Positions 1-52,814 of a DNA stretch of 52,814 nt are shown here, one piece after another; within the stretch, counting starts at the first letter, position 1, and each line of letters opens with the position of its first letter. Below the pieces are notes generated by a model. The model saw only the letters and a list, made by a program, of their open reading frames with translations. It did no database searches and had not been told where the DNA came from. The DNA is from Fusobacteriaceae bacterium. Lineage in GTDB: Bacteria; Fusobacteriota; Fusobacteriia; Fusobacteriales; Fusobacteriaceae. The stretch lies in assembly GCA_031289425.1 (NCBI GenBank), contig JAITPM010000028.1:1-52814 (forward strand), in the 5' to 3' direction. A program made the translations under genes and the position numbers.

Positions 1-717
1 TATGCAAGTGCCGGAATGCTCAATGAATATACCAGAAATGCTGCTACATTTGAAAGAAATAAAGCCACTTCCTTTGTGGAATTGGGAAAACATAATGTAG
101 CTACAATATTCGGTATAGGAAAAATCGGTAAGAGAACTCATGAATTATTGGAGGGAAATGGATTAACTGTACAAGCTGTAGATGTGAGACAGGATGAATT
201 GGATAAATTGTACGATTATAAGGTAAAATTTGTTTCTATGGAAGAAGCAATAGAAACCAGTGACATAATAATAAATACAATGAATCTTACAAAAAACAAG
301 CAAAGTAGATTTTACAACGAGAATTATTTTTCAAAAGAATTTTTATCAAAAGCAAAAAAGAAATTGATATTTATTAATGTAACAAGAGGGGAAATAGCTC
401 CCGAATCAGGATTGTTGGATCTATATAATCAAGGTAAAATAATCGGAATCGGAATAGACGTCTTTACAAAAGAAACAATTTTCTCTGAATGTTTGAATGG
501 AAGAGAGCAATTTACGGATTCGGATACTATAGCAGCTAAGGTGATATTGGATAAAGCTCTTGACCGTACAGCAAATTTTTATGTCCAACCTCATCAAGGG
601 TTTAATTCTGATTTGGCAGCAATAGCAAAAGCCGCCGAGGCTATAAAACATGTATGTGAATGGTATAAAAATGATAAGCAAAAATTTAGCGAGCAATTAC
701 CTTACTACAAAGGATAG
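1..717 (+). CDS. D-isomer-specific 2-hydroxyacid dehydrogenase, 5' end outside window
   Basis: The reading frame is open from base 1, so the start codon lies upstream and the first in-frame ATG at 16 is internal. A Rossmann dinucleotide-binding loop (GIGKIG) starts about 35 codons in. It is followed by the family's late motifs: an NVTRGE segment carrying the conserved Arg, an acidic GIDVF segment, and PHQGFNS carrying the probable catalytic His. Members of this family reduce 2-keto acids or oxidise D-2-hydroxyacids with NAD(P)H; the substrate cannot be read from sequence. The C-terminal tail after PHQGFNS is slightly longer than usual. The gltS-type symporter follows after about 100 bp on the same strand. 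Confidence 0.85.
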   Translation, partial: YASAGMLNEYTRNAATFERNKATSFVELGKHNVATIFGIGKIGKRTHELLEGNGLTVQAVDVRQDELDKLYDYKVKFVSMEEAIETSDIIINTMNLTKNKQSRFYNENYFSKEFLSKAKKKLIFINVTRGEIAPESGLLDLYNQGKIIGIGIDVFTKETIFSECLNGREQFTDSDTIAAKVILDKALDRTANFYVQPHQGFNSDLAAIAKAAEAIKHVCEWYKNDKQKFSEQLPYYKG

Positions 718-823
718 ATTCAAACATATAAAAATTTAATTAAAATATGAATGAATTATAAATACCCGATATTGTTTTCAAGAACCAAATAAAATAAAAT
801 TATTTTAACAGGGGGTTTTATTT

Positions 824-2224
824 ATGCAACAATTAACAGGAGCCGCAATTTGGGCTGTATTTGTAGATTTTAGTATTATGGCAGTTTTACTCGTGATAGG
901 GCAAATTCTTCGTGCAAAAATTAAACTTTTTCAAAAAATATTGATTCCATCTGCATTAATAGGAGGATTTATAGCATTGGCTTTTGGACCAAAAGGACTT
1001 GGGTATATACCATTATCAGGTACATTTGGGACATATGCAAGTATATTGATTGTAATAGTATTTGCTGCGACACCTATTGGAGATAGACCGAATAAAGAAG
1101 CTTTGTCAGGTACAGTTATAGGTGGAATGTTCTTTAATATTACAGGGATAGCTGTATTGCAATATGCTGTGGGACTGATAGTTACAATATACGGATTAAG
1201 CTATCTATATCCCAATCTTCCTCATGAATTTGGTCTCATGATGGCGACAGGATTCTATGGTGGGCATGGAACAGCAGCGGCAGTGGGAAAGGCATTGCAA
1301 GATTTAGGCGTTGAAAATATGACCGACCTTGGAAATACTTGCGCAACAATAGGTATCGTCGGAGGAATAATTTTCGGGATTGTAATAATAAACTGGGGAA
1401 CTCGTAAGGGGTATACCCACTATGTTGATAATCCGGAAGAATTGCCAATAGAATTACGTACAGGATTAATACCTCCTGAAAAGCAAAAAGCAGAAGGAAA
1501 AATCACTATTTCATCTATTTGTTTGGATCCAATGGCTTTTCACTTGGGAATCGTATTGTTGGCATCTATATTAGGATATTACGGATCAAAATATTTTCTT
1601 ACATTTACTAAAAACTTGGGATATGGTATAGCTATACCTGATTTTTGTACAGCATTATTATTTGGATTTGTAGTGAACTGGGTACTTAATAAAACAAACG
1701 GACATAAATATGTAGACCGACATTCGGTTGCACGTATTCAAGGAACAGCGACAGATTTTTTGATGGTATCAGGGATTGGGTCATTGAATCTAAAGGTGGT
1801 ATTAGACTATGCAGTACCTTTATTAGCTGTATGTGTAATGGGATTTTTGGTTACTTGGTGGTGGTTTATTTATGTGGGAGGAAAATCATCCAGAGAAGAT
1901 TGGTTTGAGAGAAATATGATGGTATGGGGGCATGCAACAGGTGTCGCAGCTACAGGAGTTTTATTGCAACGTGTAGTTGACCCTGATTTGAAATCTCGGG
2001 GAATAGAGGATTCTGGAATTTCAGATTTATTCAATAGACCAATCATCATAGGATTGCAGGTCGTACCACCGATTATTATGAATCTCTTTCCGGGTAAAGG
2101 AGGACATATTACTACATGGGTGATAGTCGCAGTAGTAGTGGTGTTATGGATTTTTGCCTATGCATTAAAATGGTGGGTGCCTTCACAAAAAATAAAGACT
2201 TATGGTAAAGTTGGTAATAATTAA
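824..2224 (+). CDS. gltS: Sodium/glutamate symporter, GltS family
   Basis: A 466-residue polytopic membrane protein with about ten to twelve hydrophobic segments. It has the ESS-family signature GFYGGHGTAAAVG near residues 142-154 and a second glycine-rich re-entrant region (WGHATGVAATGVLLQR) in the C-terminal half, which is the pseudo-symmetric pair expected of GltS. The family imports glutamate with sodium in the cytoplasmic membrane. The start is supported by a G-rich ribosome binding site (AGGGGG) 8-13 bases upstream. Arg codons are often CGT, whereas most neighbours use AGA, hinting at a different codon history. It is followed by a hairpin terminator. Confidence 0.9.
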   Translation: MQQLTGAAIWAVFVDFSIMAVLLVIGQILRAKIKLFQKILIPSALIGGFIALAFGPKGLGYIPLSGTFGTYASILIVIVFAATPIGDRPNKEALSGTVIGGMFFNITGIAVLQYAVGLIVTIYGLSYLYPNLPHEFGLMMATGFYGGHGTAAAVGKALQDLGVENMTDLGNTCATIGIVGGIIFGIVIINWGTRKGYTHYVDNPEELPIELRTGLIPPEKQKAEGKITISSICLDPMAFHLGIVLLASILGYYGSKYFLTFTKNLGYGIAIPDFCTALLFGFVVNWVLNKTNGHKYVDRHSVARIQGTATDFLMVSGIGSLNLKVVLDYAVPLLAVCVMGFLVTWWWFIYVGGKSSREDWFERNMMVWGHATGVAATGVLLQRVVDPDLKSRGIEDSGISDLFNRPIIIGLQVVPPIIMNLFPGKGGHITTWVIVAVVVVLWIFAYALKWWVPSQKIKTYGKVGNN

Positions 2225-2283
2225 AGAAAATATTGATTTGGAAAAATTTTCCAAAAATAATTGATTAAAAATACAAAAGGGGG

Positions 2284-2318
2284 TACACTGTATATACAAT
2301 ATATGCGGTGTATCTTTT
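2284..2318 (+). terminator. Terminator after gltS
   Basis: A 12-bp stem (2284-2295 with 2301-2312, including G-T wobbles) closes a 5-base loop and is followed by CTTTTA. Position and form fit an intrinsic terminator for the gltS transcript. Confidence 0.55.
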
Positions 2319-2351
2319 ATATATGCCAGAGATACCATGAAATCTATTAAT

Positions 2352-2456
2352 TTGAGAATAAACAAAAATTTGTTTCAAGAAATAAAAAAGAAACATCTGA
2401 GGAAGAAACTAGAGAAATATTAGAAGTTTTTAAAAGAAGGTTTATAAAAATTTAAC
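2352..2456 (+). pseudogene. Possible coding remnant, no start codon
   Basis: This lies in the 590-bp stretch between gltS and the P-type ATPase. The frame is open for 34 codons with no start codon. The translation is charged and helix-like (contains SRNKKETSEEETREILEVFK) and reads more like a gene fragment than random AT-rich sequence. I do not recognise the family. The rest of this gap holds two terminator-like hairpins and two extended -10 elements. Confidence 0.25.
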
Positions 2457-2475
2457 AAAACATTTAATTATATAT

Positions 2476-2510
2476 AAAAACTTCGCATGTCGCTATTTGT
2501 GAGGTTTTTA
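2476..2510 (+). terminator. Hairpin terminator in the gap before the ATPase
   Basis: AAAAACTTCGCA pairs with TGTGAGGTTTTT across a short loop, with wobble pairs. The T-run lies on both sides, so it could act in either direction. Confidence 0.5.
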
Positions 2511-2541
2511 CTTTTTAAAACTGCAATATTTTGGGTTGTTG

Positions 2542-2583
2542 TGATATAATAAATTGTAATATCTTAGCTCAATATGATATAAT
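2542..2583 (+). promoter_or_regulatory. Two tandem extended -10 elements upstream of the ATPase
   Basis: TGATATAAT occurs at 2542-2550 and again at 2575-2583 (TGN plus a perfect TATAAT in both). No convincing -35 is visible, which fits extended -10 promoters. They lie about 235-270 bp upstream of the P-type ATPase and could drive the ter locus with a long leader. Confidence 0.4.
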
Positions 2584-2814
2584 AATATCAATGAAGAAAT
2601 AAAAATTATGTATTTTTATTCGGAGGTAAAGGAATAAATATGTCAATTTTTCTTTTTAATACTGGATGAAAAATTTATATATAAATTGAAAAAATCAATA
2701 TAAATGCGGCACTTTACATTTTGCAAATACATAATTAATTTTAAAATAATACAAAATATGTTTCAAGTTCGAATATTATACTTGATAAGGCATATTACAT
2801 GAGGAGAGGTTGAA

Positions 2815-5460
2815 ATGATAAAAGGTCTTACTGAAGAAGAAGTAAGAAAAGCAAAAGAAGAATATGGGGATAATAGTTTGTCAGAATTAGAAAGTGAAGG
2901 TTTTTGGGATAAGCTGAAGGATAATTTCGGTGATCCAATGATAAAAATTCTTTGTGTAGCTCTCGTTGTAAATGTAATATTCGCTATTTTGGGGCAGGCT
3001 GAATGGTATGAATCTGTCGGTATCGCAATAGCTGTAATATTGGCTACTTTTGTTTCGACATATTCAGAATACCAAAACGAAAATGCTTTTCAAAAGCTTC
3101 AAGAAGAAGCCTCTAGAATAGTTTGTAAAGCATATAGAAACAATGAAGTTATTGAAATGTCAATAAATGACATTGTAGTGGGAGATTGGATTATACTGCA
3201 AACCGGGGATAAAGTACCGGCGGATGGAATTCTCATAGACGGAACAGTAAAGTTGGATCAGTCTGTTTTGAATGGAGAGACTAAGGAAGCATTAAAAATG
3301 GTTATGCCGTCTGATTATAAAGATGAAACCCAGGCTATGGATTTTTTAAACAAATATAAATTATATAGAGGATCGGTAGTGTGTTCCGGTAATGCTATCT
3401 TAAAAGTAACGACTGTTGGTGATAGGAGTGTCTATGGGCAAATCGCTAGTGAATTACAAATAAAAGATGACAGAGAATCTCCTCTAAAAATAAAATTGGC
3501 AAAGCTGGCGGATAATATCAGCAAATTCGGATATATAGGCGGCGGGGCGATAGCCATAGCATTTTTATTTCAAAGAATAGTTATTCACAATGGATTTGAA
3601 TTATCAAAGATAATCACTTATTGTTCCAATTGGAGTGTAGTTATAAATGATATCGTGCATGCTGTGATATTGGCTGTAATTATTATAGTTATGGCTGTTC
3701 CGGAAGGACTACCATTGATGATAGCCATTGTGTCGGCGCTCAATATGTCCAAAATGCTAAAGGATAACGTATTAGTCAGGAAAATAATAGGAATAGAAAC
3801 TGCGGGAAGTCTAAATCTTCTTTTTTCTGATAAGACCGGAACAATTACAAAGGGTAAGTTGGAAACGATACTTTTTGTGGATGGGAATGGGAATGAATAT
3901 AAGTCATACGATAAAATTCCACAAAAATTGAGAGATATATTATCAATAAATATGTTTAAAAATACAAACGCCATAGCTTCCGGAGAAAAACCCAATAGGA
4001 AAATAATAGGTGGAAATGCCACTGAAAGAGCGATACTATCTTTTGCTTCTGATTTTAATACTGATTCTGACCAAAAGATATTAAAAAGTGTTCCTTTTAA
4101 CAGCGAGAACAAATATTCTGCCTGCTCAGTATCGGGATATGAAGATATTACATTTGTAAAGGGAGCTCCAGAAAAAATAATAAATAATTGTGAATATTAT
4201 TATGATGGAGATGGTGAAAAAGTTGCTTTTTCAGAAGATAAGAATAAAAAAGTACAAGATATTATTACAGGACTTGCCAATAAAGCCATAAGGGTGCTTG
4301 CTTTTGCTACCAGTGAAAATCAAATAGATGAGGACATGTTTGATATAGATAAATGTACTATAATCGGATTTGTAGGAATAAGAGATGATGTGAGACCGGA
4401 ATCAATAACGTCAATAGGTGAGGTAATGGGAGCGGGAGTACAAGTTGTTATGATTACCGGCGATAGAAAGGATACTGCTATTGCTATAGCGAGAGAGTCC
4501 GGTTTGTTGAATGATGATGTCAATGATATAGTACTTACTTCTGATGAATTGGCAAAAATGTCCGATGATGAAATAAAAAATAAGATTTCTCATCTGAGAG
4601 TTGTATCAAGAGCATTACCTAGTGATAAATCACGTCTTGTAGGAATTGCACAATCATTAAATCTTGTGGTTGGAATGACCGGAGACGGTGTAAATGATTC
4701 TCCAGCCCTTAAAAAGGCAGATGTGGGCTTTGCTATGGGGGGAGGTACAGAAGTCGCTAAAGAAGCATCTGATATAGTGATTTTAGATGATAATTTCTCT
4801 TCAATTGATAAGGCAATTCTCTATGGAAGAACTATTTTTAATACTATAAGAAAGTTTATAATATTCCAATTGACAATAAATGTTACAGCAGTTCTTGTCT
4901 CGTTTATTACTCCTTTGATAGGTATGAATCCGCCTCTATCCATTACACAAATATTGTGGATAAATCTCGTGATGGATACATTGGCAGCGATTGCTTTCGG
5001 TGGAGAACCGGCTTTGGAAAGATTTATGAAAGAAAAACCAAAGCATAGGGAGGAAAATATAGTAAATAAATATATGTGGAGTTCTATCATTGTGGGCGGT
5101 CTCTGGACATTTACATTAAGCCTATTTATATTACTTTCCGATTTTTCTAAAAATATATTTAGGGAATCAATTGATGGAAAATATTTATTGACGGGATATT
5201 TTGCATTTTTCATTTTTGTAGCAGTTTTTAATGCATTTAATGCTAGAACAGAAAAAATTAATTTATTTGATAATATACTAAAAAACAGTGGTTTTTTCAA
5301 AGTAATAGTATTAATAATAGTAGTGCAAGTTGTTATGACGTATTTAGGTGGGCCAATATTAAGTTGTTATGGGTTGAATTTAAAAGAGTGGATTTTTATA
5401 TTAATAATGGCTTTTACTATAATACCGGTAGATTTATTGAGAAAAAAATTATTCAATTAA
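2815..5460 (+). CDS. Calcium-translocating P-type ATPase, PMCA/SERCA type
   Basis: An 881-residue P2-type ATPase predicted to expel Ca2+ from the cytoplasm using ATP. Visible in order: an N-terminal cation-ATPase domain, the A-domain TGE-equivalent (NGETKEA, about residue 154), PEGLP in M4 (about 295-299), the phosphorylation site DKTGTITKGK with D339, the TGDRKDTA motif (about 549) and GDGVNDSPALKKADVGFAMG from about 623. C-terminal membrane helices follow. Length is normal for bacterial PMCA-type pumps. The start has a strong site (GAGGAGAGG). It is the first gene of a same-strand run into the ter genes. Since TerD proteins bind Ca2+, a calcium pump here is functionally coherent, though that link is inference. 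Confidence 0.92.
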   Translation: MIKGLTEEEVRKAKEEYGDNSLSELESEGFWDKLKDNFGDPMIKILCVALVVNVIFAILGQAEWYESVGIAIAVILATFVSTYSEYQNENAFQKLQEEASRIVCKAYRNNEVIEMSINDIVVGDWIILQTGDKVPADGILIDGTVKLDQSVLNGETKEALKMVMPSDYKDETQAMDFLNKYKLYRGSVVCSGNAILKVTTVGDRSVYGQIASELQIKDDRESPLKIKLAKLADNISKFGYIGGGAIAIAFLFQRIVIHNGFELSKIITYCSNWSVVINDIVHAVILAVIIIVMAVPEGLPLMIAIVSALNMSKMLKDNVLVRKIIGIETAGSLNLLFSDKTGTITKGKLETILFVDGNGNEYKSYDKIPQKLRDILSINMFKNTNAIASGEKPNRKIIGGNATERAILSFASDFNTDSDQKILKSVPFNSENKYSACSVSGYEDITFVKGAPEKIINNCEYYYDGDGEKVAFSEDKNKKVQDIITGLANKAIRVLAFATSENQIDEDMFDIDKCTIIGFVGIRDDVRPESITSIGEVMGAGVQVVMITGDRKDTAIAIARESGLLNDDVNDIVLTSDELAKMSDDEIKNKISHLRVVSRALPSDKSRLVGIAQSLNLVVGMTGDGVNDSPALKKADVGFAMGGGTEVAKEASDIVILDDNFSSIDKAILYGRTIFNTIRKFIIFQLTINVTAVLVSFITPLIGMNPPLSITQILWINLVMDTLAAIAFGGEPALERFMKEKPKHREENIVNKYMWSSIIVGGLWTFTLSLFILLSDFSKNIFRESIDGKYLLTGYFAFFIFVAVFNAFNARTEKINLFDNILKNSGFFKVIVLIIVVQVVMTYLGGPILSCYGLNLKEWIFILIMAFTIIPVDLLRKKLFN

Positions 5461-5472
5461 AGTGAGGTTCTA

Positions 5473-6936
5473 GTGTCGAGTAATTATATATTTCAATATA
5501 AGACCAATATAAATCCAATGAAATTGAATTCCATGGTATCATTTTCTAATGTGAATGGTTATTTTTCTGAAAACAGAAAAGATGTATATTTCTTTAGATA
5601 TATCGGAATAGATACAAAGGAAAAATATAAAAATGAAATAATAAAAATTCATAATTATTTGAGTTCTAGAACTGATATAAAATATTTAAAAATTCAAAAT
5701 TTAGAAGCTTTTGCAAATGTAAATGTAAATTTAAATGTAGATGAAATAAAAAAAATTGTAATAAAACTGGAACAAAGCGAAATTTTGGATAAAAATGGAA
5801 ATTTCAATTGGATTTCTTTTGTTGACTTAGTGGAGTATAAGAAAAATATATCTGATATATTGCTAAAAGAATGTTGTATAGAAATAATAGATATGTATCG
5901 AAAAATAACAAAAAACTGCACTGTTACAATGATAAAAAATTTTATAATAAAAATTTCAAATTGGATAAATTCAATATTTCCAAAAATTTTTGAAGTAAAT
6001 ACTGAAATTAAACATGTCCCAAAAGTAATATATTGCGGGAAAATAAAAAATCAAGAATATTTATTTCTATATCTATTGGTAAAGATCGGATGTGATGTAT
6101 TGTACCTCAATCCTGAAAGGGATGCAGAGATTTCTTTGGAAATTTTGAAAACTTCTGATATATATGAAGAAAAAAATAAATGTTCATGTGATATTTTTAG
6201 AGAAATAGATGATGATATTATTGAACATAAAAGAAAAGAACAAAGAGAAAAAGAACAAAGAGAAAAAAAACAAAGAGAAAAAGAAACCATTTCAAAAAAT
6301 GAAGAAAACAGAAGTAAAGATATAAATAAAATAGAGGCCAAAAAAATAGAAAAATATATTGAAAAAGAAAAAACTTATGAAGAATTGGCAACTTTGGCCT
6401 CTTCGGTCGTAATGATAGGTACCTATGATAAAAATAAAAATTGTATAAAAACAGGCTCCGGAGTAGTGATTAGCGATAATGGACATATCCTTACTAATTT
6501 TCATGTCATATCAAATGGATATTATTTCGGTATACAGATAGAGAATGAAGACGATATATATTTTACTGATGAAATAATAAAATATAACAACCTGGATGAC
6601 CTTGCTATTTTGAAAATAGAGTATTACAAAAGAAAAATACCAATTTATAATACAAATAACGAATTGGTAAGAGGTCAAAAAGTAGTAGCAATAGGAAGTC
6701 CATTGGGTTTATTTAATTCTGTATCAAATGGAATAATTTCCGGTTTTAGAACTTTGAATGATATTTCAATGATCCAATTTACGGCACCGATTTCCCATGG
6801 AAGCTCGGGCGGAGCACTGTTGAATCTTGAAGGGCAACTTATAGGTATAATTACAGCCGGATTTGATAGTGGACAGAATATAAATTTGGCAGTCGATTAT
6901 AAAACAGTTTTTAAATTTACAAAAAATTTTTTATAA
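5473..6936 (+). CDS. YceG-like N-terminal domain fused to a trypsin-like (HtrA-type) serine protease
   Basis: A 487-residue protein starting at GTG, 12 bases after the ATPase gene, with GAGG upstream. Residues 1-230 resemble the N-terminal part of the YceG protein encoded at 10320: both have a YFxR segment, a helical stretch ending near a KIxxWI/KLxxWI motif, then a strand motif (PKVIYCGKIKNQE versus VKILYNGDISNHE) and a GCDVLYL/GCDIVIL strand. Residues about 255-310 form a highly charged KEQREKEQREK coiled coil with a 15-bp DNA repeat. Residues about 315-487 are a chymotrypsin-fold protease with triad H344 (TNFHVI), D376 (DDLAIL) and S445 (HGSSGGAL). There is no signal peptide, membrane segment or PDZ domain, so it should act in the cytoplasm. 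Substrate unknown; the context implies a role in the Ter stress response. Confidence 0.8.
   Translation: MSSNYIFQYKTNINPMKLNSMVSFSNVNGYFSENRKDVYFFRYIGIDTKEKYKNEIIKIHNYLSSRTDIKYLKIQNLEAFANVNVNLNVDEIKKIVIKLEQSEILDKNGNFNWISFVDLVEYKKNISDILLKECCIEIIDMYRKITKNCTVTMIKNFIIKISNWINSIFPKIFEVNTEIKHVPKVIYCGKIKNQEYLFLYLLVKIGCDVLYLNPERDAEISLEILKTSDIYEEKNKCSCDIFREIDDDIIEHKRKEQREKEQREKKQREKETISKNEENRSKDINKIEAKKIEKYIEKEKTYEELATLASSVVMIGTYDKNKNCIKTGSGVVISDNGHILTNFHVISNGYYFGIQIENEDDIYFTDEIIKYNNLDDLAILKIEYYKRKIPIYNTNNELVRGQKVVAIGSPLGLFNSVSNGIISGFRTLNDISMIQFTAPISHGSSGGALLNLEGQLIGIITAGFDSGQNINLAVDYKTVFKFTKNFL
6230..6285 (+). repeat. Purine-rich 15-bp tandem repeat within the protease gene
   Basis: About three to four imperfect copies of AAAGAACAAAGAGAA encode the KEQRE coiled-coil linker between the YceG-like and protease domains. 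The unit is a multiple of three, so copy changes would alter linker length without a frameshift. Confidence 0.65.
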
Positions 6937-7056
6937 AATAATATAAAATAATATAAAATAATAAAAAGTGATACAATATGTTATTATATGATATTATGTG
7001 ATATAAAATAATAAATATATTTAAAATATAATAAAAAAAATCGTTACGGAGGAAAA

Positions 7057-8034
7057 GTGGAAAAGGAATATTTAGTGTACAGTGTGGGAGCTCTTTTGTA
7101 TACTCCCGCAATCAGTGAAAAAATAGCTGATGATATTATAGATAATAAAATTGATAGCCCTTTTTCAATATCTCTATGCTTAGAAGATTCTATAAGCGAG
7201 GATGCAGTAGAATTTGCGGAAAATCAAGTTGTAAAAAATTTAGAAAAAATTTTCTCCGGTAAGAGAGAAAAGAAAGAATTTTATTGCCCCAAAATATTTA
7301 TTAGAGTGAGATATCCAAAACAAATATTTTCTATTTTTGATAGGATTAAAGAATTTAAAGAAATATTTACCGGATTTATTTTGCCGAAATATTCTCTTGA
7401 TAATGTTGATGAATATAATCATAATATGCTTGAAGTTAATAAAATTTCCGATAAAATTATATATATGATGCCAATATTGGAAAGTGGCGACATAGCAGAT
7501 TTGAATAAACGTTATGATACCCTACGTAAGCTCAAGGTAAAAATTGATGGGATATCTGATATCGTATTAAATATAAGAGTCGGCGGAAATGATTTTTGTA
7601 ATATATTCGGATTACGTAGACATTCTTATGAGACCATTTATGAGATTACCCCTGTCAAAAGCATACTCAGTGATATTTTGACTGTATTTTCTCGGGAATA
7701 TGTAATATCAGCTCCTGTATGGGAGTATTTTGGGAATGAAAAGGGCAATTGGAGTAAAGGACTGGAAAATGAAATAAAATATGATAAATTGAATGGATTT
7801 ATCGGAAAAACAGTAATACACCCCAGTCAAATTTCCATTGTAAATGATAGTTTAAAAATTGATGAAAATGATTATAATGATGCACTGTCTATAATAAATT
7901 GGAGGGAAGGAGAGAACCTTCAGGTATTGAAAAGTGCAAATATGGATAGAATGAATGAGATCAGAACGCATCTTAAATGGGCTCAGAAAATCGTAAAACT
8001 AGCTCAAATATATGGTACTTTGAAAAATGAATAA
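7057..8034 (+). CDS. HpcH/HpaI-aldolase-like C-C bond lyase of the Ter biosynthetic module
   Basis: A 325-residue enzyme with a TIM-barrel fold like citrate lyase beta subunits. The N-terminal SVGALLYTPA and the CLEDSI acidic motif (about residues 42-47) match the Ter-associated C-C bond lyase family, and a conserved RVGGNDF segment follows. It starts at GTG 4 bases after CGGAGG. The upstream 120 bp contain a three-copy AAAATAATAT repeat. The next gene overlaps it by 8 bp, which implies translational coupling. In published analyses of ter loci this lyase is one of the enzymes proposed to build a nucleoside-like metabolite; its actual substrate is unknown. Confidence 0.82.
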   Translation: MEKEYLVYSVGALLYTPAISEKIADDIIDNKIDSPFSISLCLEDSISEDAVEFAENQVVKNLEKIFSGKREKKEFYCPKIFIRVRYPKQIFSIFDRIKEFKEIFTGFILPKYSLDNVDEYNHNMLEVNKISDKIIYMMPILESGDIADLNKRYDTLRKLKVKIDGISDIVLNIRVGGNDFCNIFGLRRHSYETIYEITPVKSILSDILTVFSREYVISAPVWEYFGNEKGNWSKGLENEIKYDKLNGFIGKTVIHPSQISIVNDSLKIDENDYNDALSIINWREGENLQVLKSANMDRMNEIRTHLKWAQKIVKLAQIYGTLKNE

Positions 8035-9166
8035 AGAATATAAAATAGAGCAATTAGTAAAAGTTGCTAAAAGAGATAATAATAGTAAAAGACCGTATTT
8101 ATTGGTTAATCCTCTCCAGGGGAAACATATTCCGGTAGAACCTAGTAGTGCATTGGAATTATTTAAAAGTATATCGGATAAAGTCAATAAAAATTATCCC
8201 AATGAAAGATTACTTGTCATTGGATTCGCTGAAACAGCTACAGCCATAGGGGCTGTCATTGCTTGTAATTCTATCAATGGATCATATTATATCCAAACTA
8301 CAAGAGAAAATTTAAAAAATTCGGATTATTTATATTTTACAGAATCTCATAGTCATGCTACAGAACAAAAATTGATTCAAAATAATTTGGATACTATGAT
8401 TGCAAATACTGATAGAATAATATTTGCAGAAGATGAAATAACTACAGGAAATACAATTTTTGAGCTATTCAACATTTTGAAAGAAAAATATAAGAATAGA
8501 AATTTACATTTTGGCATATCTTCTATATTAAATGGGATTACGAAAGAATCTTTAGAAAAATTTGAAAAAAATAATATAAAATGCTTATATATAAAAAAAT
8601 TAGAAAAATTTGATTATGAAAATATATTAAGTAAATATTCGTATGATACAGGGTGCAAAATGCCAATATGTATGAATGATGATAAAAAATATTTTAAAGA
8701 AATTTCTGTTTTTGGAAATTCTGACCCTAGAATAGGAATATTAAGTAGTGAATACTTTGAAAATTGTAAGATTTTTTCTACAAAAATACTAAATAATTAT
8801 GAAAAAAATCAATTTAACAATAAAAGCGTGCTTGTTTTAGGAGCCGAAGAATTCATGTACCCCGCTATGGTTGTGGGAGCAGAAATAGAAAGAATATCTG
8901 AATCAGCAGAAGTAAAATTTCATGCATTTACGAGAAGTCCTATTCTTCCAAGTAAAGAAGATGATTATCCGCTACATGTGCGTTATGAATTACTAAGTAT
9001 ATATAACGATAAGAGAACTACTTATATATATAATATAAAAAAATACGATAAAGTTATAATATTACATGATTCAGAAAATTTCTATGAAAAATCTTTTGAA
9101 AGTATTTTCGCAACATTAAATGATGTCGGATGCGACGATATTGATATATATAGATGGAGTGTGTAG
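8027..9166 (+). CDS. Phosphoribosyltransferase with C-terminal TRSP domain
   Basis: A 379-residue protein. An orotate-PRTase-like N-terminal domain has GFAETATAIG (about 66-75) and the PRPP-binding loop AEDEITTGNT (about 134-143). The C-terminal domain contains the tetrapeptide TRSP at 302-305 that gives the TRSP domain its name. It should bind PRPP and transfer phosphoribose to an unidentified acceptor in the Ter biosynthetic module. It overlaps the lyase gene by 8 bp and is directly abutted by the StiP-type gene at 9167, so the three are almost certainly co-translated. Confidence 0.85.
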   Translation: MNKEYKIEQLVKVAKRDNNSKRPYLLVNPLQGKHIPVEPSSALELFKSISDKVNKNYPNERLLVIGFAETATAIGAVIACNSINGSYYIQTTRENLKNSDYLYFTESHSHATEQKLIQNNLDTMIANTDRIIFAEDEITTGNTIFELFNILKEKYKNRNLHFGISSILNGITKESLEKFEKNNIKCLYIKKLEKFDYENILSKYSYDTGCKMPICMNDDKKYFKEISVFGNSDPRIGILSSEYFENCKIFSTKILNNYEKNQFNNKSVLVLGAEEFMYPAMVVGAEIERISESAEVKFHAFTRSPILPSKEDDYPLHVRYELLSIYNDKRTTYIYNIKKYDKVIILHDSENFYEKSFESIFATLNDVGCDDIDIYRWSV

Positions 9167-10267
9167 ATGAGAAGCTCGTATACAGAAGATGATGTTATTT
9201 TATTATTAAAAGACATAACCGGCCTGATAATACCTAAAAAAACTGATGAAAGAGAAAAACTGATCCAGAGCGGAATACACTATAGTGAAATGTTGCCTCT
9301 TGAAGATAAATTAGGTGAACAATATATCCAAACTTATAAATTAGCACTTAAAAATTATGCCAAATCTACAGCAAACGCAGTTTCTGTTGTATCAGAAAAA
9401 ATATATGAAAAAAATAAAAAAAATAAAAAAAATATAGTGCTGGTGTCTCTAGCCAGAGCCGGTACACCAATTGGGATATTAATAAAACGGTATCTGGAAA
9501 AAAAATATAGAAGTTGTTATATTAAGCATTATTCCATATCAATCATAAGAGGGCGCGGGATAGATAAAAATGCTATGAGCTATATACTTGATAGACATTC
9601 GGCAAGTGATATTCAGTTTGTCGATGGATGGACAGGGAAAGGTGCTATTTTAAAAGAATTGGAAAAAAATATTGCTAAATACCCAAATATATCTCCAAAA
9701 CTTGCGGTCATATCTGATCCGGCAAATATTACTGATATGTGTGGGACTCATGAAGATATATTAATACCCAGTTCCTGTTTAAATTCTACCGTTTCTGGCC
9801 TTATTAGCAGGACATTTTTACGGGATGATATCATAAAAAATTATGATTTTCACGGAGCTATGTATTATGAAGAATTTGAAAATGAAGATGTTTCTTATGA
9901 ATTTATCGAAGAAATAGAAAAGAATTTTGATTTTAATGCTAAAAATAATGTTATAGAAAATAATAAAAACAAAGAAAATATAGACGGAATAATAAACGAA
10001 AATATAAACGGTGTATTGGAAGTAGAAGAACTTGCAAAATTTTATTCTATCAAGGATATTAATTTTATAAAACCTGGGATTGGTGAAACTACTAGGGTAT
10101 TGCTTAGAAGAACACCGTGGAAAATCATAATAAATAAACAATATGAAAATTCCGGTTTTTTGATTCACTTATTTAATTTGGCTATGGAGAAAAAGGTTCC
10201 TATAGAATATTATCCATTAAAAAATTATAAAGCTTGCGGTATTATAAAAAATATTTCTGATATATAG
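9167..10267 (+). CDS. StiP-family (PRTase-like) protein with C-terminal PELOTA-like domain
   Basis: A 366-residue protein starting directly after the TRSP gene stop. The N-terminal ~250 residues match the StiP/PRTase family of ter loci: SLARAGTPIG at about 94-103, HYSISIIRGRGID and FVDGWTGKGAI. The family has been annotated both as a cysteine protease (StiP) and as a phosphoribosyltransferase; the SLARAGTP and GWTGKG loops favour a PRTase fold. Residues about 285-366 form a PELOTA-type RNA-binding-like domain joined by an Asn/Lys-rich linker. It is proposed to act with the TRSP PRTase in making a nucleoside-like product. Confidence 0.82.
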   Translation: MRSSYTEDDVILLLKDITGLIIPKKTDEREKLIQSGIHYSEMLPLEDKLGEQYIQTYKLALKNYAKSTANAVSVVSEKIYEKNKKNKKNIVLVSLARAGTPIGILIKRYLEKKYRSCYIKHYSISIIRGRGIDKNAMSYILDRHSASDIQFVDGWTGKGAILKELEKNIAKYPNISPKLAVISDPANITDMCGTHEDILIPSSCLNSTVSGLISRTFLRDDIIKNYDFHGAMYYEEFENEDVSYEFIEEIEKNFDFNAKNNVIENNKNKENIDGIINENINGVLEVEELAKFYSIKDINFIKPGIGETTRVLLRRTPWKIIINKQYENSGFLIHLFNLAMEKKVPIEYYPLKNYKACGIIKNISDI

Positions 10268-10291
10268 AGATATATAAAACAGTATTTTAGT

Positions 10292-10361
10292 ATCATTTTA
10301 TCTTTGGCGTGTGGTGAATATGTTTAAAAAATTAAAATTGACTAATATTGATGATTATTTT
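10292..10361 (+). repeat. HAD-3'/yceG-5' junction, copy 1
   Basis: These 70 bases align without gaps to 16960-17029 with about 57 identities. The part before the yceG ATG (10292-10319) translates as I-I-L-S-L-A-C-G, matching the C-terminus IILQLACD of the HAD enzyme encoded at 16210, although no HAD gene is present here. It therefore looks like the scar of a HAD gene tail in front of yceG. Confidence 0.7.
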
Positions 10362-12596
10362 AAAAAAATGTCTGAAAGAGAAAACGCAGGCGTTTATTTT
10401 GTTAGAATCATATATTATGGTAAAAAAACAGAAAATTTTTTAAAAAAATATTTACAAGAAATAAAAAATAATGGTATATATATAGAAGGGAAGTTGCAAA
10501 ACCCGGATCTAGAAAAAATAGAATTTTTTAGAACCATTTCAAATAATAGATTTGAACAAAACATAGATTTCTTTATGCATATTTTTTCCAAATTATTGCC
10601 TCAATTGAATTTGACTGAATCCAGAATAATATCGGAAGGTATATATGATATTTTGACCGAAATGAGTTCGACCGGTCAAAGTGAAAATATAATAGAAAAT
10701 TTTTATATAAAACTCATGTGCTGGATCTATTATAGATTTCAAGGAATTCTAAAAGTACTGAATTCTGATAGAACAGTAAAAATACTTTATAATGGAGATA
10801 TTTCTAATCATGAATTAAAATTGATGAGGATGTTTTCCAGAACAGGGTGTGATATTGTTATTTTGGAGCTTAACGGAGATAATGAATATCTAAAATTGGA
10901 TTTGAAATCTGAAATATCGGACATATTTTCTTGTGGTGAATCAGAAAAATTTCCCGATAAATTTTCTATAAAAGAAATCATAAATAATTTGCAATATGAA
11001 CAACAAGTAAATAAAAACATTGAAAGTATAGGTGCATTGCAAATAATCAATACTAACCAATGGATAAAAGATGACGTATTTAGCGCTTCATTGAAAAAAA
11101 ATAAAGAACGAGGAAATGGAGAAAAAGAAACAGAAGATAATACATTTTATAATATATTTGTACAGATAAATGGAGTAGAAAATGTTATAAGTTACAATAA
11201 TGAACTTGTAAAATGGAAATTAAAAATTAATGATTCTAAGAAAAAATTTGTTATCATAGATGGAAGGATAAAAAACCCAGAAACACATGAAGTGGAGAAA
11301 ATCAATAAAAAAACATATGTGAATAATTATGATTTGATAGCTAACCTATCTCAAAATATTTCTTTTACTAAATCTATAGAATTGGAAAAATTGTTAAAAA
11401 AGGCCTTTATAGAATTGATGAAAGAAGAGATAGAATCTACAATATCAAAGTTGCAAAACAGAGGAATATGTATCCTGTGCTGGATCAATAGATATATACC
11501 GCTTTTATTTGTAGATAAAAATCTAACAAGCAATCCTGTTTTTATATATTTTAACGGTAATACCAATGCTAATGATACTTTTTTCTTGAGACTTTTATCT
11601 AGGTTACCTGTAGATGTGTTTATATTATTGCCGGATTTATCTATCAATGGAAGTATAAATGATACAAATTTATTAAAAATAAATCATAATAATTCTCTGC
11701 CAACCGATAAATTCCCTGTAAATGCATCTGAAGTACAATTTGGAACGATTGCTTATCATGCAGAACAGGAGTTGGTGAATGTCCTCTATAGGGATACAGG
11801 TCTGTATAAAAATAAGCAATTTAAAAACGCAATACCGATTACATTGGAGACAACAGCTGAAGAAGTAGATATTTTGTGGAATCAAGAATCTAAATATCGC
11901 CCAAATTTTGAATCTTTTGATGATAAAGTGATGGTTCCGGTAATTTGCTCAAAACTTTTGGGGATTCCTGATAGAAATATAGATGCTTATTGGATAAGAA
12001 TCAAAAAACTTTTGACTGACGATTATATGTTGCTGAAAGAATTTCCATATGTAAAAAGTAAACCTTTGTCCAATGATAAGAATTTTATTTTTTCATTTAT
12101 AAATAACGGAAAGATAGATATCAAGAAAATATTGGATCATCCATCATATAAGTACAAATTTTTAAGAAGAGAAATGCAGGAATACATGTTGACTGGGTTA
12201 CAAAAACTTTTAGATAGCAGGATAATTAAAGGGACTTTCGAAAATGGGACAGAATATAGAATTATAAATCTAATATTGGATTTGAATATAGATTTTGTAA
12301 AACTTTTGAATAGCTATGATTTTACTAAAAAAATCCCTAAATTAGTCTGCATTGATACTACTGAAAATATTGGTACATTGGATGACGGTGTATTAATCGC
12401 TTATGCCAGACAATTGGGGTTTGATATAGTGTTTTTTGTTCCTACGGGATATCAAAGCATAGAGATATATTTTTCAACAAATTTCTTTATAGAACATCAA
12501 ATTGGTGAATATATGTATAATTTGACTGTTCCAAATTTTGATAAAATCAAAAATATTGACAAAGAAAGTATTATTAAAAAATTTTTTAGGCGGTGA
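10320..12596 (+). CDS. yceG: YceG family protein of the Ter system, with duplicated N-terminal domain
   Basis: A 758-residue protein from ATG 10320, chosen over GTG 10311 because the decayed paralog at 16988 starts with the same MFKK-KLT-I-DYF sequence. Residues 1-200 form a partial copy of the YceG fold, related to the N-terminus of the protease fusion at 5473. From about residue 360 there is a full YceG-type region ending with FVPTGYQSIEIYF and HQIGEYMYNL. Between them lies a variable Lys/Asn-rich linker. YceG accompanies TerD and TelA in Bacillus and many anaerobes; its biochemical role is unknown. Its stop overlaps the Shine-Dalgarno of telA. Confidence 0.85.
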   Translation: MFKKLKLTNIDDYFKKMSERENAGVYFVRIIYYGKKTENFLKKYLQEIKNNGIYIEGKLQNPDLEKIEFFRTISNNRFEQNIDFFMHIFSKLLPQLNLTESRIISEGIYDILTEMSSTGQSENIIENFYIKLMCWIYYRFQGILKVLNSDRTVKILYNGDISNHELKLMRMFSRTGCDIVILELNGDNEYLKLDLKSEISDIFSCGESEKFPDKFSIKEIINNLQYEQQVNKNIESIGALQIINTNQWIKDDVFSASLKKNKERGNGEKETEDNTFYNIFVQINGVENVISYNNELVKWKLKINDSKKKFVIIDGRIKNPETHEVEKINKKTYVNNYDLIANLSQNISFTKSIELEKLLKKAFIELMKEEIESTISKLQNRGICILCWINRYIPLLFVDKNLTSNPVFIYFNGNTNANDTFFLRLLSRLPVDVFILLPDLSINGSINDTNLLKINHNNSLPTDKFPVNASEVQFGTIAYHAEQELVNVLYRDTGLYKNKQFKNAIPITLETTAEEVDILWNQESKYRPNFESFDDKVMVPVICSKLLGIPDRNIDAYWIRIKKLLTDDYMLLKEFPYVKSKPLSNDKNFIFSFINNGKIDIKKILDHPSYKYKFLRREMQEYMLTGLQKLLDSRIIKGTFENGTEYRIINLILDLNIDFVKLLNSYDFTKKIPKLVCIDTTENIGTLDDGVLIAYARQLGFDIVFFVPTGYQSIEIYFSTNFFIEHQIGEYMYNLTVPNFDKIKNIDKESIIKKFFRR

Positions 12597-12601
12597 TAGA
12601 A

Positions 12602-13732
12602 ATGGCAATAGATTTTAAAAAAAATGAAAGTGTAGTTTTAAGAGAAGAAAAGTCATCTGATTTTGATGGTTTACAAGCGATTCAATATGATGTCATAGAA
12701 GATAGGAATATGCTATCAAAAGAATTAGCAAATTCAAAGGAAGTAGAAGAATTAGTGGGGCAGATATCTCCATATGACACTACTACAATTGTCTCATTTG
12801 GCGGTGAAACTGCTGAAGGGATTTCAAAATGCTCAGACGTAGTATTAAACAGTATGAACATGTCACAGATAAATGATACTGGAGAAATGTTGAGCGTATT
12901 GAAAAATATAATGGATAAGTTTGATATTGATGAAATAAGAGCAGAACCGGGTTTCTTTAAAAAAATTTTTGGAGATATGAAAAAGCAAATAGAAAAGATT
13001 TTGAGCAAATATCAAACTATGGGGACAGAAGTTGATAAAATTTTCATAAAACTCAAGGAATATGAAAACGAAATTCACCAATCTAATAAAAAATTGGAGA
13101 GTATGTTCCAAGAAAATGTAAAATATTATCATGACCTTTTAAAATATATTCTTGCTGGAGAACATGGTATAATAGAATTGAATGAATATACAGAAAAACA
13201 AAGAATAGAGATGGAACAAACCGGTAAAAGAGAAATGCAATTTGATATTGTAGCACTAGAGCAAGCAAAACAATTGTTGGAACAAAGAGTTCAGGATTTG
13301 AGGATAGCAGAAAATGTTGCTATGCAATCTATACCAATGCTGAAAACTATGCAGTTTAGCAATGTCAATCTTGTTAGAAAGATAAATTCTGCGTTTATAA
13401 TTACTCTTCCGGTATTTAAACAAGCTATATCCCAAGCTATATTATTAAAAAGACAAAAAATACAAGCTGAGGCTATGGATGCTCTTGATAAAAAAACCAA
13501 TGAACTTTTGCTAAAAAATGCTCAAAATACTGTAGAACAATCAAAAATGACTGCCAAAATGGTAACGGGAAGTTCTGTAAAAATAGAGACTTTGGAGCAA
13601 ACATGGAAAACGATAGTCTCAGGTATAGCGGAAACTAAGCAAATAAGTGATAATATGGCTAGACAAAGGGAAGAAGATAAAAAAAGACTCGATATCATTA
13701 AAAATGATTTCAATAAAATGTTTGGTAAATAA
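12602..13732 (+). CDS. telA: TelA/KlaA-family toxic anion resistance protein
   Basis: A 376-residue mostly helical cytoplasmic protein. ATG 12602 is chosen because GGTGA lies 5 bases upstream; the GTG at 12593 would overlap the yceG stop. Family features are the N-terminal SISPYDTTTIVSFG-like region (residues about 45-65), long coiled-coil helices, and the C-terminal QTWKTIVSGIAETKQI segment followed by a basic tail. TelA proteins protect against tellurite and cell-envelope stress together with TerD and YceG; mechanism unsolved. It sits between yceG and two terD genes, the order also seen in Bacillus-type yce operons though with the genes permuted. Confidence 0.9.
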   Translation: MAIDFKKNESVVLREEKSSDFDGLQAIQYDVIEDRNMLSKELANSKEVEELVGQISPYDTTTIVSFGGETAEGISKCSDVVLNSMNMSQINDTGEMLSVLKNIMDKFDIDEIRAEPGFFKKIFGDMKKQIEKILSKYQTMGTEVDKIFIKLKEYENEIHQSNKKLESMFQENVKYYHDLLKYILAGEHGIIELNEYTEKQRIEMEQTGKREMQFDIVALEQAKQLLEQRVQDLRIAENVAMQSIPMLKTMQFSNVNLVRKINSAFIITLPVFKQAISQAILLKRQKIQAEAMDALDKKTNELLLKNAQNTVEQSKMTAKMVTGSSVKIETLEQTWKTIVSGIAETKQISDNMARQREEDKKRLDIIKNDFNKMFGK

Positions 13733-13777
13733 TATATTGCAATATTAAAAAAAATTTAGATTATGGGGATGATGAAT

Positions 13778-14359
13778 ATGGCAATTAATTTAAGTAAAGG
13801 ACAAAAAATTGATTTGACAAAGGGCAATGCAGGATTGAAAAAATTATTGATTGGCTTGGGATGGGATACGAATAAATATGATGGTGGAGCTGATTTTGAT
13901 TTGGATGCTGCAGCATTTTTGACTGGTGCAAATGGAAAGGTAACAACACAGGAAGATTTCGTTTTTTATGGGAATTTAAAACATAAAAGTAATTCTGTAG
14001 AGCATTTGGGAGATAACTTGACAGGAGCAGGAGAAGGAGACGATGAACAAATCAAAGTTGATCTTTCATTGATTCCTGCTAATATTGAAAAGGTAGTTTT
14101 TTCTGTGACTATATATGATGCTGATAAGAGAAAACAAAATTTTGGACAAATATCAAATTCATATATTAGAATCATAGACGAAGAAAAGAGTCAAGAGTTG
14201 ATAAGATATGATCTAGGAGAAGATTTTTCTGTAGAGACGGCTCTTATTGTTGGGGAACTATACAGACATGGGAATGAATGGAAATTTAATGCTATCGGCA
14301 GTGGATTTCAAGGTGGACTAGCAGCAATTTGTAATAATTTTGGTATTGCTACTGAATAA
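13778..14359 (+). CDS. terD: TerD-family calcium-binding stress protein, copy 1
   Basis: A 193-residue TerD domain protein. The start is ATG 13778 ([15 protein letters not shown]), preceded by GGGGATGATG; an upstream in-frame ATG at 13763 overlaps that ribosome site and is unlikely. It has the typical [43 protein letters not shown] and [19 protein letters not shown] motifs. The acidic GDNLTG-GDDE stretch is the known Ca2+-binding region of TerD. It follows telA after 45 bp and lies in the same probable transcript as terD copy 2. Confidence 0.95.
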
Positions 14360-14423
14360 TTTTATTAAGCTAAAATAACGAGTAAAATAATATTAAAAAA
14401 TTGATAAAAGTTGTAAAAAAAAA

Positions 14424-14492
14424 ATGAAAGAAAATTTAGAAGAAAATTTAGAAGAAAATTTGGAAGAAAATTTGGAAGAAAAAATTTGTTAG
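14424..14492 (+). CDS. 22-residue repeat ORF in the terD1-terD2 spacer
   Basis: An ATG frame of 22 codons made almost entirely of an ENLE tetrapeptide repeat, encoded by about four copies of the 12-bp unit GAAAATTTAGAA. Its TAG stop overlaps the AGGAGG ribosome site of terD copy 2. There is no clear ribosome site of its own, so it may be a leader-like element or simply a tandem repeat that happens to be open. A protein product is doubtful. Confidence 0.3.
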   Translation: MKENLEENLEENLEENLEEKIC

Positions 14493-14501
14493 GAGGTAGT
14501 A

Positions 14502-15098
14502 ATGTCAATTAGTTTGCAAAAAGGACAAAAGATAAGCCTTACCAAAGAAAGTAGCGCATTGAATAAAGTAATAATAGGATTGGGTTGGGATCAAATAGAG
14601 CAAAAAGCAGCAGGATTTTCATTTTTTTCTAAGAAGCCTGCTAATATAGATTGTGATGCTTCGGCATTATTGCTTCAAGGCGGGGAAATCAAAGATAAGA
14701 GTGATGTGGTATATTTTGGAAATTTGAAACATAAATCCAAATCTGTAGAACACATGGGTGATAATTTGACTGGAGCAGGAGAGGGAGATGACGAACAAAT
14801 ACTTGTTGAGTTATCTAAAGTTCCTGAAATATATGATAAAATAGTGCTTGTTGTAAATATATATAAAGCATTGGATAGAAATCAACACTTTGGAATGATA
14901 AAGAATGCTTTTATTAGGTTTGTAGATGTCAACACTAAAAAGGAATTATGCAAATATAATCTTACAGATGATTATAGTGGAAAAACTGCAATGATTTTTG
15001 GAGAATTGTACAGACATAATGGTGAATGGAAATTCAGCGCTATAGGTCAAGGTACAAATGATCCGGGGCTTTCTGAAATAATAAAAAGTTATTCTTAA
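14502..15098 (+). CDS. terD: TerD-family stress protein, copy 2
   Basis: A 198-residue TerD domain protein with the ideal ribosome site AGGAGGT 5 bases before ATG. It is clearly paralogous to the upstream Ter[40 protein letters not shown] and GELYRHNGEWKFSAIG. It differs by an insertion (AAGFSFFSKKP) just before the DCDASALLL strand, where the canonical DFDLDA sequence is changed to NIDCDA. The conserved acidic calcium-binding stretch is intact. A strong terminator follows, closing the main ter transcript. Confidence 0.94.
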   Translation: MSISLQKGQKISLTKESSALNKVIIGLGWDQIEQKAAGFSFFSKKPANIDCDASALLLQGGEIKDKSDVVYFGNLKHKSKSVEHMGDNLTGAGEGDDEQILVELSKVPEIYDKIVLVVNIYKALDRNQHFGMIKNAFIRFVDVNTKKELCKYNLTDDYSGKTAMIFGELYRHNGEWKFSAIGQGTNDPGLSEIIKSYS

Positions 15099-15133
15099 AT
15101 AAAATATTTAAAATTTATAGTATGCACTATAGG

Positions 15134-15167
15134 ACGGCTTAGAAAACGTTTTTTTAAGCCGTTTTTT
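15134..15167 (+). terminator. Strong intrinsic terminator after terD2
   Basis: ACGGCTTA (15134-15141) pairs with TAAGCCGT (15155-15162), followed by TTTTT. It separates the TerD genes from the ATP-grasp/HAD pair, which should therefore be read through or have its own promoter. Confidence 0.85.
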
Positions 15168-15195
15168 CCAAATAAAACGGAGATGCAAAAGTTAT

Positions 15196-16200
15196 ATGAA
15201 AAAAATGAATATTTGGTTTAATCATTGGTTCAGTACGGTGTATCATATTATAAATCTTATAAAAAAAGATGTGGATATTAATTTTTTTGTCGTAGGAACT
15301 AATGAACAAGAGGATTCTGTCATAAAGAAAGCCTGTGACTTATGGGAAGTAGAGCCAAGGGGTCTATCCGAAAAGGAATATATAGATTATTCTTTGGAAT
15401 TTTGCCAAAAGTATAAAATTGAAATTTTTGTACCAAGAAGAAATCAATTTATTATTTGTAAAAATATTGAATTATTTGATAAAATCGGTGTAAAAGTATT
15501 AGTCGATAGGGATATCGAAAAACTTAAATTACTTCAGAATAAAAGAACGACATATGAACTTTTTAATGATTTGGAACTGGGATATATTCCGGAATACTAC
15601 TGTGTAAATTCTTTGGATGGTTTCAAAAATGCATATATAAAATTGAAAGAAAAACATGAAAAGATATGTTTTAAATTTGTCAAGGATGAGGGAGGAATGA
15701 GCTTTAAAGTAATAGATGATAATATTGATATATTATATAATGCCTCTCATGCAAAGGTTTCATTTTTAGATATTGCAAATCATTTGGGAAATAGAAAACA
15801 GATACCGGAAATTATGATGATGCCATATTTATCGGGAAAAGAAATCAGTGTGGATTGTTTGGATACAACTGATGGTCTCATTGCAATTCCCAGATTTAAA
15901 ACGAGGGGAAGAGCGGAAGTAATAAAATATGATACTGATATAATCAATATTTGTAGAGCTTTTTTTGATAAATGTGGGATAAAATATCCATGTAATATAC
16001 AGTTTAGATATCATAATGATAATTTGTATTTACTGGAAATAAATACAAGGATGTCCGGGGGAATACAATATTCTTGCCTAGCATCTGGGATCAATATTCC
16101 TAATATTGCAATAAATCAGCTGATTGGAATAAGAAAAAAGTGGATTGGAAATAATGAAGAAAGGAAAATATCATATATAGAAAATCCGATTTTATTATAG
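15196..16200 (+). CDS. ATP-grasp enzyme of the Ter biosynthetic module
   Basis: A 334-residue ATP-grasp ligase. An N-terminal preATP-grasp Rossmann region (NIWFNHWFSTVYHIINLI, PRRNQF) is followed by the ATP-grasp fold with CFKFVKDEGGMSFKV, EIMMMPYLSGKEISVD and the metal-binding LLEINTRMSGG (E281, N283). This matches the Ter-associated ATP-grasp family, with the characteristic N-terminal WFNHWFSTVY. Such enzymes join a carboxylate to an amine or thiol with ATP; the substrate is unknown. A ribosome site (ACGGAGAT) lies 8 bases upstream, and the HAD gene follows after 9 bases. Confidence 0.85.
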   Translation: MKKMNIWFNHWFSTVYHIINLIKKDVDINFFVVGTNEQEDSVIKKACDLWEVEPRGLSEKEYIDYSLEFCQKYKIEIFVPRRNQFIICKNIELFDKIGVKVLVDRDIEKLKLLQNKRTTYELFNDLELGYIPEYYCVNSLDGFKNAYIKLKEKHEKICFKFVKDEGGMSFKVIDDNIDILYNASHAKVSFLDIANHLGNRKQIPEIMMMPYLSGKEISVDCLDTTDGLIAIPRFKTRGRAEVIKYDTDIINICRAFFDKCGIKYPCNIQFRYHNDNLYLLEINTRMSGGIQYSCLASGINIPNIAINQLIGIRKKWIGNNEERKISYIENPILL

Positions 16201-16209
16201 AGGAGAATT

Positions 16210-16986
16210 ATGAATTTATTTGCTTCAGATATAGATAATACATTGATATATTCTTATAAGAGAAATATTGGCTCAAATAAAATTGTTGTGGAAAAAAAAG
16301 ATGAGTTTAATCTATCATTTATGACAGAAAAATCTTTTGCATTGTTATGCAGAATAAATGAAATTGCTACTTTTGTTCCGATTACTACACGATCTATTGA
16401 ACAATATAATAGAATAAATTTTGGGAATAAAGATTTACATAAGTTTGCTCTGGTATGTAATGGTGGAATATTATTGGATTGTGGGAAGTATGATATAGAG
16501 TGGTATAATGAGACTTTGAGAGATATAGAAGAATCTCTTTCGGAACTAGAAAAAGGGAAAGAAATTTTAAGGATAGATAAAAACAGAAATTTTGAAGTAA
16601 GGCATGTGGATAATATGCTTGTCTTTACAAAGAGTGAAAATATTTCTGATACTCTTGGTATTTTGAAGGAAAAACTTGATAATTCATTGGTCGATATATA
16701 TAATAATGGAGAAAAAGTATATATTACTCCAAAAAAGCTAAATAAAGGAAGAGCTCTTTTGAGATTAAAAAAGCTTTTTGGAACAAATGGGACTATTTGT
16801 GCAGGAGATAGTGAAATGGATGTATCAATGTTGGAATGTGCGGATATTTCGATACTTCCGGAAAAACTTTTTACTGATTATACGGATATGTTTAAAAATA
16901 AAACTTATGTTATTCCAAAGGATAGGATTTTTTCTGATGAAATGCTTGAAAAAGTAGAGATTATTTTGCAATTGGCGTGTGATTGA
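16210..16986 (+). CDS. HAD-superfamily phosphatase of the Ter locus (Cof/SPP-like)
   Basis: A 258-residue HAD hydrolase. Motif I is ASDIDNTL with nucleophile D7 and acid/base D9. Motif II Thr lies in FVPITTRS, and motif IV is CAGDSEMDVSM with D200. A cap of about 80 residues is inserted after motif II, as in sucrose-phosphatase and Cof-type enzymes. It starts 9 bases after the ATP-grasp gene (AGAGGAG site) and is the recurrent HAD partner of ter biosynthetic modules, likely dephosphorylating the pathway product. Its last codons overlap the duplicated junction shared with 10292-10361. Confidence 0.85.
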   Translation: MNLFASDIDNTLIYSYKRNIGSNKIVVEKKDEFNLSFMTEKSFALLCRINEIATFVPITTRSIEQYNRINFGNKDLHKFALVCNGGILLDCGKYDIEWYNETLRDIEESLSELEKGKEILRIDKNRNFEVRHVDNMLVFTKSENISDTLGILKEKLDNSLVDIYNNGEKVYITPKKLNKGRALLRLKKLFGTNGTICAGDSEMDVSMLECADISILPEKLFTDYTDMFKNKTYVIPKDRIFSDEMLEKVEIILQLACD

Positions 16987-17029
16987 TATGTTTAAAAAGA
17001 TAAAATTGACAGATATTAATGATTATTTT
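16960..17029 (+). repeat. HAD-3'/yceG-5' junction, copy 2
   Basis: This is the partner of 10292-10361: about 57 of 70 bases identical without gaps. It covers the end of the complete HAD gene and the first 14 codons of a destroyed yceG copy. Confidence 0.7.
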
Positions 17030-17100
17030 ATTTGATCCTATAAGATATAGAAGCATAGAAAAATATTTTTTAAAAAAATTCTTTGGTTGGTGGTCGTAAT
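16988..17100 (+). pseudogene. Gutted yceG paralog (start and end only)
   Basis: From ATG 16988 the sequence reads MFKKIKLTDINDYFI then stops, matching the YceG start MFKKLKLTNIDDYF. Immediately after, in another frame (17030-17100), it reads FDPIRYRSIEKYF then LKKFFGWWS and stop. The first part matches the YceG C-terminal motif FVPTGYQSIEIYF and the second its last residues IKKFF. More than 700 internal codons are missing, so this is the deleted remnant of a second yceG directly after the HAD gene. Confidence 0.75.
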
Positions 17101-17133
17101 TTAACTGATATTTTATAATTATTAAATTAAATT

Positions 17134-18240
17134 TTATATACAAAAAACAGCGTATAAAGGAATAGACTTAATATTATTCTCAAACCCAAAATTTTTCCCT
17201 GATATACGTATACCGTATTGTGGGTTATATTTTGACATGTACACATTTAGACTTTTAGATTGGATACTAGTGCCAGCTTTCACTTCTATAGGGATTATCC
17301 CATCGTTGTTATATAATAAAAAATCTATCTCGGCATTGTTGCCGGAACTCCAATAATAAAGCGGTATACTATTGGAAGTTAAAGCTTGAACCACATAATT
17401 TTCTGCTATGACTCCTTTGAGCATAAAATTTCTATCAAGTAAAATATCAGACAAATTCATATCTAAAAGAGATGTTAAAAGTCCCACATCATTTAAATAT
17501 AATTTGAATTTATTTTCATCAATAAAAGCTTTTAGAGGTGGTTCAACTTTTGTGATATTGTCGCACCTACAGATCATATTGCTAGATGTGAGCCAATTTA
17601 TGGAACTTTCAAAAGTACGTTTGTTAGCATTTTTGTTTATTTCAGAATATTTAAATTTATTATTTTTTCTTGATAAAATAATTGGGATGGATTTATAGGT
17701 TTTTTCTATTTTAACTGCTTCCTGGTTGTTAAAAACGTATTTATTCATATCAGCTAGGTAGGCGATTATAATATTTGAAAGAATTTTTTTATTCCAGGAT
17801 AAAATATCTTCTTTTACTTTCAAATAATTGGAAATTGCCTCAGGCATTCCACCAATACATAAATATGTTCTGTATAAATTTATTAATTGCTCGTGAATAG
17901 GTGTCGGAGAAAGAGAGAAATAAGAATTTCTTATCTCTTCACTCCATATGGTCTTATCTAATGCCCATAAAAATTCTTCAAAGTCAAAGGTATACATATA
18001 TTCAATGATTACTTTACCGACAGGAAAGGAGGATTTAAATCTGTTTATTTTCACACCTAAAAGACTGCCGGCACAGATTATTTTATAAGGTTTAGCACTT
18101 TCACAGAAATATTTTAAGGAACTAATAGCTTCTTCAGATTCCTGTATTTCATCAAAGAAAATAATAGTTTTTTCTGGGATTATTTTTTTAGCTATAATTA
18201 ATTGTATTTTATTTATTTTTTCATAAAAAGAGGAAAATTT
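17134..18240 (-). pseudogene. AAA/DUF4143-family ATPase, 5'-truncated
   Basis: The C-terminal three quarters of an AAA_14-DUF4143 ATPase. The first in-frame ATG is at 18054, but homology continues upstream to about 18240 in the same frame: EKTIIFFDEIQESEEAISSLKYF is the Walker B region (positions about 18110-18180) followed by ICAGSLLGVKINRF. The Walker A/P-loop part is missing and is replaced by the tail of another DUF4143 gene. The DUF4143 end is complete (YYWSSGNNAEIDFLL, IPIEVKAG). Intact members are often stand-alone ATPases of unclear role. Without the P-loop this copy should not bind ATP. Confidence 0.8.
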
Positions 18241-18377
18241 TTTGCCTTTGCATTTTCTGATGACTTGCTCTCAATTGGTATGACTTTATCGATAATTTGC
18301 AATACAAAATCTAATTCTGCCTTACCATTAGATTCCTAATAATAAAGAATATGCCCATTAACTATCAAGTTATTTTA
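18223..18377 (-). pseudogene. C-terminal fragment of a second DUF4143 ATPase
   Basis: Read on the minus strand, this translates as a DUF4143 tail: NNLIVNGHILYY, then an in-frame TAG, then ESNGKAELDFVLQ and DKVIPIESKSSENAKAKNF, ending in a stop at 18223. It parallels the intact copy's PLYYWSSGNNAEIDFLL and GIIPIEVKAG; the TAG falls where the family has Trp (TGG). It abuts and slightly overlaps the truncated ATPase body, so two family members have been fused by a deletion. Confidence 0.7.
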
Positions 18378-18405
18378 CATTTATTGGTTCTAATAAATGT
18401 AAAAT
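18372..18405. terminator. Perfect 14-bp hairpin between DUF4143 remnants and PASTA gene
   Basis: ATTTTACATTTATT (18372-18385) is perfectly complementary to AATAAATGTAAAAT (18392-18405) around a 6-base loop. The flanks are AT-rich, and it could stop transcription in either direction. Confidence 0.5.
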
Positions 18406-18555
18406 TTTCCTTATTTAATATTTCATTACAAATCCTTCAACTCTTCCTTGAAATTTTCCGATATTTATGATATTATTTTGTAGATAATAAAATATTTATA
18501 AAATTTAATTTTGTTTGAGAAATAAATATTAATACTAAAAATATATGGAGGATAA

Positions 18556-19410
18556 ATGATTAAACGTTTAATGTATCTTTCTGCAGTTTTTACACTTTTA
18601 ATTTCTGGTTTTTTTATATTTAAAATTGTTGAAAAGGTATATTTTAATGAGATATATTATTATGCACCAGATGTGCGTGGGCATTCATTTGAAACTGTAA
18701 AAAATGAATTGTTGGGAGAAAAAATAAATGTAAAATTAGTTGGGGAAGAATTTTCCCAATTTCCTGTGGGAGAGATATTTTTGCAAGAACCAGAACCGGG
18801 TCAAGTAGTCAAAATAAGACGTAACATGAGAGTTTGGGTAAGCAAAGGAAGTGCCTTGGTAGAAATACCAAATTTTGTAGGGATGAATTTTTTAGAAGCC
18901 AGATCTATCGCTTTACAGAAAGGTCTCATAATAGATAAAGTAGTGAGTACAAGTACGAATAAATCTGCCAATGAAGTCATCGCAACAGATCCGGCAACAG
19001 ATACATTACTTAGAAGAGGAGATAAGCTTTCTTTTTTGATAAGTGGAACAGGTAATTTTACAGAGATCAAAATACCTAACTTGATTGGGATGTTACTAGA
19101 AGATGCTCAGGAAATTTTAATTGATAATTCTCTGACTGTTGGGAAAATAACTTATGCAGAACAAGCTGATAAATATAACGGAATAGTATTGGAAACAGGT
19201 GTTTTAGCTGGTGTAGTGGTAAAAGCTGGAACTGCAGTGACTCTAGTTGTGAACAAAAGTAAACTTATAAAACCGGTTGAAAAAGTTTCTACTAATAAAT
19301 CTGATATAGATTCAGATAATGCTTCGAATGAGTCAGATGCAGATGGTTCTTCCAATGATTCAGAAGAAGATTCAAGGGATTTACTATCTACAGAAGAAAT
19401 AGAAGATTAA
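18556..19410 (+). CDS. Membrane-anchored protein with three PASTA domains
   Basis: A 284-residue protein with one N-terminal transmembrane segment (about residues 5-24) and an extracytoplasmic part made of three PASTA repeats (about 33-97, 98-165, 166-235; each begins DVRGHSFE, IPNFVGMNFLEA, IPNLIGMLLEDA). The C-terminus is acidic and Ser/Asp-rich. PASTA domains bind peptidoglycan fragments or beta-lactams. In Firmicutes they sit on the kinase PrkC/StkP next to rsgA and rpe; here the kinase domain is absent, as I recall for fusobacterial genomes. Ribosome site GGAGG 5 bases upstream. Confidence 0.88.
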   Translation: MIKRLMYLSAVFTLLISGFFIFKIVEKVYFNEIYYYAPDVRGHSFETVKNELLGEKINVKLVGEEFSQFPVGEIFLQEPEPGQVVKIRRNMRVWVSKGSALVEIPNFVGMNFLEARSIALQKGLIIDKVVSTSTNKSANEVIATDPATDTLLRRGDKLSFLISGTGNFTEIKIPNLIGMLLEDAQEILIDNSLTVGKITYAEQADKYNGIVLETGVLAGVVVKAGTAVTLVVNKSKLIKPVEKVSTNKSDIDSDNASNESDADGSSNDSEEDSRDLLSTEEIED

Positions 19411-19441
19411 TAAAAATATATTAAGGACGAGGTGAATTACT

Positions 19442-20329
19442 ATTAAGGGAATTGTTACCAATAAGATTCAGGGTTTTTATTATGTAGAGTCTCAAAATCA
19501 GGTATATGAATGTAGACTTAGAGGGTTATTGAAGAGAAGTGATCGAAAAAAAAATTGTGTAGTTGGAGATATTGTAGAATTTTCTTCTGAAGGTACAATT
19601 GATAATATTTACCTTAGAAAAAATCTCTTAGAGCGCCCGCTGGTCGCTAACATAGATTATATATTAATACAATTTGCTTGTAAAAACCCGGATATTGATT
19701 ATGATAAATTGAACATTTTACTTTTGAATAGCTTTTATTATAATATTATCCCCGTAGTGGTAATCAATAAAATAGACCTTATAACAGAAGAAGAATCAAA
19801 AGTCCTGAAAGAGAATTTAAAATTTTTAGAGGATATAAATATAGAGTGTTTTTTTATTTCAAGAAATAAAAACATAGGAATTGATAAAATAAAAAATTTT
19901 CTGAATGGACATATCAGTGCTTTTTCTGGCCCTAGTGGTGTGGGGAAATCTAGTATTATAAATATTCTTCAAGATGATGTTAAGATGGAAACTGGTGAAA
20001 TAAGTATAAAATTAAAAATCGGAAAACATACTACAAAGGGGGCTAAACTTATAAAATTCGGCGATAATGGATATATAATAGATACGCCTGGATTTTCTTC
20101 TATTGAACTCCCTGATATTGAAAATAAAGAAAAATTTATCAATTTGTTTCCGGAATTCACCAAGGTAGAAAAATCATGCAAATTCTTGAACTGCAGGCAT
20201 GTGAATGAACCCGGATGCATAATAAAACAAATGGTCGAAGAAGGTAAAATTGCACCTACAAGATACGAATTTTATTTAAAAAATTATAAAAAGTTGAGCG
20301 ATACAAGGTGGAGTAAATATGAAAAATAA
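19442..20329 (+). CDS. rsgA: Ribosome small-subunit-dependent GTPase RsgA, apparent ATT start
   Basis: A circularly permuted GTPase that helps mature 30S subunits. It has an N-terminal OB fold, then G4 NKID, G1 [13 protein letters not shown]3 DTPGFSS and a C-terminal zinc-binding region ([14 protein letters not shown]). The first conventional start (TTG 19529) would delete most of the OB fold. Homologous sequence ([17 protein letters not shown]) continues upstream to 19442, where the codon is ATT, just 6 bases after a strong GAGGTGA site (19429-19435). A stop codon (TGA 19433) bars any longer start. I therefore annotate an ATT initiation codon. The 3' end overlaps rpe by 11 bp. Confidence 0.85.
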
Positions 20330-20966
20330 AATTATAATAGCCCCCTCTATTCTATCATCAGATTTTTCTAAATTGGGGGAAGAAATAAAAGCGATAGACA
20401 ATGCAGGAGCCGACTATATACATATGGATGTAATGGATGGGAATTTTGTACCAAATCTGACCTTTGGGGTTCCGGTCATAAAATCTATTAGAAAATATAC
20501 TGATCTTCCCTTTGATGTACATTTGATGATAGAAAAACCGGAAAGGTATATCGAAGAATACGCCAATGCAGGAGCAGATATAATTACTATTCATTCTGAA
20601 TCTACTATACACCTTCATAGGACTATTCATCAGGTAAAAAATTCTGGTAAAAAAGTTGGGGTATCATTAAATCCTTCCACACCTGTAGATGTATTAAAAT
20701 ATATTATAGAAGACCTGGATATGGTACTAGTAATGAGTGTGAATCCGGGGTTTGGTGGTCAAAAATTTATTGAAAGCACTATTGAAAAAATAAAAGATAT
20801 AAAAAAATTGAGAAGTAATATTGATATAGAAATTGATGGAGGTATAACTGATATCACTATCAAAAGATGTATAGATGCTGGGGCAAATATTTTTGTAGCC
20901 GGCTCATATATTTTCTCTGGGAATTATAGTGAGAGAATAAACAAATTGAGAGAAATTAACTTATAA
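20319..20966 (+). CDS. rpe: Ribulose-phosphate 3-epimerase
   Basis: A 215-residue TIM barrel that interconverts ribulose-5-phosphate and xylulose-5-phosphate in the pentose phosphate pathway. Family signatures are intact: [15 protein letters not shown], the [16 protein letters not shown] motif with metal ligands H and [24 protein letters not shown] and EIDGGIT with the catalytic Asp. Start ATG overlaps the rsgA end by 11 bp, indicating translational coupling. Length is normal. Confidence 0.95.
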
Positions 20967-21005
20967 ATATGTAAGTTATAAAAAATGCCATAGGAAGTGA
21001 TGTAA

Positions 21006-21674
21006 ATGGATATAAACAGAGTTAAAGAGGTGTTGGAGAGTTTCTACAAAGTTTTTTATAAAACGGAAGATATGGCCTTAAAGAGAGGAATAAAATCTCT
21101 TACTCATACAGAATTGCATATCATAGAAGCTATAGGAAATGAATCTGTTATGATGAACGAGCTTGCTGAAAGACTTGGAATTACAATGGGAACAGCTACT
21201 GTTGCTATTTCAAAACTTACAGAAAAAGGATTTATTGATAGGGTTCGTTCTGATTTGGATAGACGAAGGGTCTATGTGTCCTTGACAAAAACTGGGGCTA
21301 CAGCTCTATCTTATCATAATAGTTATCACAAAATGATAATGGCTAGTATTACAGAAAATATTCCAAAGGAAGATTTGATGGTCTTTGTAAATGTTTTTGA
21401 GATAATTTTAAAATCTCTAAAAAATAAAACTAATTATTTTAAACCGTTGACTGTAAACGATTTTCCGGTGGGAACAAAAGTCTCCATTGTGGAAATAAAG
21501 GGTACACCGATAGTTCAAAATTATTTTGCTGAGCATGGAATAGAAAATTTTACTGTATTAAAGATTTTACATTCTGCAGATAAGGAAACTTTTTCTCTAG
21601 AAAAAAATGACGGGACAATTTTAAATTTAAATATATTGGACGCCAAAAATCTAATTGGGATAGAAACTGAATAA
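21006..21674 (+). CDS. MarR-family regulator with C-terminal FeoA-like domain
   Basis: A 222-residue cytoplasmic regulator. Residues 1-140 form a MarR winged helix (LTHTELHIIEAIG; recognition region ITMGTATVAISKLTEKGFI; wing DLDRRRVYVSLTKTG). Residues about 145-222 look like an SH3-like FeoA core domain (LTVNDFPVGTKVSIVEI...). This arrangement recalls metal regulators of the DtxR/MntR type, where a C-terminal FeoA domain follows the DNA-binding part, so metal or iron sensing is possible but unproven. It sits 40 bp after rpe. Confidence 0.75.
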   Translation: MDINRVKEVLESFYKVFYKTEDMALKRGIKSLTHTELHIIEAIGNESVMMNELAERLGITMGTATVAISKLTEKGFIDRVRSDLDRRRVYVSLTKTGATALSYHNSYHKMIMASITENIPKEDLMVFVNVFEIILKSLKNKTNYFKPLTVNDFPVGTKVSIVEIKGTPIVQNYFAEHGIENFTVLKILHSADKETFSLEKNDGTILNLNILDAKNLIGIETE

Positions 21675-21736
21675 ATGGGTATGAATAAATAAATAAATAA
21701 AATAAAAATATTATATTCATAGGGAAATGATGCGAA

Positions 21737-23401
21737 ATGTTTTACATTGATGGAGTCTCACTTTTTAAAATTAAAGAAGAATTAAAAGATGAACTTATAG
21801 GTAAAAAAATAAATAAAATTACAAAGAACACTGAACTTTCTCTCTCTTTGCATTTTGGTAGGAGAGAGCTTGTTTTTTCTTGTAATAGTAGTTTTCCTAT
21901 TTGTTATATAGCCGAAGAAAAAGAAGAGGCCTTGGAAGGAAATACAGGCATAACCGAAATTTTACGAAAAAACCTTATGAATGGAGAATTAATTGATATT
22001 TCTCAAGTTGGCTTAGATAGAATTTTAGTTTTTAAATTTCTAAAATTAAATGAATTGGGGGAAGAAAAATTATATAATATATATTTTGAAATAATGGGAA
22101 AACATTCCAATTTTATATTTACAGATGAAAAAAACATTATTATTGATTTGCTGAAGAGATTTTCATTGGAAGAAAATAGATTACGAGCATTATTTCCTGG
22201 CGTTCCTTATGAACAACCAATAATTATAAAGAAAATATCTCCCTTTAGTGTTTCAAGGGAAGAATTTGAAATACTTTTAAAAGAAAATAATATTCTGAAT
22301 AAAATAGAGGGAATCGGTAAAATATTTGTCGAAAACATAAGAAATTACGAGGATTTTATAGATGTATTAAACCATAAAATATCACCCCAAATTTTTTATA
22401 AAGATAAAAAAATAATATTGGCAACAGTGTTGAATTTTCATATAAAGAATTATGATGAAATCAAGCGATTTGGCAGTTATAATGAAATTATAAATTACTA
22501 TATAAATCATCTACAATTATCTCAGAGTTTTGAAGTGTTGAAGAAATTTTTGTTATCAAATGTAGAAAAAAAAATAAAAAAAGATAGAAAAATTTTAGCT
22601 ATATTAAATAAAGAGAGAGAAGAAAATAAAAATTATGAAAAATATAAAGAACAGGGCGATATATTGGCGGCCAATATTTTTTTTGTAAAAAAAGGTATGG
22701 ATCAGGTAGAAGTCTATGATTTTTATAATGACTGTAAAATATCAATTCCACTTGATTTGAAATATTCTCCTAAAGAAAATTTAGATAGGATATACAAGAA
22801 ATATAATAAAATAAAAAGAGGGGTGGAGGCGAATACTAGAAGAGAGAAAGAAATAAAGGAAGATTTGGAATACTTAAATAGTATTAAATTATTTATAGAA
22901 AACAGTGAAAATACAGATAATCTCAAAATTATTTATGATGAGATAGTGTCTGTCGGAATAGTAAAAAATAAAGATAATGTTTTTATTAAAAAAAATAAAA
23001 CAAAACCAAGTAAAAAAATAAAAGTATTTAAGTATGGAGAAATTATTTATAAAAATGTAAAAATTTTATATGGAAGAAATAATTTAGAAAATGATAATTT
23101 AACATTTAAGGTTGCCGATAAAGAAGATACTTGGCTTCATAGTAAGAATATTCCTGGAGCTCATGTAATTTTAAAGACTATTGATAATAAGGCGATTACA
23201 GAAGATGAAATATTGAAAGGAGCACAAGTAGCAAGTTTTTTTACGTCTGCTAGAATTGGAGAAAAAATACTCGTAGATTATACAATGAAAAAATTTATAA
23301 ATAAACCAAAGGGCGGAAAACCTGGATTCGTTACTTATATAAATGAAAAGGGGATATGGGTAGAAAAAGAAGCAAATATAAATACTATTATAAACCAATA
23401 A
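21737..23401 (+). CDS. rqcH: NFACT/RqcH-family protein (fibronectin-binding-like A)
   Basis: A 554-residue NFACT protein. It has an NFACT-N domain (from MFYIDGVSLFKIKEEL), a helix-hairpin-helix segment (about residue 190), a coiled coil (about 275-400) and the C-terminal NFACT-R domain (DTWLHSKNIPGAHVILKT, about 460-480). Family members recruit tRNA-Ala to stalled 50S subunits and add alanine tails for quality control; older names are FbpA or fibronectin-binding protein. Assignment to RqcH is by domain order. It is the last gene of the PASTA-rsgA-rpe-marR run and is followed by a short inverted repeat (AGGGAGAATATCTCCCT). Confidence 0.85.
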   Translation: MFYIDGVSLFKIKEELKDELIGKKINKITKNTELSLSLHFGRRELVFSCNSSFPICYIAEEKEEALEGNTGITEILRKNLMNGELIDISQVGLDRILVFKFLKLNELGEEKLYNIYFEIMGKHSNFIFTDEKNIIIDLLKRFSLEENRLRALFPGVPYEQPIIIKKISPFSVSREEFEILLKENNILNKIEGIGKIFVENIRNYEDFIDVLNHKISPQIFYKDKKIILATVLNFHIKNYDEIKRFGSYNEIINYYINHLQLSQSFEVLKKFLLSNVEKKIKKDRKILAILNKEREENKNYEKYKEQGDILAANIFFVKKGMDQVEVYDFYNDCKISIPLDLKYSPKENLDRIYKKYNKIKRGVEANTRREKEIKEDLEYLNSIKLFIENSENTDNLKIIYDEIVSVGIVKNKDNVFIKKNKTKPSKKIKVFKYGEIIYKNVKILYGRNNLENDNLTFKVADKEDTWLHSKNIPGAHVILKTIDNKAITEDEILKGAQVASFFTSARIGEKILVDYTMKKFINKPKGGKPGFVTYINEKGIWVEKEANINTIINQ

Positions 23402-23452
23402 AATAAGGGAGAATATCTCCCTGTTGGCAAAGACTAAAATATAGTTTTATTA

Positions 23453-24013
23453 TTACACATCAAAATAATCTTCTTTTTTATCAGAACTTTCTTTATCAAA
23501 ATCTTCAAATTTTGGTAAAGATTTAGGTGTGATAAAATTTGCTTCTACCGGATTAAAAATAGCATTGCCAAATCCCAAAATCAATATAAATACCGGAAAT
23601 AGGAAAATTAACCCTATAGTGAAGCCTATACCTTTTCCAAAATTTTTGGATGTTTTGGAACACATAATTATATTGATTGTCATTATTGCCAGAGATGTAA
23701 CCACATAGGATATCTTAAAAATATAACGATATAGTCCATAGCTGAACATACCATAAAATAAATACAAGAAACGAATAGCAAATCTAGAGAATATTGGAAT
23801 AATTATTATTACTACAAAATATATCCAATGCATTCTTGCAATATCAACGATATGACAGTATATATTATATATTGGAATCAGGCTTTTCCATGGGGCAAGG
23901 CCTGCTTTTTTGAAAACTTTCCATTCTCCAATAGTTGTCATTACTATAAATGCTACTAAAGTTATACTTATTACATAAATAAGAAAAAGTACAAAATCTG
24001 GTATACTATACAT
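23453..24013 (-). CDS. DUF5684 membrane protein
   Basis: A 186-residue integral membrane protein with four to five hydrophobic helices. The motif WKVFKKAGLAPWKSLIPIYNIY (residues about 31-52; an amphipathic loop after TM1) is the hallmark of DUF5684 proteins. The C-terminal tail is charged and cytoplasmic-looking. Function unknown. It is last in a minus-strand run that starts with the ABC importer at 28573, separated from the reductase gene by 43 bp. Confidence 0.7.
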   Translation of the reverse strand: MYSIPDFVLFLIYVISITLVAFIVMTTIGEWKVFKKAGLAPWKSLIPIYNIYCHIVDIARMHWIYFVVIIIIPIFSRFAIRFLYLFYGMFSYGLYRYIFKISYVVTSLAIMTINIIMCSKTSKNFGKGIGFTIGLIFLFPVFILILGFGNAIFNPVEANFITPKSLPKFEDFDKESSDKKEDYFDV

Positions 24014-24056
24014 TATGATTCCTCCAATTTATTGAAATCAAACTATTTTTATAAAA

Positions 24057-24692
24057 TTAAAGCTTTTTTGATAAATCCTTTGGCTTCCCACCAAATGTTC
24101 TTATTGCCCGTCGCCATAGATGATGAGATGTAAGCATATAGACAAATCTTGGTATATTAGGAGTAGTATATATATTTTCTCCGTCATTACCGGTTAAAAT
24201 ATTGGTTGAGAGTATTTTAAGACCATTATATAGATTTTTTCCAATATTTTGTTCTATCGTTTTTTCAAAGAAAAATGTTGGACCTCCTCCTACACCTAAT
24301 CCTTGTCCCCATTTCAAATTCGCTTTATCTGTCCAGTTTTTCATTATAGATATTGCATTTTTACTTTGAAATCCTTCATAAAATCCACAATTTATGATTG
24401 TAAAGATTCTTATATCATTGCTTGAAAAAGAATCTTCAAATAATGACAGCCATTTTATCATATGACTAGGAACACTGTCAATATATAATGGAAATGCAAA
24501 TATCAATATTTCACTATCAGAAATAGTGTCATATTGAGATCTATCAATATTAGAATTTGATATTTTAAAATTAGAAATATCAATTTTTTTGTCAATATCA
24601 GTTTTTAGTAGAATATTTTCTAATGTTTTTAAAAGAGTACCAGAAACACTGCCTCTATTTTTGGGACTTCCATTTATTAAAGATATTTTCAT
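24057..24692 (-). CDS. Flavodoxin-like NAD(P)H-dependent FMN reductase
   Basis: A 211-residue flavodoxin-fold protein. The N-terminal INGSPKNRGSVSGTLL is the FMN phosphate-binding loop, and ILIFAFPLYIDSVPSHMIKWLS is the usual second flavin-contact region. Start ATG overlaps the end of the upstream paralogous gene by 4 bp (ATGA type), so the two are translationally coupled and may form a heterodimer. Redox partner and substrate unknown. Confidence 0.78.
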   Translation of the reverse strand: MKISLINGSPKNRGSVSGTLLKTLENILLKTDIDKKIDISNFKISNSNIDRSQYDTISDSEILIFAFPLYIDSVPSHMIKWLSLFEDSFSSNDIRIFTIINCGFYEGFQSKNAISIMKNWTDKANLKWGQGLGVGGGPTFFFEKTIEQNIGKNLYNGLKILSTNILTGNDGENIYTTPNIPRFVYMLTSHHLWRRAIRTFGGKPKDLSKKL

Positions 24693-25189
24693 TTTATATC
24701 ACCATATAATTCATCTGTGTTTTTGAGAAATTTTATATTTTTGAGGATACAATTAAAATTTAATAAATTGGCATTTACCAAGTTTCTGGCGGTTTCTTTT
24801 TCGTTGTCAGTTATATTTTCACCATAGAAATAAACTTCTAGATTAAACCTATTATCGTATCTGTTTTTATGATGCATTTCTCCATTTTTTATACTAAAAT
24901 ATGGATGCATATAGGGAATACTTCTCTCTAATATATTTTTTATAAATGGACTATATCCACCATAATAGCATTTAGTTATTATAATAAGCTCATCAGTCTT
25001 GGATAATATACTTCCCATATCGTTATATTTATCGTTTAACACGCATTGACCTGGAGTTTTTATCCAGCAACCATAGCAGCCAATACAATTTTTAATCGAA
25101 TTATCATCATTAATAAAATGTATATTAGCTTTGTTATTAAAAATTTTATTTATTTCTTCATAGCTCATATCATGGATGACTACTCTCAT
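24689..25189 (-). CDS. Flavodoxin-family reductase with Cys-rich motif
   Basis: A 166-residue flavodoxin-fold protein. It lacks an obvious N-terminal GSP loop but carries CIGCYGCWIKTPGQC (about residues 36-50), the cluster found in many NADPH-dependent FMN reductases before the flavin-binding strand, and LIIITKCYYGGYSPFIKNILER, the substrate-side loop. It is shorter at the N-terminus than its neighbour. Coupled by a 4-bp overlap to the downstream reductase; 21 bp after the cvfB-like gene. Confidence 0.72.
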   Translation of the reverse strand: MRVVIHDMSYEEINKIFNNKANIHFINDDNSIKNCIGCYGCWIKTPGQCVLNDKYNDMGSILSKTDELIIITKCYYGGYSPFIKNILERSIPYMHPYFSIKNGEMHHKNRYDNRFNLEVYFYGENITDNEKETARNLVNANLLNFNCILKNIKFLKNTDELYGDIK

Positions 25190-25210
25190 ATTATCCTCGC
25201 CTAGAATTAT

Positions 25211-26059
25211 CTAATTTTTTATTTGAAAACCTTTATCAGTTTTCTCGATTTTCTCAGCTTTTAAAAGGGCACCGATAGCTCTTTTGAAAGCTTTTTTGCT
25301 TATTCCAAAATATGCCTCTATATCTTCTGGGGAACTCTTGTCATTAAATCTGAAACTATTTTTTAAAAGTTTCATTTTTTCTAAAATAAGTTCAGCATCT
25401 TTGTCCATTTGAATGTAGCTAAGTTGTCTCTCTGAAAGATCTATCTTATTATCTTCCCTGATTCTTATTACTCTAGCAGTGACTTCATCACCGACATTAT
25501 AGCTTTTAAAATATTCATTATTTGGAATTAATCCAAAATACCTATCTTCTACTGCTACAAATATACCCAATTCTTCATTGACACCATATACAGTACCAGT
25601 GACAGTATCATTCTTTTTTATTTCTTCAGGAGCAGGTAGTAAGAAATTATTTAGTTTCATAGTGGCTGAGATTCGTCCCTTACTATCTTCATATATGCCT
25701 ACAAGGTATTTTTCTCCTATCTTTACTTTTTCAGTTTGTTGATTGTTAGGAAGCAGAATATCTTTGTTTAATCCCCAATATAAAAATGCTCCCAGGTTTT
25801 TATTGATATCTATTACTTCTAATTTTGTGATGGTACCGACTAAAGCTTCAGTTATTCTAAAAGTAGCTATAGGTCTGTCTTCGGAATCTTTATATATGAG
25901 GACATCTACCTCATCACCGACATTTAGCTCTCGGTTCTCCAGTTCGTTATTAGGAAGCAGTATATTATCCTTGGGGTCTTCTGTGCCTGCATCTAAATAT
26001 GCTCCTACTTTAGAGAAGTTGTTTATAATTAATTTTTGACGTTTACCAATTTTTATCAT
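25211..26059 (-). CDS. cvfB: CvfB-family S1 RNA-binding protein
   Basis: A 282-residue protein of the YitL/CvfB type. It has three tandem S1-like OB domains (including GAYLDAGTEDPKDNILLPNNE, GAFLYWGLNKDILLPNN and GIFVAVEDRYFGLIPNNE) and a C-terminal winged helix (SPEDIEAYFGISKKAFKRAIGALLK, about 240-264). In staphylococci CvfB binds RNA and affects virulence gene expression; the exact function here is unknown. It starts 4 bases after the ABC permease stop, so it is in the same transcript. Confidence 0.85.
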   Translation of the reverse strand: MIKIGKRQKLIINNFSKVGAYLDAGTEDPKDNILLPNNELENRELNVGDEVDVLIYKDSEDRPIATFRITEALVGTITKLEVIDINKNLGAFLYWGLNKDILLPNNQQTEKVKIGEKYLVGIYEDSKGRISATMKLNNFLLPAPEEIKKNDTVTGTVYGVNEELGIFVAVEDRYFGLIPNNEYFKSYNVGDEVTARVIRIREDNKIDLSERQLSYIQMDKDAELILEKMKLLKNSFRFNDKSSPEDIEAYFGISKKAFKRAIGALLKAEKIEKTDKGFQIKN

Positions 26060-26063
26060 ACGT

Positions 26064-26798
26064 TTACCTTTCTTTTTTAAATTTTATGTTTATAATTTTT
26101 ATTATTTTTGAGATACATATGTTTATTAAAAATACTATTATTATCCATGCAAAGATATTACTCGTATTTAAATATATTTTGTTTATAAATATTTCTCCAC
26201 CTATTGTATTTGATTTTTGTGATAAAATTTCAGAGGCTAGAATAATTTTCAAGTTAATACTGATAATGGTTCCCAAAGTGGGGGCTATATAGAAAAAAAT
26301 TCCTGGAATATATATTTTTTTGATGATATTGAAATTACTGATTTTATATACTTTACATATATCAACTATATCATTACTGATAGAATTAATGCCGCTCAAA
26401 ATATTACTATAAAATATTGGAACTACAATAGTTATAGAAACTGCTAATGGTACAAATTTTATATCTGACCATATTATTACCAGTATTATTATAATTAATG
26501 AAGGCAAAGAATTTATAATAGAGAATAATAGATTCAACATATCACAAAATAATTTAAACTTATGAGCTAATGCAGCCATTATTATTGAAAGTATACCAGA
26601 TAATATGAAAGAAGTCAAAAGATATAACAGTGTATTAAATATAATAAAAAAAAAGTTATCATTTCTTATTATATCTTTTATTGATAAAATAACGTTTTGA
26701 ATCCTTGGAAAAAATAATTGATTATCTATATAGATAGCTAATATCTGCCATAAAACAACTATTATCACATATTTACTTAATGATAAAAATTTTTTCAT
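26064..26798 (-). CDS. ABC importer permease (nitrate/sulfonate/thiamine-precursor type)
   Basis: A 244-residue membrane protein with about six helices and the cytoplasmic coupling loop of binding-protein-dependent permeases (ISNDIVDICKVYKISNFNIIKKIYIPG, an EAA-loop variant lacking the usual EAA-G core). Start overlaps the substrate-binding gene by 26 bp. It should form the membrane pore of the neighbouring importer. Substrate unknown. Confidence 0.8.
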   Translation of the reverse strand: MKKFLSLSKYVIIVVLWQILAIYIDNQLFFPRIQNVILSIKDIIRNDNFFFIIFNTLLYLLTSFILSGILSIIMAALAHKFKLFCDMLNLLFSIINSLPSLIIIILVIIWSDIKFVPLAVSITIVVPIFYSNILSGINSISNDIVDICKVYKISNFNIIKKIYIPGIFFYIAPTLGTIISINLKIILASEILSQKSNTIGGEIFINKIYLNTSNIFAWIIIVFLINICISKIIKIINIKFKKER

Positions 26799-27876
26799 CA
26801 GGTATAGACCCTCCGATTACTTTTATATTATGTTCAGCAATTTTATTAAAATAAATATTATATTCCAAAACGGAATCCTTAGCTATTATAAATTTTATAT
26901 TAGTTCTTTTTATAGAATTTTCATTAAAAAATTTAAATGGATTTCTAAGTGATAATGAATCAGGGTTTATATCCTTCAAATTTATGTTAGGAAAATTTTC
27001 ACCAAAATAAAATTGCAAATATACAGCACTTAAGATATCACTTATTTGATTGGAATTACTGTTATTTATAGCTTTTGTGCTTTTTTCCAATTCAGTTACA
27101 AAAAACTCAATAAAATCACTATTTGCATTATAAAAATCTTCTTTCACTATAAGTGCAGATTGAGGATAACCATTACTAGATTTCGTAATATTTTGCCATT
27201 CTTTATTTAGATCAAATAAAATTTTGATATCTTGAGATTTCACTGCCAGAAGATTGGAAATATTTGGCTCCGGAAGAACAAGGAGCACGTTTTCATCATT
27301 CTTAGTCAAATATACAGATAAGAGTTCTTCTGCATTGGCGAAATACTGAATATTTACATCTTGTTCAGGATTGATACCATTTTCTTTTAATATTGAGATT
27401 AAAATGATATCAGGAGTCAACCCCTTACCCATTGCATAAATTGTCTTATTTTTTATTTCTGAGAATGAAGTAACATCATTTTTCCCCACAATATAGAAAG
27501 ATCCCCATCCAACAGTACCAAGTATTCTATATCCTAAACCATTATTATATAATTGAGCGGTTACATTTGATGGGACAATAGCAATATCAGGTATTTTTTT
27601 TAAGAGACTGGCAACTAATTCATCTGGTAATACAGTTTGAATGTACTCTATTTTTTTATCGTCAATATAATATTCTAATTTTTTAGTTCCGTTGGAGTCT
27701 GTTATTTTTGATGAGTCTAGAATCATATTAGCATTTGATAAAAGTGGCAACCCATTTGGGAAATAAAATATTACAGATTTATCTGCATTTGCATATGTAA
27801 ATGAAAATGAAAATGAAAATAAAAATAAAAATATAAATAATAAAAATTTGTTTAAAATGTTTGATTTAATATTCAT
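26773..27876 (-). CDS. ABC importer substrate-binding protein (NMT1/SsuA-like)
   Basis: A 367-residue exported protein. The signal peptide is very Phe/Leu/Ser-rich (residues about 10-28), encoded by a GAAAAT-type hexanucleotide tract, with probable cleavage near ANA. The mature part resembles NMT1/taurine-type binding proteins: PDELVASLLKKIPDIAIVPSNVTAQLY, and ILGTVGWGSFYIVGKNDVTSFSEIKNKTIYAMGKGLTPDI. Such proteins bind sulfonates, nitrate or pyrimidine-type thiamine precursors. It lies between the ATPase and permease genes. Confidence 0.78.
   Translation of the reverse strand: MNIKSNILNKFLLFIFLFLFSFSFSFTYANADKSVIFYFPNGLPLLSNANMILDSSKITDSNGTKKLEYYIDDKKIEYIQTVLPDELVASLLKKIPDIAIVPSNVTAQLYNNGLGYRILGTVGWGSFYIVGKNDVTSFSEIKNKTIYAMGKGLTPDIILISILKENGINPEQDVNIQYFANAEELLSVYLTKNDENVLLVLPEPNISNLLAVKSQDIKILFDLNKEWQNITKSSNGYPQSALIVKEDFYNANSDFIEFFVTELEKSTKAINNSNSNQISDILSAVYLQFYFGENFPNINLKDINPDSLSLRNPFKFFNENSIKRTNIKFIIAKDSVLEYNIYFNKIAEHNIKVIGGSIPDEKIFIIK
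27795..27840 (-). repeat. Hexanucleotide repeat in the signal peptide of the ABC binding protein
   Basis: GAAAAT/AAAAAT units (plus-strand sense) repeat about seven times within codons for the FLFLFSFSFSF signal-peptide core. Slippage would lengthen or shorten the hydrophobic core by two residues per unit. Confidence 0.6.
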
Positions 27877-27886
27877 AAAATCTACC

Positions 27887-28573
27887 TTATTTAGTTGGAA
27901 TATAATTCTTTATATCACCAAAATAAAAAGAATTATCATTTTTATTTAAAAATAGCAATTTATCTGCAAATGGTGATATACCCTTTACTTCTTGTGTAAT
28001 ATGGATTATTGTCGTGTTTCTATTATTACAAATATCTTTTAATACTTTATATAACTCATTTTTTAGTTTTGTATTAGATGTAGAAGAAGGAGAATCAATA
28101 AATATAAGTTTAGGATCTATAATTAAATGTCGGGCAATTTTTACTTTAAATTGCTGCCAGTGAGAAAGTTTGTTAATTTTTTTATCTTTCACTTCTGAAA
28201 GATTGAGTAATTCCAGTATTTCGTCCACCTTCACCCAACTTTCTTCTGTCATACAACGTCCTTTTAATTTAGATAATAGACCTATCGCCACTATCTCTTT
28301 TGTAGATCCAATAAAATCATCCTTTATATCTAATATATTTTGAGGTATATACGTGACTTCATCCTTTCCTATATTATGATAATGTATTTCTCCAGTAAGT
28401 CCGGCAGTTACTATACCGAGTAAAGATTTTATTAATATACTTTTCCCGGAACCGCAGATGCCGCTAATAGCTAAATACTCACCTTTATCAATAGAAAAAT
28501 TTATGTTTTCAAGCAAATTTTTACCTTTCACTGTGAGATTAAGATCTTTAACACTTAATATTACTTCTCTCAT
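27887..28573 (-). CDS. ABC importer ATP-binding protein with degenerate active site
   Basis: A 228-residue ABC domain. Walker A is intact (GICGSGKS with K44), as are the Q-loop (Q78) and the switch His (H191). However, the signature LSGGQ is LSHWQQ (136-141), and Walker B reads LIFIDSPSS, with Ser161 where the catalytic Glu should be. Typical ATPases of this importer class keep both. The protein may hydrolyse ATP poorly or work with an unseen partner. It is first in the operon with the binding protein (10 bp) and permease downstream. Confidence 0.8.
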   Translation of the reverse strand: MREVILSVKDLNLTVKGKNLLENINFSIDKGEYLAISGICGSGKSILIKSLLGIVTAGLTGEIHYHNIGKDEVTYIPQNILDIKDDFIGSTKEIVAIGLLSKLKGRCMTEESWVKVDEILELLNLSEVKDKKINKLSHWQQFKVKIARHLIIDPKLIFIDSPSSTSNTKLKNELYKVLKDICNNRNTTIIHITQEVKGISPFADKLLFLNKNDNSFYFGDIKNYIPTK

Positions 28574-28743
28574 TTTTTCACTACCTTATAAGAAATTTAT
28601 AAAAAATTAATGCTATAAAAACGTTAAATAAAATGGACTACATAATAGTATAACATGAAATTTATAATATTTCAAGGTAATTTCAGTAATTATGAATTCA
28701 ATATATGTCGAAAATCAGTAAATATACTGATTTAAATATAATA

Positions 28744-28770
28744 AAAAATGCTAGATATTCTAGCATTTTT
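28744..28770. terminator. Bidirectional hairpin between ABC operon and nagD-like gene
   Basis: AAAAATGCTAGA pairs with TCTAGCATTTTT around a 3-base loop. Symmetrical A and T tracts allow termination in either direction; on the minus strand it lies after the HAD gene's upstream region. Confidence 0.55.
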
Positions 28771-28817
28771 ATGTTAAATAAAAATTAAAAATTTATTTTT
28801 ATTAACCTGTTAATTTT

Positions 28818-29594
28818 TTATTTTGGCGGGATATCTCCTACACCATTTAATATCAATCTGGGTCTATATGGGTATTCAGATATACTTTCTCTGGAAGTGA
28901 CACCTGACAATACCAAAATAGTATCAAGACCGGTTTCTATTCCGGCTATTATATCAGTATCCATACGGTCACCTATCATTACAGATTCGTCTGAATGTAT
29001 TCCCAAAATTTGAAGCCCAGTACGCATCATAAGAGGGTTCGGTTTGCCCACAAAATAAGCTGTTTTACCGGTTGCCAATTCTACAGGAGAAATAAGTGCA
29101 CGACATGCAGGGATTAGTCCATCTTCTGCAGGACCGGTCATATCGGTATTTGTACCTATCAATTTTGCTCCTTTTAATACCAATCTTACTGCTTTCACTA
29201 TATTATCATAATTATAATTTTTAGTCTCACCTATGACAACATAATCCGGATTTAATTCATTATATGTTATTCCCACATCATATAGAGCATTTTGTAAACC
29301 ATGGTCTCCGATCACATAGGCACTACAATCCGGCATTTGATTACTAAGAAATTTTGCGGTTGCAAGAGCACTTGTATAAAAATGACTTTCATCTATTTCA
29401 AGCCCCATACGTTCCAATTTTATTTGCAATTCTTTTGCAGTAGATGAACTGGAATTAGTTAAAAATAGAAATTTTTTATTTTCATTATATAACCAATTTA
29501 CAAATTCTTTTACTCCCGGTAACAATTTGTTACTGTGATAGATGACGCCATCCATATCACATATGAAACCTTTTTTTTCTAAAATTTTTTTCAT
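28818..29594 (-). CDS. HAD-IIA family phosphatase (NagD-like)
   Basis: A 258-residue NagD/p-nitrophenyl-phosphatase-type enzyme. The nucleophile motif is CDMDGVIY (D13, D15), followed by FLTNSSS (motif II) with a large C2 cap, then GKPNPLMMRTGL (motif III Lys) and MIGDRMDTDI (motif IV). Such enzymes dephosphorylate nucleotides or sugar phosphates. It follows the aminotransferase after about 56 bp on the minus strand, probably co-transcribed. Confidence 0.88.
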   Translation of the reverse strand: MKKILEKKGFICDMDGVIYHSNKLLPGVKEFVNWLYNENKKFLFLTNSSSSTAKELQIKLERMGLEIDESHFYTSALATAKFLSNQMPDCSAYVIGDHGLQNALYDVGITYNELNPDYVVIGETKNYNYDNIVKAVRLVLKGAKLIGTNTDMTGPAEDGLIPACRALISPVELATGKTAYFVGKPNPLMMRTGLQILGIHSDESVMIGDRMDTDIIAGIETGLDTILVLSGVTSRESISEYPYRPRLILNGVGDIPPK

Positions 29595-29650
29595 AGATAC
29601 CTCATTATTTAGTAGATTCAGAATCAGTAGATTTAGATAAATTCTGTGTA

Positions 29651-30856
29651 TTATATGCTATCTTCAATGTTTTTATATGCTTCTAGAGCATTTTTCAGAA
29701 CGATCATTCCATTTTCTATATCATCTTCACTGATACAAAAAGAAAGTCGTACTTCACTTGTACCTTTATTTGGAGTTTGGTAAAATCCTGGCCCGGGTGC
29801 AACCATAAGGGTCTTGTTTTCATATGAGTAATCAGTAAGAAGCCACTTTGCAAATTTTTCAGATTCTTTCACCGGAAGTTTTGCAAAGATATAAAGAGCT
29901 CCGCAAGGCTTTGGACAGACAACTCCTGGAATATTTTGCAAATATCCATACATGAGGTCACGTCTTTTTTTGTATTCCAATCTCACATCTTCTACATAAT
30001 TACCGGTAGTATTTATCAGATTCGCTGCTGCATATTGTTCCATAGTAGATACACAAAGTCTAGATTGACAAAGTTTCAGAAAATAACCTAATAGTTCCTT
30101 GTTTTTTGTAGCAATAGATCCAATTCTTGCTCCACAAGCACTGTAATGTTTTGATATGCTATCCACAAGGATAGTATTATTTTCCAATTCTTTAAATTGT
30201 GCAACAGATGTGTATTCAATAGATTCATCATATATGAATTGCCTATATACTTCATCGGCAATAATATATAAATTGTGTTTTTTTGCTACTTTTCCTATTG
30301 TTTCTATTTCTTTTCCTGTATATACAGTACCGGTAGGATTTACCGGATTTGAAAAGAGAATACCTCTAGTTTTGGGAGTTATCAATTTTTCGATATCTTC
30401 CATATTAGGTAAATGGAAATCATCTTCTATTTTGGTAGGAATTGGTACAATTTTTACTCCGGCGAAGCAAGTAAAACTAGTGTAATTTGAGTAAAAAGGT
30501 TCCGGAATTAAGATTTCGTCTCCTATGTTGCATATAGCCATCATTACAAATAAAATGGCTTCACTTCCACCTTGAGTGACCAGTATTTCGTCAACTCCCA
30601 TTGATAAACCATATTTTTTATAATTTTTTGAAAATGTCTCTCTTAAAGGTAAAATCCCTTTAGAATCTGAATACGGTATGATTTTTCCCTCGTAGTTATG
30701 TAGCCCTTCAAAAAAAGAATCAGGTGCAGCTATGTTAGGTTGCCCAATTTGTAGTTTATAGACTTTTATACCTTTTTTTTCTGCTGCATCAGCAAATGGC
30801 ATCAATTTTCTAATTGGTGAAAAATTCATCTCTTGTATTCTATTTGAAAAATTCAT
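29651..30856 (-). CDS. PLP-dependent class I/II aminotransferase
   Basis: A 401-residue fold-type I aminotransferase. ATG 30856 is preferred to 30886 because TGGAGGA lies 6 bases upstream. Motifs: NPVNPTG (substrate/cofactor loop), IIADEVYRQF (PLP-pyridine Asp region), SISKHYSACGARIG with the Schiff-base Lys, and RLSFC carrying the carboxylate-binding Arg. It most resembles aspartate/alanine-type enzymes of clade AspB; the amino acid specificity cannot be assigned. Confidence 0.88.
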   Translation of the reverse strand: MNFSNRIQEMNFSPIRKLMPFADAAEKKGIKVYKLQIGQPNIAAPDSFFEGLHNYEGKIIPYSDSKGILPLRETFSKNYKKYGLSMGVDEILVTQGGSEAILFVMMAICNIGDEILIPEPFYSNYTSFTCFAGVKIVPIPTKIEDDFHLPNMEDIEKLITPKTRGILFSNPVNPTGTVYTGKEIETIGKVAKKHNLYIIADEVYRQFIYDESIEYTSVAQFKELENNTILVDSISKHYSACGARIGSIATKNKELLGYFLKLCQSRLCVSTMEQYAAANLINTTGNYVEDVRLEYKKRRDLMYGYLQNIPGVVCPKPCGALYIFAKLPVKESEKFAKWLLTDYSYENKTLMVAPGPGFYQTPNKGTSEVRLSFCISEDDIENGMIVLKNALEAYKNIEDSI

Positions 30857-30963
30857 ATTTATTCCTCCATAATTATCAAGTATCATCTCATTTTAACATA
30901 TTTTTATTTTTTATACAAGTATTATATCAGGAAAGTTTATCACTTTTAAAACACCGAGATTGC

Positions 30964-30992
30964 TTGTTTTTAACATTAATGTATGATATAAT
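30964..30992 (+). promoter_or_regulatory. Extended -10 promoter for the dGTPase-like gene
   Basis: TTGTTT (30964-30969), 17-base spacer, then TGATATAAT with a perfect TATAAT at 30987-30992. It lies 60 bp before ATG 31052. Confidence 0.6.
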
Positions 30993-31051
30993 TAAAATAA
31001 ATATAAAAATTAATAAATATAAATTTTATATAAGTTTATATTGGAGAAAAT

Positions 31052-32260
31052 ATGTCGTATAAGTCGCTTAGCAAAAATTTAATAAAAAAAATTGAAAAGG
31101 ATGCAATTATTCCGAGAATATTTGATTATAGTTGCAGCAATGATTCTGCTATTCGAAAAAATCTCATGAAAAATGATGTTGGGACTTTGTGGATACCTAC
31201 TTTTGCACGTGATGTAGAAAAAATATTACATTTGCCGTTATATAATAGGTATTCTGATAAAACCCAAGTGTTTTCTTTTTATTTCAATGATGATATCACA
31301 AGGCGTGCGCTCCATGTTCAGCTTGTCTCTAGAATTGCAAGAAATATTGGGAAGATATTGAGATTGAATCTGGATCTTATAGAAGCGATAGCATTGGGGC
31401 ATGATATCGGACATACTCCATTTGGGCACACAGGAGAGGAATTTTTGGATGAGATATATCATAGAGAAACTGGGAGATATTTTAATCATAATGTGCAAAG
31501 TGCGAGGGTTTTTTATAAAATATTCGCAAGGAATCTATCATTGCAGACTTTAGATGGTATATTATGCCATAATGGTGCATTTTTGAGTAAATACGAAAAT
31601 AGAAGTTTTTTGAAAACCTTTGAAGAATTTGATGAAGTTGTAGAAGAATGCAATATAAAGGGCAGGGATAAAATAGAAACTTTAGTATCTTCCACATTGG
31701 AAGGGTGTATAGTCAGAATAAGTGATATGATAGCATATCTAGGAAAAGATAGACAGGATGCCATTAAAGCTCATATAATTAATATAAATAGGGAACTGTC
31801 AGAATTGGAAATACTTGATAATAATTCTGAAATGATAAATAATATTTCTGTAAATATAATAGAAAATAGTTATGGAAAGGATTATATTAGTATGGATCCC
31901 GAAATTTTGGAGAGTTTGATATCTTATAAAAAAGAAAATAATAAACTTATATATAAAAATTCTCAAATAAAAGAGAAATATAATAATAGTGTAAAACCAA
32001 TGTTTGAAGAAGTATATTATAGACTTTTGGATGATGTGAAATTAAAAAAATACAATTCATTAATCTTTGATCATCATATTGATTTTATAAATAAAAATAG
32101 AAAAAAATATATTGATAAAGATTATTTTTCTGAAGAAGCGAATCAAATAGTTGTAGATTACATTTCGAGTATGACAGATGATTATTTTGTTGAGCTTTAC
32201 AAGCATTTATTTCCAAATGGTAAATATAACGTAGAATATATTTCATATTTTGGGAAATAA
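31052..32260 (+). CDS. dGTP triphosphohydrolase-like HD-domain protein
   Basis: A 402-residue HD phosphohydrolase. Conserved elements: RDVEKILHLPLYNRYSDKTQVF (dGTPase N-terminal motif), RALHVQLVSRIARNI, the metal-binding GHDIGHTPFGHTGEEFL (H117, D118) and NHNVQSARV. These enzymes cleave dNTPs to nucleosides plus triphosphate. The C-terminal half diverges from E. coli Dgt, as in many anaerobes. Ribosome site TGGAG upstream. It is convergent with the minus-strand lysozyme gene. Confidence 0.85.
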   Translation: MSYKSLSKNLIKKIEKDAIIPRIFDYSCSNDSAIRKNLMKNDVGTLWIPTFARDVEKILHLPLYNRYSDKTQVFSFYFNDDITRRALHVQLVSRIARNIGKILRLNLDLIEAIALGHDIGHTPFGHTGEEFLDEIYHRETGRYFNHNVQSARVFYKIFARNLSLQTLDGILCHNGAFLSKYENRSFLKTFEEFDEVVEECNIKGRDKIETLVSSTLEGCIVRISDMIAYLGKDRQDAIKAHIININRELSELEILDNNSEMINNISVNIIENSYGKDYISMDPEILESLISYKKENNKLIYKNSQIKEKYNNSVKPMFEEVYYRLLDDVKLKKYNSLIFDHHIDFINKNRKKYIDKDYFSEEANQIVVDYISSMTDDYFVELYKHLFPNGKYNVEYISYFGK

Positions 32261-32293
32261 GCTAATCTATAGCTCCAGATGCTATTGAACAAA

Positions 32294-33034
32294 TTATTTC
32301 ATAGTATTATAGTTTTCAAACTCTTCAATATTTCCATTAAAAAAATTGAGGTCAATATATTTTTCACTTCCATTGTAGCCATTTAATTTTTTCCTGTTGG
32401 AGTACTGCCAAAAAGTCCATTCTTTATTTTTACCTAAAAATGGGACGAAGATTAGATTTCTTATCCAGATATCATAACCATTATAGTCTCCTTTTATGTA
32501 TTTCTTATAAGAAGATTTTGTTGCATAAATAATAGGTTTCATTTTATAATAAGATTCCAAGGATTCTATTAATTCATTTAAGATTATTTTTACTTCCTCT
32601 TTACTAGGTGGATTTTTTGCTTTTTCGCCGTAAAATTCCAAATCAATTACGGGAGGAAGCATATTATCAGTGATAGATACTACTTTTATAAAATTCTGTG
32701 CTTGAGTTTTGCCACTGCTATCGAAGCTAAAAAAGTGATACGCTCCAATTCTCAGATCGGTTTTACAAGCATTTTCCCAATTGTTTTTGAAATATCTATC
32801 AATAAAAGTACTGCCTTCAGTTGCTTTTATAAAAGCAAATTTTATTCCTTGTTTGGATAATACATTCCAATCTATATCTCCCTGATATGAGGAAACATCT
32901 ACACCTCTCACATTATAAATCAATTCAAATGGAGAAGTTATCCATATTGTGCCATTTTTTACCAGTACACCGAATATTGTAATACATACAAATATTATGA
33001 TGGATGCACTGAATACCATTTTTTTTATTTTCAT
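32294..33034 (-). CDS. Glycoside hydrolase family 25 lysozyme, membrane-anchored
   Basis: A 246-residue protein with an N-terminal transmembrane or uncleaved signal segment (about residues 5-25) and a GH25 muramidase domain: RGVDVSSYQGDIDW, FAFIKATEGSTF, the catalytic PPVIDLEFYG with the D-x-E pair, and WTFWQYSNR near the end. It should cut the beta-1,4 bond between MurNAc and GlcNAc in peptidoglycan outside the cytoplasmic membrane. No phage genes lie nearby, so a cell-wall remodelling role is more likely than lysis. Confidence 0.88.
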   Translation of the reverse strand: MKIKKMVFSASIIIFVCITIFGVLVKNGTIWITSPFELIYNVRGVDVSSYQGDIDWNVLSKQGIKFAFIKATEGSTFIDRYFKNNWENACKTDLRIGAYHFFSFDSSGKTQAQNFIKVVSITDNMLPPVIDLEFYGEKAKNPPSKEEVKIILNELIESLESYYKMKPIIYATKSSYKKYIKGDYNGYDIWIRNLIFVPFLGKNKEWTFWQYSNRKKLNGYNGSEKYIDLNFFNGNIEEFENYNTMK

Positions 33035-33227
33035 AATTTTCCTCTTAATTATTTTAATAATATAATTATAATATTAATTATAACATTGAACAACTGATTA
33101 TAACAATTTTTTGAGAATTTTTCTACAGAATTTTTTATTATATGATTTTCATACCGATTTTTTTGAATTATTATAGGAAAAATGCAAATAAAAACTGGAT
33201 TAAAATACGGTTTTTAGGTAATCTCTC

Positions 33228-33256
33228 TTGACTATAGCTTTATAAAATGTTAATAT
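33228..33256 (+). promoter_or_regulatory. Promoter for the NlpC/P60 gene
   Basis: TTGACT (33228-33233), a 17-base spacer and TAATAT (33251-33256) stand about 80 bp before the ATG at 33335. The rest of the 300-bp gap upstream is AT-rich without other visible features. Confidence 0.6.
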
Positions 33257-33334
33257 ATAAAATATAAAGAAGGTTGAAATATTGTAGATTTTAGTGCTTA
33301 AACATTACCAGTGCTTTAATGTAGGAGATGTGAA

Positions 33335-34114
33335 ATGAAATTCAAAGTTTTATTAATTTCATCTATGTTATTTTTGTTTAGTTCAACGATTTCCTTGTCT
33401 TTACCGGAAAAGATAGTACTACAAGAGAAATCACAAACGGAAGAAACTAAAAAATTAGATGTAGCAAAAGAAAAGATAAAAAATGAAAAGATAGAAGAAA
33501 AGATAGAAGAAAAGATAGAAGAAAAGATAGAAGAAAAGATAGAAGAAAAGATAAACGAAATAGAAAAAAAAGATGAGTATACTTCTGCGGAAAATGAACA
33601 AAAAATTATTCTTGAGGAAGTTAAAGAATGGTTAAAAGATGAGTTTGAAGATACATTGGCTGCTATATCTAGAAGTGAAGCAGAAGAAATTGATATTGAT
33701 ATAGGAGAAAAATTATCATATCACTTTGATGATAACTTAAAAAGAACATCTACCAAAAGATCAAAAATTGTATCTTATGCATTGCAATTTGTCGGGAACC
33801 CCTATGTAGCCGGCGGAACCAGCCTAACAAATGGAACTGATTGTTCAGGGTTCACTATGTCTATATTCAAGGAATTTGGAATGAATATTCCTAGAACTTC
33901 AAGGACGCAGGCTGAATCCGGAAAAGAAATTAAGTTTGAAAATATGCAACCTGGAGATTTATTGTTTTATGGTAGGAATGGAAATGCAATCGGACATGTT
34001 GCCATGTACATAGGTGAAGGAAAAGTTGTACATGCCAGTACAGAAAAAACCGGTATAAGAATTTCTAAATATGATTATAGAAAACCGTGTAAAGCAGTAA
34101 GTTATTTATATTAA
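33335..34114 (+). CDS. Secreted NlpC/P60 endopeptidase with repetitive linker
   Basis: A 259-residue exported protein. The signal peptide covers about residues 1-22 (LISSMLFLFSSTISLS). Residues about 48-72 are a perfect KIEE repeat from a 12-bp tandem DNA repeat. The C-terminal NlpC/P60 domain (about 145-259) carries the catalytic Cys170 in GTDCSGFT, His221 in GHVAMYIG and His233. Such enzymes cut the D-gamma-glutamyl-diamino acid bond of peptidoglycan peptides. Followed directly by a terminator. Confidence 0.9.
   Translation: MKFKVLLISSMLFLFSSTISLSLPEKIVLQEKSQTEETKKLDVAKEKIKNEKIEEKIEEKIEEKIEEKIEEKINEIEKKDEYTSAENEQKIILEEVKEWLKDEFEDTLAAISRSEAEEIDIDIGEKLSYHFDDNLKRTSTKRSKIVSYALQFVGNPYVAGGTSLTNGTDCSGFTMSIFKEFGMNIPRTSRTQAESGKEIKFENMQPGDLLFYGRNGNAIGHVAMYIGEGKVVHASTEKTGIRISKYDYRKPCKAVSYLY
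33478..33555 (+). repeat. 12-bp tandem repeat (about six copies)
   Basis: GAAAAGATAGAA repeated head to tail encodes the KIEE linker of the NlpC/P60 protein. The unit preserves frame, and near-perfect copies suggest recent slippage. Confidence 0.85.
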
Positions 34115-34140
34115 AAAAGGGCAAAATATGTGCCCTTTTT
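34115..34140 (+). terminator. Terminator after NlpC/P60 gene
   Basis: AAAAAGGGCA pairs with TGCCCTTTTT around a short AT loop, followed by CTTTT. Confidence 0.85.
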
Positions 34141-34157
34141 CTTTTGAATTATTTTTT

Positions 34158-35318
34158 TTAGTCTTTCTTATATACTATCTCACCATTTATTATAGTATAT
34201 AGGACTTTTGATTCAAGTAATAATGGATCATTGCTCCATATTACGATATCTGCATCTTTTCCTTCTTTGAGAGATCCTATTTTATCATCTATACCTAATA
34301 TTTCAGCAGGGTAAATGGATATTGCTTTTAATGCTTCCCATCTATCCATACCGTCTTTTACGGCTAGACCTGCACAAAGTGGCAGATGATGCAATGGAAC
34401 GACCGGACTGTCCGTAGTGATTGCTACCTTTATGCCGGCCTTATTTAATACGCCTACAGTTTCATAGGTTTTATTTTTTAATTCTATTTTTGTTCTATGC
34501 CCCAAACTTGGGCCGACTATTATTGGATAATTTTCTTTAGATAATTCTTCGACTACTGATATCGTATCAGTGCCATGATCCAGAGTTAATTTTACATTAA
34601 ATTCTTTTGCAATACGTATAGCAGTAAAAATATCATTTGCCTTATGAGCATGAGCTTTCAAAGGTATCTCACCCTTTATGACCGGAATTAATGCTTCTAA
34701 TTTTGCATCATAGGCAGGCTTGAGTTCAGGTTTTGTTTTAGAAGCATCCAATTTTTCTGAATATTCTTTAGTTTTGGCCAAAGTTTCTCTCAAGAGTGCA
34801 GCTATACCCATTCTGGTAGTTGGCATCAGATTTTTACTTCCATAAACTCTCTTTGGATTTTCTCCAAAGGCACATTTCATAGCGATAGGTTCCTTAATAA
34901 TCATATCATCGATTCTTTTTCCATAGGTTTTGATGGCAGCGAATTGCCCTCCGATTACATTGGCACTACCGGGACCAGCGGCTACAGCAGTGATTCCACC
35001 TTGATAAGCTTCTTCAAAAACTTTGTCGAATGGATCTATACCGTCTATTGCACGTAGATCGGGAGTGATCGGATTGGAAGTCTCATTTCCATCTATATTT
35101 TCAGCTCCGGCACTGTCTCCCCATAACCCTAAATGGCTATGCGCTTCAATAAATCCTGGAGCAACAAATTTTTCATTTGCATCAATTACAATATCTTTTT
35201 TTGTTGCCGAAATATCTTTTTTGATTGAAATAATTTTTCCATTCTCTATAGAAATATCAAGGGTTTCATATTTTGATTTTTCTACATTTAAAATCGTACC
35301 ATTTTTGATAATTATCAT
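34158..35318 (-). CDS. Amidohydrolase (imidazolonepropionase-like)
   Basis: A 386-residue metal-dependent hydrolase. A composite beta-sandwich N-terminus (IIIKNGTILNV) leads into the metal motif PGFIEAHSHLG. Later ligands are the HAHKANDI and LDHGTD histidines and ITTDSPVVPL with the catalytic Asp. The C-terminal EGKDADIVIWS segment completes the sandwich domain. Members cleave cyclic amides, dipeptides or related compounds; specificity not readable. Monocistronic; the 330 bp upstream (35319-35657) are otherwise non-coding and contain the promoter at 35585. Confidence 0.88.
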   Translation of the reverse strand: MIIIKNGTILNVEKSKYETLDISIENGKIISIKKDISATKKDIVIDANEKFVAPGFIEAHSHLGLWGDSAGAENIDGNETSNPITPDLRAIDGIDPFDKVFEEAYQGGITAVAAGPGSANVIGGQFAAIKTYGKRIDDMIIKEPIAMKCAFGENPKRVYGSKNLMPTTRMGIAALLRETLAKTKEYSEKLDASKTKPELKPAYDAKLEALIPVIKGEIPLKAHAHKANDIFTAIRIAKEFNVKLTLDHGTDTISVVEELSKENYPIIVGPSLGHRTKIELKNKTYETVGVLNKAGIKVAITTDSPVVPLHHLPLCAGLAVKDGMDRWEALKAISIYPAEILGIDDKIGSLKEGKDADIVIWSNDPLLLESKVLYTIINGEIVYKKD

Positions 35319-35584
35319 AATTTAACAACTCCTATATAAAAGATTTTGGGTATAAAAAGTAAAATTGCACCTAATAATTATTTTATAGCAGTTTTTAGAA
35401 TATTGCTATAATTTTATTAAAAAGGTAATATAAATTATATATTGATTTAATATATGTAATATATGCTTTAAAAGATTAAGAAAAAACTAATGTTGCTTTA
35501 AATATTTTGTTAAAAAGGTGAGTATGATCAAATTTTTGAAAGTATTGTTATGAGGATTTAGTACTGATCATTAATGAAGAAAAA

Positions 35585-35614
35585 TTGACATAGAAATTGC
35601 AACTATGTTATAAT
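35585..35614 (+). promoter_or_regulatory. Near-consensus sigma-70 promoter for the RAYT gene
   Basis: TTGACA (35585-35590), an 18-base spacer and TATAAT (35609-35614), also with TG one base before the -10. This is the strongest promoter match in the window and faces the transposase gene. Confidence 0.7.
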
Positions 35615-35657
35615 GATTTTAAATAAAGTAAATCAAATATAGAAATAAAGAATCAAG

Positions 35658-36311
35658 ATGGGTCTAATTGGGTGGGGTATGAAAAATAATTATAATAATA
35701 ATAATGAATATAATCCGAAAATATACTACCATCGTTCTATACGATTAAAGGGATATGATTATTCAAAAAAAGGTTTATATTTTGTAACAATACGTACGCA
35801 AAATTTGGGCGTTGCATGCAACGCCTCTACAGATAATATTCATCCATTTGGGGAAATTGCTAATGGTAAAATGATTTTATCAAACATTGGAATTATTGCC
35901 AATGTTTTTTGGTATGAAATAAAAAACCATACCAATAATATAGCATTGCACGAATTTATTGTAATGCCAAACCATATCCACGGCATTATTGAAATAATAA
36001 ATAATATTGCGCCACCTACTGTAGAGGCGTTGCATGCAACGCCCTTGCATATACCGACCAAACAACAAACAAATGCTATATATCCCAAAAATGAATACAT
36101 GGCATCAATTTCACCCAAATCAAGAACATTATCGACATTTATTCGTTCATATAAGTCTGCCGTATCAAAACATGCACATCGGTTAGGCTTTGAATTTGCA
36201 TGGCAACGCAATTATTACGAAATTATCATTTCTAACGACAAATCCTATCAGGCAATATCCAATTATATTGCAAACAATCCTATAAATTGGGTAAATTATA
36301 AATTTTTCTAA
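35658..36311 (+). CDS. REP-associated tyrosine transposase (RAYT)
   Basis: A 217-residue Y1/HUH transposase. It has the SIRLKGYDYSKKGLYFVTIRT N-terminus of RAYTs, the HUH motif in MPNHIHG (H106, H108) and candidate catalytic tyrosines in IRSYKSAV and NYYEIII. ATG 35679 (MKNNYNNN) is an alternative start. RAYTs mobilise short palindromic REP sequences. Two such palindromes lie inside this ORF, encoding GVACNAST and TVEALHATP, and a third follows the gene. Composition and isolation suggest recent transfer. Confidence 0.88.
   Translation: MGLIGWGMKNNYNNNNEYNPKIYYHRSIRLKGYDYSKKGLYFVTIRTQNLGVACNASTDNIHPFGEIANGKMILSNIGIIANVFWYEIKNHTNNIALHEFIVMPNHIHGIIEIINNIAPPTVEALHATPLHIPTKQQTNAIYPKNEYMASISPKSRTLSTFIRSYKSAVSKHAHRLGFEFAWQRNYYEIIISNDKSYQAISNYIANNPINWVNYKFF
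35808..35831 (-). repeat. REP-like palindrome 1, inside the RAYT ORF
   Basis: A perfect palindrome, GGCGTTGCATGCAACGCC (35808-35825), with the TCTACA flank that marks minus orientation relative to copies 2 and 3. Confidence 0.8.
36011..36043 (+). repeat. REP-like palindrome 2, inside the RAYT ORF
   Basis: Same palindrome (36026-36043) with the 15-bp left flank GCCACCTACTGTAGA. It differs from copy 3 at a single base over 33 bp. Confidence 0.85.
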
Positions 36312-36333
36312 ATTGAAATTGCTGAAATTATAC

Positions 36334-36366
36334 GCCACCTACTGTAGAGGCGTTGCACGCAACGCC
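36334..36366 (+). repeat. REP-like palindrome 3, downstream of RAYT
   Basis: GCCACCTACTGTAGA followed by GGCGTTGCACGCAACGCC, 22 bp after the transposase stop codon. This is the extragenic position expected for a RAYT substrate. Confidence 0.85.
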
Positions 36367-36470
36367 ATTTATACAATGAATTGAACATTACACCATTAAA
36401 CGCACTAAACCAAAACAAACAAATGCAGCATACTTGCAAACAAAAAAACACCTCTTTTAAAAAAATTCCC

Positions 36471-36498
36471 TTGCAAAATCTTCAAAAAATGATAAAAT
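36471..36498 (+). promoter_or_regulatory. Probable promoter of the MATE leader
   Basis: TTGCAA (36471-36476), 16-base spacer, TAAAAT (36493-36498). Transcription would begin near 36505, exactly where the structured leader starts. Confidence 0.5.
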
Positions 36499-36507
36499 AT
36501 ACATGCT

Positions 36508-36654
36508 AAACGTGTAATTCGCTTTGCGGAATGTAAGTCCGGTTTGAGTGAACAACACGTTTTTTATTTTTTTGTAATAATAAATAAATCAATATTTTAA
36601 ACAACGAGCGGTGTAAATCACGTAGGACCAGTTGATTACACCGCTTATTTTTAT
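36508..36654 (+). ncRNA. Structured leader / candidate riboswitch (possibly guanidine-IV) upstream of MATE gene
   Basis: The first fold (36508-36573) is closed by AAACGTGT/ACACGTTT, contains an ATTCGC-TTT-GCGGAAT hairpin and a GTAAGTCCGG loop, and ends in a T-run. A second hairpin (36607-36645) has a 12-bp stem (AGCGGTGTAA/TTACACCGCT) and a GTAGGACCAG loop. GTCC in the first element can pair with GGAC in that loop. A T-rich run follows, then the GGAGGG site of the MATE gene. Architecture and target match the guanidine-IV (mepA) riboswitch, but the class is my inference. Confidence 0.55.
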
Positions 36655-36674
36655 ACCTTAAAGGAGGGTAAATT

Positions 36675-38071
36675 ATGGAACAAACAAATGCTAATGCATT
36701 TCTTGAGCATGAAAAGCTTGGGAAATTGATGCAAAAATTCGCAATCCCTTGCATTATTTCACTTTTGGTAGGAGCACTTTACAATATTGTAGATCAGATA
36801 TTTATAGCTAATGCGGATTATTTAGGTTCTTCTGGGAATGCTGCCAACACTGTGGTATTTCCACTTACTGTGGTGGCACTGGCAATAGCTGTAATGATAG
36901 GGGACGGCAGTTGTGCTTTTGTCAGTATAAGTCTTGGAGCAAAAGAAGAGAATAAGGCCGGCGGAAGTGTTGGGAATGCAGTTGTCCTGACATCTTATGC
37001 AGTATAATACTTACAGCCGTATATTTAGTATTTCAAAATCCTATCATTACAATGTTCGGCGGAACTGTAAATGACGAGACATTCAGACTATCAAGAGAAT
37101 ACTTTTTTTGGATATCAGTGGGTATACCTTTTTTTATGTTTGGACAGGCGATGAATCCTATTATTCGTTCAGATGGAAGTCCTGGTTTTGCTATGTTTTC
37201 CACTCTTGTGGGTGCTATTCTCAATATTATACTTGACCCTATATTTATTTTTATATTCAAGTGGGGTATGATGGGAGCTGCTGTTGCTACTGTTATCGGG
37301 CAAGTTGTGACTGCATTACTTGCTATTAGATATTTATTTTATATGAAAGCCGTGAAATTAACTAAAAAAAGCTTTATACTGGATAAGTCATTGATAAAGA
37401 AATTTTTACCTTTAGGTATGTGCAGTTTTCTTTCACAGATATCTCTTGTAATGGCTATGGCAGCTGTTAATAATATGATACATAAATATGGTGCAATGAA
37501 CCCGGTATTTGGTCAGGCCAATTATGCTCAGATACCTATGGCTGTGGTTGGAATTGTAATGAAATTTTTTCAAATAGTGATTTCTATAGTTGTCGGGATG
37601 GCAGCCGGATGTATTCCTATTGTGGGCTATAATATAGGAGCAGGGAGAAAGGATAGAGCCAAAGGGTTATTTACTCGGTTGCTTATCGCTGAAGGCAGTG
37701 TCGGAGTTGTAGCCCTACTTATTGTAGAATTTCTTCCCAGAGAACTCTTGAAAATCTTTGGCGCAGCGAATGAAAGCCTATATTATACAGAATTTGGAAT
37801 AAGAGCTTTTCGGGTATATCTTTGTATGGTAGTATTTGCCTGTATCAATAAAGCAACTTTTATTTATTTGCAATCTTTGGGGCTGGCATTTATTTCAACA
37901 GGACTCTCAATGATTCGCGAAGTTGTGTTCGGCATGGGATTTGCATTGGCGTTACCTTATTTCTTTGGGCTTGACGGAGTACTTTATTCTATGCCGGTAT
38001 CTGATATATTGACTTTTATGATTTCAATAATTGTGATTGTGTATACATACAAGATGAGATTGAATATATAA
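36675..38071 (+). pseudogene. MATE-family multidrug efflux transporter, frameshifted
   Basis: Frame 1 (36675-37007) gives the first 110 residues, including LIGALYNIVDQIFIA-type MATE helix 1 and GNAVVL. It then hits TAA, while the homologous sequence continues in another frame from about 36990 (LCSIILTAVYLVFQNPIITMFGG) to 38071. A single missing base near 36990-37007 accounts for this. Corrected length is about 465 residues, normal for MepA-type MATE pumps that expel cationic drugs with Na+ or H+. This is either a true recent frameshift or a sequencing error. The candidate riboswitch lies directly upstream with GGAGGG before ATG. Confidence 0.85.
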
Positions 38072-38213
38072 GCAGATTGATAAAATAAGGAGATTAATTA
38101 TATTTAAAATTTCGTATTTTGTATGTGTCTAAAAGACAAAATTTCATTTTTGACATTTAATAGTGGAATTTACAAAAAAAATCAAACATAAAAAAATTTC
38201 TTTTTAGAAACGA

Positions 38214-38242
38214 TTGACAAAAATAAAGAAAAGTAGTAATAA
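38214..38242 (+). promoter_or_regulatory. Promoter candidate for TRAP operon
   Basis: TTGACA (38214-38219), 17-base spacer, TAATAA (38237-38242), about 120 bp before the TAXI gene. Just upstream of that gene TGTTGACATGA is partly repeated (TGTTGACGCAT, 38320-38341), which could be an operator. Confidence 0.45.
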
Positions 38243-38364
38243 TTTACTAGTAGGATTAAAATATATTACATCATTTATAGTTTAAAACTTTTGATGTGAA
38301 AAATTAAGGATACGCTAATGTTGACATGATGTTGACGCATACTATTTTTTATTGGAGGAAATCG

Positions 38365-39438
38365 ATGAAAAAAATGAAAAAAATTATTATTATGATGGGC
38401 GTCATGATGATGCTTTTATTAACTTCTTGCGGTACATCTGACAAGAAACCAGCCGCTGCTGCTACTGAAACAAAGACACCTGCAGGACCCGTATATACGT
38501 TTACTGTTGGGGATAAAATTGACAAAGCTTGGCAATTTGGTACTTTAGCTGTAGGTAGTTCTTGGTACGTGTATGGAGCTACTCTTGCAAGTGTCGTAAA
38601 AACATACGATACAGGTTTGGCGATTGATGTTATGCCAAATTCAGGTGGAGTAGGCAATATGTTAATGTTGCAAAAAGGTCAAGCCGATATCGGTCTTGGT
38701 TTTAACTGTGTAAATGCATGGGCTTACAAGGGAATCATGGCTTTCAAAGACACAGGTGCTATTACTCAATTACGTGGTTTGGTTGGAACTTTGGATCAAA
38801 TGTATGTTGGTATTGCTATTCGTAATGGATCTGGAATAGAAAAAATTCGTGATATCGCTGAAAAGAAACTTCCTATCAATCTTTATACTTCTGAGACTGG
38901 TTCTGCGAGTGAGTATACTACTCGTTTGGTGTTAGAATCAATCGGTTGTTCTTATGAGGATATAATAAAATGGGGAGGTTCAGTTACTCATACTGACTTC
39001 GCAAGTATTGTTGCAGCTTATCAAGATGGTAAATGCGATTTCTTTATGCAACATATTTCTGTAGGCCATCCAGCTTTTACAGAACTTTGTACGACTGCTG
39101 ATGTTACAATAGGTGAATTGGATGAACAATCATTTGAATTCTTGAAAGGTAACGGATACAGCGTGGCTACAATGCCTGCTGGCAGCTTTAATAAACAAAC
39201 TAAAGATGTAATTTGCGCTGGAATCACAACTAATTTAGTTACAACTAGCAACCTTCCTGATGAAGTTGCTTACCGTATTGTTAAACAAATTTATGAACAT
39301 CCAGAAGATTTAAAGACTGGTCATGCTGGATTGGGAAGTTTCAATCGCCAAGGTTGTGCTACTCCTGATCTTTATGGTGGTTTCCCTTTGCATCCAGGTG
39401 CAGAAAAATATTATCGTGAAATAGGCTTGATCAAATAA
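38365..39438 (+). CDS. TAXI-family TRAP transporter solute-binding lipoprotein
   Basis: A 357-residue lipoprotein from ATG 38365 (GGAGGA site; the upstream ATG at 38326 would add a 13-residue leader). The signal peptide ends in a lipobox LLTSC. The mature domain is TAXI type: FGTLAVGSSWYVYGATLASVVKTY, VMPNSGGVGNMLMLQKGQADIGLG, and LYTSETGSASEYTTRLVLESIGC. TAXI proteins deliver small organic acids such as glutamate or 2-oxoglutarate to a TRAP permease. Codon use (CGT Arg) differs from most of the window. Confidence 0.9.
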   Translation: MKKMKKIIIMMGVMMMLLLTSCGTSDKKPAAAATETKTPAGPVYTFTVGDKIDKAWQFGTLAVGSSWYVYGATLASVVKTYDTGLAIDVMPNSGGVGNMLMLQKGQADIGLGFNCVNAWAYKGIMAFKDTGAITQLRGLVGTLDQMYVGIAIRNGSGIEKIRDIAEKKLPINLYTSETGSASEYTTRLVLESIGCSYEDIIKWGGSVTHTDFASIVAAYQDGKCDFFMQHISVGHPAFTELCTTADVTIGELDEQSFEFLKGNGYSVATMPAGSFNKQTKDVICAGITTNLVTTSNLPDEVAYRIVKQIYEHPEDLKTGHAGLGSFNRQGCATPDLYGGFPLHPGAEKYYREIGLIK

Positions 39439-39481
39439 ATATGATCAAAAAATACATTTCCTTTCAATAGGCCAGGTCATA

Positions 39482-39511
39482 TCTGGAGGGTAAAGAGATT
39501 TACTCTCCAGA
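39482..39511 (+). terminator. Intercistronic hairpin between TAXI protein and TRAP permease
   Basis: TCTGGAG-GTAAA pairs with TTTAC-CTCCAGA across GAGA, followed by a weak T-rich stretch. As it lies inside the operon it likely causes partial termination or protects the mRNA, giving more binding protein than permease. Confidence 0.6.
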
Positions 39512-39561
39512 TTCCTTTAAATTTTTGCAGCACATTCTTTATTTACGAGGAGGGTATTATC

Positions 39562-41430
39562 ATGCCGATGTTTTCTGATTTGCAAACACGAAAGTTATTT
39601 CGAAATACGATTGCATTGATTTGGGTTGCATTCCAGATCTATGCTTGTTTCAAGGCGGGCATTTCCACGATTGGACTCCGGGGAATCCATATCGGATTTG
39701 CGGTTTCAATCGTTTTTTTATCCAAACCCCTTTTGAAAAGTGATCCAGCAATAGGGAAAATCATCGATTTCCTTTGTGCTATTTTGGCATTGATTTGCGG
39801 TGCTTTTCTTTATTTTGATTCCGCCCGTATCATGTCCAGAATGCTTTACATTACGGAAATGACTATGATAGACCTTGTTTTAGGCGGGATATTCATCGTT
39901 TTATTAATTGAAACATGTCGCAGGATGCTTGGTCTATCTATGACAATTGTTTGCTTGGTATTTGTAATATATGGTTTTATCGGTAAAATATTGCCTGGTA
40001 TTTTGGCGCATCGAGGGATGAATATTTCCAGTATGATTGAATTGCAATTCGTTTCTACCAATGGTATAATCGGGACTGCTTCCGGAGTATCCGCAGATAC
40101 GGTCTTTTACTTTATGATTTTTGGATCTTTTTTATCTGCAACACCTGCGGGCAAACTTTTCATTTCTTTGGCAAAATATATTACACGAAAAATGGTGGGC
40201 GGAGAGGCCAAATCCATGGTAGTTGCTTGCGGATTATTCGGTATGATCAGTGGAAGTGCCGCTGCCAATGTTGCTTCAGTGGGCACATTGACGTATGATT
40301 CTGTAGTAGAGTCAGGGTTCAAGCCAAAATTTACAGCCGCTATCCTTGCGATTGCTGGCGCCGGCGGACAGATTATCCCACCGGTAATGGGTGCAGCCGC
40401 TTTTCTGATGGCTGATTATGTGGGCATCTCGTATTTTACGATTGTGCTTTACGCTATCATACCCGCATTTTTATATATATTATCTCTTGTTTTTATCGTG
40501 CACTATCAAGCTAAAAAATTTGATATAAAATCCAAACCGGTTGATACGACCAAATTAAAAGAAATGATTATTAAATATTTTTATCTTTTGATTCCGCTTG
40601 TATTATTGGTTTATTTGATTGCCAATGGTAAAACTGTACGTCTTGCTTCTACATATTCGATTATTGCTTTATTGATATTGACGACTGTCCGAAAAGACTC
40701 CAGAATGAACTTACGTCAAATGGTTGATACGCTTATCGATGGAGCAAATTCCGCTGTTGTTGTGGCGATACCTTGTGCAGTTGCAGGGGTTATAGTTGGA
40801 ATACTTAGTTATACCAGCCTTGGATTGACTATTAGTCAAGAAATTTCAAAAATGGCAGGGAATAGACTTTGGTTGGCTTTGATTTTAGCCATGATTTTGG
40901 TAATTATCATGGGAATGGGAATGCCTACAAGTGCTGCGTATATCATGTCAGCTACTCTTTTGGCTCCGGCATTAAAGAAAATAGGAGTACCTTTGATTGT
41001 TGCCCATTTCTTTATTTTTTATTTTGCCAATTTATCCATGATTACACCACCCGTTGCTTTGGCCGCATATACGGCTGCAGGTGTTGCAAAAACACCGTTT
41101 TGGGAAACGGGTATCGAAGCCTTTAAATATAGTTTTATCATTTTCTTGATTCCATTTGTTTTCGTATATAACCCAGCACTGTTAGGTCTTGGTACTGTAA
41201 TGGAAATAGCGCTTGCTGTAATTCCGGCAGTTGTCGGCCTTTGGGCTGTGGCTGTGGGCATGATTGGCTTTTTCAAAACCAATATATCAATCATAATGCG
41301 AATTTTATTGGTTGGTATCGGATTTTCGATGATTGTACCTGAAAATATTTCTACAATTATCGGTATAGCATGTTCAGTGGTATTTATTATTTATCAATTT
41401 ATCGTTGCAAAAGCGGCGAAAACAGCATAA
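39562..41430 (+). CDS. TRAP transporter permease, fused small and large subunits
   Basis: A 622-residue polytopic protein of the TAXI-associated DctMQ type. About four N-terminal helices correspond to the small subunit, and a 12-helix DctM-like region (from about residue 130) includes SGSAAANVASVGTLTYDSV, AGAGGQIIPPVMGAAAFLM and GMGMPTSAAYIMSATLLAPAL. It uses a sodium gradient to import the ligand of the TAXI protein. Ribosome site GAGGAGGG lies 7 bases upstream. The GC content and codon choice are higher than in surrounding genes, suggesting acquisition with the TAXI gene. Confidence 0.9.
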   Translation: MPMFSDLQTRKLFRNTIALIWVAFQIYACFKAGISTIGLRGIHIGFAVSIVFLSKPLLKSDPAIGKIIDFLCAILALICGAFLYFDSARIMSRMLYITEMTMIDLVLGGIFIVLLIETCRRMLGLSMTIVCLVFVIYGFIGKILPGILAHRGMNISSMIELQFVSTNGIIGTASGVSADTVFYFMIFGSFLSATPAGKLFISLAKYITRKMVGGEAKSMVVACGLFGMISGSAAANVASVGTLTYDSVVESGFKPKFTAAILAIAGAGGQIIPPVMGAAAFLMADYVGISYFTIVLYAIIPAFLYILSLVFIVHYQAKKFDIKSKPVDTTKLKEMIIKYFYLLIPLVLLVYLIANGKTVRLASTYSIIALLILTTVRKDSRMNLRQMVDTLIDGANSAVVVAIPCAVAGVIVGILSYTSLGLTISQEISKMAGNRLWLALILAMILVIIMGMGMPTSAAYIMSATLLAPALKKIGVPLIVAHFFIFYFANLSMITPPVALAAYTAAGVAKTPFWETGIEAFKYSFIIFLIPFVFVYNPALLGLGTVMEIALAVIPAVVGLWAVAVGMIGFFKTNISIIMRILLVGIGFSMIVPENISTIIGIACSVVFIIYQFIVAKAAKTA

Positions 41431-41496
41431 ATTTTATATTTTTGCAAATTTTATAATAATACCATCCTGCCTTTGGTAATTGAATCGGGGATGTTC

Positions 41497-41528
41497 AAAA
41501 TGGACGTAAATTTTTACGTCCATTTTTT
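41497..41528 (+). terminator. Terminator after TRAP operon
   Basis: AAAATGGACGTAAA pairs with TTTACGTCCATTTT around a short loop, followed by a T-run. Confidence 0.85.
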
Positions 41529-41531
41529 ATA

Positions 41532-41560
41532 TTGACTTTTACGAAAAAATATATTATACT
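41532..41560 (+). promoter_or_regulatory. Promoter for the amino-acid ABC operon
   Basis: TTGACT (41532-41537), 17-base spacer, TATACT (41555-41560). It stands directly after the TRAP terminator and about 58 bp before the binding-protein gene. Confidence 0.7.
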
Positions 41561-41617
41561 AATTTAGTGCGATAAAGTGGTAAAATAAAACTTATATTTT
41601 AAATTTAGGAGGAAAGT

Positions 41618-42379
41618 ATGAAAAAATGGTTAGTAGCATTTTTTTTAGTTTTTGTTTTTGCAGTTACTGCATTTGGAGCTGATGGCTCATTAGAAAAAGT
41701 AAAAAAAGACGGTAAATTTATTGTTGGGTTGGATGATACATTTGCTCCAATGGGATTTAAAGATGAAAAAGGTGAAATTGTAGGATTTGATATTGACCTT
41801 GCAAAAGAAGTAGCTAAAAGACTTGGAGTAACAGCTGAATTTAAATCTTGTGAATGGGATGGAGTTATATTAGAATTAAAAGCCGGAAAAATTGATATGG
41901 TATGGAATGGAATGACTATTACAGAAGAAAGAGCAAAGCAAGTATCTTTTTCAAAACCTTATCATAGCGATGGACAAATTATTTTCTCTAGAAAAGATAA
42001 GCAATATTTAAAAATATCTGAGCTTGAAGGTAAAGTAGTTGGGACTCAATTGGGAAGTAGTGCAACGACCGCTGTAGAAAAACATCCTATATCTGCTAAG
42101 TTCAAAGAACTTCGTAAATATGGTACAAATGCTGAAGCATTATTAGATCTAGAATCTGGAAGACTTGATGCTGTCGTTATGGATGCTACAGCCGGAAGAT
42201 TTCATAATGCTAAGAGACAAACATTAGTGTATTCTGAAGAATCATTTGCTGCAGAAGTTGACGGAGTAGCTTTCAGAAATGAAGATGTGGCTCTTAGAGA
42301 AGCAGTAGATAAGTTATTAGACGAAATGAAGGCAGACGGAACATTTAGAAAAATAGAGGTTGAATGGTTAGGAGAATAA
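41618..42379 (+). CDS. Polar amino-acid ABC transporter substrate-binding protein
   Basis: A 253-residue secreted binding protein. The signal peptide covers about residues 1-20 (ending TAFGA). The family 3 solute-binding domain includes GKFIVGLDDTFAPMGFKDEKGEIVGFDIDLAKEVAKRLG, WNGMTITEERAK and GTQLGSSA. Ligand specificity (cystine, arginine or another amino acid) cannot be read. Ribosome site TAGGAGGA upstream. First gene of a three-gene operon with permease and ATPase. Confidence 0.92.
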   Translation: MKKWLVAFFLVFVFAVTAFGADGSLEKVKKDGKFIVGLDDTFAPMGFKDEKGEIVGFDIDLAKEVAKRLGVTAEFKSCEWDGVILELKAGKIDMVWNGMTITEERAKQVSFSKPYHSDGQIIFSRKDKQYLKISELEGKVVGTQLGSSATTAVEKHPISAKFKELRKYGTNAEALLDLESGRLDAVVMDATAGRFHNAKRQTLVYSEESFAAEVDGVAFRNEDVALREAVDKLLDEMKADGTFRKIEVEWLGE

Positions 42380-42384
42380 AATAA

Positions 42385-43011
42385 ATGTTAAACAATACTT
42401 TATATATCTTAAGGGGATTAAAAATAATATGGTTACTCTATGCGATTACAATGATTTTTTCTATTCCTTTAGGAATTTTGTTTTCACTTGGGAGAGTATC
42501 AAAATATAAATTTATAAATGGTGCTATACAAGTATATACTTGGGTTTTTAGAGGAACGCCATTACTTTTGCAATTGTTTTTTGTATATTATGGATTCCCT
42601 GTATTTGGGGTTGTATTATCACCTTTTGTAGCAGCTTGTATTACTTTCATAGTAAATTACGCAGCATATTTTTGCGAGATTTTTAGAGGAAGTATTTTGG
42701 GTATAGATCAGGGGCAATACGAAGCAGCTAAGGTTCTTGGAATGAGTTATTCTCAGACTATGTATAGAATAGTTTTGCCCCAGGCATTGATTACAGCTCT
42801 GCCTCCATTATCTAATGAAGGGATTTCACTTATTAAAGATATTTCACTGATTTCTGTAATAAGTATGCATGATATATTGCGTAATGCTAAGGAAATTTTT
42901 GCTAGAGAATTTTCTATTGTGCCTTTCGTTATATGTGCTGTAATATATTTGTGTTTATCTACTATAGTGGTGTTGTTCTTTAAAAAGCTGGAAAAAAAGG
43001 TGAATATATAA
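42385..43011 (+). CDS. Amino-acid ABC transporter permease
   Basis: A 208-residue HisM/GlnP-type permease with about five helices. The cytoplasmic EAA motif QYEAAKVLGMSYSQTMYRIVLPQA lies at about residues 112-135, and WVFRGTPLLLQLFF is the usual N-terminal signature. The ribosome site (AGGAG) lies inside the last codons of the binding-protein gene. Its stop codon shares one base with the start of the ATPase gene. Confidence 0.92.
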   Translation: MLNNTLYILRGLKIIWLLYAITMIFSIPLGILFSLGRVSKYKFINGAIQVYTWVFRGTPLLLQLFFVYYGFPVFGVVLSPFVAACITFIVNYAAYFCEIFRGSILGIDQGQYEAAKVLGMSYSQTMYRIVLPQALITALPPLSNEGISLIKDISLISVISMHDILRNAKEIFAREFSIVPFVICAVIYLCLSTIVVLFFKKLEKKVNI

Positions 43012-43676
43012 TGGATGTAATACAAATAAAAGGTTTATATAAAAAATTCGATGAAGAATTTATTTTAAATGGTATAAATCTGAATATAAAATCCAGAGAG
43101 GCTATTGGAATTATAGGAAAATCTGGTGGAGGGAAATCTACTTTACTGAGATGTATTATTGGACTTGAAAGCATAACATCCGGTACTATAGATACACCGC
43201 CCAAAAATAAGATGGGTATGGTTTTTCAGAGTTTTAATCTATTTCCCCATAAGACAGCAATACAAAATATTATGGAATCTTTGGTAATAGTAGAAAAAAT
43301 TCCCAAAAAAGAGGCGCATAATATTGCAATGGAGCTTTTAATAAAAGTTGGACTGCAAGATAGAGCTAATTATTACCCTAAGGCCTTATCGGGTGGACAA
43401 AAGCAAAGAGTAGCTATAGCAAGGGCACTAGCTCGTAAACCTACGGTTTTGTTATTTGATGAGCCTACTTCTGCTCTTGACCCTGACATGGTGCAAGAAG
43501 TCTTGAGTGTAATAGAAGATGTTAGAAATACTCAGAATCTCACAATCCTTATAGTAAGCCATGAAATGAAGTTTATTAATCAAATTTCTGATAGGATTGT
43601 TGTCATAGAGGATGGATATATAAAAAATATAGTTAGTAGAGGAAATATAGAAGTACTTGAAAAAGATAATATATAG
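43011..43676 (+). CDS. Amino-acid ABC transporter ATP-binding protein
   Basis: A 221-residue ABC ATPase. All motifs are canonical: Walker A GKSGGGKST (about 39-47), signature LSGGQKQRVAIARA, Walker B VLLFDEPTSALDP and switch His in IVSHEM. It is slightly shorter than typical GlnQ proteins (about 240). It overlaps the permease gene by one base and powers import with the genes upstream. Confidence 0.93.
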   Translation: MDVIQIKGLYKKFDEEFILNGINLNIKSREAIGIIGKSGGGKSTLLRCIIGLESITSGTIDTPPKNKMGMVFQSFNLFPHKTAIQNIMESLVIVEKIPKKEAHNIAMELLIKVGLQDRANYYPKALSGGQKQRVAIARALARKPTVLLFDEPTSALDPDMVQEVLSVIEDVRNTQNLTILIVSHEMKFINQISDRIVVIEDGYIKNIVSRGNIEVLEKDNI

Positions 43677-43694
43677 AATTTTAAAATAGAAGCT

Positions 43695-43725
43695 AAAAGG
43701 CAAACTAGTCTAGTTTGCCTTTTTA
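43695..43725 (+). terminator. Terminator after amino-acid ABC operon
   Basis: AAAAGGCAAACTAG pairs with CTAGTTTGCCTTTT, then TAT. The palindrome could also terminate minus-strand transcripts beyond the tRNA. Confidence 0.85.
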
Positions 43726-43749
43726 TATTAAAGTCTTAAATTTTGTATT

Positions 43750-43834
43750 TGGTGCTGGAGAAGAGACTTGAACTCTCACTGACTATGTCACCAAGGCCCT
43801 CAACCTTGTGCGTCTACCATTCCGCCACTCCAGC
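43750..43834 (-). tRNA. tRNA-Leu (anticodon GAG)
   Basis: An 85-base class II tRNA with encoded CCA. The acceptor stem GCTGGAG/CTCCAGC is perfect, the anticodon stem CAAGG/CCTTG encloses the loop TTGAGGG (anticodon GAG, reads CUC/CUU), a long variable arm forms TGAC-ATA-GTCA, and the T-loop is TTCAAGT. It is transcribed towards the amino-acid ABC operon. Confidence 0.95.
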
Positions 43835-43851
43835 AAACAATTGAAATTTTA

Positions 43852-44808
43852 TCATTTTATAGAATCTGGAACCTTCCGTGTAGAATATTTTTTATTTAAT
43901 GCTAGTAAGATTGCATAGGTTTCCTTATCTATTTCTCCCGTGATATTATCCGGGTTAAAATGGCATTGAAAGGCATATAATACTCTTTTGCTACTTTCAT
44001 CCCATTGGTCATTAAGGTTTATGTTGTAGCCGTATTTAAAAAGCTCTATTTTGATTTCTTTTGGGGATACTAGTGCAAATTCTTCATCACTATACTTTTT
44101 TAAGAATTCAACCTTATCTTTTTCATTATACCAGGCACCTATATTATATTCTCTGTAAAGGAATTCCCAAGGGAATTTTGGACCTGGGTCAAATTTTCTA
44201 CTTGGAGCTATATCAGAGTGCCCAAGAATAAACTTTGGGTCAATGCCATATTGATTTATCAAATTTGTGAGTAAATATGCTACTTTTTTTATTTGATGGT
44301 CAGAATATGGAATATATTCTTCGATTGGTCTAAAAAACACACTTATAGGAGGACTATTTGCTACTTTTTCCATGCCCATATTTACTATCTCGATTCCGAT
44401 AGATGTATCATTTAGATTTTCTCTTCCGTAGAAAGAACTTAGTCCTGCATGCCATGAACGGCCATTTGGCTCGACCAACGAATATATCGGATCATCAGCC
44501 AGAGAAGTAATTAAATAGTGAGAACTCACATCTCCAAATACGAGAGAACGTTTTCCGACTTCATCATCAGTAGCAGTATAATGTAGAATAATTGATTTTA
44601 TCCTTTCATCTGCACCAGTCGCTTTATAGGTTTCATTATCTATTTTTAGATTGCTATCCCCTTCATAATCAGAGAGGTAACCACTAAAAACACTTGGGTT
44701 TCCATATTTATCGAAATAACTTTTTTCTTCATATGCATTTAAATATAGAGGTAAGAGTATAATATAAACAAAAAATACAAGGAACATTTTTTTCCTGTTT
44801 TTATACAA
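43852..44808 (-). CDS. Secreted N-acetylmuramoyl-L-alanine amidase (Amidase_2) with C-terminal peptidoglycan-binding domain
   Basis: A 318-residue exported protein with an N-terminal signal peptide (about residues 8-25). The amidase domain is of the AmpD/AmiD type: zinc ligand His in IILHYTATDD, SWHAGLSSFYGRENLNDTSIGIEIVN, and GHSDIAPSRKFDPGPKFPW with the second His and Asp ligands. Residues about 245-310 resemble a PG_binding_1 repeat (LNLNDQWDESSKRVLYAFQ). It removes stem peptides from glycan strands and follows the M15 gene on the same strand. Confidence 0.9.
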   Translation of the reverse strand: MYKNRKKMFLVFFVYIILLPLYLNAYEEKSYFDKYGNPSVFSGYLSDYEGDSNLKIDNETYKATGADERIKSIILHYTATDDEVGKRSLVFGDVSSHYLITSLADDPIYSLVEPNGRSWHAGLSSFYGRENLNDTSIGIEIVNMGMEKVANSPPISVFFRPIEEYIPYSDHQIKKVAYLLTNLINQYGIDPKFILGHSDIAPSRKFDPGPKFPWEFLYREYNIGAWYNEKDKVEFLKKYSDEEFALVSPKEIKIELFKYGYNINLNDQWDESSKRVLYAFQCHFNPDNITGEIDKETYAILLALNKKYSTRKVPDSIK

Positions 44809-44842
44809 TTTTTTATCACCCCGCTAAATTATCTTTTTATAT

Positions 44843-45352
44843 TTATCTTTTTCTGCTTTGCATCACTTGTCTTCTTTCATTTTTTCCACCCTTTCTAAAC
44901 CCAATATGAGCCCTATTACCTCGTGGATAGAATATAAGCTGATCGTATGAAAGAGAAGAATTTTTTATTTTATTAAATTCCTTTTTGACCTGACCTTTTT
45001 TTAGATAAAAGTCTACGGCTAATCCATCTTGATGAGCAGAAGAATCACTGCCACCTATTGCATTATTCACCTTAGGAGATCTATACCAACTGCTTACTCT
45101 TATAGGTCTTCCTAAAAGGTTTCTTACTTTATCCATTCTTTTGGCTGTTTCTATAATATTTTTTTTATGCAATGAATTTTTAGGATAATTATCTATGTGA
45201 TGTTTATTTGCATAATCACTATTGATTGCCTCTTGCATTGTAAAATATTGAGAAATTTTTTCATTCGAAGCCGTCCTTCTGCTACCGCCACTACAACCAA
45301 TTAGAATAATCGCCAAAATTATTCCAAAAAGCATTTGAAATTGTTTTTTCAA
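44843..45352 (-). CDS. Peptidase M15-family lipoprotein
   Basis: A 169-residue lipoprotein (lipobox LIGC, Cys about 20). The M15A-like domain shows SSWYRSPKVNNAIGGSDSSAHQDGLAVDFYL, where His and Asp are zinc ligands, and a third His in RAHIGF. Family members cleave peptidoglycan peptides (D,D- or L,D-carboxypeptidase). Its start overlaps the RNA methyltransferase stop by 4 bp, so the two are coupled. Confidence 0.85.
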   Translation of the reverse strand: MKKQFQMLFGIILAIILIGCSGGSRRTASNEKISQYFTMQEAINSDYANKHHIDNYPKNSLHKKNIIETAKRMDKVRNLLGRPIRVSSWYRSPKVNNAIGGSDSSAHQDGLAVDFYLKKGQVKKEFNKIKNSSLSYDQLIFYPRGNRAHIGFRKGGKNERRQVMQSRKR

Positions 45353-46137
45353 TTGGATCCTCCTTTATTATTTTTAAATTGTAATTCTTTCGATTTATAC
45401 AAAATTATTCCGCAAGCCACTGAAACGTTTAGAGATTCTGCCATACCATAAATAGGAATAATTATGTTTTCATCACAATTTTCTAAAAAAATATCTGATA
45501 CGCCATCGCCTTCATTGCCAAATATGAAAGCATTTTTTGTTTCTAATTGCATTTTTTCGTATGATACTGAGTTTTTGTTAATATTTGTAGCCAAAATTTT
45601 ATAATAATTATTTTTTAAAAGTTCAAGTATTTTTTCAGGATTCATAATAGTATAGTTTATATTCAGAATAGATCCCATAGAGCTTCTTACGACCTTTTCA
45701 TTAAATATGTCGACACAATTATTAGTCAAAATAATGTCTTTATATCCTACTGCATCTATTAATCTTATAATAGTACCCAAGTTTCCAGGATCAGATATTT
45801 TATCCAAGATGACGATATTATCAGAATAATCCGATAATTTTTCGTTTATATAATTATAAACAAATAATATACCTTGAGAATTTTTCTGAGTCGTTAATTG
45901 AGAAAAGATTTTTATAGGTACAGTTATTTTTTTACATTGTAAATTATTAAGTTTATAGTTATATTTTTCTGAAAAACTGACATTTTCCAATAATATAACA
46001 GCATTTGGAAGAATATCAAAATCTAGAAATTTTATACCTTCTGCAATGAAAAGTCTATCTATATCACGCCATTTTTTTAATTTTAATCTTTTAATTTTCT
46101 TTATGAAATTATTTTCTGAACTATATATAAATTCCAT
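45349..46137 (-). CDS. TrmH/SpoU-family RNA 2'-O-methyltransferase
   Basis: A 262-residue SPOUT enzyme. N-terminal substrate-binding domain about residues 1-95. The knotted domain carries motif 1 ISDPGNLGTIIRLIDAVG, motif 2 FIFGNEGDGVSD with IIIPIYG, and motif 3 AESLNVSVACGIILY. It methylates ribose in rRNA or tRNA with S-adenosylmethionine; the exact target is unknown. First of a three-gene minus-strand unit with the two wall hydrolases. The 290-bp divergent gap to the PotD-like gene is AT-rich without other clear features. Confidence 0.9.
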   Translation of the reverse strand: MEFIYSSENNFIKKIKRLKLKKWRDIDRLFIAEGIKFLDFDILPNAVILLENVSFSEKYNYKLNNLQCKKITVPIKIFSQLTTQKNSQGILFVYNYINEKLSDYSDNIVILDKISDPGNLGTIIRLIDAVGYKDIILTNNCVDIFNEKVVRSSMGSILNINYTIMNPEKILELLKNNYYKILATNINKNSVSYEKMQLETKNAFIFGNEGDGVSDIFLENCDENIIIPIYGMAESLNVSVACGIILYKSKELQFKNNKGGSN

Positions 46138-46428
46138 GATTCACCATCAATATTTCAAATTACTCTATTTAAATTATTATATCAAAATTACTATATTCAA
46201 ATTACTATAATAGTATATAATAAAAAAATACAAAATGCAAAATATATTTTTAAATGCATGGTAATGTATGGGGTAGATATTTTGTTTTTTTAATTTAATA
46301 TTTACATTGATAAATAAATGTAATATAATATGTTGTGATATTTTATAAAAAATGTATAAAGATATTGTTCAATTTTTTTTATTTATTAATTTTACAGATC
46401 AAAATATATTTTCAGAAGAGGAGTGAGA

Positions 46429-47454
46429 ATGTTAAAAAAAATTTTATTGGTTGGTTTATTAATTATTAGTTTGGTATCATGTCAAGAAAAAAAATCGGAA
46501 GATAAGACCCTGTATATTTATAATTGGGCCGAGTATATACCAACGGAAGTTTATGATCAGTTTGAAAAAGAAACTGGTATAAAAATCGTAGAAGATACCT
46601 ATTCTACTAATGAAGAACTATTTACAAAATTGAAAGCTGGTGGAGATGGATATGATTTAGTTATTCCTTCTGCTGACTATTATGAAATAATGATGAAAGA
46701 AAATATGCTCGAAAAATTGGATAAATCCAAGATTTCTACATTTAAGAATATAAATGGCGAGATCTTAAATAAATTACAGGAGTTTGATCCAAATAATGAT
46801 TATGGAATTCCATATGTTATAAATCCTACTGTAATTGCGATAAATACGAAATATGTGCATGACTACCCCACTGATTTCACTATTTTCGAAAGAGAAGATT
46901 TACGCGGCAGAATGACTTTGCTTGATGATATGCGGGAAGTAATGACAGCGGCACTTGCAATGGACGGGAATTTACAAACCACTAAAGAAGAGAGTGCTAT
47001 TGCTAAGGCGGCGGAGAGAGTAAAGGCTTGGAAAAAGAATATAGCGAAATTTGACTCTGAGTCTTTCGGAAAAGGATTTGCAACTGGTGAATTTTGGGTG
47101 GTGCATGGATATATAGATAATATTTCCAGAGAAATTGATGATGAAATGAAAGAAAATACAAAATTCATTCTTCCAACGACTGGAGCTGTAGCTTGTATAG
47201 ATTCCTTTGTTTTATTAAAGACTGCTCCACATAAAGATGCAGCCCACAAATTTATAGAATTTATTCATAGACCTGAAATATATGCTATTATAGCTGATTA
47301 TTTGAATTGCCCTTCTATAAATGTTCCGGCAGAGGAATTGATGAAGACTGAACCTGAATTTACTATTGAGGAAATTAACAAAGCTCAAATTTTACGTGAT
47401 ATATACGATACTTTAGAAATACAAAATAAGTATTGGCAAGAAATAATGCTATAA
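46429..47454 (+). CDS. Spermidine/putrescine-type ABC binding lipoprotein (PotD/PotF-like)
   Basis: A 341-residue lipoprotein. ATG 46429 is used (AGAGGAG 6 bases upstream); the GTG at 46423 overlaps that site. Lipobox LVSC. The mature protein begins TLYIYNWAEYIPTEVYDQFEKETGIK, the PotD signature, followed by GYDLVIPSADYYEIMM and the C-terminal polyamine-site region. It should bind putrescine or spermidine outside the membrane. The PotABC genes are not adjacent, so this is an orphan binding protein here. Confidence 0.88.
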   Translation: MLKKILLVGLLIISLVSCQEKKSEDKTLYIYNWAEYIPTEVYDQFEKETGIKIVEDTYSTNEELFTKLKAGGDGYDLVIPSADYYEIMMKENMLEKLDKSKISTFKNINGEILNKLQEFDPNNDYGIPYVINPTVIAINTKYVHDYPTDFTIFEREDLRGRMTLLDDMREVMTAALAMDGNLQTTKEESAIAKAAERVKAWKKNIAKFDSESFGKGFATGEFWVVHGYIDNISREIDDEMKENTKFILPTTGAVACIDSFVLLKTAPHKDAAHKFIEFIHRPEIYAIIADYLNCPSINVPAEELMKTEPEFTIEEINKAQILRDIYDTLEIQNKYWQEIML

Positions 47455-47506
47455 AAATATGTTATAAAAATTAATAAAGTATATAATACTATCTAAGGAG
47501 GAATAA

Positions 47507-48595
47507 ATGAAATTTTCTATAAAAAGAGAGGAATTAATAGAGATACTTACAGAATTTTCTAGTATTTTGAGAGAAAATCAAATTAAACCTATAGTTTCCG
47601 GTCTTCAAATCAAAGCTGAGGGTGAGACTATTACTTTTATTGGTACTAATCTAGAAGTTGAACTAATAAGAAAGACCAATGGCATAGTAGATGAAAGTGG
47701 GAGTATTGTTATAAAACCGGCTTTATTGTTAGAATATGCAAAATTGTTAGACGAAGAAACTGTGGAATTTTTATTGGAAGAAAGTTCTATCAGAGTTCAG
47801 AATGCTGTTTTTTCCACATTATTTAACGAAACATTTCCTCTTATTGCTGAGCCTAAAGGGAATATTGCTTTTACTATAAAAGGTGGAAGTTTAGTGAAAT
47901 ATTTTGAAAAAACAAAATTTGCTGCATCTCAATCTGTTGATAACCCCGCAATAAATTGTCTTAGAATGGTATTAAAATCAGATGAGCTTGCGTTAGTTTC
48001 TACTGATTCATATAGATTATTATATTTAAAAGAACCTATTACCTCAGAAATAGAGAGAGAAATCTCGATACCGATGGATTCTGTAAATATTATATGTAAG
48101 ATGTTAAAAGATTATGGTAACGACGTACAAATCGGATTTTTAGGTGATTTATTATTGGTAATATGGGAAAATGCTTATTTTACGAGCAAAACAATTGCAA
48201 TGCCATTTCCTGATTACAGATATATACTTGAGAACGCTAAGCATGATAAACGTATGGAATTTAACAGAGATGAATTAAAAGGTGCATTGAGACGTGTTAT
48301 AACTGTTGCTAGAACAAGTGTAGATTCGAAATTTGGTGCTGTGTTTGATTTTAGAGGAAAGACTGCTGTTATAAATGCTGTTTCCGGCAGAGCCAAAATT
48401 AATCAAAAATTAAATATGTTAAAGGATGGAGAAGATTTCAAAGCTTCATTAAACTGCAAATTTTTCTCTGAATATTTGGACAACATTAGCGATAATCCTA
48501 TTGTAATGGGTAAAAATGCAGCGTCTATGTTTGAAATAATCGAAACTGATAATCAAAATTACAGATATATATTGATGCCTTTGCAAATGCGATAA
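47507..48595 (+). CDS. dnaN: DNA polymerase III beta subunit (sliding clamp)
   Basis: A 362-residue DnaN with the three-domain clamp layout (about 1-120, 121-245, 246-362). N-terminal MKFSIKREELIEIL and IVSGLQIKAEGETITFIGTNLEVEL, TDSYRLLYLK in domain 2 and YRYILMPLQMR at the C-terminus are all typical. It forms a ring that tethers the polymerase. Neither dnaA nor recF adjoins it in this window, which differs from the common dnaA-dnaN-recF order. Ribosome site AAGGAGGA. One AGTCCGATAATT motif follows 7 bases after the stop. Confidence 0.93.
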   Translation: MKFSIKREELIEILTEFSSILRENQIKPIVSGLQIKAEGETITFIGTNLEVELIRKTNGIVDESGSIVIKPALLLEYAKLLDEETVEFLLEESSIRVQNAVFSTLFNETFPLIAEPKGNIAFTIKGGSLVKYFEKTKFAASQSVDNPAINCLRMVLKSDELALVSTDSYRLLYLKEPITSEIEREISIPMDSVNIICKMLKDYGNDVQIGFLGDLLLVIWENAYFTSKTIAMPFPDYRYILENAKHDKRMEFNRDELKGALRRVITVARTSVDSKFGAVFDFRGKTAVINAVSGRAKINQKLNMLKDGEDFKASLNCKFFSEYLDNISDNPIVMGKNAASMFEIIETDNQNYRYILMPLQMR

Positions 48596-48596
48596 G

Positions 48597-48614
48597 GTAT
48601 AAAGTCCGATAATT
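48597..48614 (+). repeat. AGTCCGATAATT motif 1, after dnaN
   Basis: GTATAAAGTCCGATAATT, with the core at 48603-48614. Eighteen bases are shared exactly with the inverted copy inside the recombinase gene. The following TATTTTATGTTTTAA makes this copy the most dif-like in shape. Confidence 0.8.
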
Positions 48615-48726
48615 ATTTTATGTTTTAATTATATATTTATTATATGTATAACATATAAAAATTATATTTGCTTTATTTCAGAAAAAATTGTATAGTTAGT
48701 AAATTAACTTTATAGGAGTAATTTAT

Positions 48727-48816
48727 ATGTCGAAAAAATTTTCTAGTTTTGTTTTAACAGATATAGTGTGTATGATGTGCATGTGTATGCTTATCATTTG
48801 TTTTGTATATCTATAG
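48727..48816 (+). CDS. 29-residue Cys/Met-rich membrane microprotein
   Basis: ATG 48727 lies 8 bases after AGGAG (48714-48718), a good ribosome site. The peptide has a short polar N-terminus (MSKKFSSFVLTD) and then a hydrophobic segment rich in Cys and Met (VCMMCMCMLIICFVYL), compatible with one membrane helix. An intrinsic terminator follows at 48903. Ribosome site, composition and terminator support a real small gene. Function unknown; metal or redox interaction of the clustered Cys is speculation. Confidence 0.6.
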   Translation: MSKKFSSFVLTDIVCMMCMCMLIICFVYL

Positions 48817-48902
48817 AAATAAACTAGAAGAATTGAAAAAGTTTTTTGAACTATGAATTGATAGATTATAATAATTTAAAAATTTATTATTAAAAATATC
48901 AA

Positions 48903-48935
48903 AAATACTTTGGAATTTTCTAAAGTATTTTTTTT
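48903..48935 (+). terminator. Terminator after the microprotein gene
   Basis: AAATACTTT pairs with AAAGTATTT around GGAATTTTCT-type loop, followed by eight T. It separates the microprotein from the M20 gene. Confidence 0.75.
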
Positions 48936-48983
48936 TATAAATATATATATTATAAAAAATATTATAAAATAGGAGTGAAAATT

Positions 48984-50189
48984 ATGAGTAAAGCAGAAAA
49001 TATTAGGTTAGTTGAATTTATTGATGAAAATAAAATTCAATTAATAACAGCATCAAAAGAAATTCATAGTAATCCGGAAATTGGAAATCAAGAATTTTTT
49101 GCTCAAAAAACTTTAGGAAAAGTATTAGAAGATAATAATTTTATAATAGAGTATGGGGTTGCTTCGCATAAAACTGGATTTATTGCTAAAAAAAGCTCAT
49201 CAAAACCTGGGCCAAAGATAGCATTCTTAGCTGAATATGATGCATTACCGACGATAGGACATGGATGTGGACATAACTTAATAGGAGTTGCCAGTGTAGG
49301 TGCCGGGATTGGAATCGGTTACCTCATAGAAGAATTGGGCGGAGAAGTCTATGTGTTCGGGACACCTTCAGAAGAAGGTGGCGACAATGGAAGTGCAAAG
49401 GCCACTTATGTGAATAAAGGATTATTTAATGAGATTGATGCTGCATTGATGTTTCATCCGGGTAATGGAAATTTCACGACACCGAATACTATAAGTGTTG
49501 AGCCGATAGATATAGAATTTTTTGGGAAGACGGCTCATGCGGCCAGTGCACCGGAACAAGGAATAAATGCACTTCATGCTTTGATACATTTTTATAATGT
49601 ATTGCATAGTTATCAGTTGTCAAAATTTAAGGATTTAAATATTCATGGGGTTATATTAGATGGAGGTAAAGCTCCCAATGTGATACCGGATTATGCTAGA
49701 GCAAGATTTTATCTACGTGCAAAAACTTCCTACGAAAGCAAAGAGGCTGTAGAGATAATATCGAAAAATATTTTACCCGGCATAGATCAAACTTTTGGGA
49801 CTAAATCAAAACTTACATATTTTCAAAATAGAGTAGATCATTTTATTTTAACACCCAAATTCGATGAATTATTCGGCCGAATATATGAAAAATTAACTTC
49901 TGAAAAAATTTATAGCAATGGATCAAAAAGTATAGGATCTACAGATGCATCTAATGTGAGCCATGTTATTCCTGTTATACATCCACATCTTGCTATAGGT
50001 GATGCATCTCTTACCGGACATACTATTGAATTTACAAATGCTGCGGCATCTGATAAAGGATTCGATACTCTTATATTAGCTTCCAAACTTTTGGGGCTTA
50101 CTGCGTTAGAATTATACAAAAATCCTGATAGTCTTTATGGTATAAAAGAAAATTGGATAGAGCAGAAAAATATAGATACACCTATTTAG
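48984..50189 (+). CDS. M20-family amidohydrolase (AbgB/carboxypeptidase-like)
   Basis: A 401-residue metallohydrolase. ATG 48984 is chosen with AGGAG 8 bases upstream. Motifs: IHSNPEIGNQE, LAEYDALPTIGHGCGHNLIG (metal ligands), GTPSEEGG with the catalytic Glu, MFHPG, and a lid domain starting EFFGKTAHAASAPEQGINALHAL. A late STDASNVSHVIPVIHP carries further ligands. It matches p-aminobenzoyl-glutamate/amidohydrolase types that hydrolyse N-acyl amino acids or dipeptides. A terminator hairpin follows. Confidence 0.9.
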   Translation: MSKAENIRLVEFIDENKIQLITASKEIHSNPEIGNQEFFAQKTLGKVLEDNNFIIEYGVASHKTGFIAKKSSSKPGPKIAFLAEYDALPTIGHGCGHNLIGVASVGAGIGIGYLIEELGGEVYVFGTPSEEGGDNGSAKATYVNKGLFNEIDAALMFHPGNGNFTTPNTISVEPIDIEFFGKTAHAASAPEQGINALHALIHFYNVLHSYQLSKFKDLNIHGVILDGGKAPNVIPDYARARFYLRAKTSYESKEAVEIISKNILPGIDQTFGTKSKLTYFQNRVDHFILTPKFDELFGRIYEKLTSEKIYSNGSKSIGSTDASNVSHVIPVIHPHLAIGDASLTGHTIEFTNAAASDKGFDTLILASKLLGLTALELYKNPDSLYGIKENWIEQKNIDTPI

Positions 50190-50228
50190 CATATAATTTA
50201 TTATATGATATAAAATACCCTCCTAATG

Positions 50229-50262
50229 GAAATAGACAATTTTAATTTTTAATTGTCTATTT
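50229..50262 (+). terminator. Terminator after M20 gene
   Basis: ATAGACAATT pairs with AATTGTCTAT around an AT-rich loop, followed by TTTCTCTT. Confidence 0.7.
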
Positions 50263-50303
50263 TCTCTTATATAAAAAATTATTTACATCTGGGTTTAACA
50301 TAT

Positions 50304-50460
50304 AATTTATTATTGAACGTATACATGTTTTGAGAATTAAATATATTTTTAAATAGTCCGATAATTATTATAATATATAAAAATTTATTATTGTACATAT
50401 ACATATCAAAGTATTTTTTTTAAAGTTTTAAATAGTCCGATAATTATTTTTAAAAGTAAA
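50304..50460 (+). repeat. Two ~79-bp tandem direct repeats in an AT-rich non-coding gap
   Basis: AATTTATTATTG occurs at 50304 and 50382. Each unit continues with a TATACAT-like sequence and ends with TTTTAAATAGTCCGATAATT (cores at 50355-50366 and 50434-50445). The middle parts have diverged. The whole gap 50190-51099 (910 bp) shows no ORF I can support; besides these repeats it holds several TATACATA-like 9-mers and two terminators. Confidence 0.7.
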
Positions 50461-50954
50461 ATTTCTGTTTTATAAATGTATACGGACAAAAATATAAAAA
50501 ATTTTAATTTTTTTATTTAATATTTATTTTTATTTCTGTTAATATACACTTAAGAAAATTATTACTTCTGTAAGGTAAAAATTAGATATTCAAAATTTTT
50601 TATTATAAACTAAAAATTAAATTCAATTTGCAAAGTTTTTTATATAAAAATATTGATTATCTTAAGTATTATTATAAAATTATACATTTATTTATAAATT
50701 ATCGTACTATATGATAATTAAAAAAATTTTTATATGATTTTCATTATTTTTATACATATACATAATTTTATTTTAAGATTATATAAATTTATAGTTTTAA
50801 AATATATCCTACACGAAAATTTTGGGAATAAAAGACATGTTTGTCCTTTCATTTTCAAAACTATAATAAAAAAATAAATATTTTGATATGGAAATAATAT
50901 GAAGGAGCTTATTTATAACAAAATAGTTTGTTGTATTATGTATATATATATAAA

Positions 50955-50988
50955 TAAAAAAATCCGATGAAATATATCAGATTTTTTT
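50955..50988. terminator. Hairpin with A/T flanks near the end of the 910-bp gap
   Basis: AAAAATCCGAT pairs with ATCAGATTTTT (one mismatch) around a GAAATAT-like loop. It could terminate the minus-strand gene at 51100-51663 or plus-strand reads. Confidence 0.55.
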
Positions 50989-51099
50989 AAGAATTCCCTA
51001 ATGATCGTTTTATCAGAAAATATTTAGCTTTTAATTGGTCATAAAATATAGTATAATTATGTAGAACTTAATATTTAGCGGAAGTCAATGCTCAAGAAT

Positions 51100-51663
51100 T
51101 CATTCATTTTCATTTTCAAAATTTCCTAAAACTTTTTGAAACGATTTTAAAAGTTTTTTATCACTTTTTATTATTGCATATTTTGTCAATAACCATTTTA
51201 ATTCATTATCGTTTATGTTTAATAATTTCTTTATGTGATATTCCAACAATTCTAGTTCTTGAGGTAAGATGCTCAGCCTATTTAGTCTATTAATTTCTTC
51301 TATTGAACCTTTACCATCAAAAAAGCTTATGATTTTTCTCCAATTAGATAGATAATTAGTTTTTCTGAGCAACAAGATTGATTTAAAATTTAATTCAGGC
51401 GGGTTGTCATAATTATTTCTTTTTAGATATGATTTAATTTCTTGATCATAAGAACTTGCTGAAAGCAGTTCGCCGGCTTTTTTAAAATACATTATCTTAG
51501 GTAATCGTTTAGTTTTACCTATTGATAGCAGATATTTTGAGAATGGAATTAATTTTACTTGATTAAAAAATTCTATTGCGTAAGAGTTAAAAGTATGTTC
51601 TGGGGGAATGAAACTATTTTCAATATTTTCTATCATGAGATTAATTAAATTAAAATCTATCAT
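51100..51663 (-). CDS. Hypothetical protein, 187 residues
   Basis: I do not recognise this protein. It is soluble-looking, helix-rich and charged, with motifs such as IPFSKYLLSIGKTKRLPKIM and LNINDNELKWLLTKYAI; no signal peptide or membrane helix. A ribosome site (GGGAGGT on the minus strand) precedes ATG 51663. It is divergent from the tyrosine recombinase, sharing a 105-bp promoter region that contains one AGTCCGATAATT motif, so the two may be co-regulated. It could be an accessory or target of the recombinase, but there is no direct evidence. Confidence 0.7.
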   Translation of the reverse strand: MIDFNLINLMIENIENSFIPPEHTFNSYAIEFFNQVKLIPFSKYLLSIGKTKRLPKIMYFKKAGELLSASSYDQEIKSYLKRNNYDNPPELNFKSILLLRKTNYLSNWRKIISFFDGKGSIEEINRLNRLSILPQELELLEYHIKKLLNINDNELKWLLTKYAIIKSDKKLLKSFQKVLGNFENENE

Positions 51664-51737
51664 ATGTACCTCCCTTTACATAGAATTATACATTAAATAA
51701 TTTATTTTTCAAGGATTTTTTTCTATAGGTATAAAAA

Positions 51738-51749
51738 AGTCCGATAATT
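51738..51749 (+). repeat. AGTCCGATAATT motif 4, recombinase promoter region
   Basis: The core is exact and stands 20 bases before the recombinase start, overlapping or flanking its ribosome site (AGAGGTG). Upstream sequence GGTATAAAAA resembles the GGTATAAA of the dnaN copy, with two extra A. Confidence 0.8.
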
Positions 51750-51768
51750 TTTTTAGAGGTGTTATAAT

Positions 51769-52761
51769 ATGAATATTAAAATAAAAGATAGTAATAGCTT
51801 GACTATTCCTAGAAAAAAAAGGACTAATAGGTCTACAGGCAGGAATATTTTTGAGGCATATAAATCTCCAAAAACTCTTGAAGACTATCAATTTTATTTA
51901 AAGAAATTTTTAAATTTTATCTATGAAGGTGATGCAAACATAAAGGGAGATGAGTTGATTTCTTTGATGACTGGTGTTACTGAAGATGATGTAAATGATT
52001 ATATTGTATATTTAATTGACGATAGAGCTTTAAAAAAAACTTCGATTAATAAAATTTTGTCTGCTATGAAATCTTTATATAAGGAATTGGAAAATTATGG
52101 TTACGATAACCCTTTTAAGAAAATTAAATTGTTTAAAGTCGCAAGGAACCTAGACCATATATTAAAACTTTCATTTGATGATATAAAAAAAATTATCGGA
52201 CTTTATACAGTTAATAACTTTAAGTCTTATAGAAATATCACAATATTTTATACTTTGTTTTATTCTGGAATGAGAAGTCAAGAATTATTGGATTTACAAT
52301 TTAGACATATAACAGAGAGAGATAACAATTATTTTATGAAATTAGAAAAGACTAAGAGTGGACGTGAACAATATAAACCAGTCCATGATGATCTAGTCAA
52401 AATACTTTATGAATATAAAAATTTTATACATAATTTATATTCTCTTGCGGATAAGCAACTGGAAGATACTTTTGTCTTTTCGAGCTCGGTCGTGAACAAT
52501 ACCAAACTCTCTTATAGAGCTCTCTATGATATCATTCAAGACATGGGAAAACTTATAGGCAAGAATATAAGCCCTCATAATATTAGGCATTCTATCGCTA
52601 CTGAGCTTTCTCTGAATGGTGCTGACCTGATCGAAATTAGAGATTTCCTTGGACATTCAGATACCAGAGTTACGGAAATATATATAAACGCAAAAAACAT
52701 TTTAGAAAAGCGAACTTTGGAAAAAATTCCAGATCTCCATATAAAGATGCAAGATGATTAA
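51769..52761 (+). CDS. Tyrosine recombinase / integrase (XerC/D-like)
   Basis: A 330-residue phage-integrase-family protein. The N-terminal SAM-like core-binding domain spans about residues 28-120. The catalytic domain has R169 (SGMRSQELL), Lys in the beta-hairpin (LEKTKSG, K194/K196), H270 and R273 (PHNIRHSIATEL), H296 (LGHSDTR) and nucleophile Y305 (VTEIYINA). All catalytic residues are present. The N-terminus has about 25 extra basic residues compared with XerC. It could be a chromosome-dimer resolvase, a DNA-inversion enzyme or an element integrase. Repeated 12-bp motifs surround and penetrate the gene. Confidence 0.92.
   Translation: MNIKIKDSNSLTIPRKKRTNRSTGRNIFEAYKSPKTLEDYQFYLKKFLNFIYEGDANIKGDELISLMTGVTEDDVNDYIVYLIDDRALKKTSINKILSAMKSLYKELENYGYDNPFKKIKLFKVARNLDHILKLSFDDIKKIIGLYTVNNFKSYRNITIFYTLFYSGMRSQELLDLQFRHITERDNNYFMKLEKTKSGREQYKPVHDDLVKILYEYKNFIHNLYSLADKQLEDTFVFSSSVVNNTKLSYRALYDIIQDMGKLIGKNISPHNIRHSIATELSLNGADLIEIRDFLGHSDTRVTEIYINAKNILEKRTLEKIPDLHIKMQDD
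52191..52208 (-). repeat. AGTCCGATAATT motif 5, inverted, inside the recombinase gene
   Basis: On the minus strand this reads GTATAAAGTCCGATAATT, identical over 18 bases to the copy after dnaN. It encodes part of KIIGLYT in the recombinase. Together with motif 4 it forms an inverted pair 0.45 kb apart. Confidence 0.8.
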
Positions 52762-52814
52762 TTATATTACAACATCAAATTTTACACGTTATTCTATGAA
52801 TTATTCGGAGATAG

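What the first reader, a model, noticed from the sequence alone, without database searches (positions are those of the whole stretch)
5473..6936. Cytoplasmic HtrA-like serine protease fused to a YceG-type domain inside a Ter stress locus
The sequence shows a complete His344/Asp376/Ser445 triad without signal peptide, TM or PDZ, fused via a repetitive charged coiled coil to a domain shared with the YceG protein 3.4 kb downstream. I know of TerD/TelA/YceG and the biosynthetic module, but not of this fusion. It suggests proteolysis coupled to whatever YceG senses or binds, possibly a regulated stress or defence effector.
Basis: partly seen in the sequence, partly recalled or inferred. Interest (0 to 1): 0.8.

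Follow-up and report, generated by a model that had tools for sequence, protein, structure and literature searches.

The report
Stress-locus protease with YceG domain
A bacterial stress-resistance gene cluster carries an apparently intact protein-cutting enzyme, probably working inside the cell, joined to a copy of one of the cluster's own poorly understood domains; the same fusion recurs in at least 19 genomes from two bacterial phyla, so it is a real and conserved part of the system rather than a one-off.

Summary
The 487-aa ORF at 5473-6936 carries one YceG_bac domain (Pfam E=2e-15; profile match to canonical YceG repeats, E=3e-16 and 1e-14), a variable linker, and an HtrA/S1C-type protease with an intact triad and no PDZ, signal peptide or convincing membrane segment. 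It is not a singleton: I found it in 19 genomes, three in the window's family and 16 in Bacillota. In 15 of 18 placeable loci it sits with ter genes. All 16 aligned copies keep the triad. Both domains are under purifying selection; the linker is not, so the 'charged coiled coil' is not conserved. Both domain trees fit a single old fusion. It tracks the ter biosynthetic module: the marker StiP is in 18/19 fusion genomes but 18/54 YceG genomes without it (p=2e-6, relatedness not corrected). In the window's genome it is the only trypsin-type protease found. The YceG domain models confidently but matches no solved fold. Best reading: a cytoplasmic ter-system protease localised or gated by its YceG domain; ligand and substrate are unknown. 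A TerD-trypsin fusion was already on record, so the theme is not wholly new.

The parts
5473..6936 (+). YceG_bac - S1C (trypsin-like) protease fusion gene, 487 aa
   Evidence: ORF; Pfam; 16-way homologue alignment A3
5500..6180 (+). YceG domain (residues about 10-236)
   Evidence: Pfam YceG_bac E=2.2e-15 at residues 37-236; hhalign to canonical repeats 98.7% and 98.4%; AF2 pLDDT 86.8
6181..6378 (+). variable charged linker (residues about 237-302)
   Evidence: low pLDDT; length and composition vary, no purifying selection
6379..6933 (+). S1C/HtrA-like protease domain (residues about 303-487), no PDZ
   Evidence: Trypsin_2 E=4.5e-25; best sequence matches RsgI9 and HTRA1, best fold matches DegS protease domain without PDZ
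6502..6504 (+). catalytic His344 codon
   Evidence: 16/16 conserved
6598..6600 (+). catalytic Asp376 codon
   Evidence: 16/16 conserved
6805..6807 (+). catalytic Ser445 codon (GSSGG)
   Evidence: 16/16 conserved
5462..5467 (+). Shine-Dalgarno-like GTGAGG before the GTG start
   Evidence: sequence printed; consensus resemblance only
2815..5460 (+). P-type Ca2+-translocating ATPase, 12 nt upstream of the fusion
   Evidence: NCBIfam TIGR01517 618 bits over cut-off 507
7057..8034 (+). C-C bond lyase of the ter biosynthetic module
   Evidence: Pfam PF15617 E=2.5e-98
8027..9166 (+). phosphoribosyltransferase PRTase_2 with TRSP domain
   Evidence: Pfam
9167..10267 (+). StiP with PELOTA_1 domain
   Evidence: Pfam PF11202 E=9e-100 and PF15608
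10311..12596 (+). canonical YceG, three YceG repeats
   Evidence: Pfam, 3 stretches; repeats mapped
12593..13732 (+). TelA
   Evidence: Pfam PF05816 E=1.3e-93
13763..14359 (+). TerD
   Evidence: Pfam PF02342 E=1.2e-85
14502..15098 (+). second TerD-like protein
   Evidence: read as TerD-like from its sequence, which resembles the TerD product of 13763; not scanned with Pfam
15196..16200 (+). ATP-grasp enzyme of ter operons
   Evidence: Pfam ATPgrasp_Ter E=1e-36
16210..16986 (+). HAD hydrolase of the module
   Evidence: Pfam Hydrolase_3

Best explanation
This is a cytoplasmic serine protease that belongs to the ter stress system. A secretion-type S1C protease domain was joined once, long ago, to a copy of the ter system's own YceG domain, and the unit has since travelled with ter loci. 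The YceG domain localises or gates the protease through the same ligand or partner that canonical YceG uses; the flexible linker lets the protease swing. When the ter system is engaged, the protease cuts cytoplasmic or membrane-face substrates, most likely ter-complex or other stress-related proteins. Shown: architecture, homology of both halves, intact triad, purifying selection, linkage to ter loci and to the biosynthetic module. Inferred: cytoplasmic location (by hydropathy), catalytic activity, control by the YceG domain. Unknown: ligand and substrate.
For: Both domains over Pfam cut-offs in the window protein and both detected in 16/16 homologues. Profile comparison of fusion YceG with canonical repeat 1 (98.7%, E=3.3e-16) and repeat 2 (98.4%, E=1e-14); TelA control 0.2%. 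Triad 16/16. dN/dS between two orthologues 0.13 (YceG), 0.05 (protease), 1.38 (linker, few changes). Fifteen of 18 placeable loci sit with ter genes. StiP in 18/19 fusion genomes versus 18/54 YceG genomes without fusion, Fisher p=2.3e-6. Fusion proteases form one clade (0.995) and fusion YceG domains one clade (0.99 for all but one member), with several shared subgroups. Residues nearly invariant across 78 YceG domains (N156, W164, G189, D208) are kept in the fusion, and the G189-K192-E195 stretch lies in the loop after a strand, where alpha/beta folds often bind ligands (general knowledge).
Against: No activity, ligand, partner or substrate has been shown. YceG has no known biochemical function that I could find, and its model matches no solved fold (E<=0.001: none). 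Three fusions (L099, L102, L104) are not beside ter genes, although two of those genomes have YceG and StiP elsewhere; the third, L102, has neither. Most YceG genomes sampled lack the fusion, so it is accessory. The co-occurrence test does not correct for relatedness or for incomplete genomes. The YceG half is much less conserved (29% mean pairwise identity) than the protease (61%), which fits a loosely constrained tether as well as a sensor.
Confidence: 0.55

Rival explanations
1. Docked processing enzyme: the YceG domain only tethers a constitutively active protease to the YceG-TelA-TerD assembly, which it matures or trims. No small molecule is sensed.
For: Canonical YceG proteins consist of two or three copies of the domain, so domain-domain contact is plausible. 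All but one fusion genome also encode canonical YceG. The YceG half diverges faster than the protease. The S1C domain resembles DegS without PDZ; that such a deletion form of DegS is active without its PDZ signal is general knowledge.
Against: The fusion tracks the biosynthetic module more than YceG itself. No interaction data. Many ter loci do without the fusion.
Confidence: 0.2
2. Defence effector: a suicide or anti-phage protease that is unleashed when phage disturbs the ter metabolite or complex.
For: PADLOC RT-Protease_XI (retron) profile matches residues 283-484 at E=4.7e-19. Trypsin-like effectors are known in defence systems (general knowledge).
Against: The match covers only the generic protease fold; HtrA profiles score better. 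Among the ter proteins scanned the only other PADLOC match is a weak phosphoribosyltransferase one. No YceG-protease fusion among the listed hits in viral, phage or plasmid collections, only protease-domain matches. It sits in a ter operon.
Confidence: 0.12
3. General quality-control protease that stands in for a missing HtrA/DegP.
For: It is the only Trypsin_2 protein found in G000, G054 and G056.
Against: G001 and G002, of the same genus, have none and evidently cope. Bacillota genomes that lack the fusion carry other S1C proteases, and most fusions are in ter loci. No PDZ and no export signal.
Confidence: 0.08
4. Inactive scaffold: the protease half binds a partner but does not cut.
For: Some S1 homologues are pseudoproteases (general knowledge).
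Against: Triad 16/16 and the GSSGG stretch around Ser445 kept; the strongest purifying selection of the whole protein lies on the protease.
Confidence: 0.05

Closest known systems
TerD-trypsin fusion of Pseudomonas syringae (YP_273108.1), listed in PMC2605481 (2008)
   Same: A ter-family domain N-terminal to a trypsin-family protease; described there as not functionally characterised
   Different: Ter half is TerD, not YceG; a single protein in that survey; its ter context was not examined here
HtrA/Deg (S1C) proteases: DegS, HTRA1
   Same: Protease fold and triad; Foldseek best hit DegS without PDZ, E=3.3e-13; sequence matches HTRA1
   Different: No PDZ, no export signal; NCBIfam DegP/HtrA model reached at 105 bits against a 416-bit cut-off; N-terminal YceG domain instead
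RsgI9 S1C-NTF2 protein of Clostridium thermocellum (PDB 7sjy)
   Same: Best sequence match in the PDB for the protease half, E=1.1e-32
   Different: Anti-sigma factor with an NTF2-like domain; the deposited sequence has Thr where the fusion has Ser445
Canonical YceG (YceG_bac, PF14266) of ter loci
   Same: Homologous domain, conserved positions kept
   Different: Canonical proteins carry two or three YceG domains and no protease. Not the E. coli YceG/MltG lytic transglycosylase, which shares only the name (and general knowledge)
Retron RT-Protease_XI (PADLOC)
   Same: Protease domain similarity, E=4.7e-19
   Different: No reverse transcriptase; genomic context is ter, not retron

Membership tests
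S1C (HtrA-like) serine protease domain | Trypsin-fold domain with His-Asp-Ser triad | tested here: met
   Trypsin_2 E=4.5e-25; triad 16/16; Foldseek DegS E=3.3e-13
HtrA/Deg equivalogs | C-terminal PDZ domain(s) | tested here: not met
   No PDZ in Pfam scan; scores far below NCBIfam cut-offs
HtrA/Deg equivalogs | Export or membrane anchor | tested here: not met
   No N-terminal hydrophobic segment in the window protein; max 19-residue hydropathy 1.37; hydropathy only, no trained predictor available
HtrA/Deg equivalogs | Trimeric, regulated proteolysis | not testable with these tools
   Needs biochemistry or complex modelling
YceG_bac domain family (PF14266) | Score over the curated cut-off | tested here: met
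   57.4 bits against 25; 16/16 homologues matched at E<=0.01
YceG_bac domain family (PF14266) | Two or three domain copies per protein, as in canonical YceG | tested here: not met
   One copy in every fusion
Ter stress-response locus component | Encoded with TerD, TelA, YceG and the biosynthetic genes | tested here: met
   Window operon; 15/18 loci with ter or module genes
Ter stress-response locus component | Role in tellurite or other stress resistance | not testable with these tools
   Phenotype needed
Retron RT-protease | Reverse transcriptase domain in the same protein | tested here: not met
   Only YceG and trypsin families above cut-off

The most novel reading that the evidence does not exclude
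The YceG domain is the receptor for the nucleoside-like product proposed for the ter biosynthetic module, and this protein is a metabolite-gated cytoplasmic protease: a second-messenger-like stress circuit in which ter loci make a signal that switches on proteolysis.
Probability: 0.25. Interest if true: 0.85.

Novelty: new variant of a known kind. Interest (0 to 1): 0.52.

Why it matters
Ter loci are widespread, yet what YceG and the module's product do is unknown (background knowledge; the main paper could not be read here). A conserved fusion of YceG to an enzyme whose activity can be assayed gives a handle: protease activity can be used as a readout for YceG ligands or partners, and cleaved substrates would show what the system acts on. 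It also shows a secretion-type protease apparently reused inside the cell, in genomes where no other trypsin-type protease was found.

Tried and rejected
Singleton or chance fusion: rejected, 19 genomes. Conserved coiled-coil linker: rejected. Inactive protease: unlikely. Recent local fusion from the genome's own HtrA: rejected, no other Trypsin_2 protein in the genome and both domain trees give one old clade. Strict link to three-repeat YceG: weak; my hand count was 15/45 three-repeat against 2/26 two-repeat YceG genomes, Fisher p=0.02. A rhomboid gene beside YceG looked specific to fusion loci but is also in 4 of 20 fusion-free loci when enough flank is read: dropped. About 493-aa single-hit YceG frames as further fusions: rejected, they are canonical-type YceG beside TelA. 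Four high-scoring proteases (L110-L113) as fusions: rejected, they begin with a signal-peptide-like segment and a repeated N-terminal domain, not YceG. Known fold for YceG: none in PDB or viral models at E<=0.001. First named-genome scan with the single sequence found nothing. Phage or plasmid carriage: none found. Literature: TerD-trypsin is the nearest item found; other searches gave no YceG-protease description.

Full report
Observation. The ORF at 5473-6936 encodes 487 aa from a GTG start. It begins 12 nt after a Ca2+-type P-type ATPase gene and is followed by the ter biosynthetic genes, canonical YceG, TelA and two TerD-type genes. Pfam places YceG_bac at residues 37-236 (E=2.2e-15, 57 bits, cut-off 25) and Trypsin_2 at 328-459 (E=4.5e-25); no PDZ is matched. 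The product of 10311-12596 is canonical YceG with three YceG stretches.

Is the N-terminal half really YceG? Yes. A profile of 15 fusion YceG domains aligns with the first repeat of canonical YceG at 98.7% (E=3.3e-16) and with the second at 98.4% (E=1e-14); TelA as a control gives 0.2%. Over 78 YceG domains, four positions are nearly invariant (N156, W164, G189, D208 in window numbering) and all are kept in the window's fusion. An AlphaFold model of the domain is confident (mean pLDDT 86.8, pTM 0.87) but no solved or viral structure matches at E<=0.001, and no PDB sequence match is better than E=0.14. Its function therefore cannot be read from fold.

The protease half. H344, D376 and S445 are present in 16 of 16 aligned homologues. 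Best solved relatives are the S1C domain of RsgI9 and HTRA1 by sequence, and DegS lacking its PDZ by fold. It is not an HtrA equivalog: the best DegP/HtrA model scores 105 bits against a cut-off of 416. The window protein has no N-terminal hydrophobic segment and no 19-residue window above 1.4 in hydropathy; a few homologues reach 1.6-2.0 inside the YceG half, at a predicted strand-helix unit, so I read all as soluble, but this is a heuristic.

The linker. The window's charged repeat is not conserved. Homologous linkers run from 30 to 125 aa, share 15% identity, and have a dN/dS of 1.38 between two close orthologues (few changes), against 0.13 for YceG and 0.05 for the protease. It is a tether, not a conserved coiled coil.

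How common? In the window's class, 7 of 98 genomes have YceG and three have the fusion. All three fusion genomes lie in the window's family, and they carry one Trypsin_2 protein each, the fusion; two congeners of the window genome (G001, G002) have YceG but no Trypsin_2 protein. A named Bacillota genome, an uncultured Eubacteriaceae bacterium (CANOGI010000058.1), carries a 39% identical full-length fusion in a ter locus. In its order, 52 of 295 genomes have YceG; I extracted 12 further intact fusions there beyond the named genome's own and found one split over contigs (G377). A phylum sample (16 of 398 with YceG) gave two more, L104 and L105. Total: 19 genomes, three in the window's class and 16 in Bacillota. 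No fusion was seen among the hits in plasmid, phage or viral collections; there only the protease half finds matches, apart from one YceG family protein on a plasmid. Sampling is partial and many genomes are drafts, so these are lower bounds.

Context. Of 18 placeable loci, 13 lie with YceG (most with further ter genes), two (on short contigs) with module genes, and three (L099, L102, L104) with neither. The genomes of L099 and L104 have YceG and StiP elsewhere; that of L102, whose protein is divergent and has a C-terminal extension, has neither. StiP, used as marker of the biosynthetic module, is in 18 of 19 fusion genomes and 18 of 54 YceG genomes without the fusion (Fisher p=2.3e-6). Relatedness is not corrected. 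The fusion is thus an accessory that goes with the module, not with YceG alone. Ter loci with the module but without the fusion exist (G079; L127, L129, L135).

Origin. Fusion proteases form one clade (support 0.995) apart from PDZ-type HtrAs, in a group with extracytoplasmic-looking clostridial S1C proteins (L110-L113). Fusion YceG domains form one clade (0.99 without L102). Several subgroups recur in both trees, as expected if the two halves were joined once and inherited together. The window's class members sit inside the Bacillota diversity, which suggests transfer of the locus between phyla; deeper branches are weakly supported.

Mechanism. I favour a cytoplasmic ter-system protease whose YceG domain localises or gates it through canonical YceG's ligand or partner. 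The conserved G189-K192-E195 loop after a strand would suit ligand binding, but that rests on general knowledge of alpha/beta folds, not on a test. Tethering alone is the main rival. A defence role rests only on a generic match to retron RT-Protease_XI. Nothing here shows activity, ligand or substrate.

Known or new? A TerD-trypsin fusion in P. syringae is on record and uncharacterised (PMC2605481). I found no paper on a YceG-protease fusion, but the main ter genomics paper (Anantharaman et al. 2012) is not held and may list it. E. coli YceG/MltG is a different protein with the same name. Verdict: real, conserved, a new variant of a known kind as far as I can tell, moderately interesting because it offers an assayable handle on YceG.

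Noticed in passing
L045:3192-3815; L094, L100, L101, L086, L097; also L128, L129, L131, L135: A rhomboid intramembrane protease gene lies directly beside YceG in six fusion-bearing ter loci and in 4 of 20 fusion-free ones. It looks like a second, recurrent protease of clostridial ter loci; absent from the window.
   Followed up: partly
window 6937-7056: AT-rich, repetitive 120-nt gap after the fusion, where the two orthologous loci (L021, L022) carry a 218-aa TerD-like gene; possible relic of a lost gene or of an insertion point.
   Followed up: no
window 10311-12596: Canonical YceG exists in a two-domain (about 490-590 aa) and a three-domain (about 750-850 aa) form. In two genomes (G159, G284) it is split into two frames.
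   Followed up: partly
L132, L139: 393-397-aa proteins matching TerD directly upstream of YceG, about twice the length of ordinary TerD; possible tandem TerD.
   Followed up: no
L110-L113: Extracytoplasmic-looking S1C proteases with a repeated N-terminal domain and a C-terminal extension; grouped with the fusion protease clade, possible source of its protease half.
   Followed up: partly
L102:4939-6639 (G133): Divergent fusion with an extra C-terminal region of roughly 115 aa, in a genome without canonical YceG or StiP, near SLH and Big_2 domain genes.
   Followed up: partly
window 17134-18054, minus strand: 306-aa ORF on the opposite strand after the ter operon, from sequence a possible DUF4143-type remnant of an AAA ATPase; not checked.
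   Followed up: no
window 9167-10267: Pfam names StiP a cysteine protease although it sits with phosphoribosyltransferase-type genes; the name may mislead when proteolysis in ter loci is discussed.
   Followed up: no
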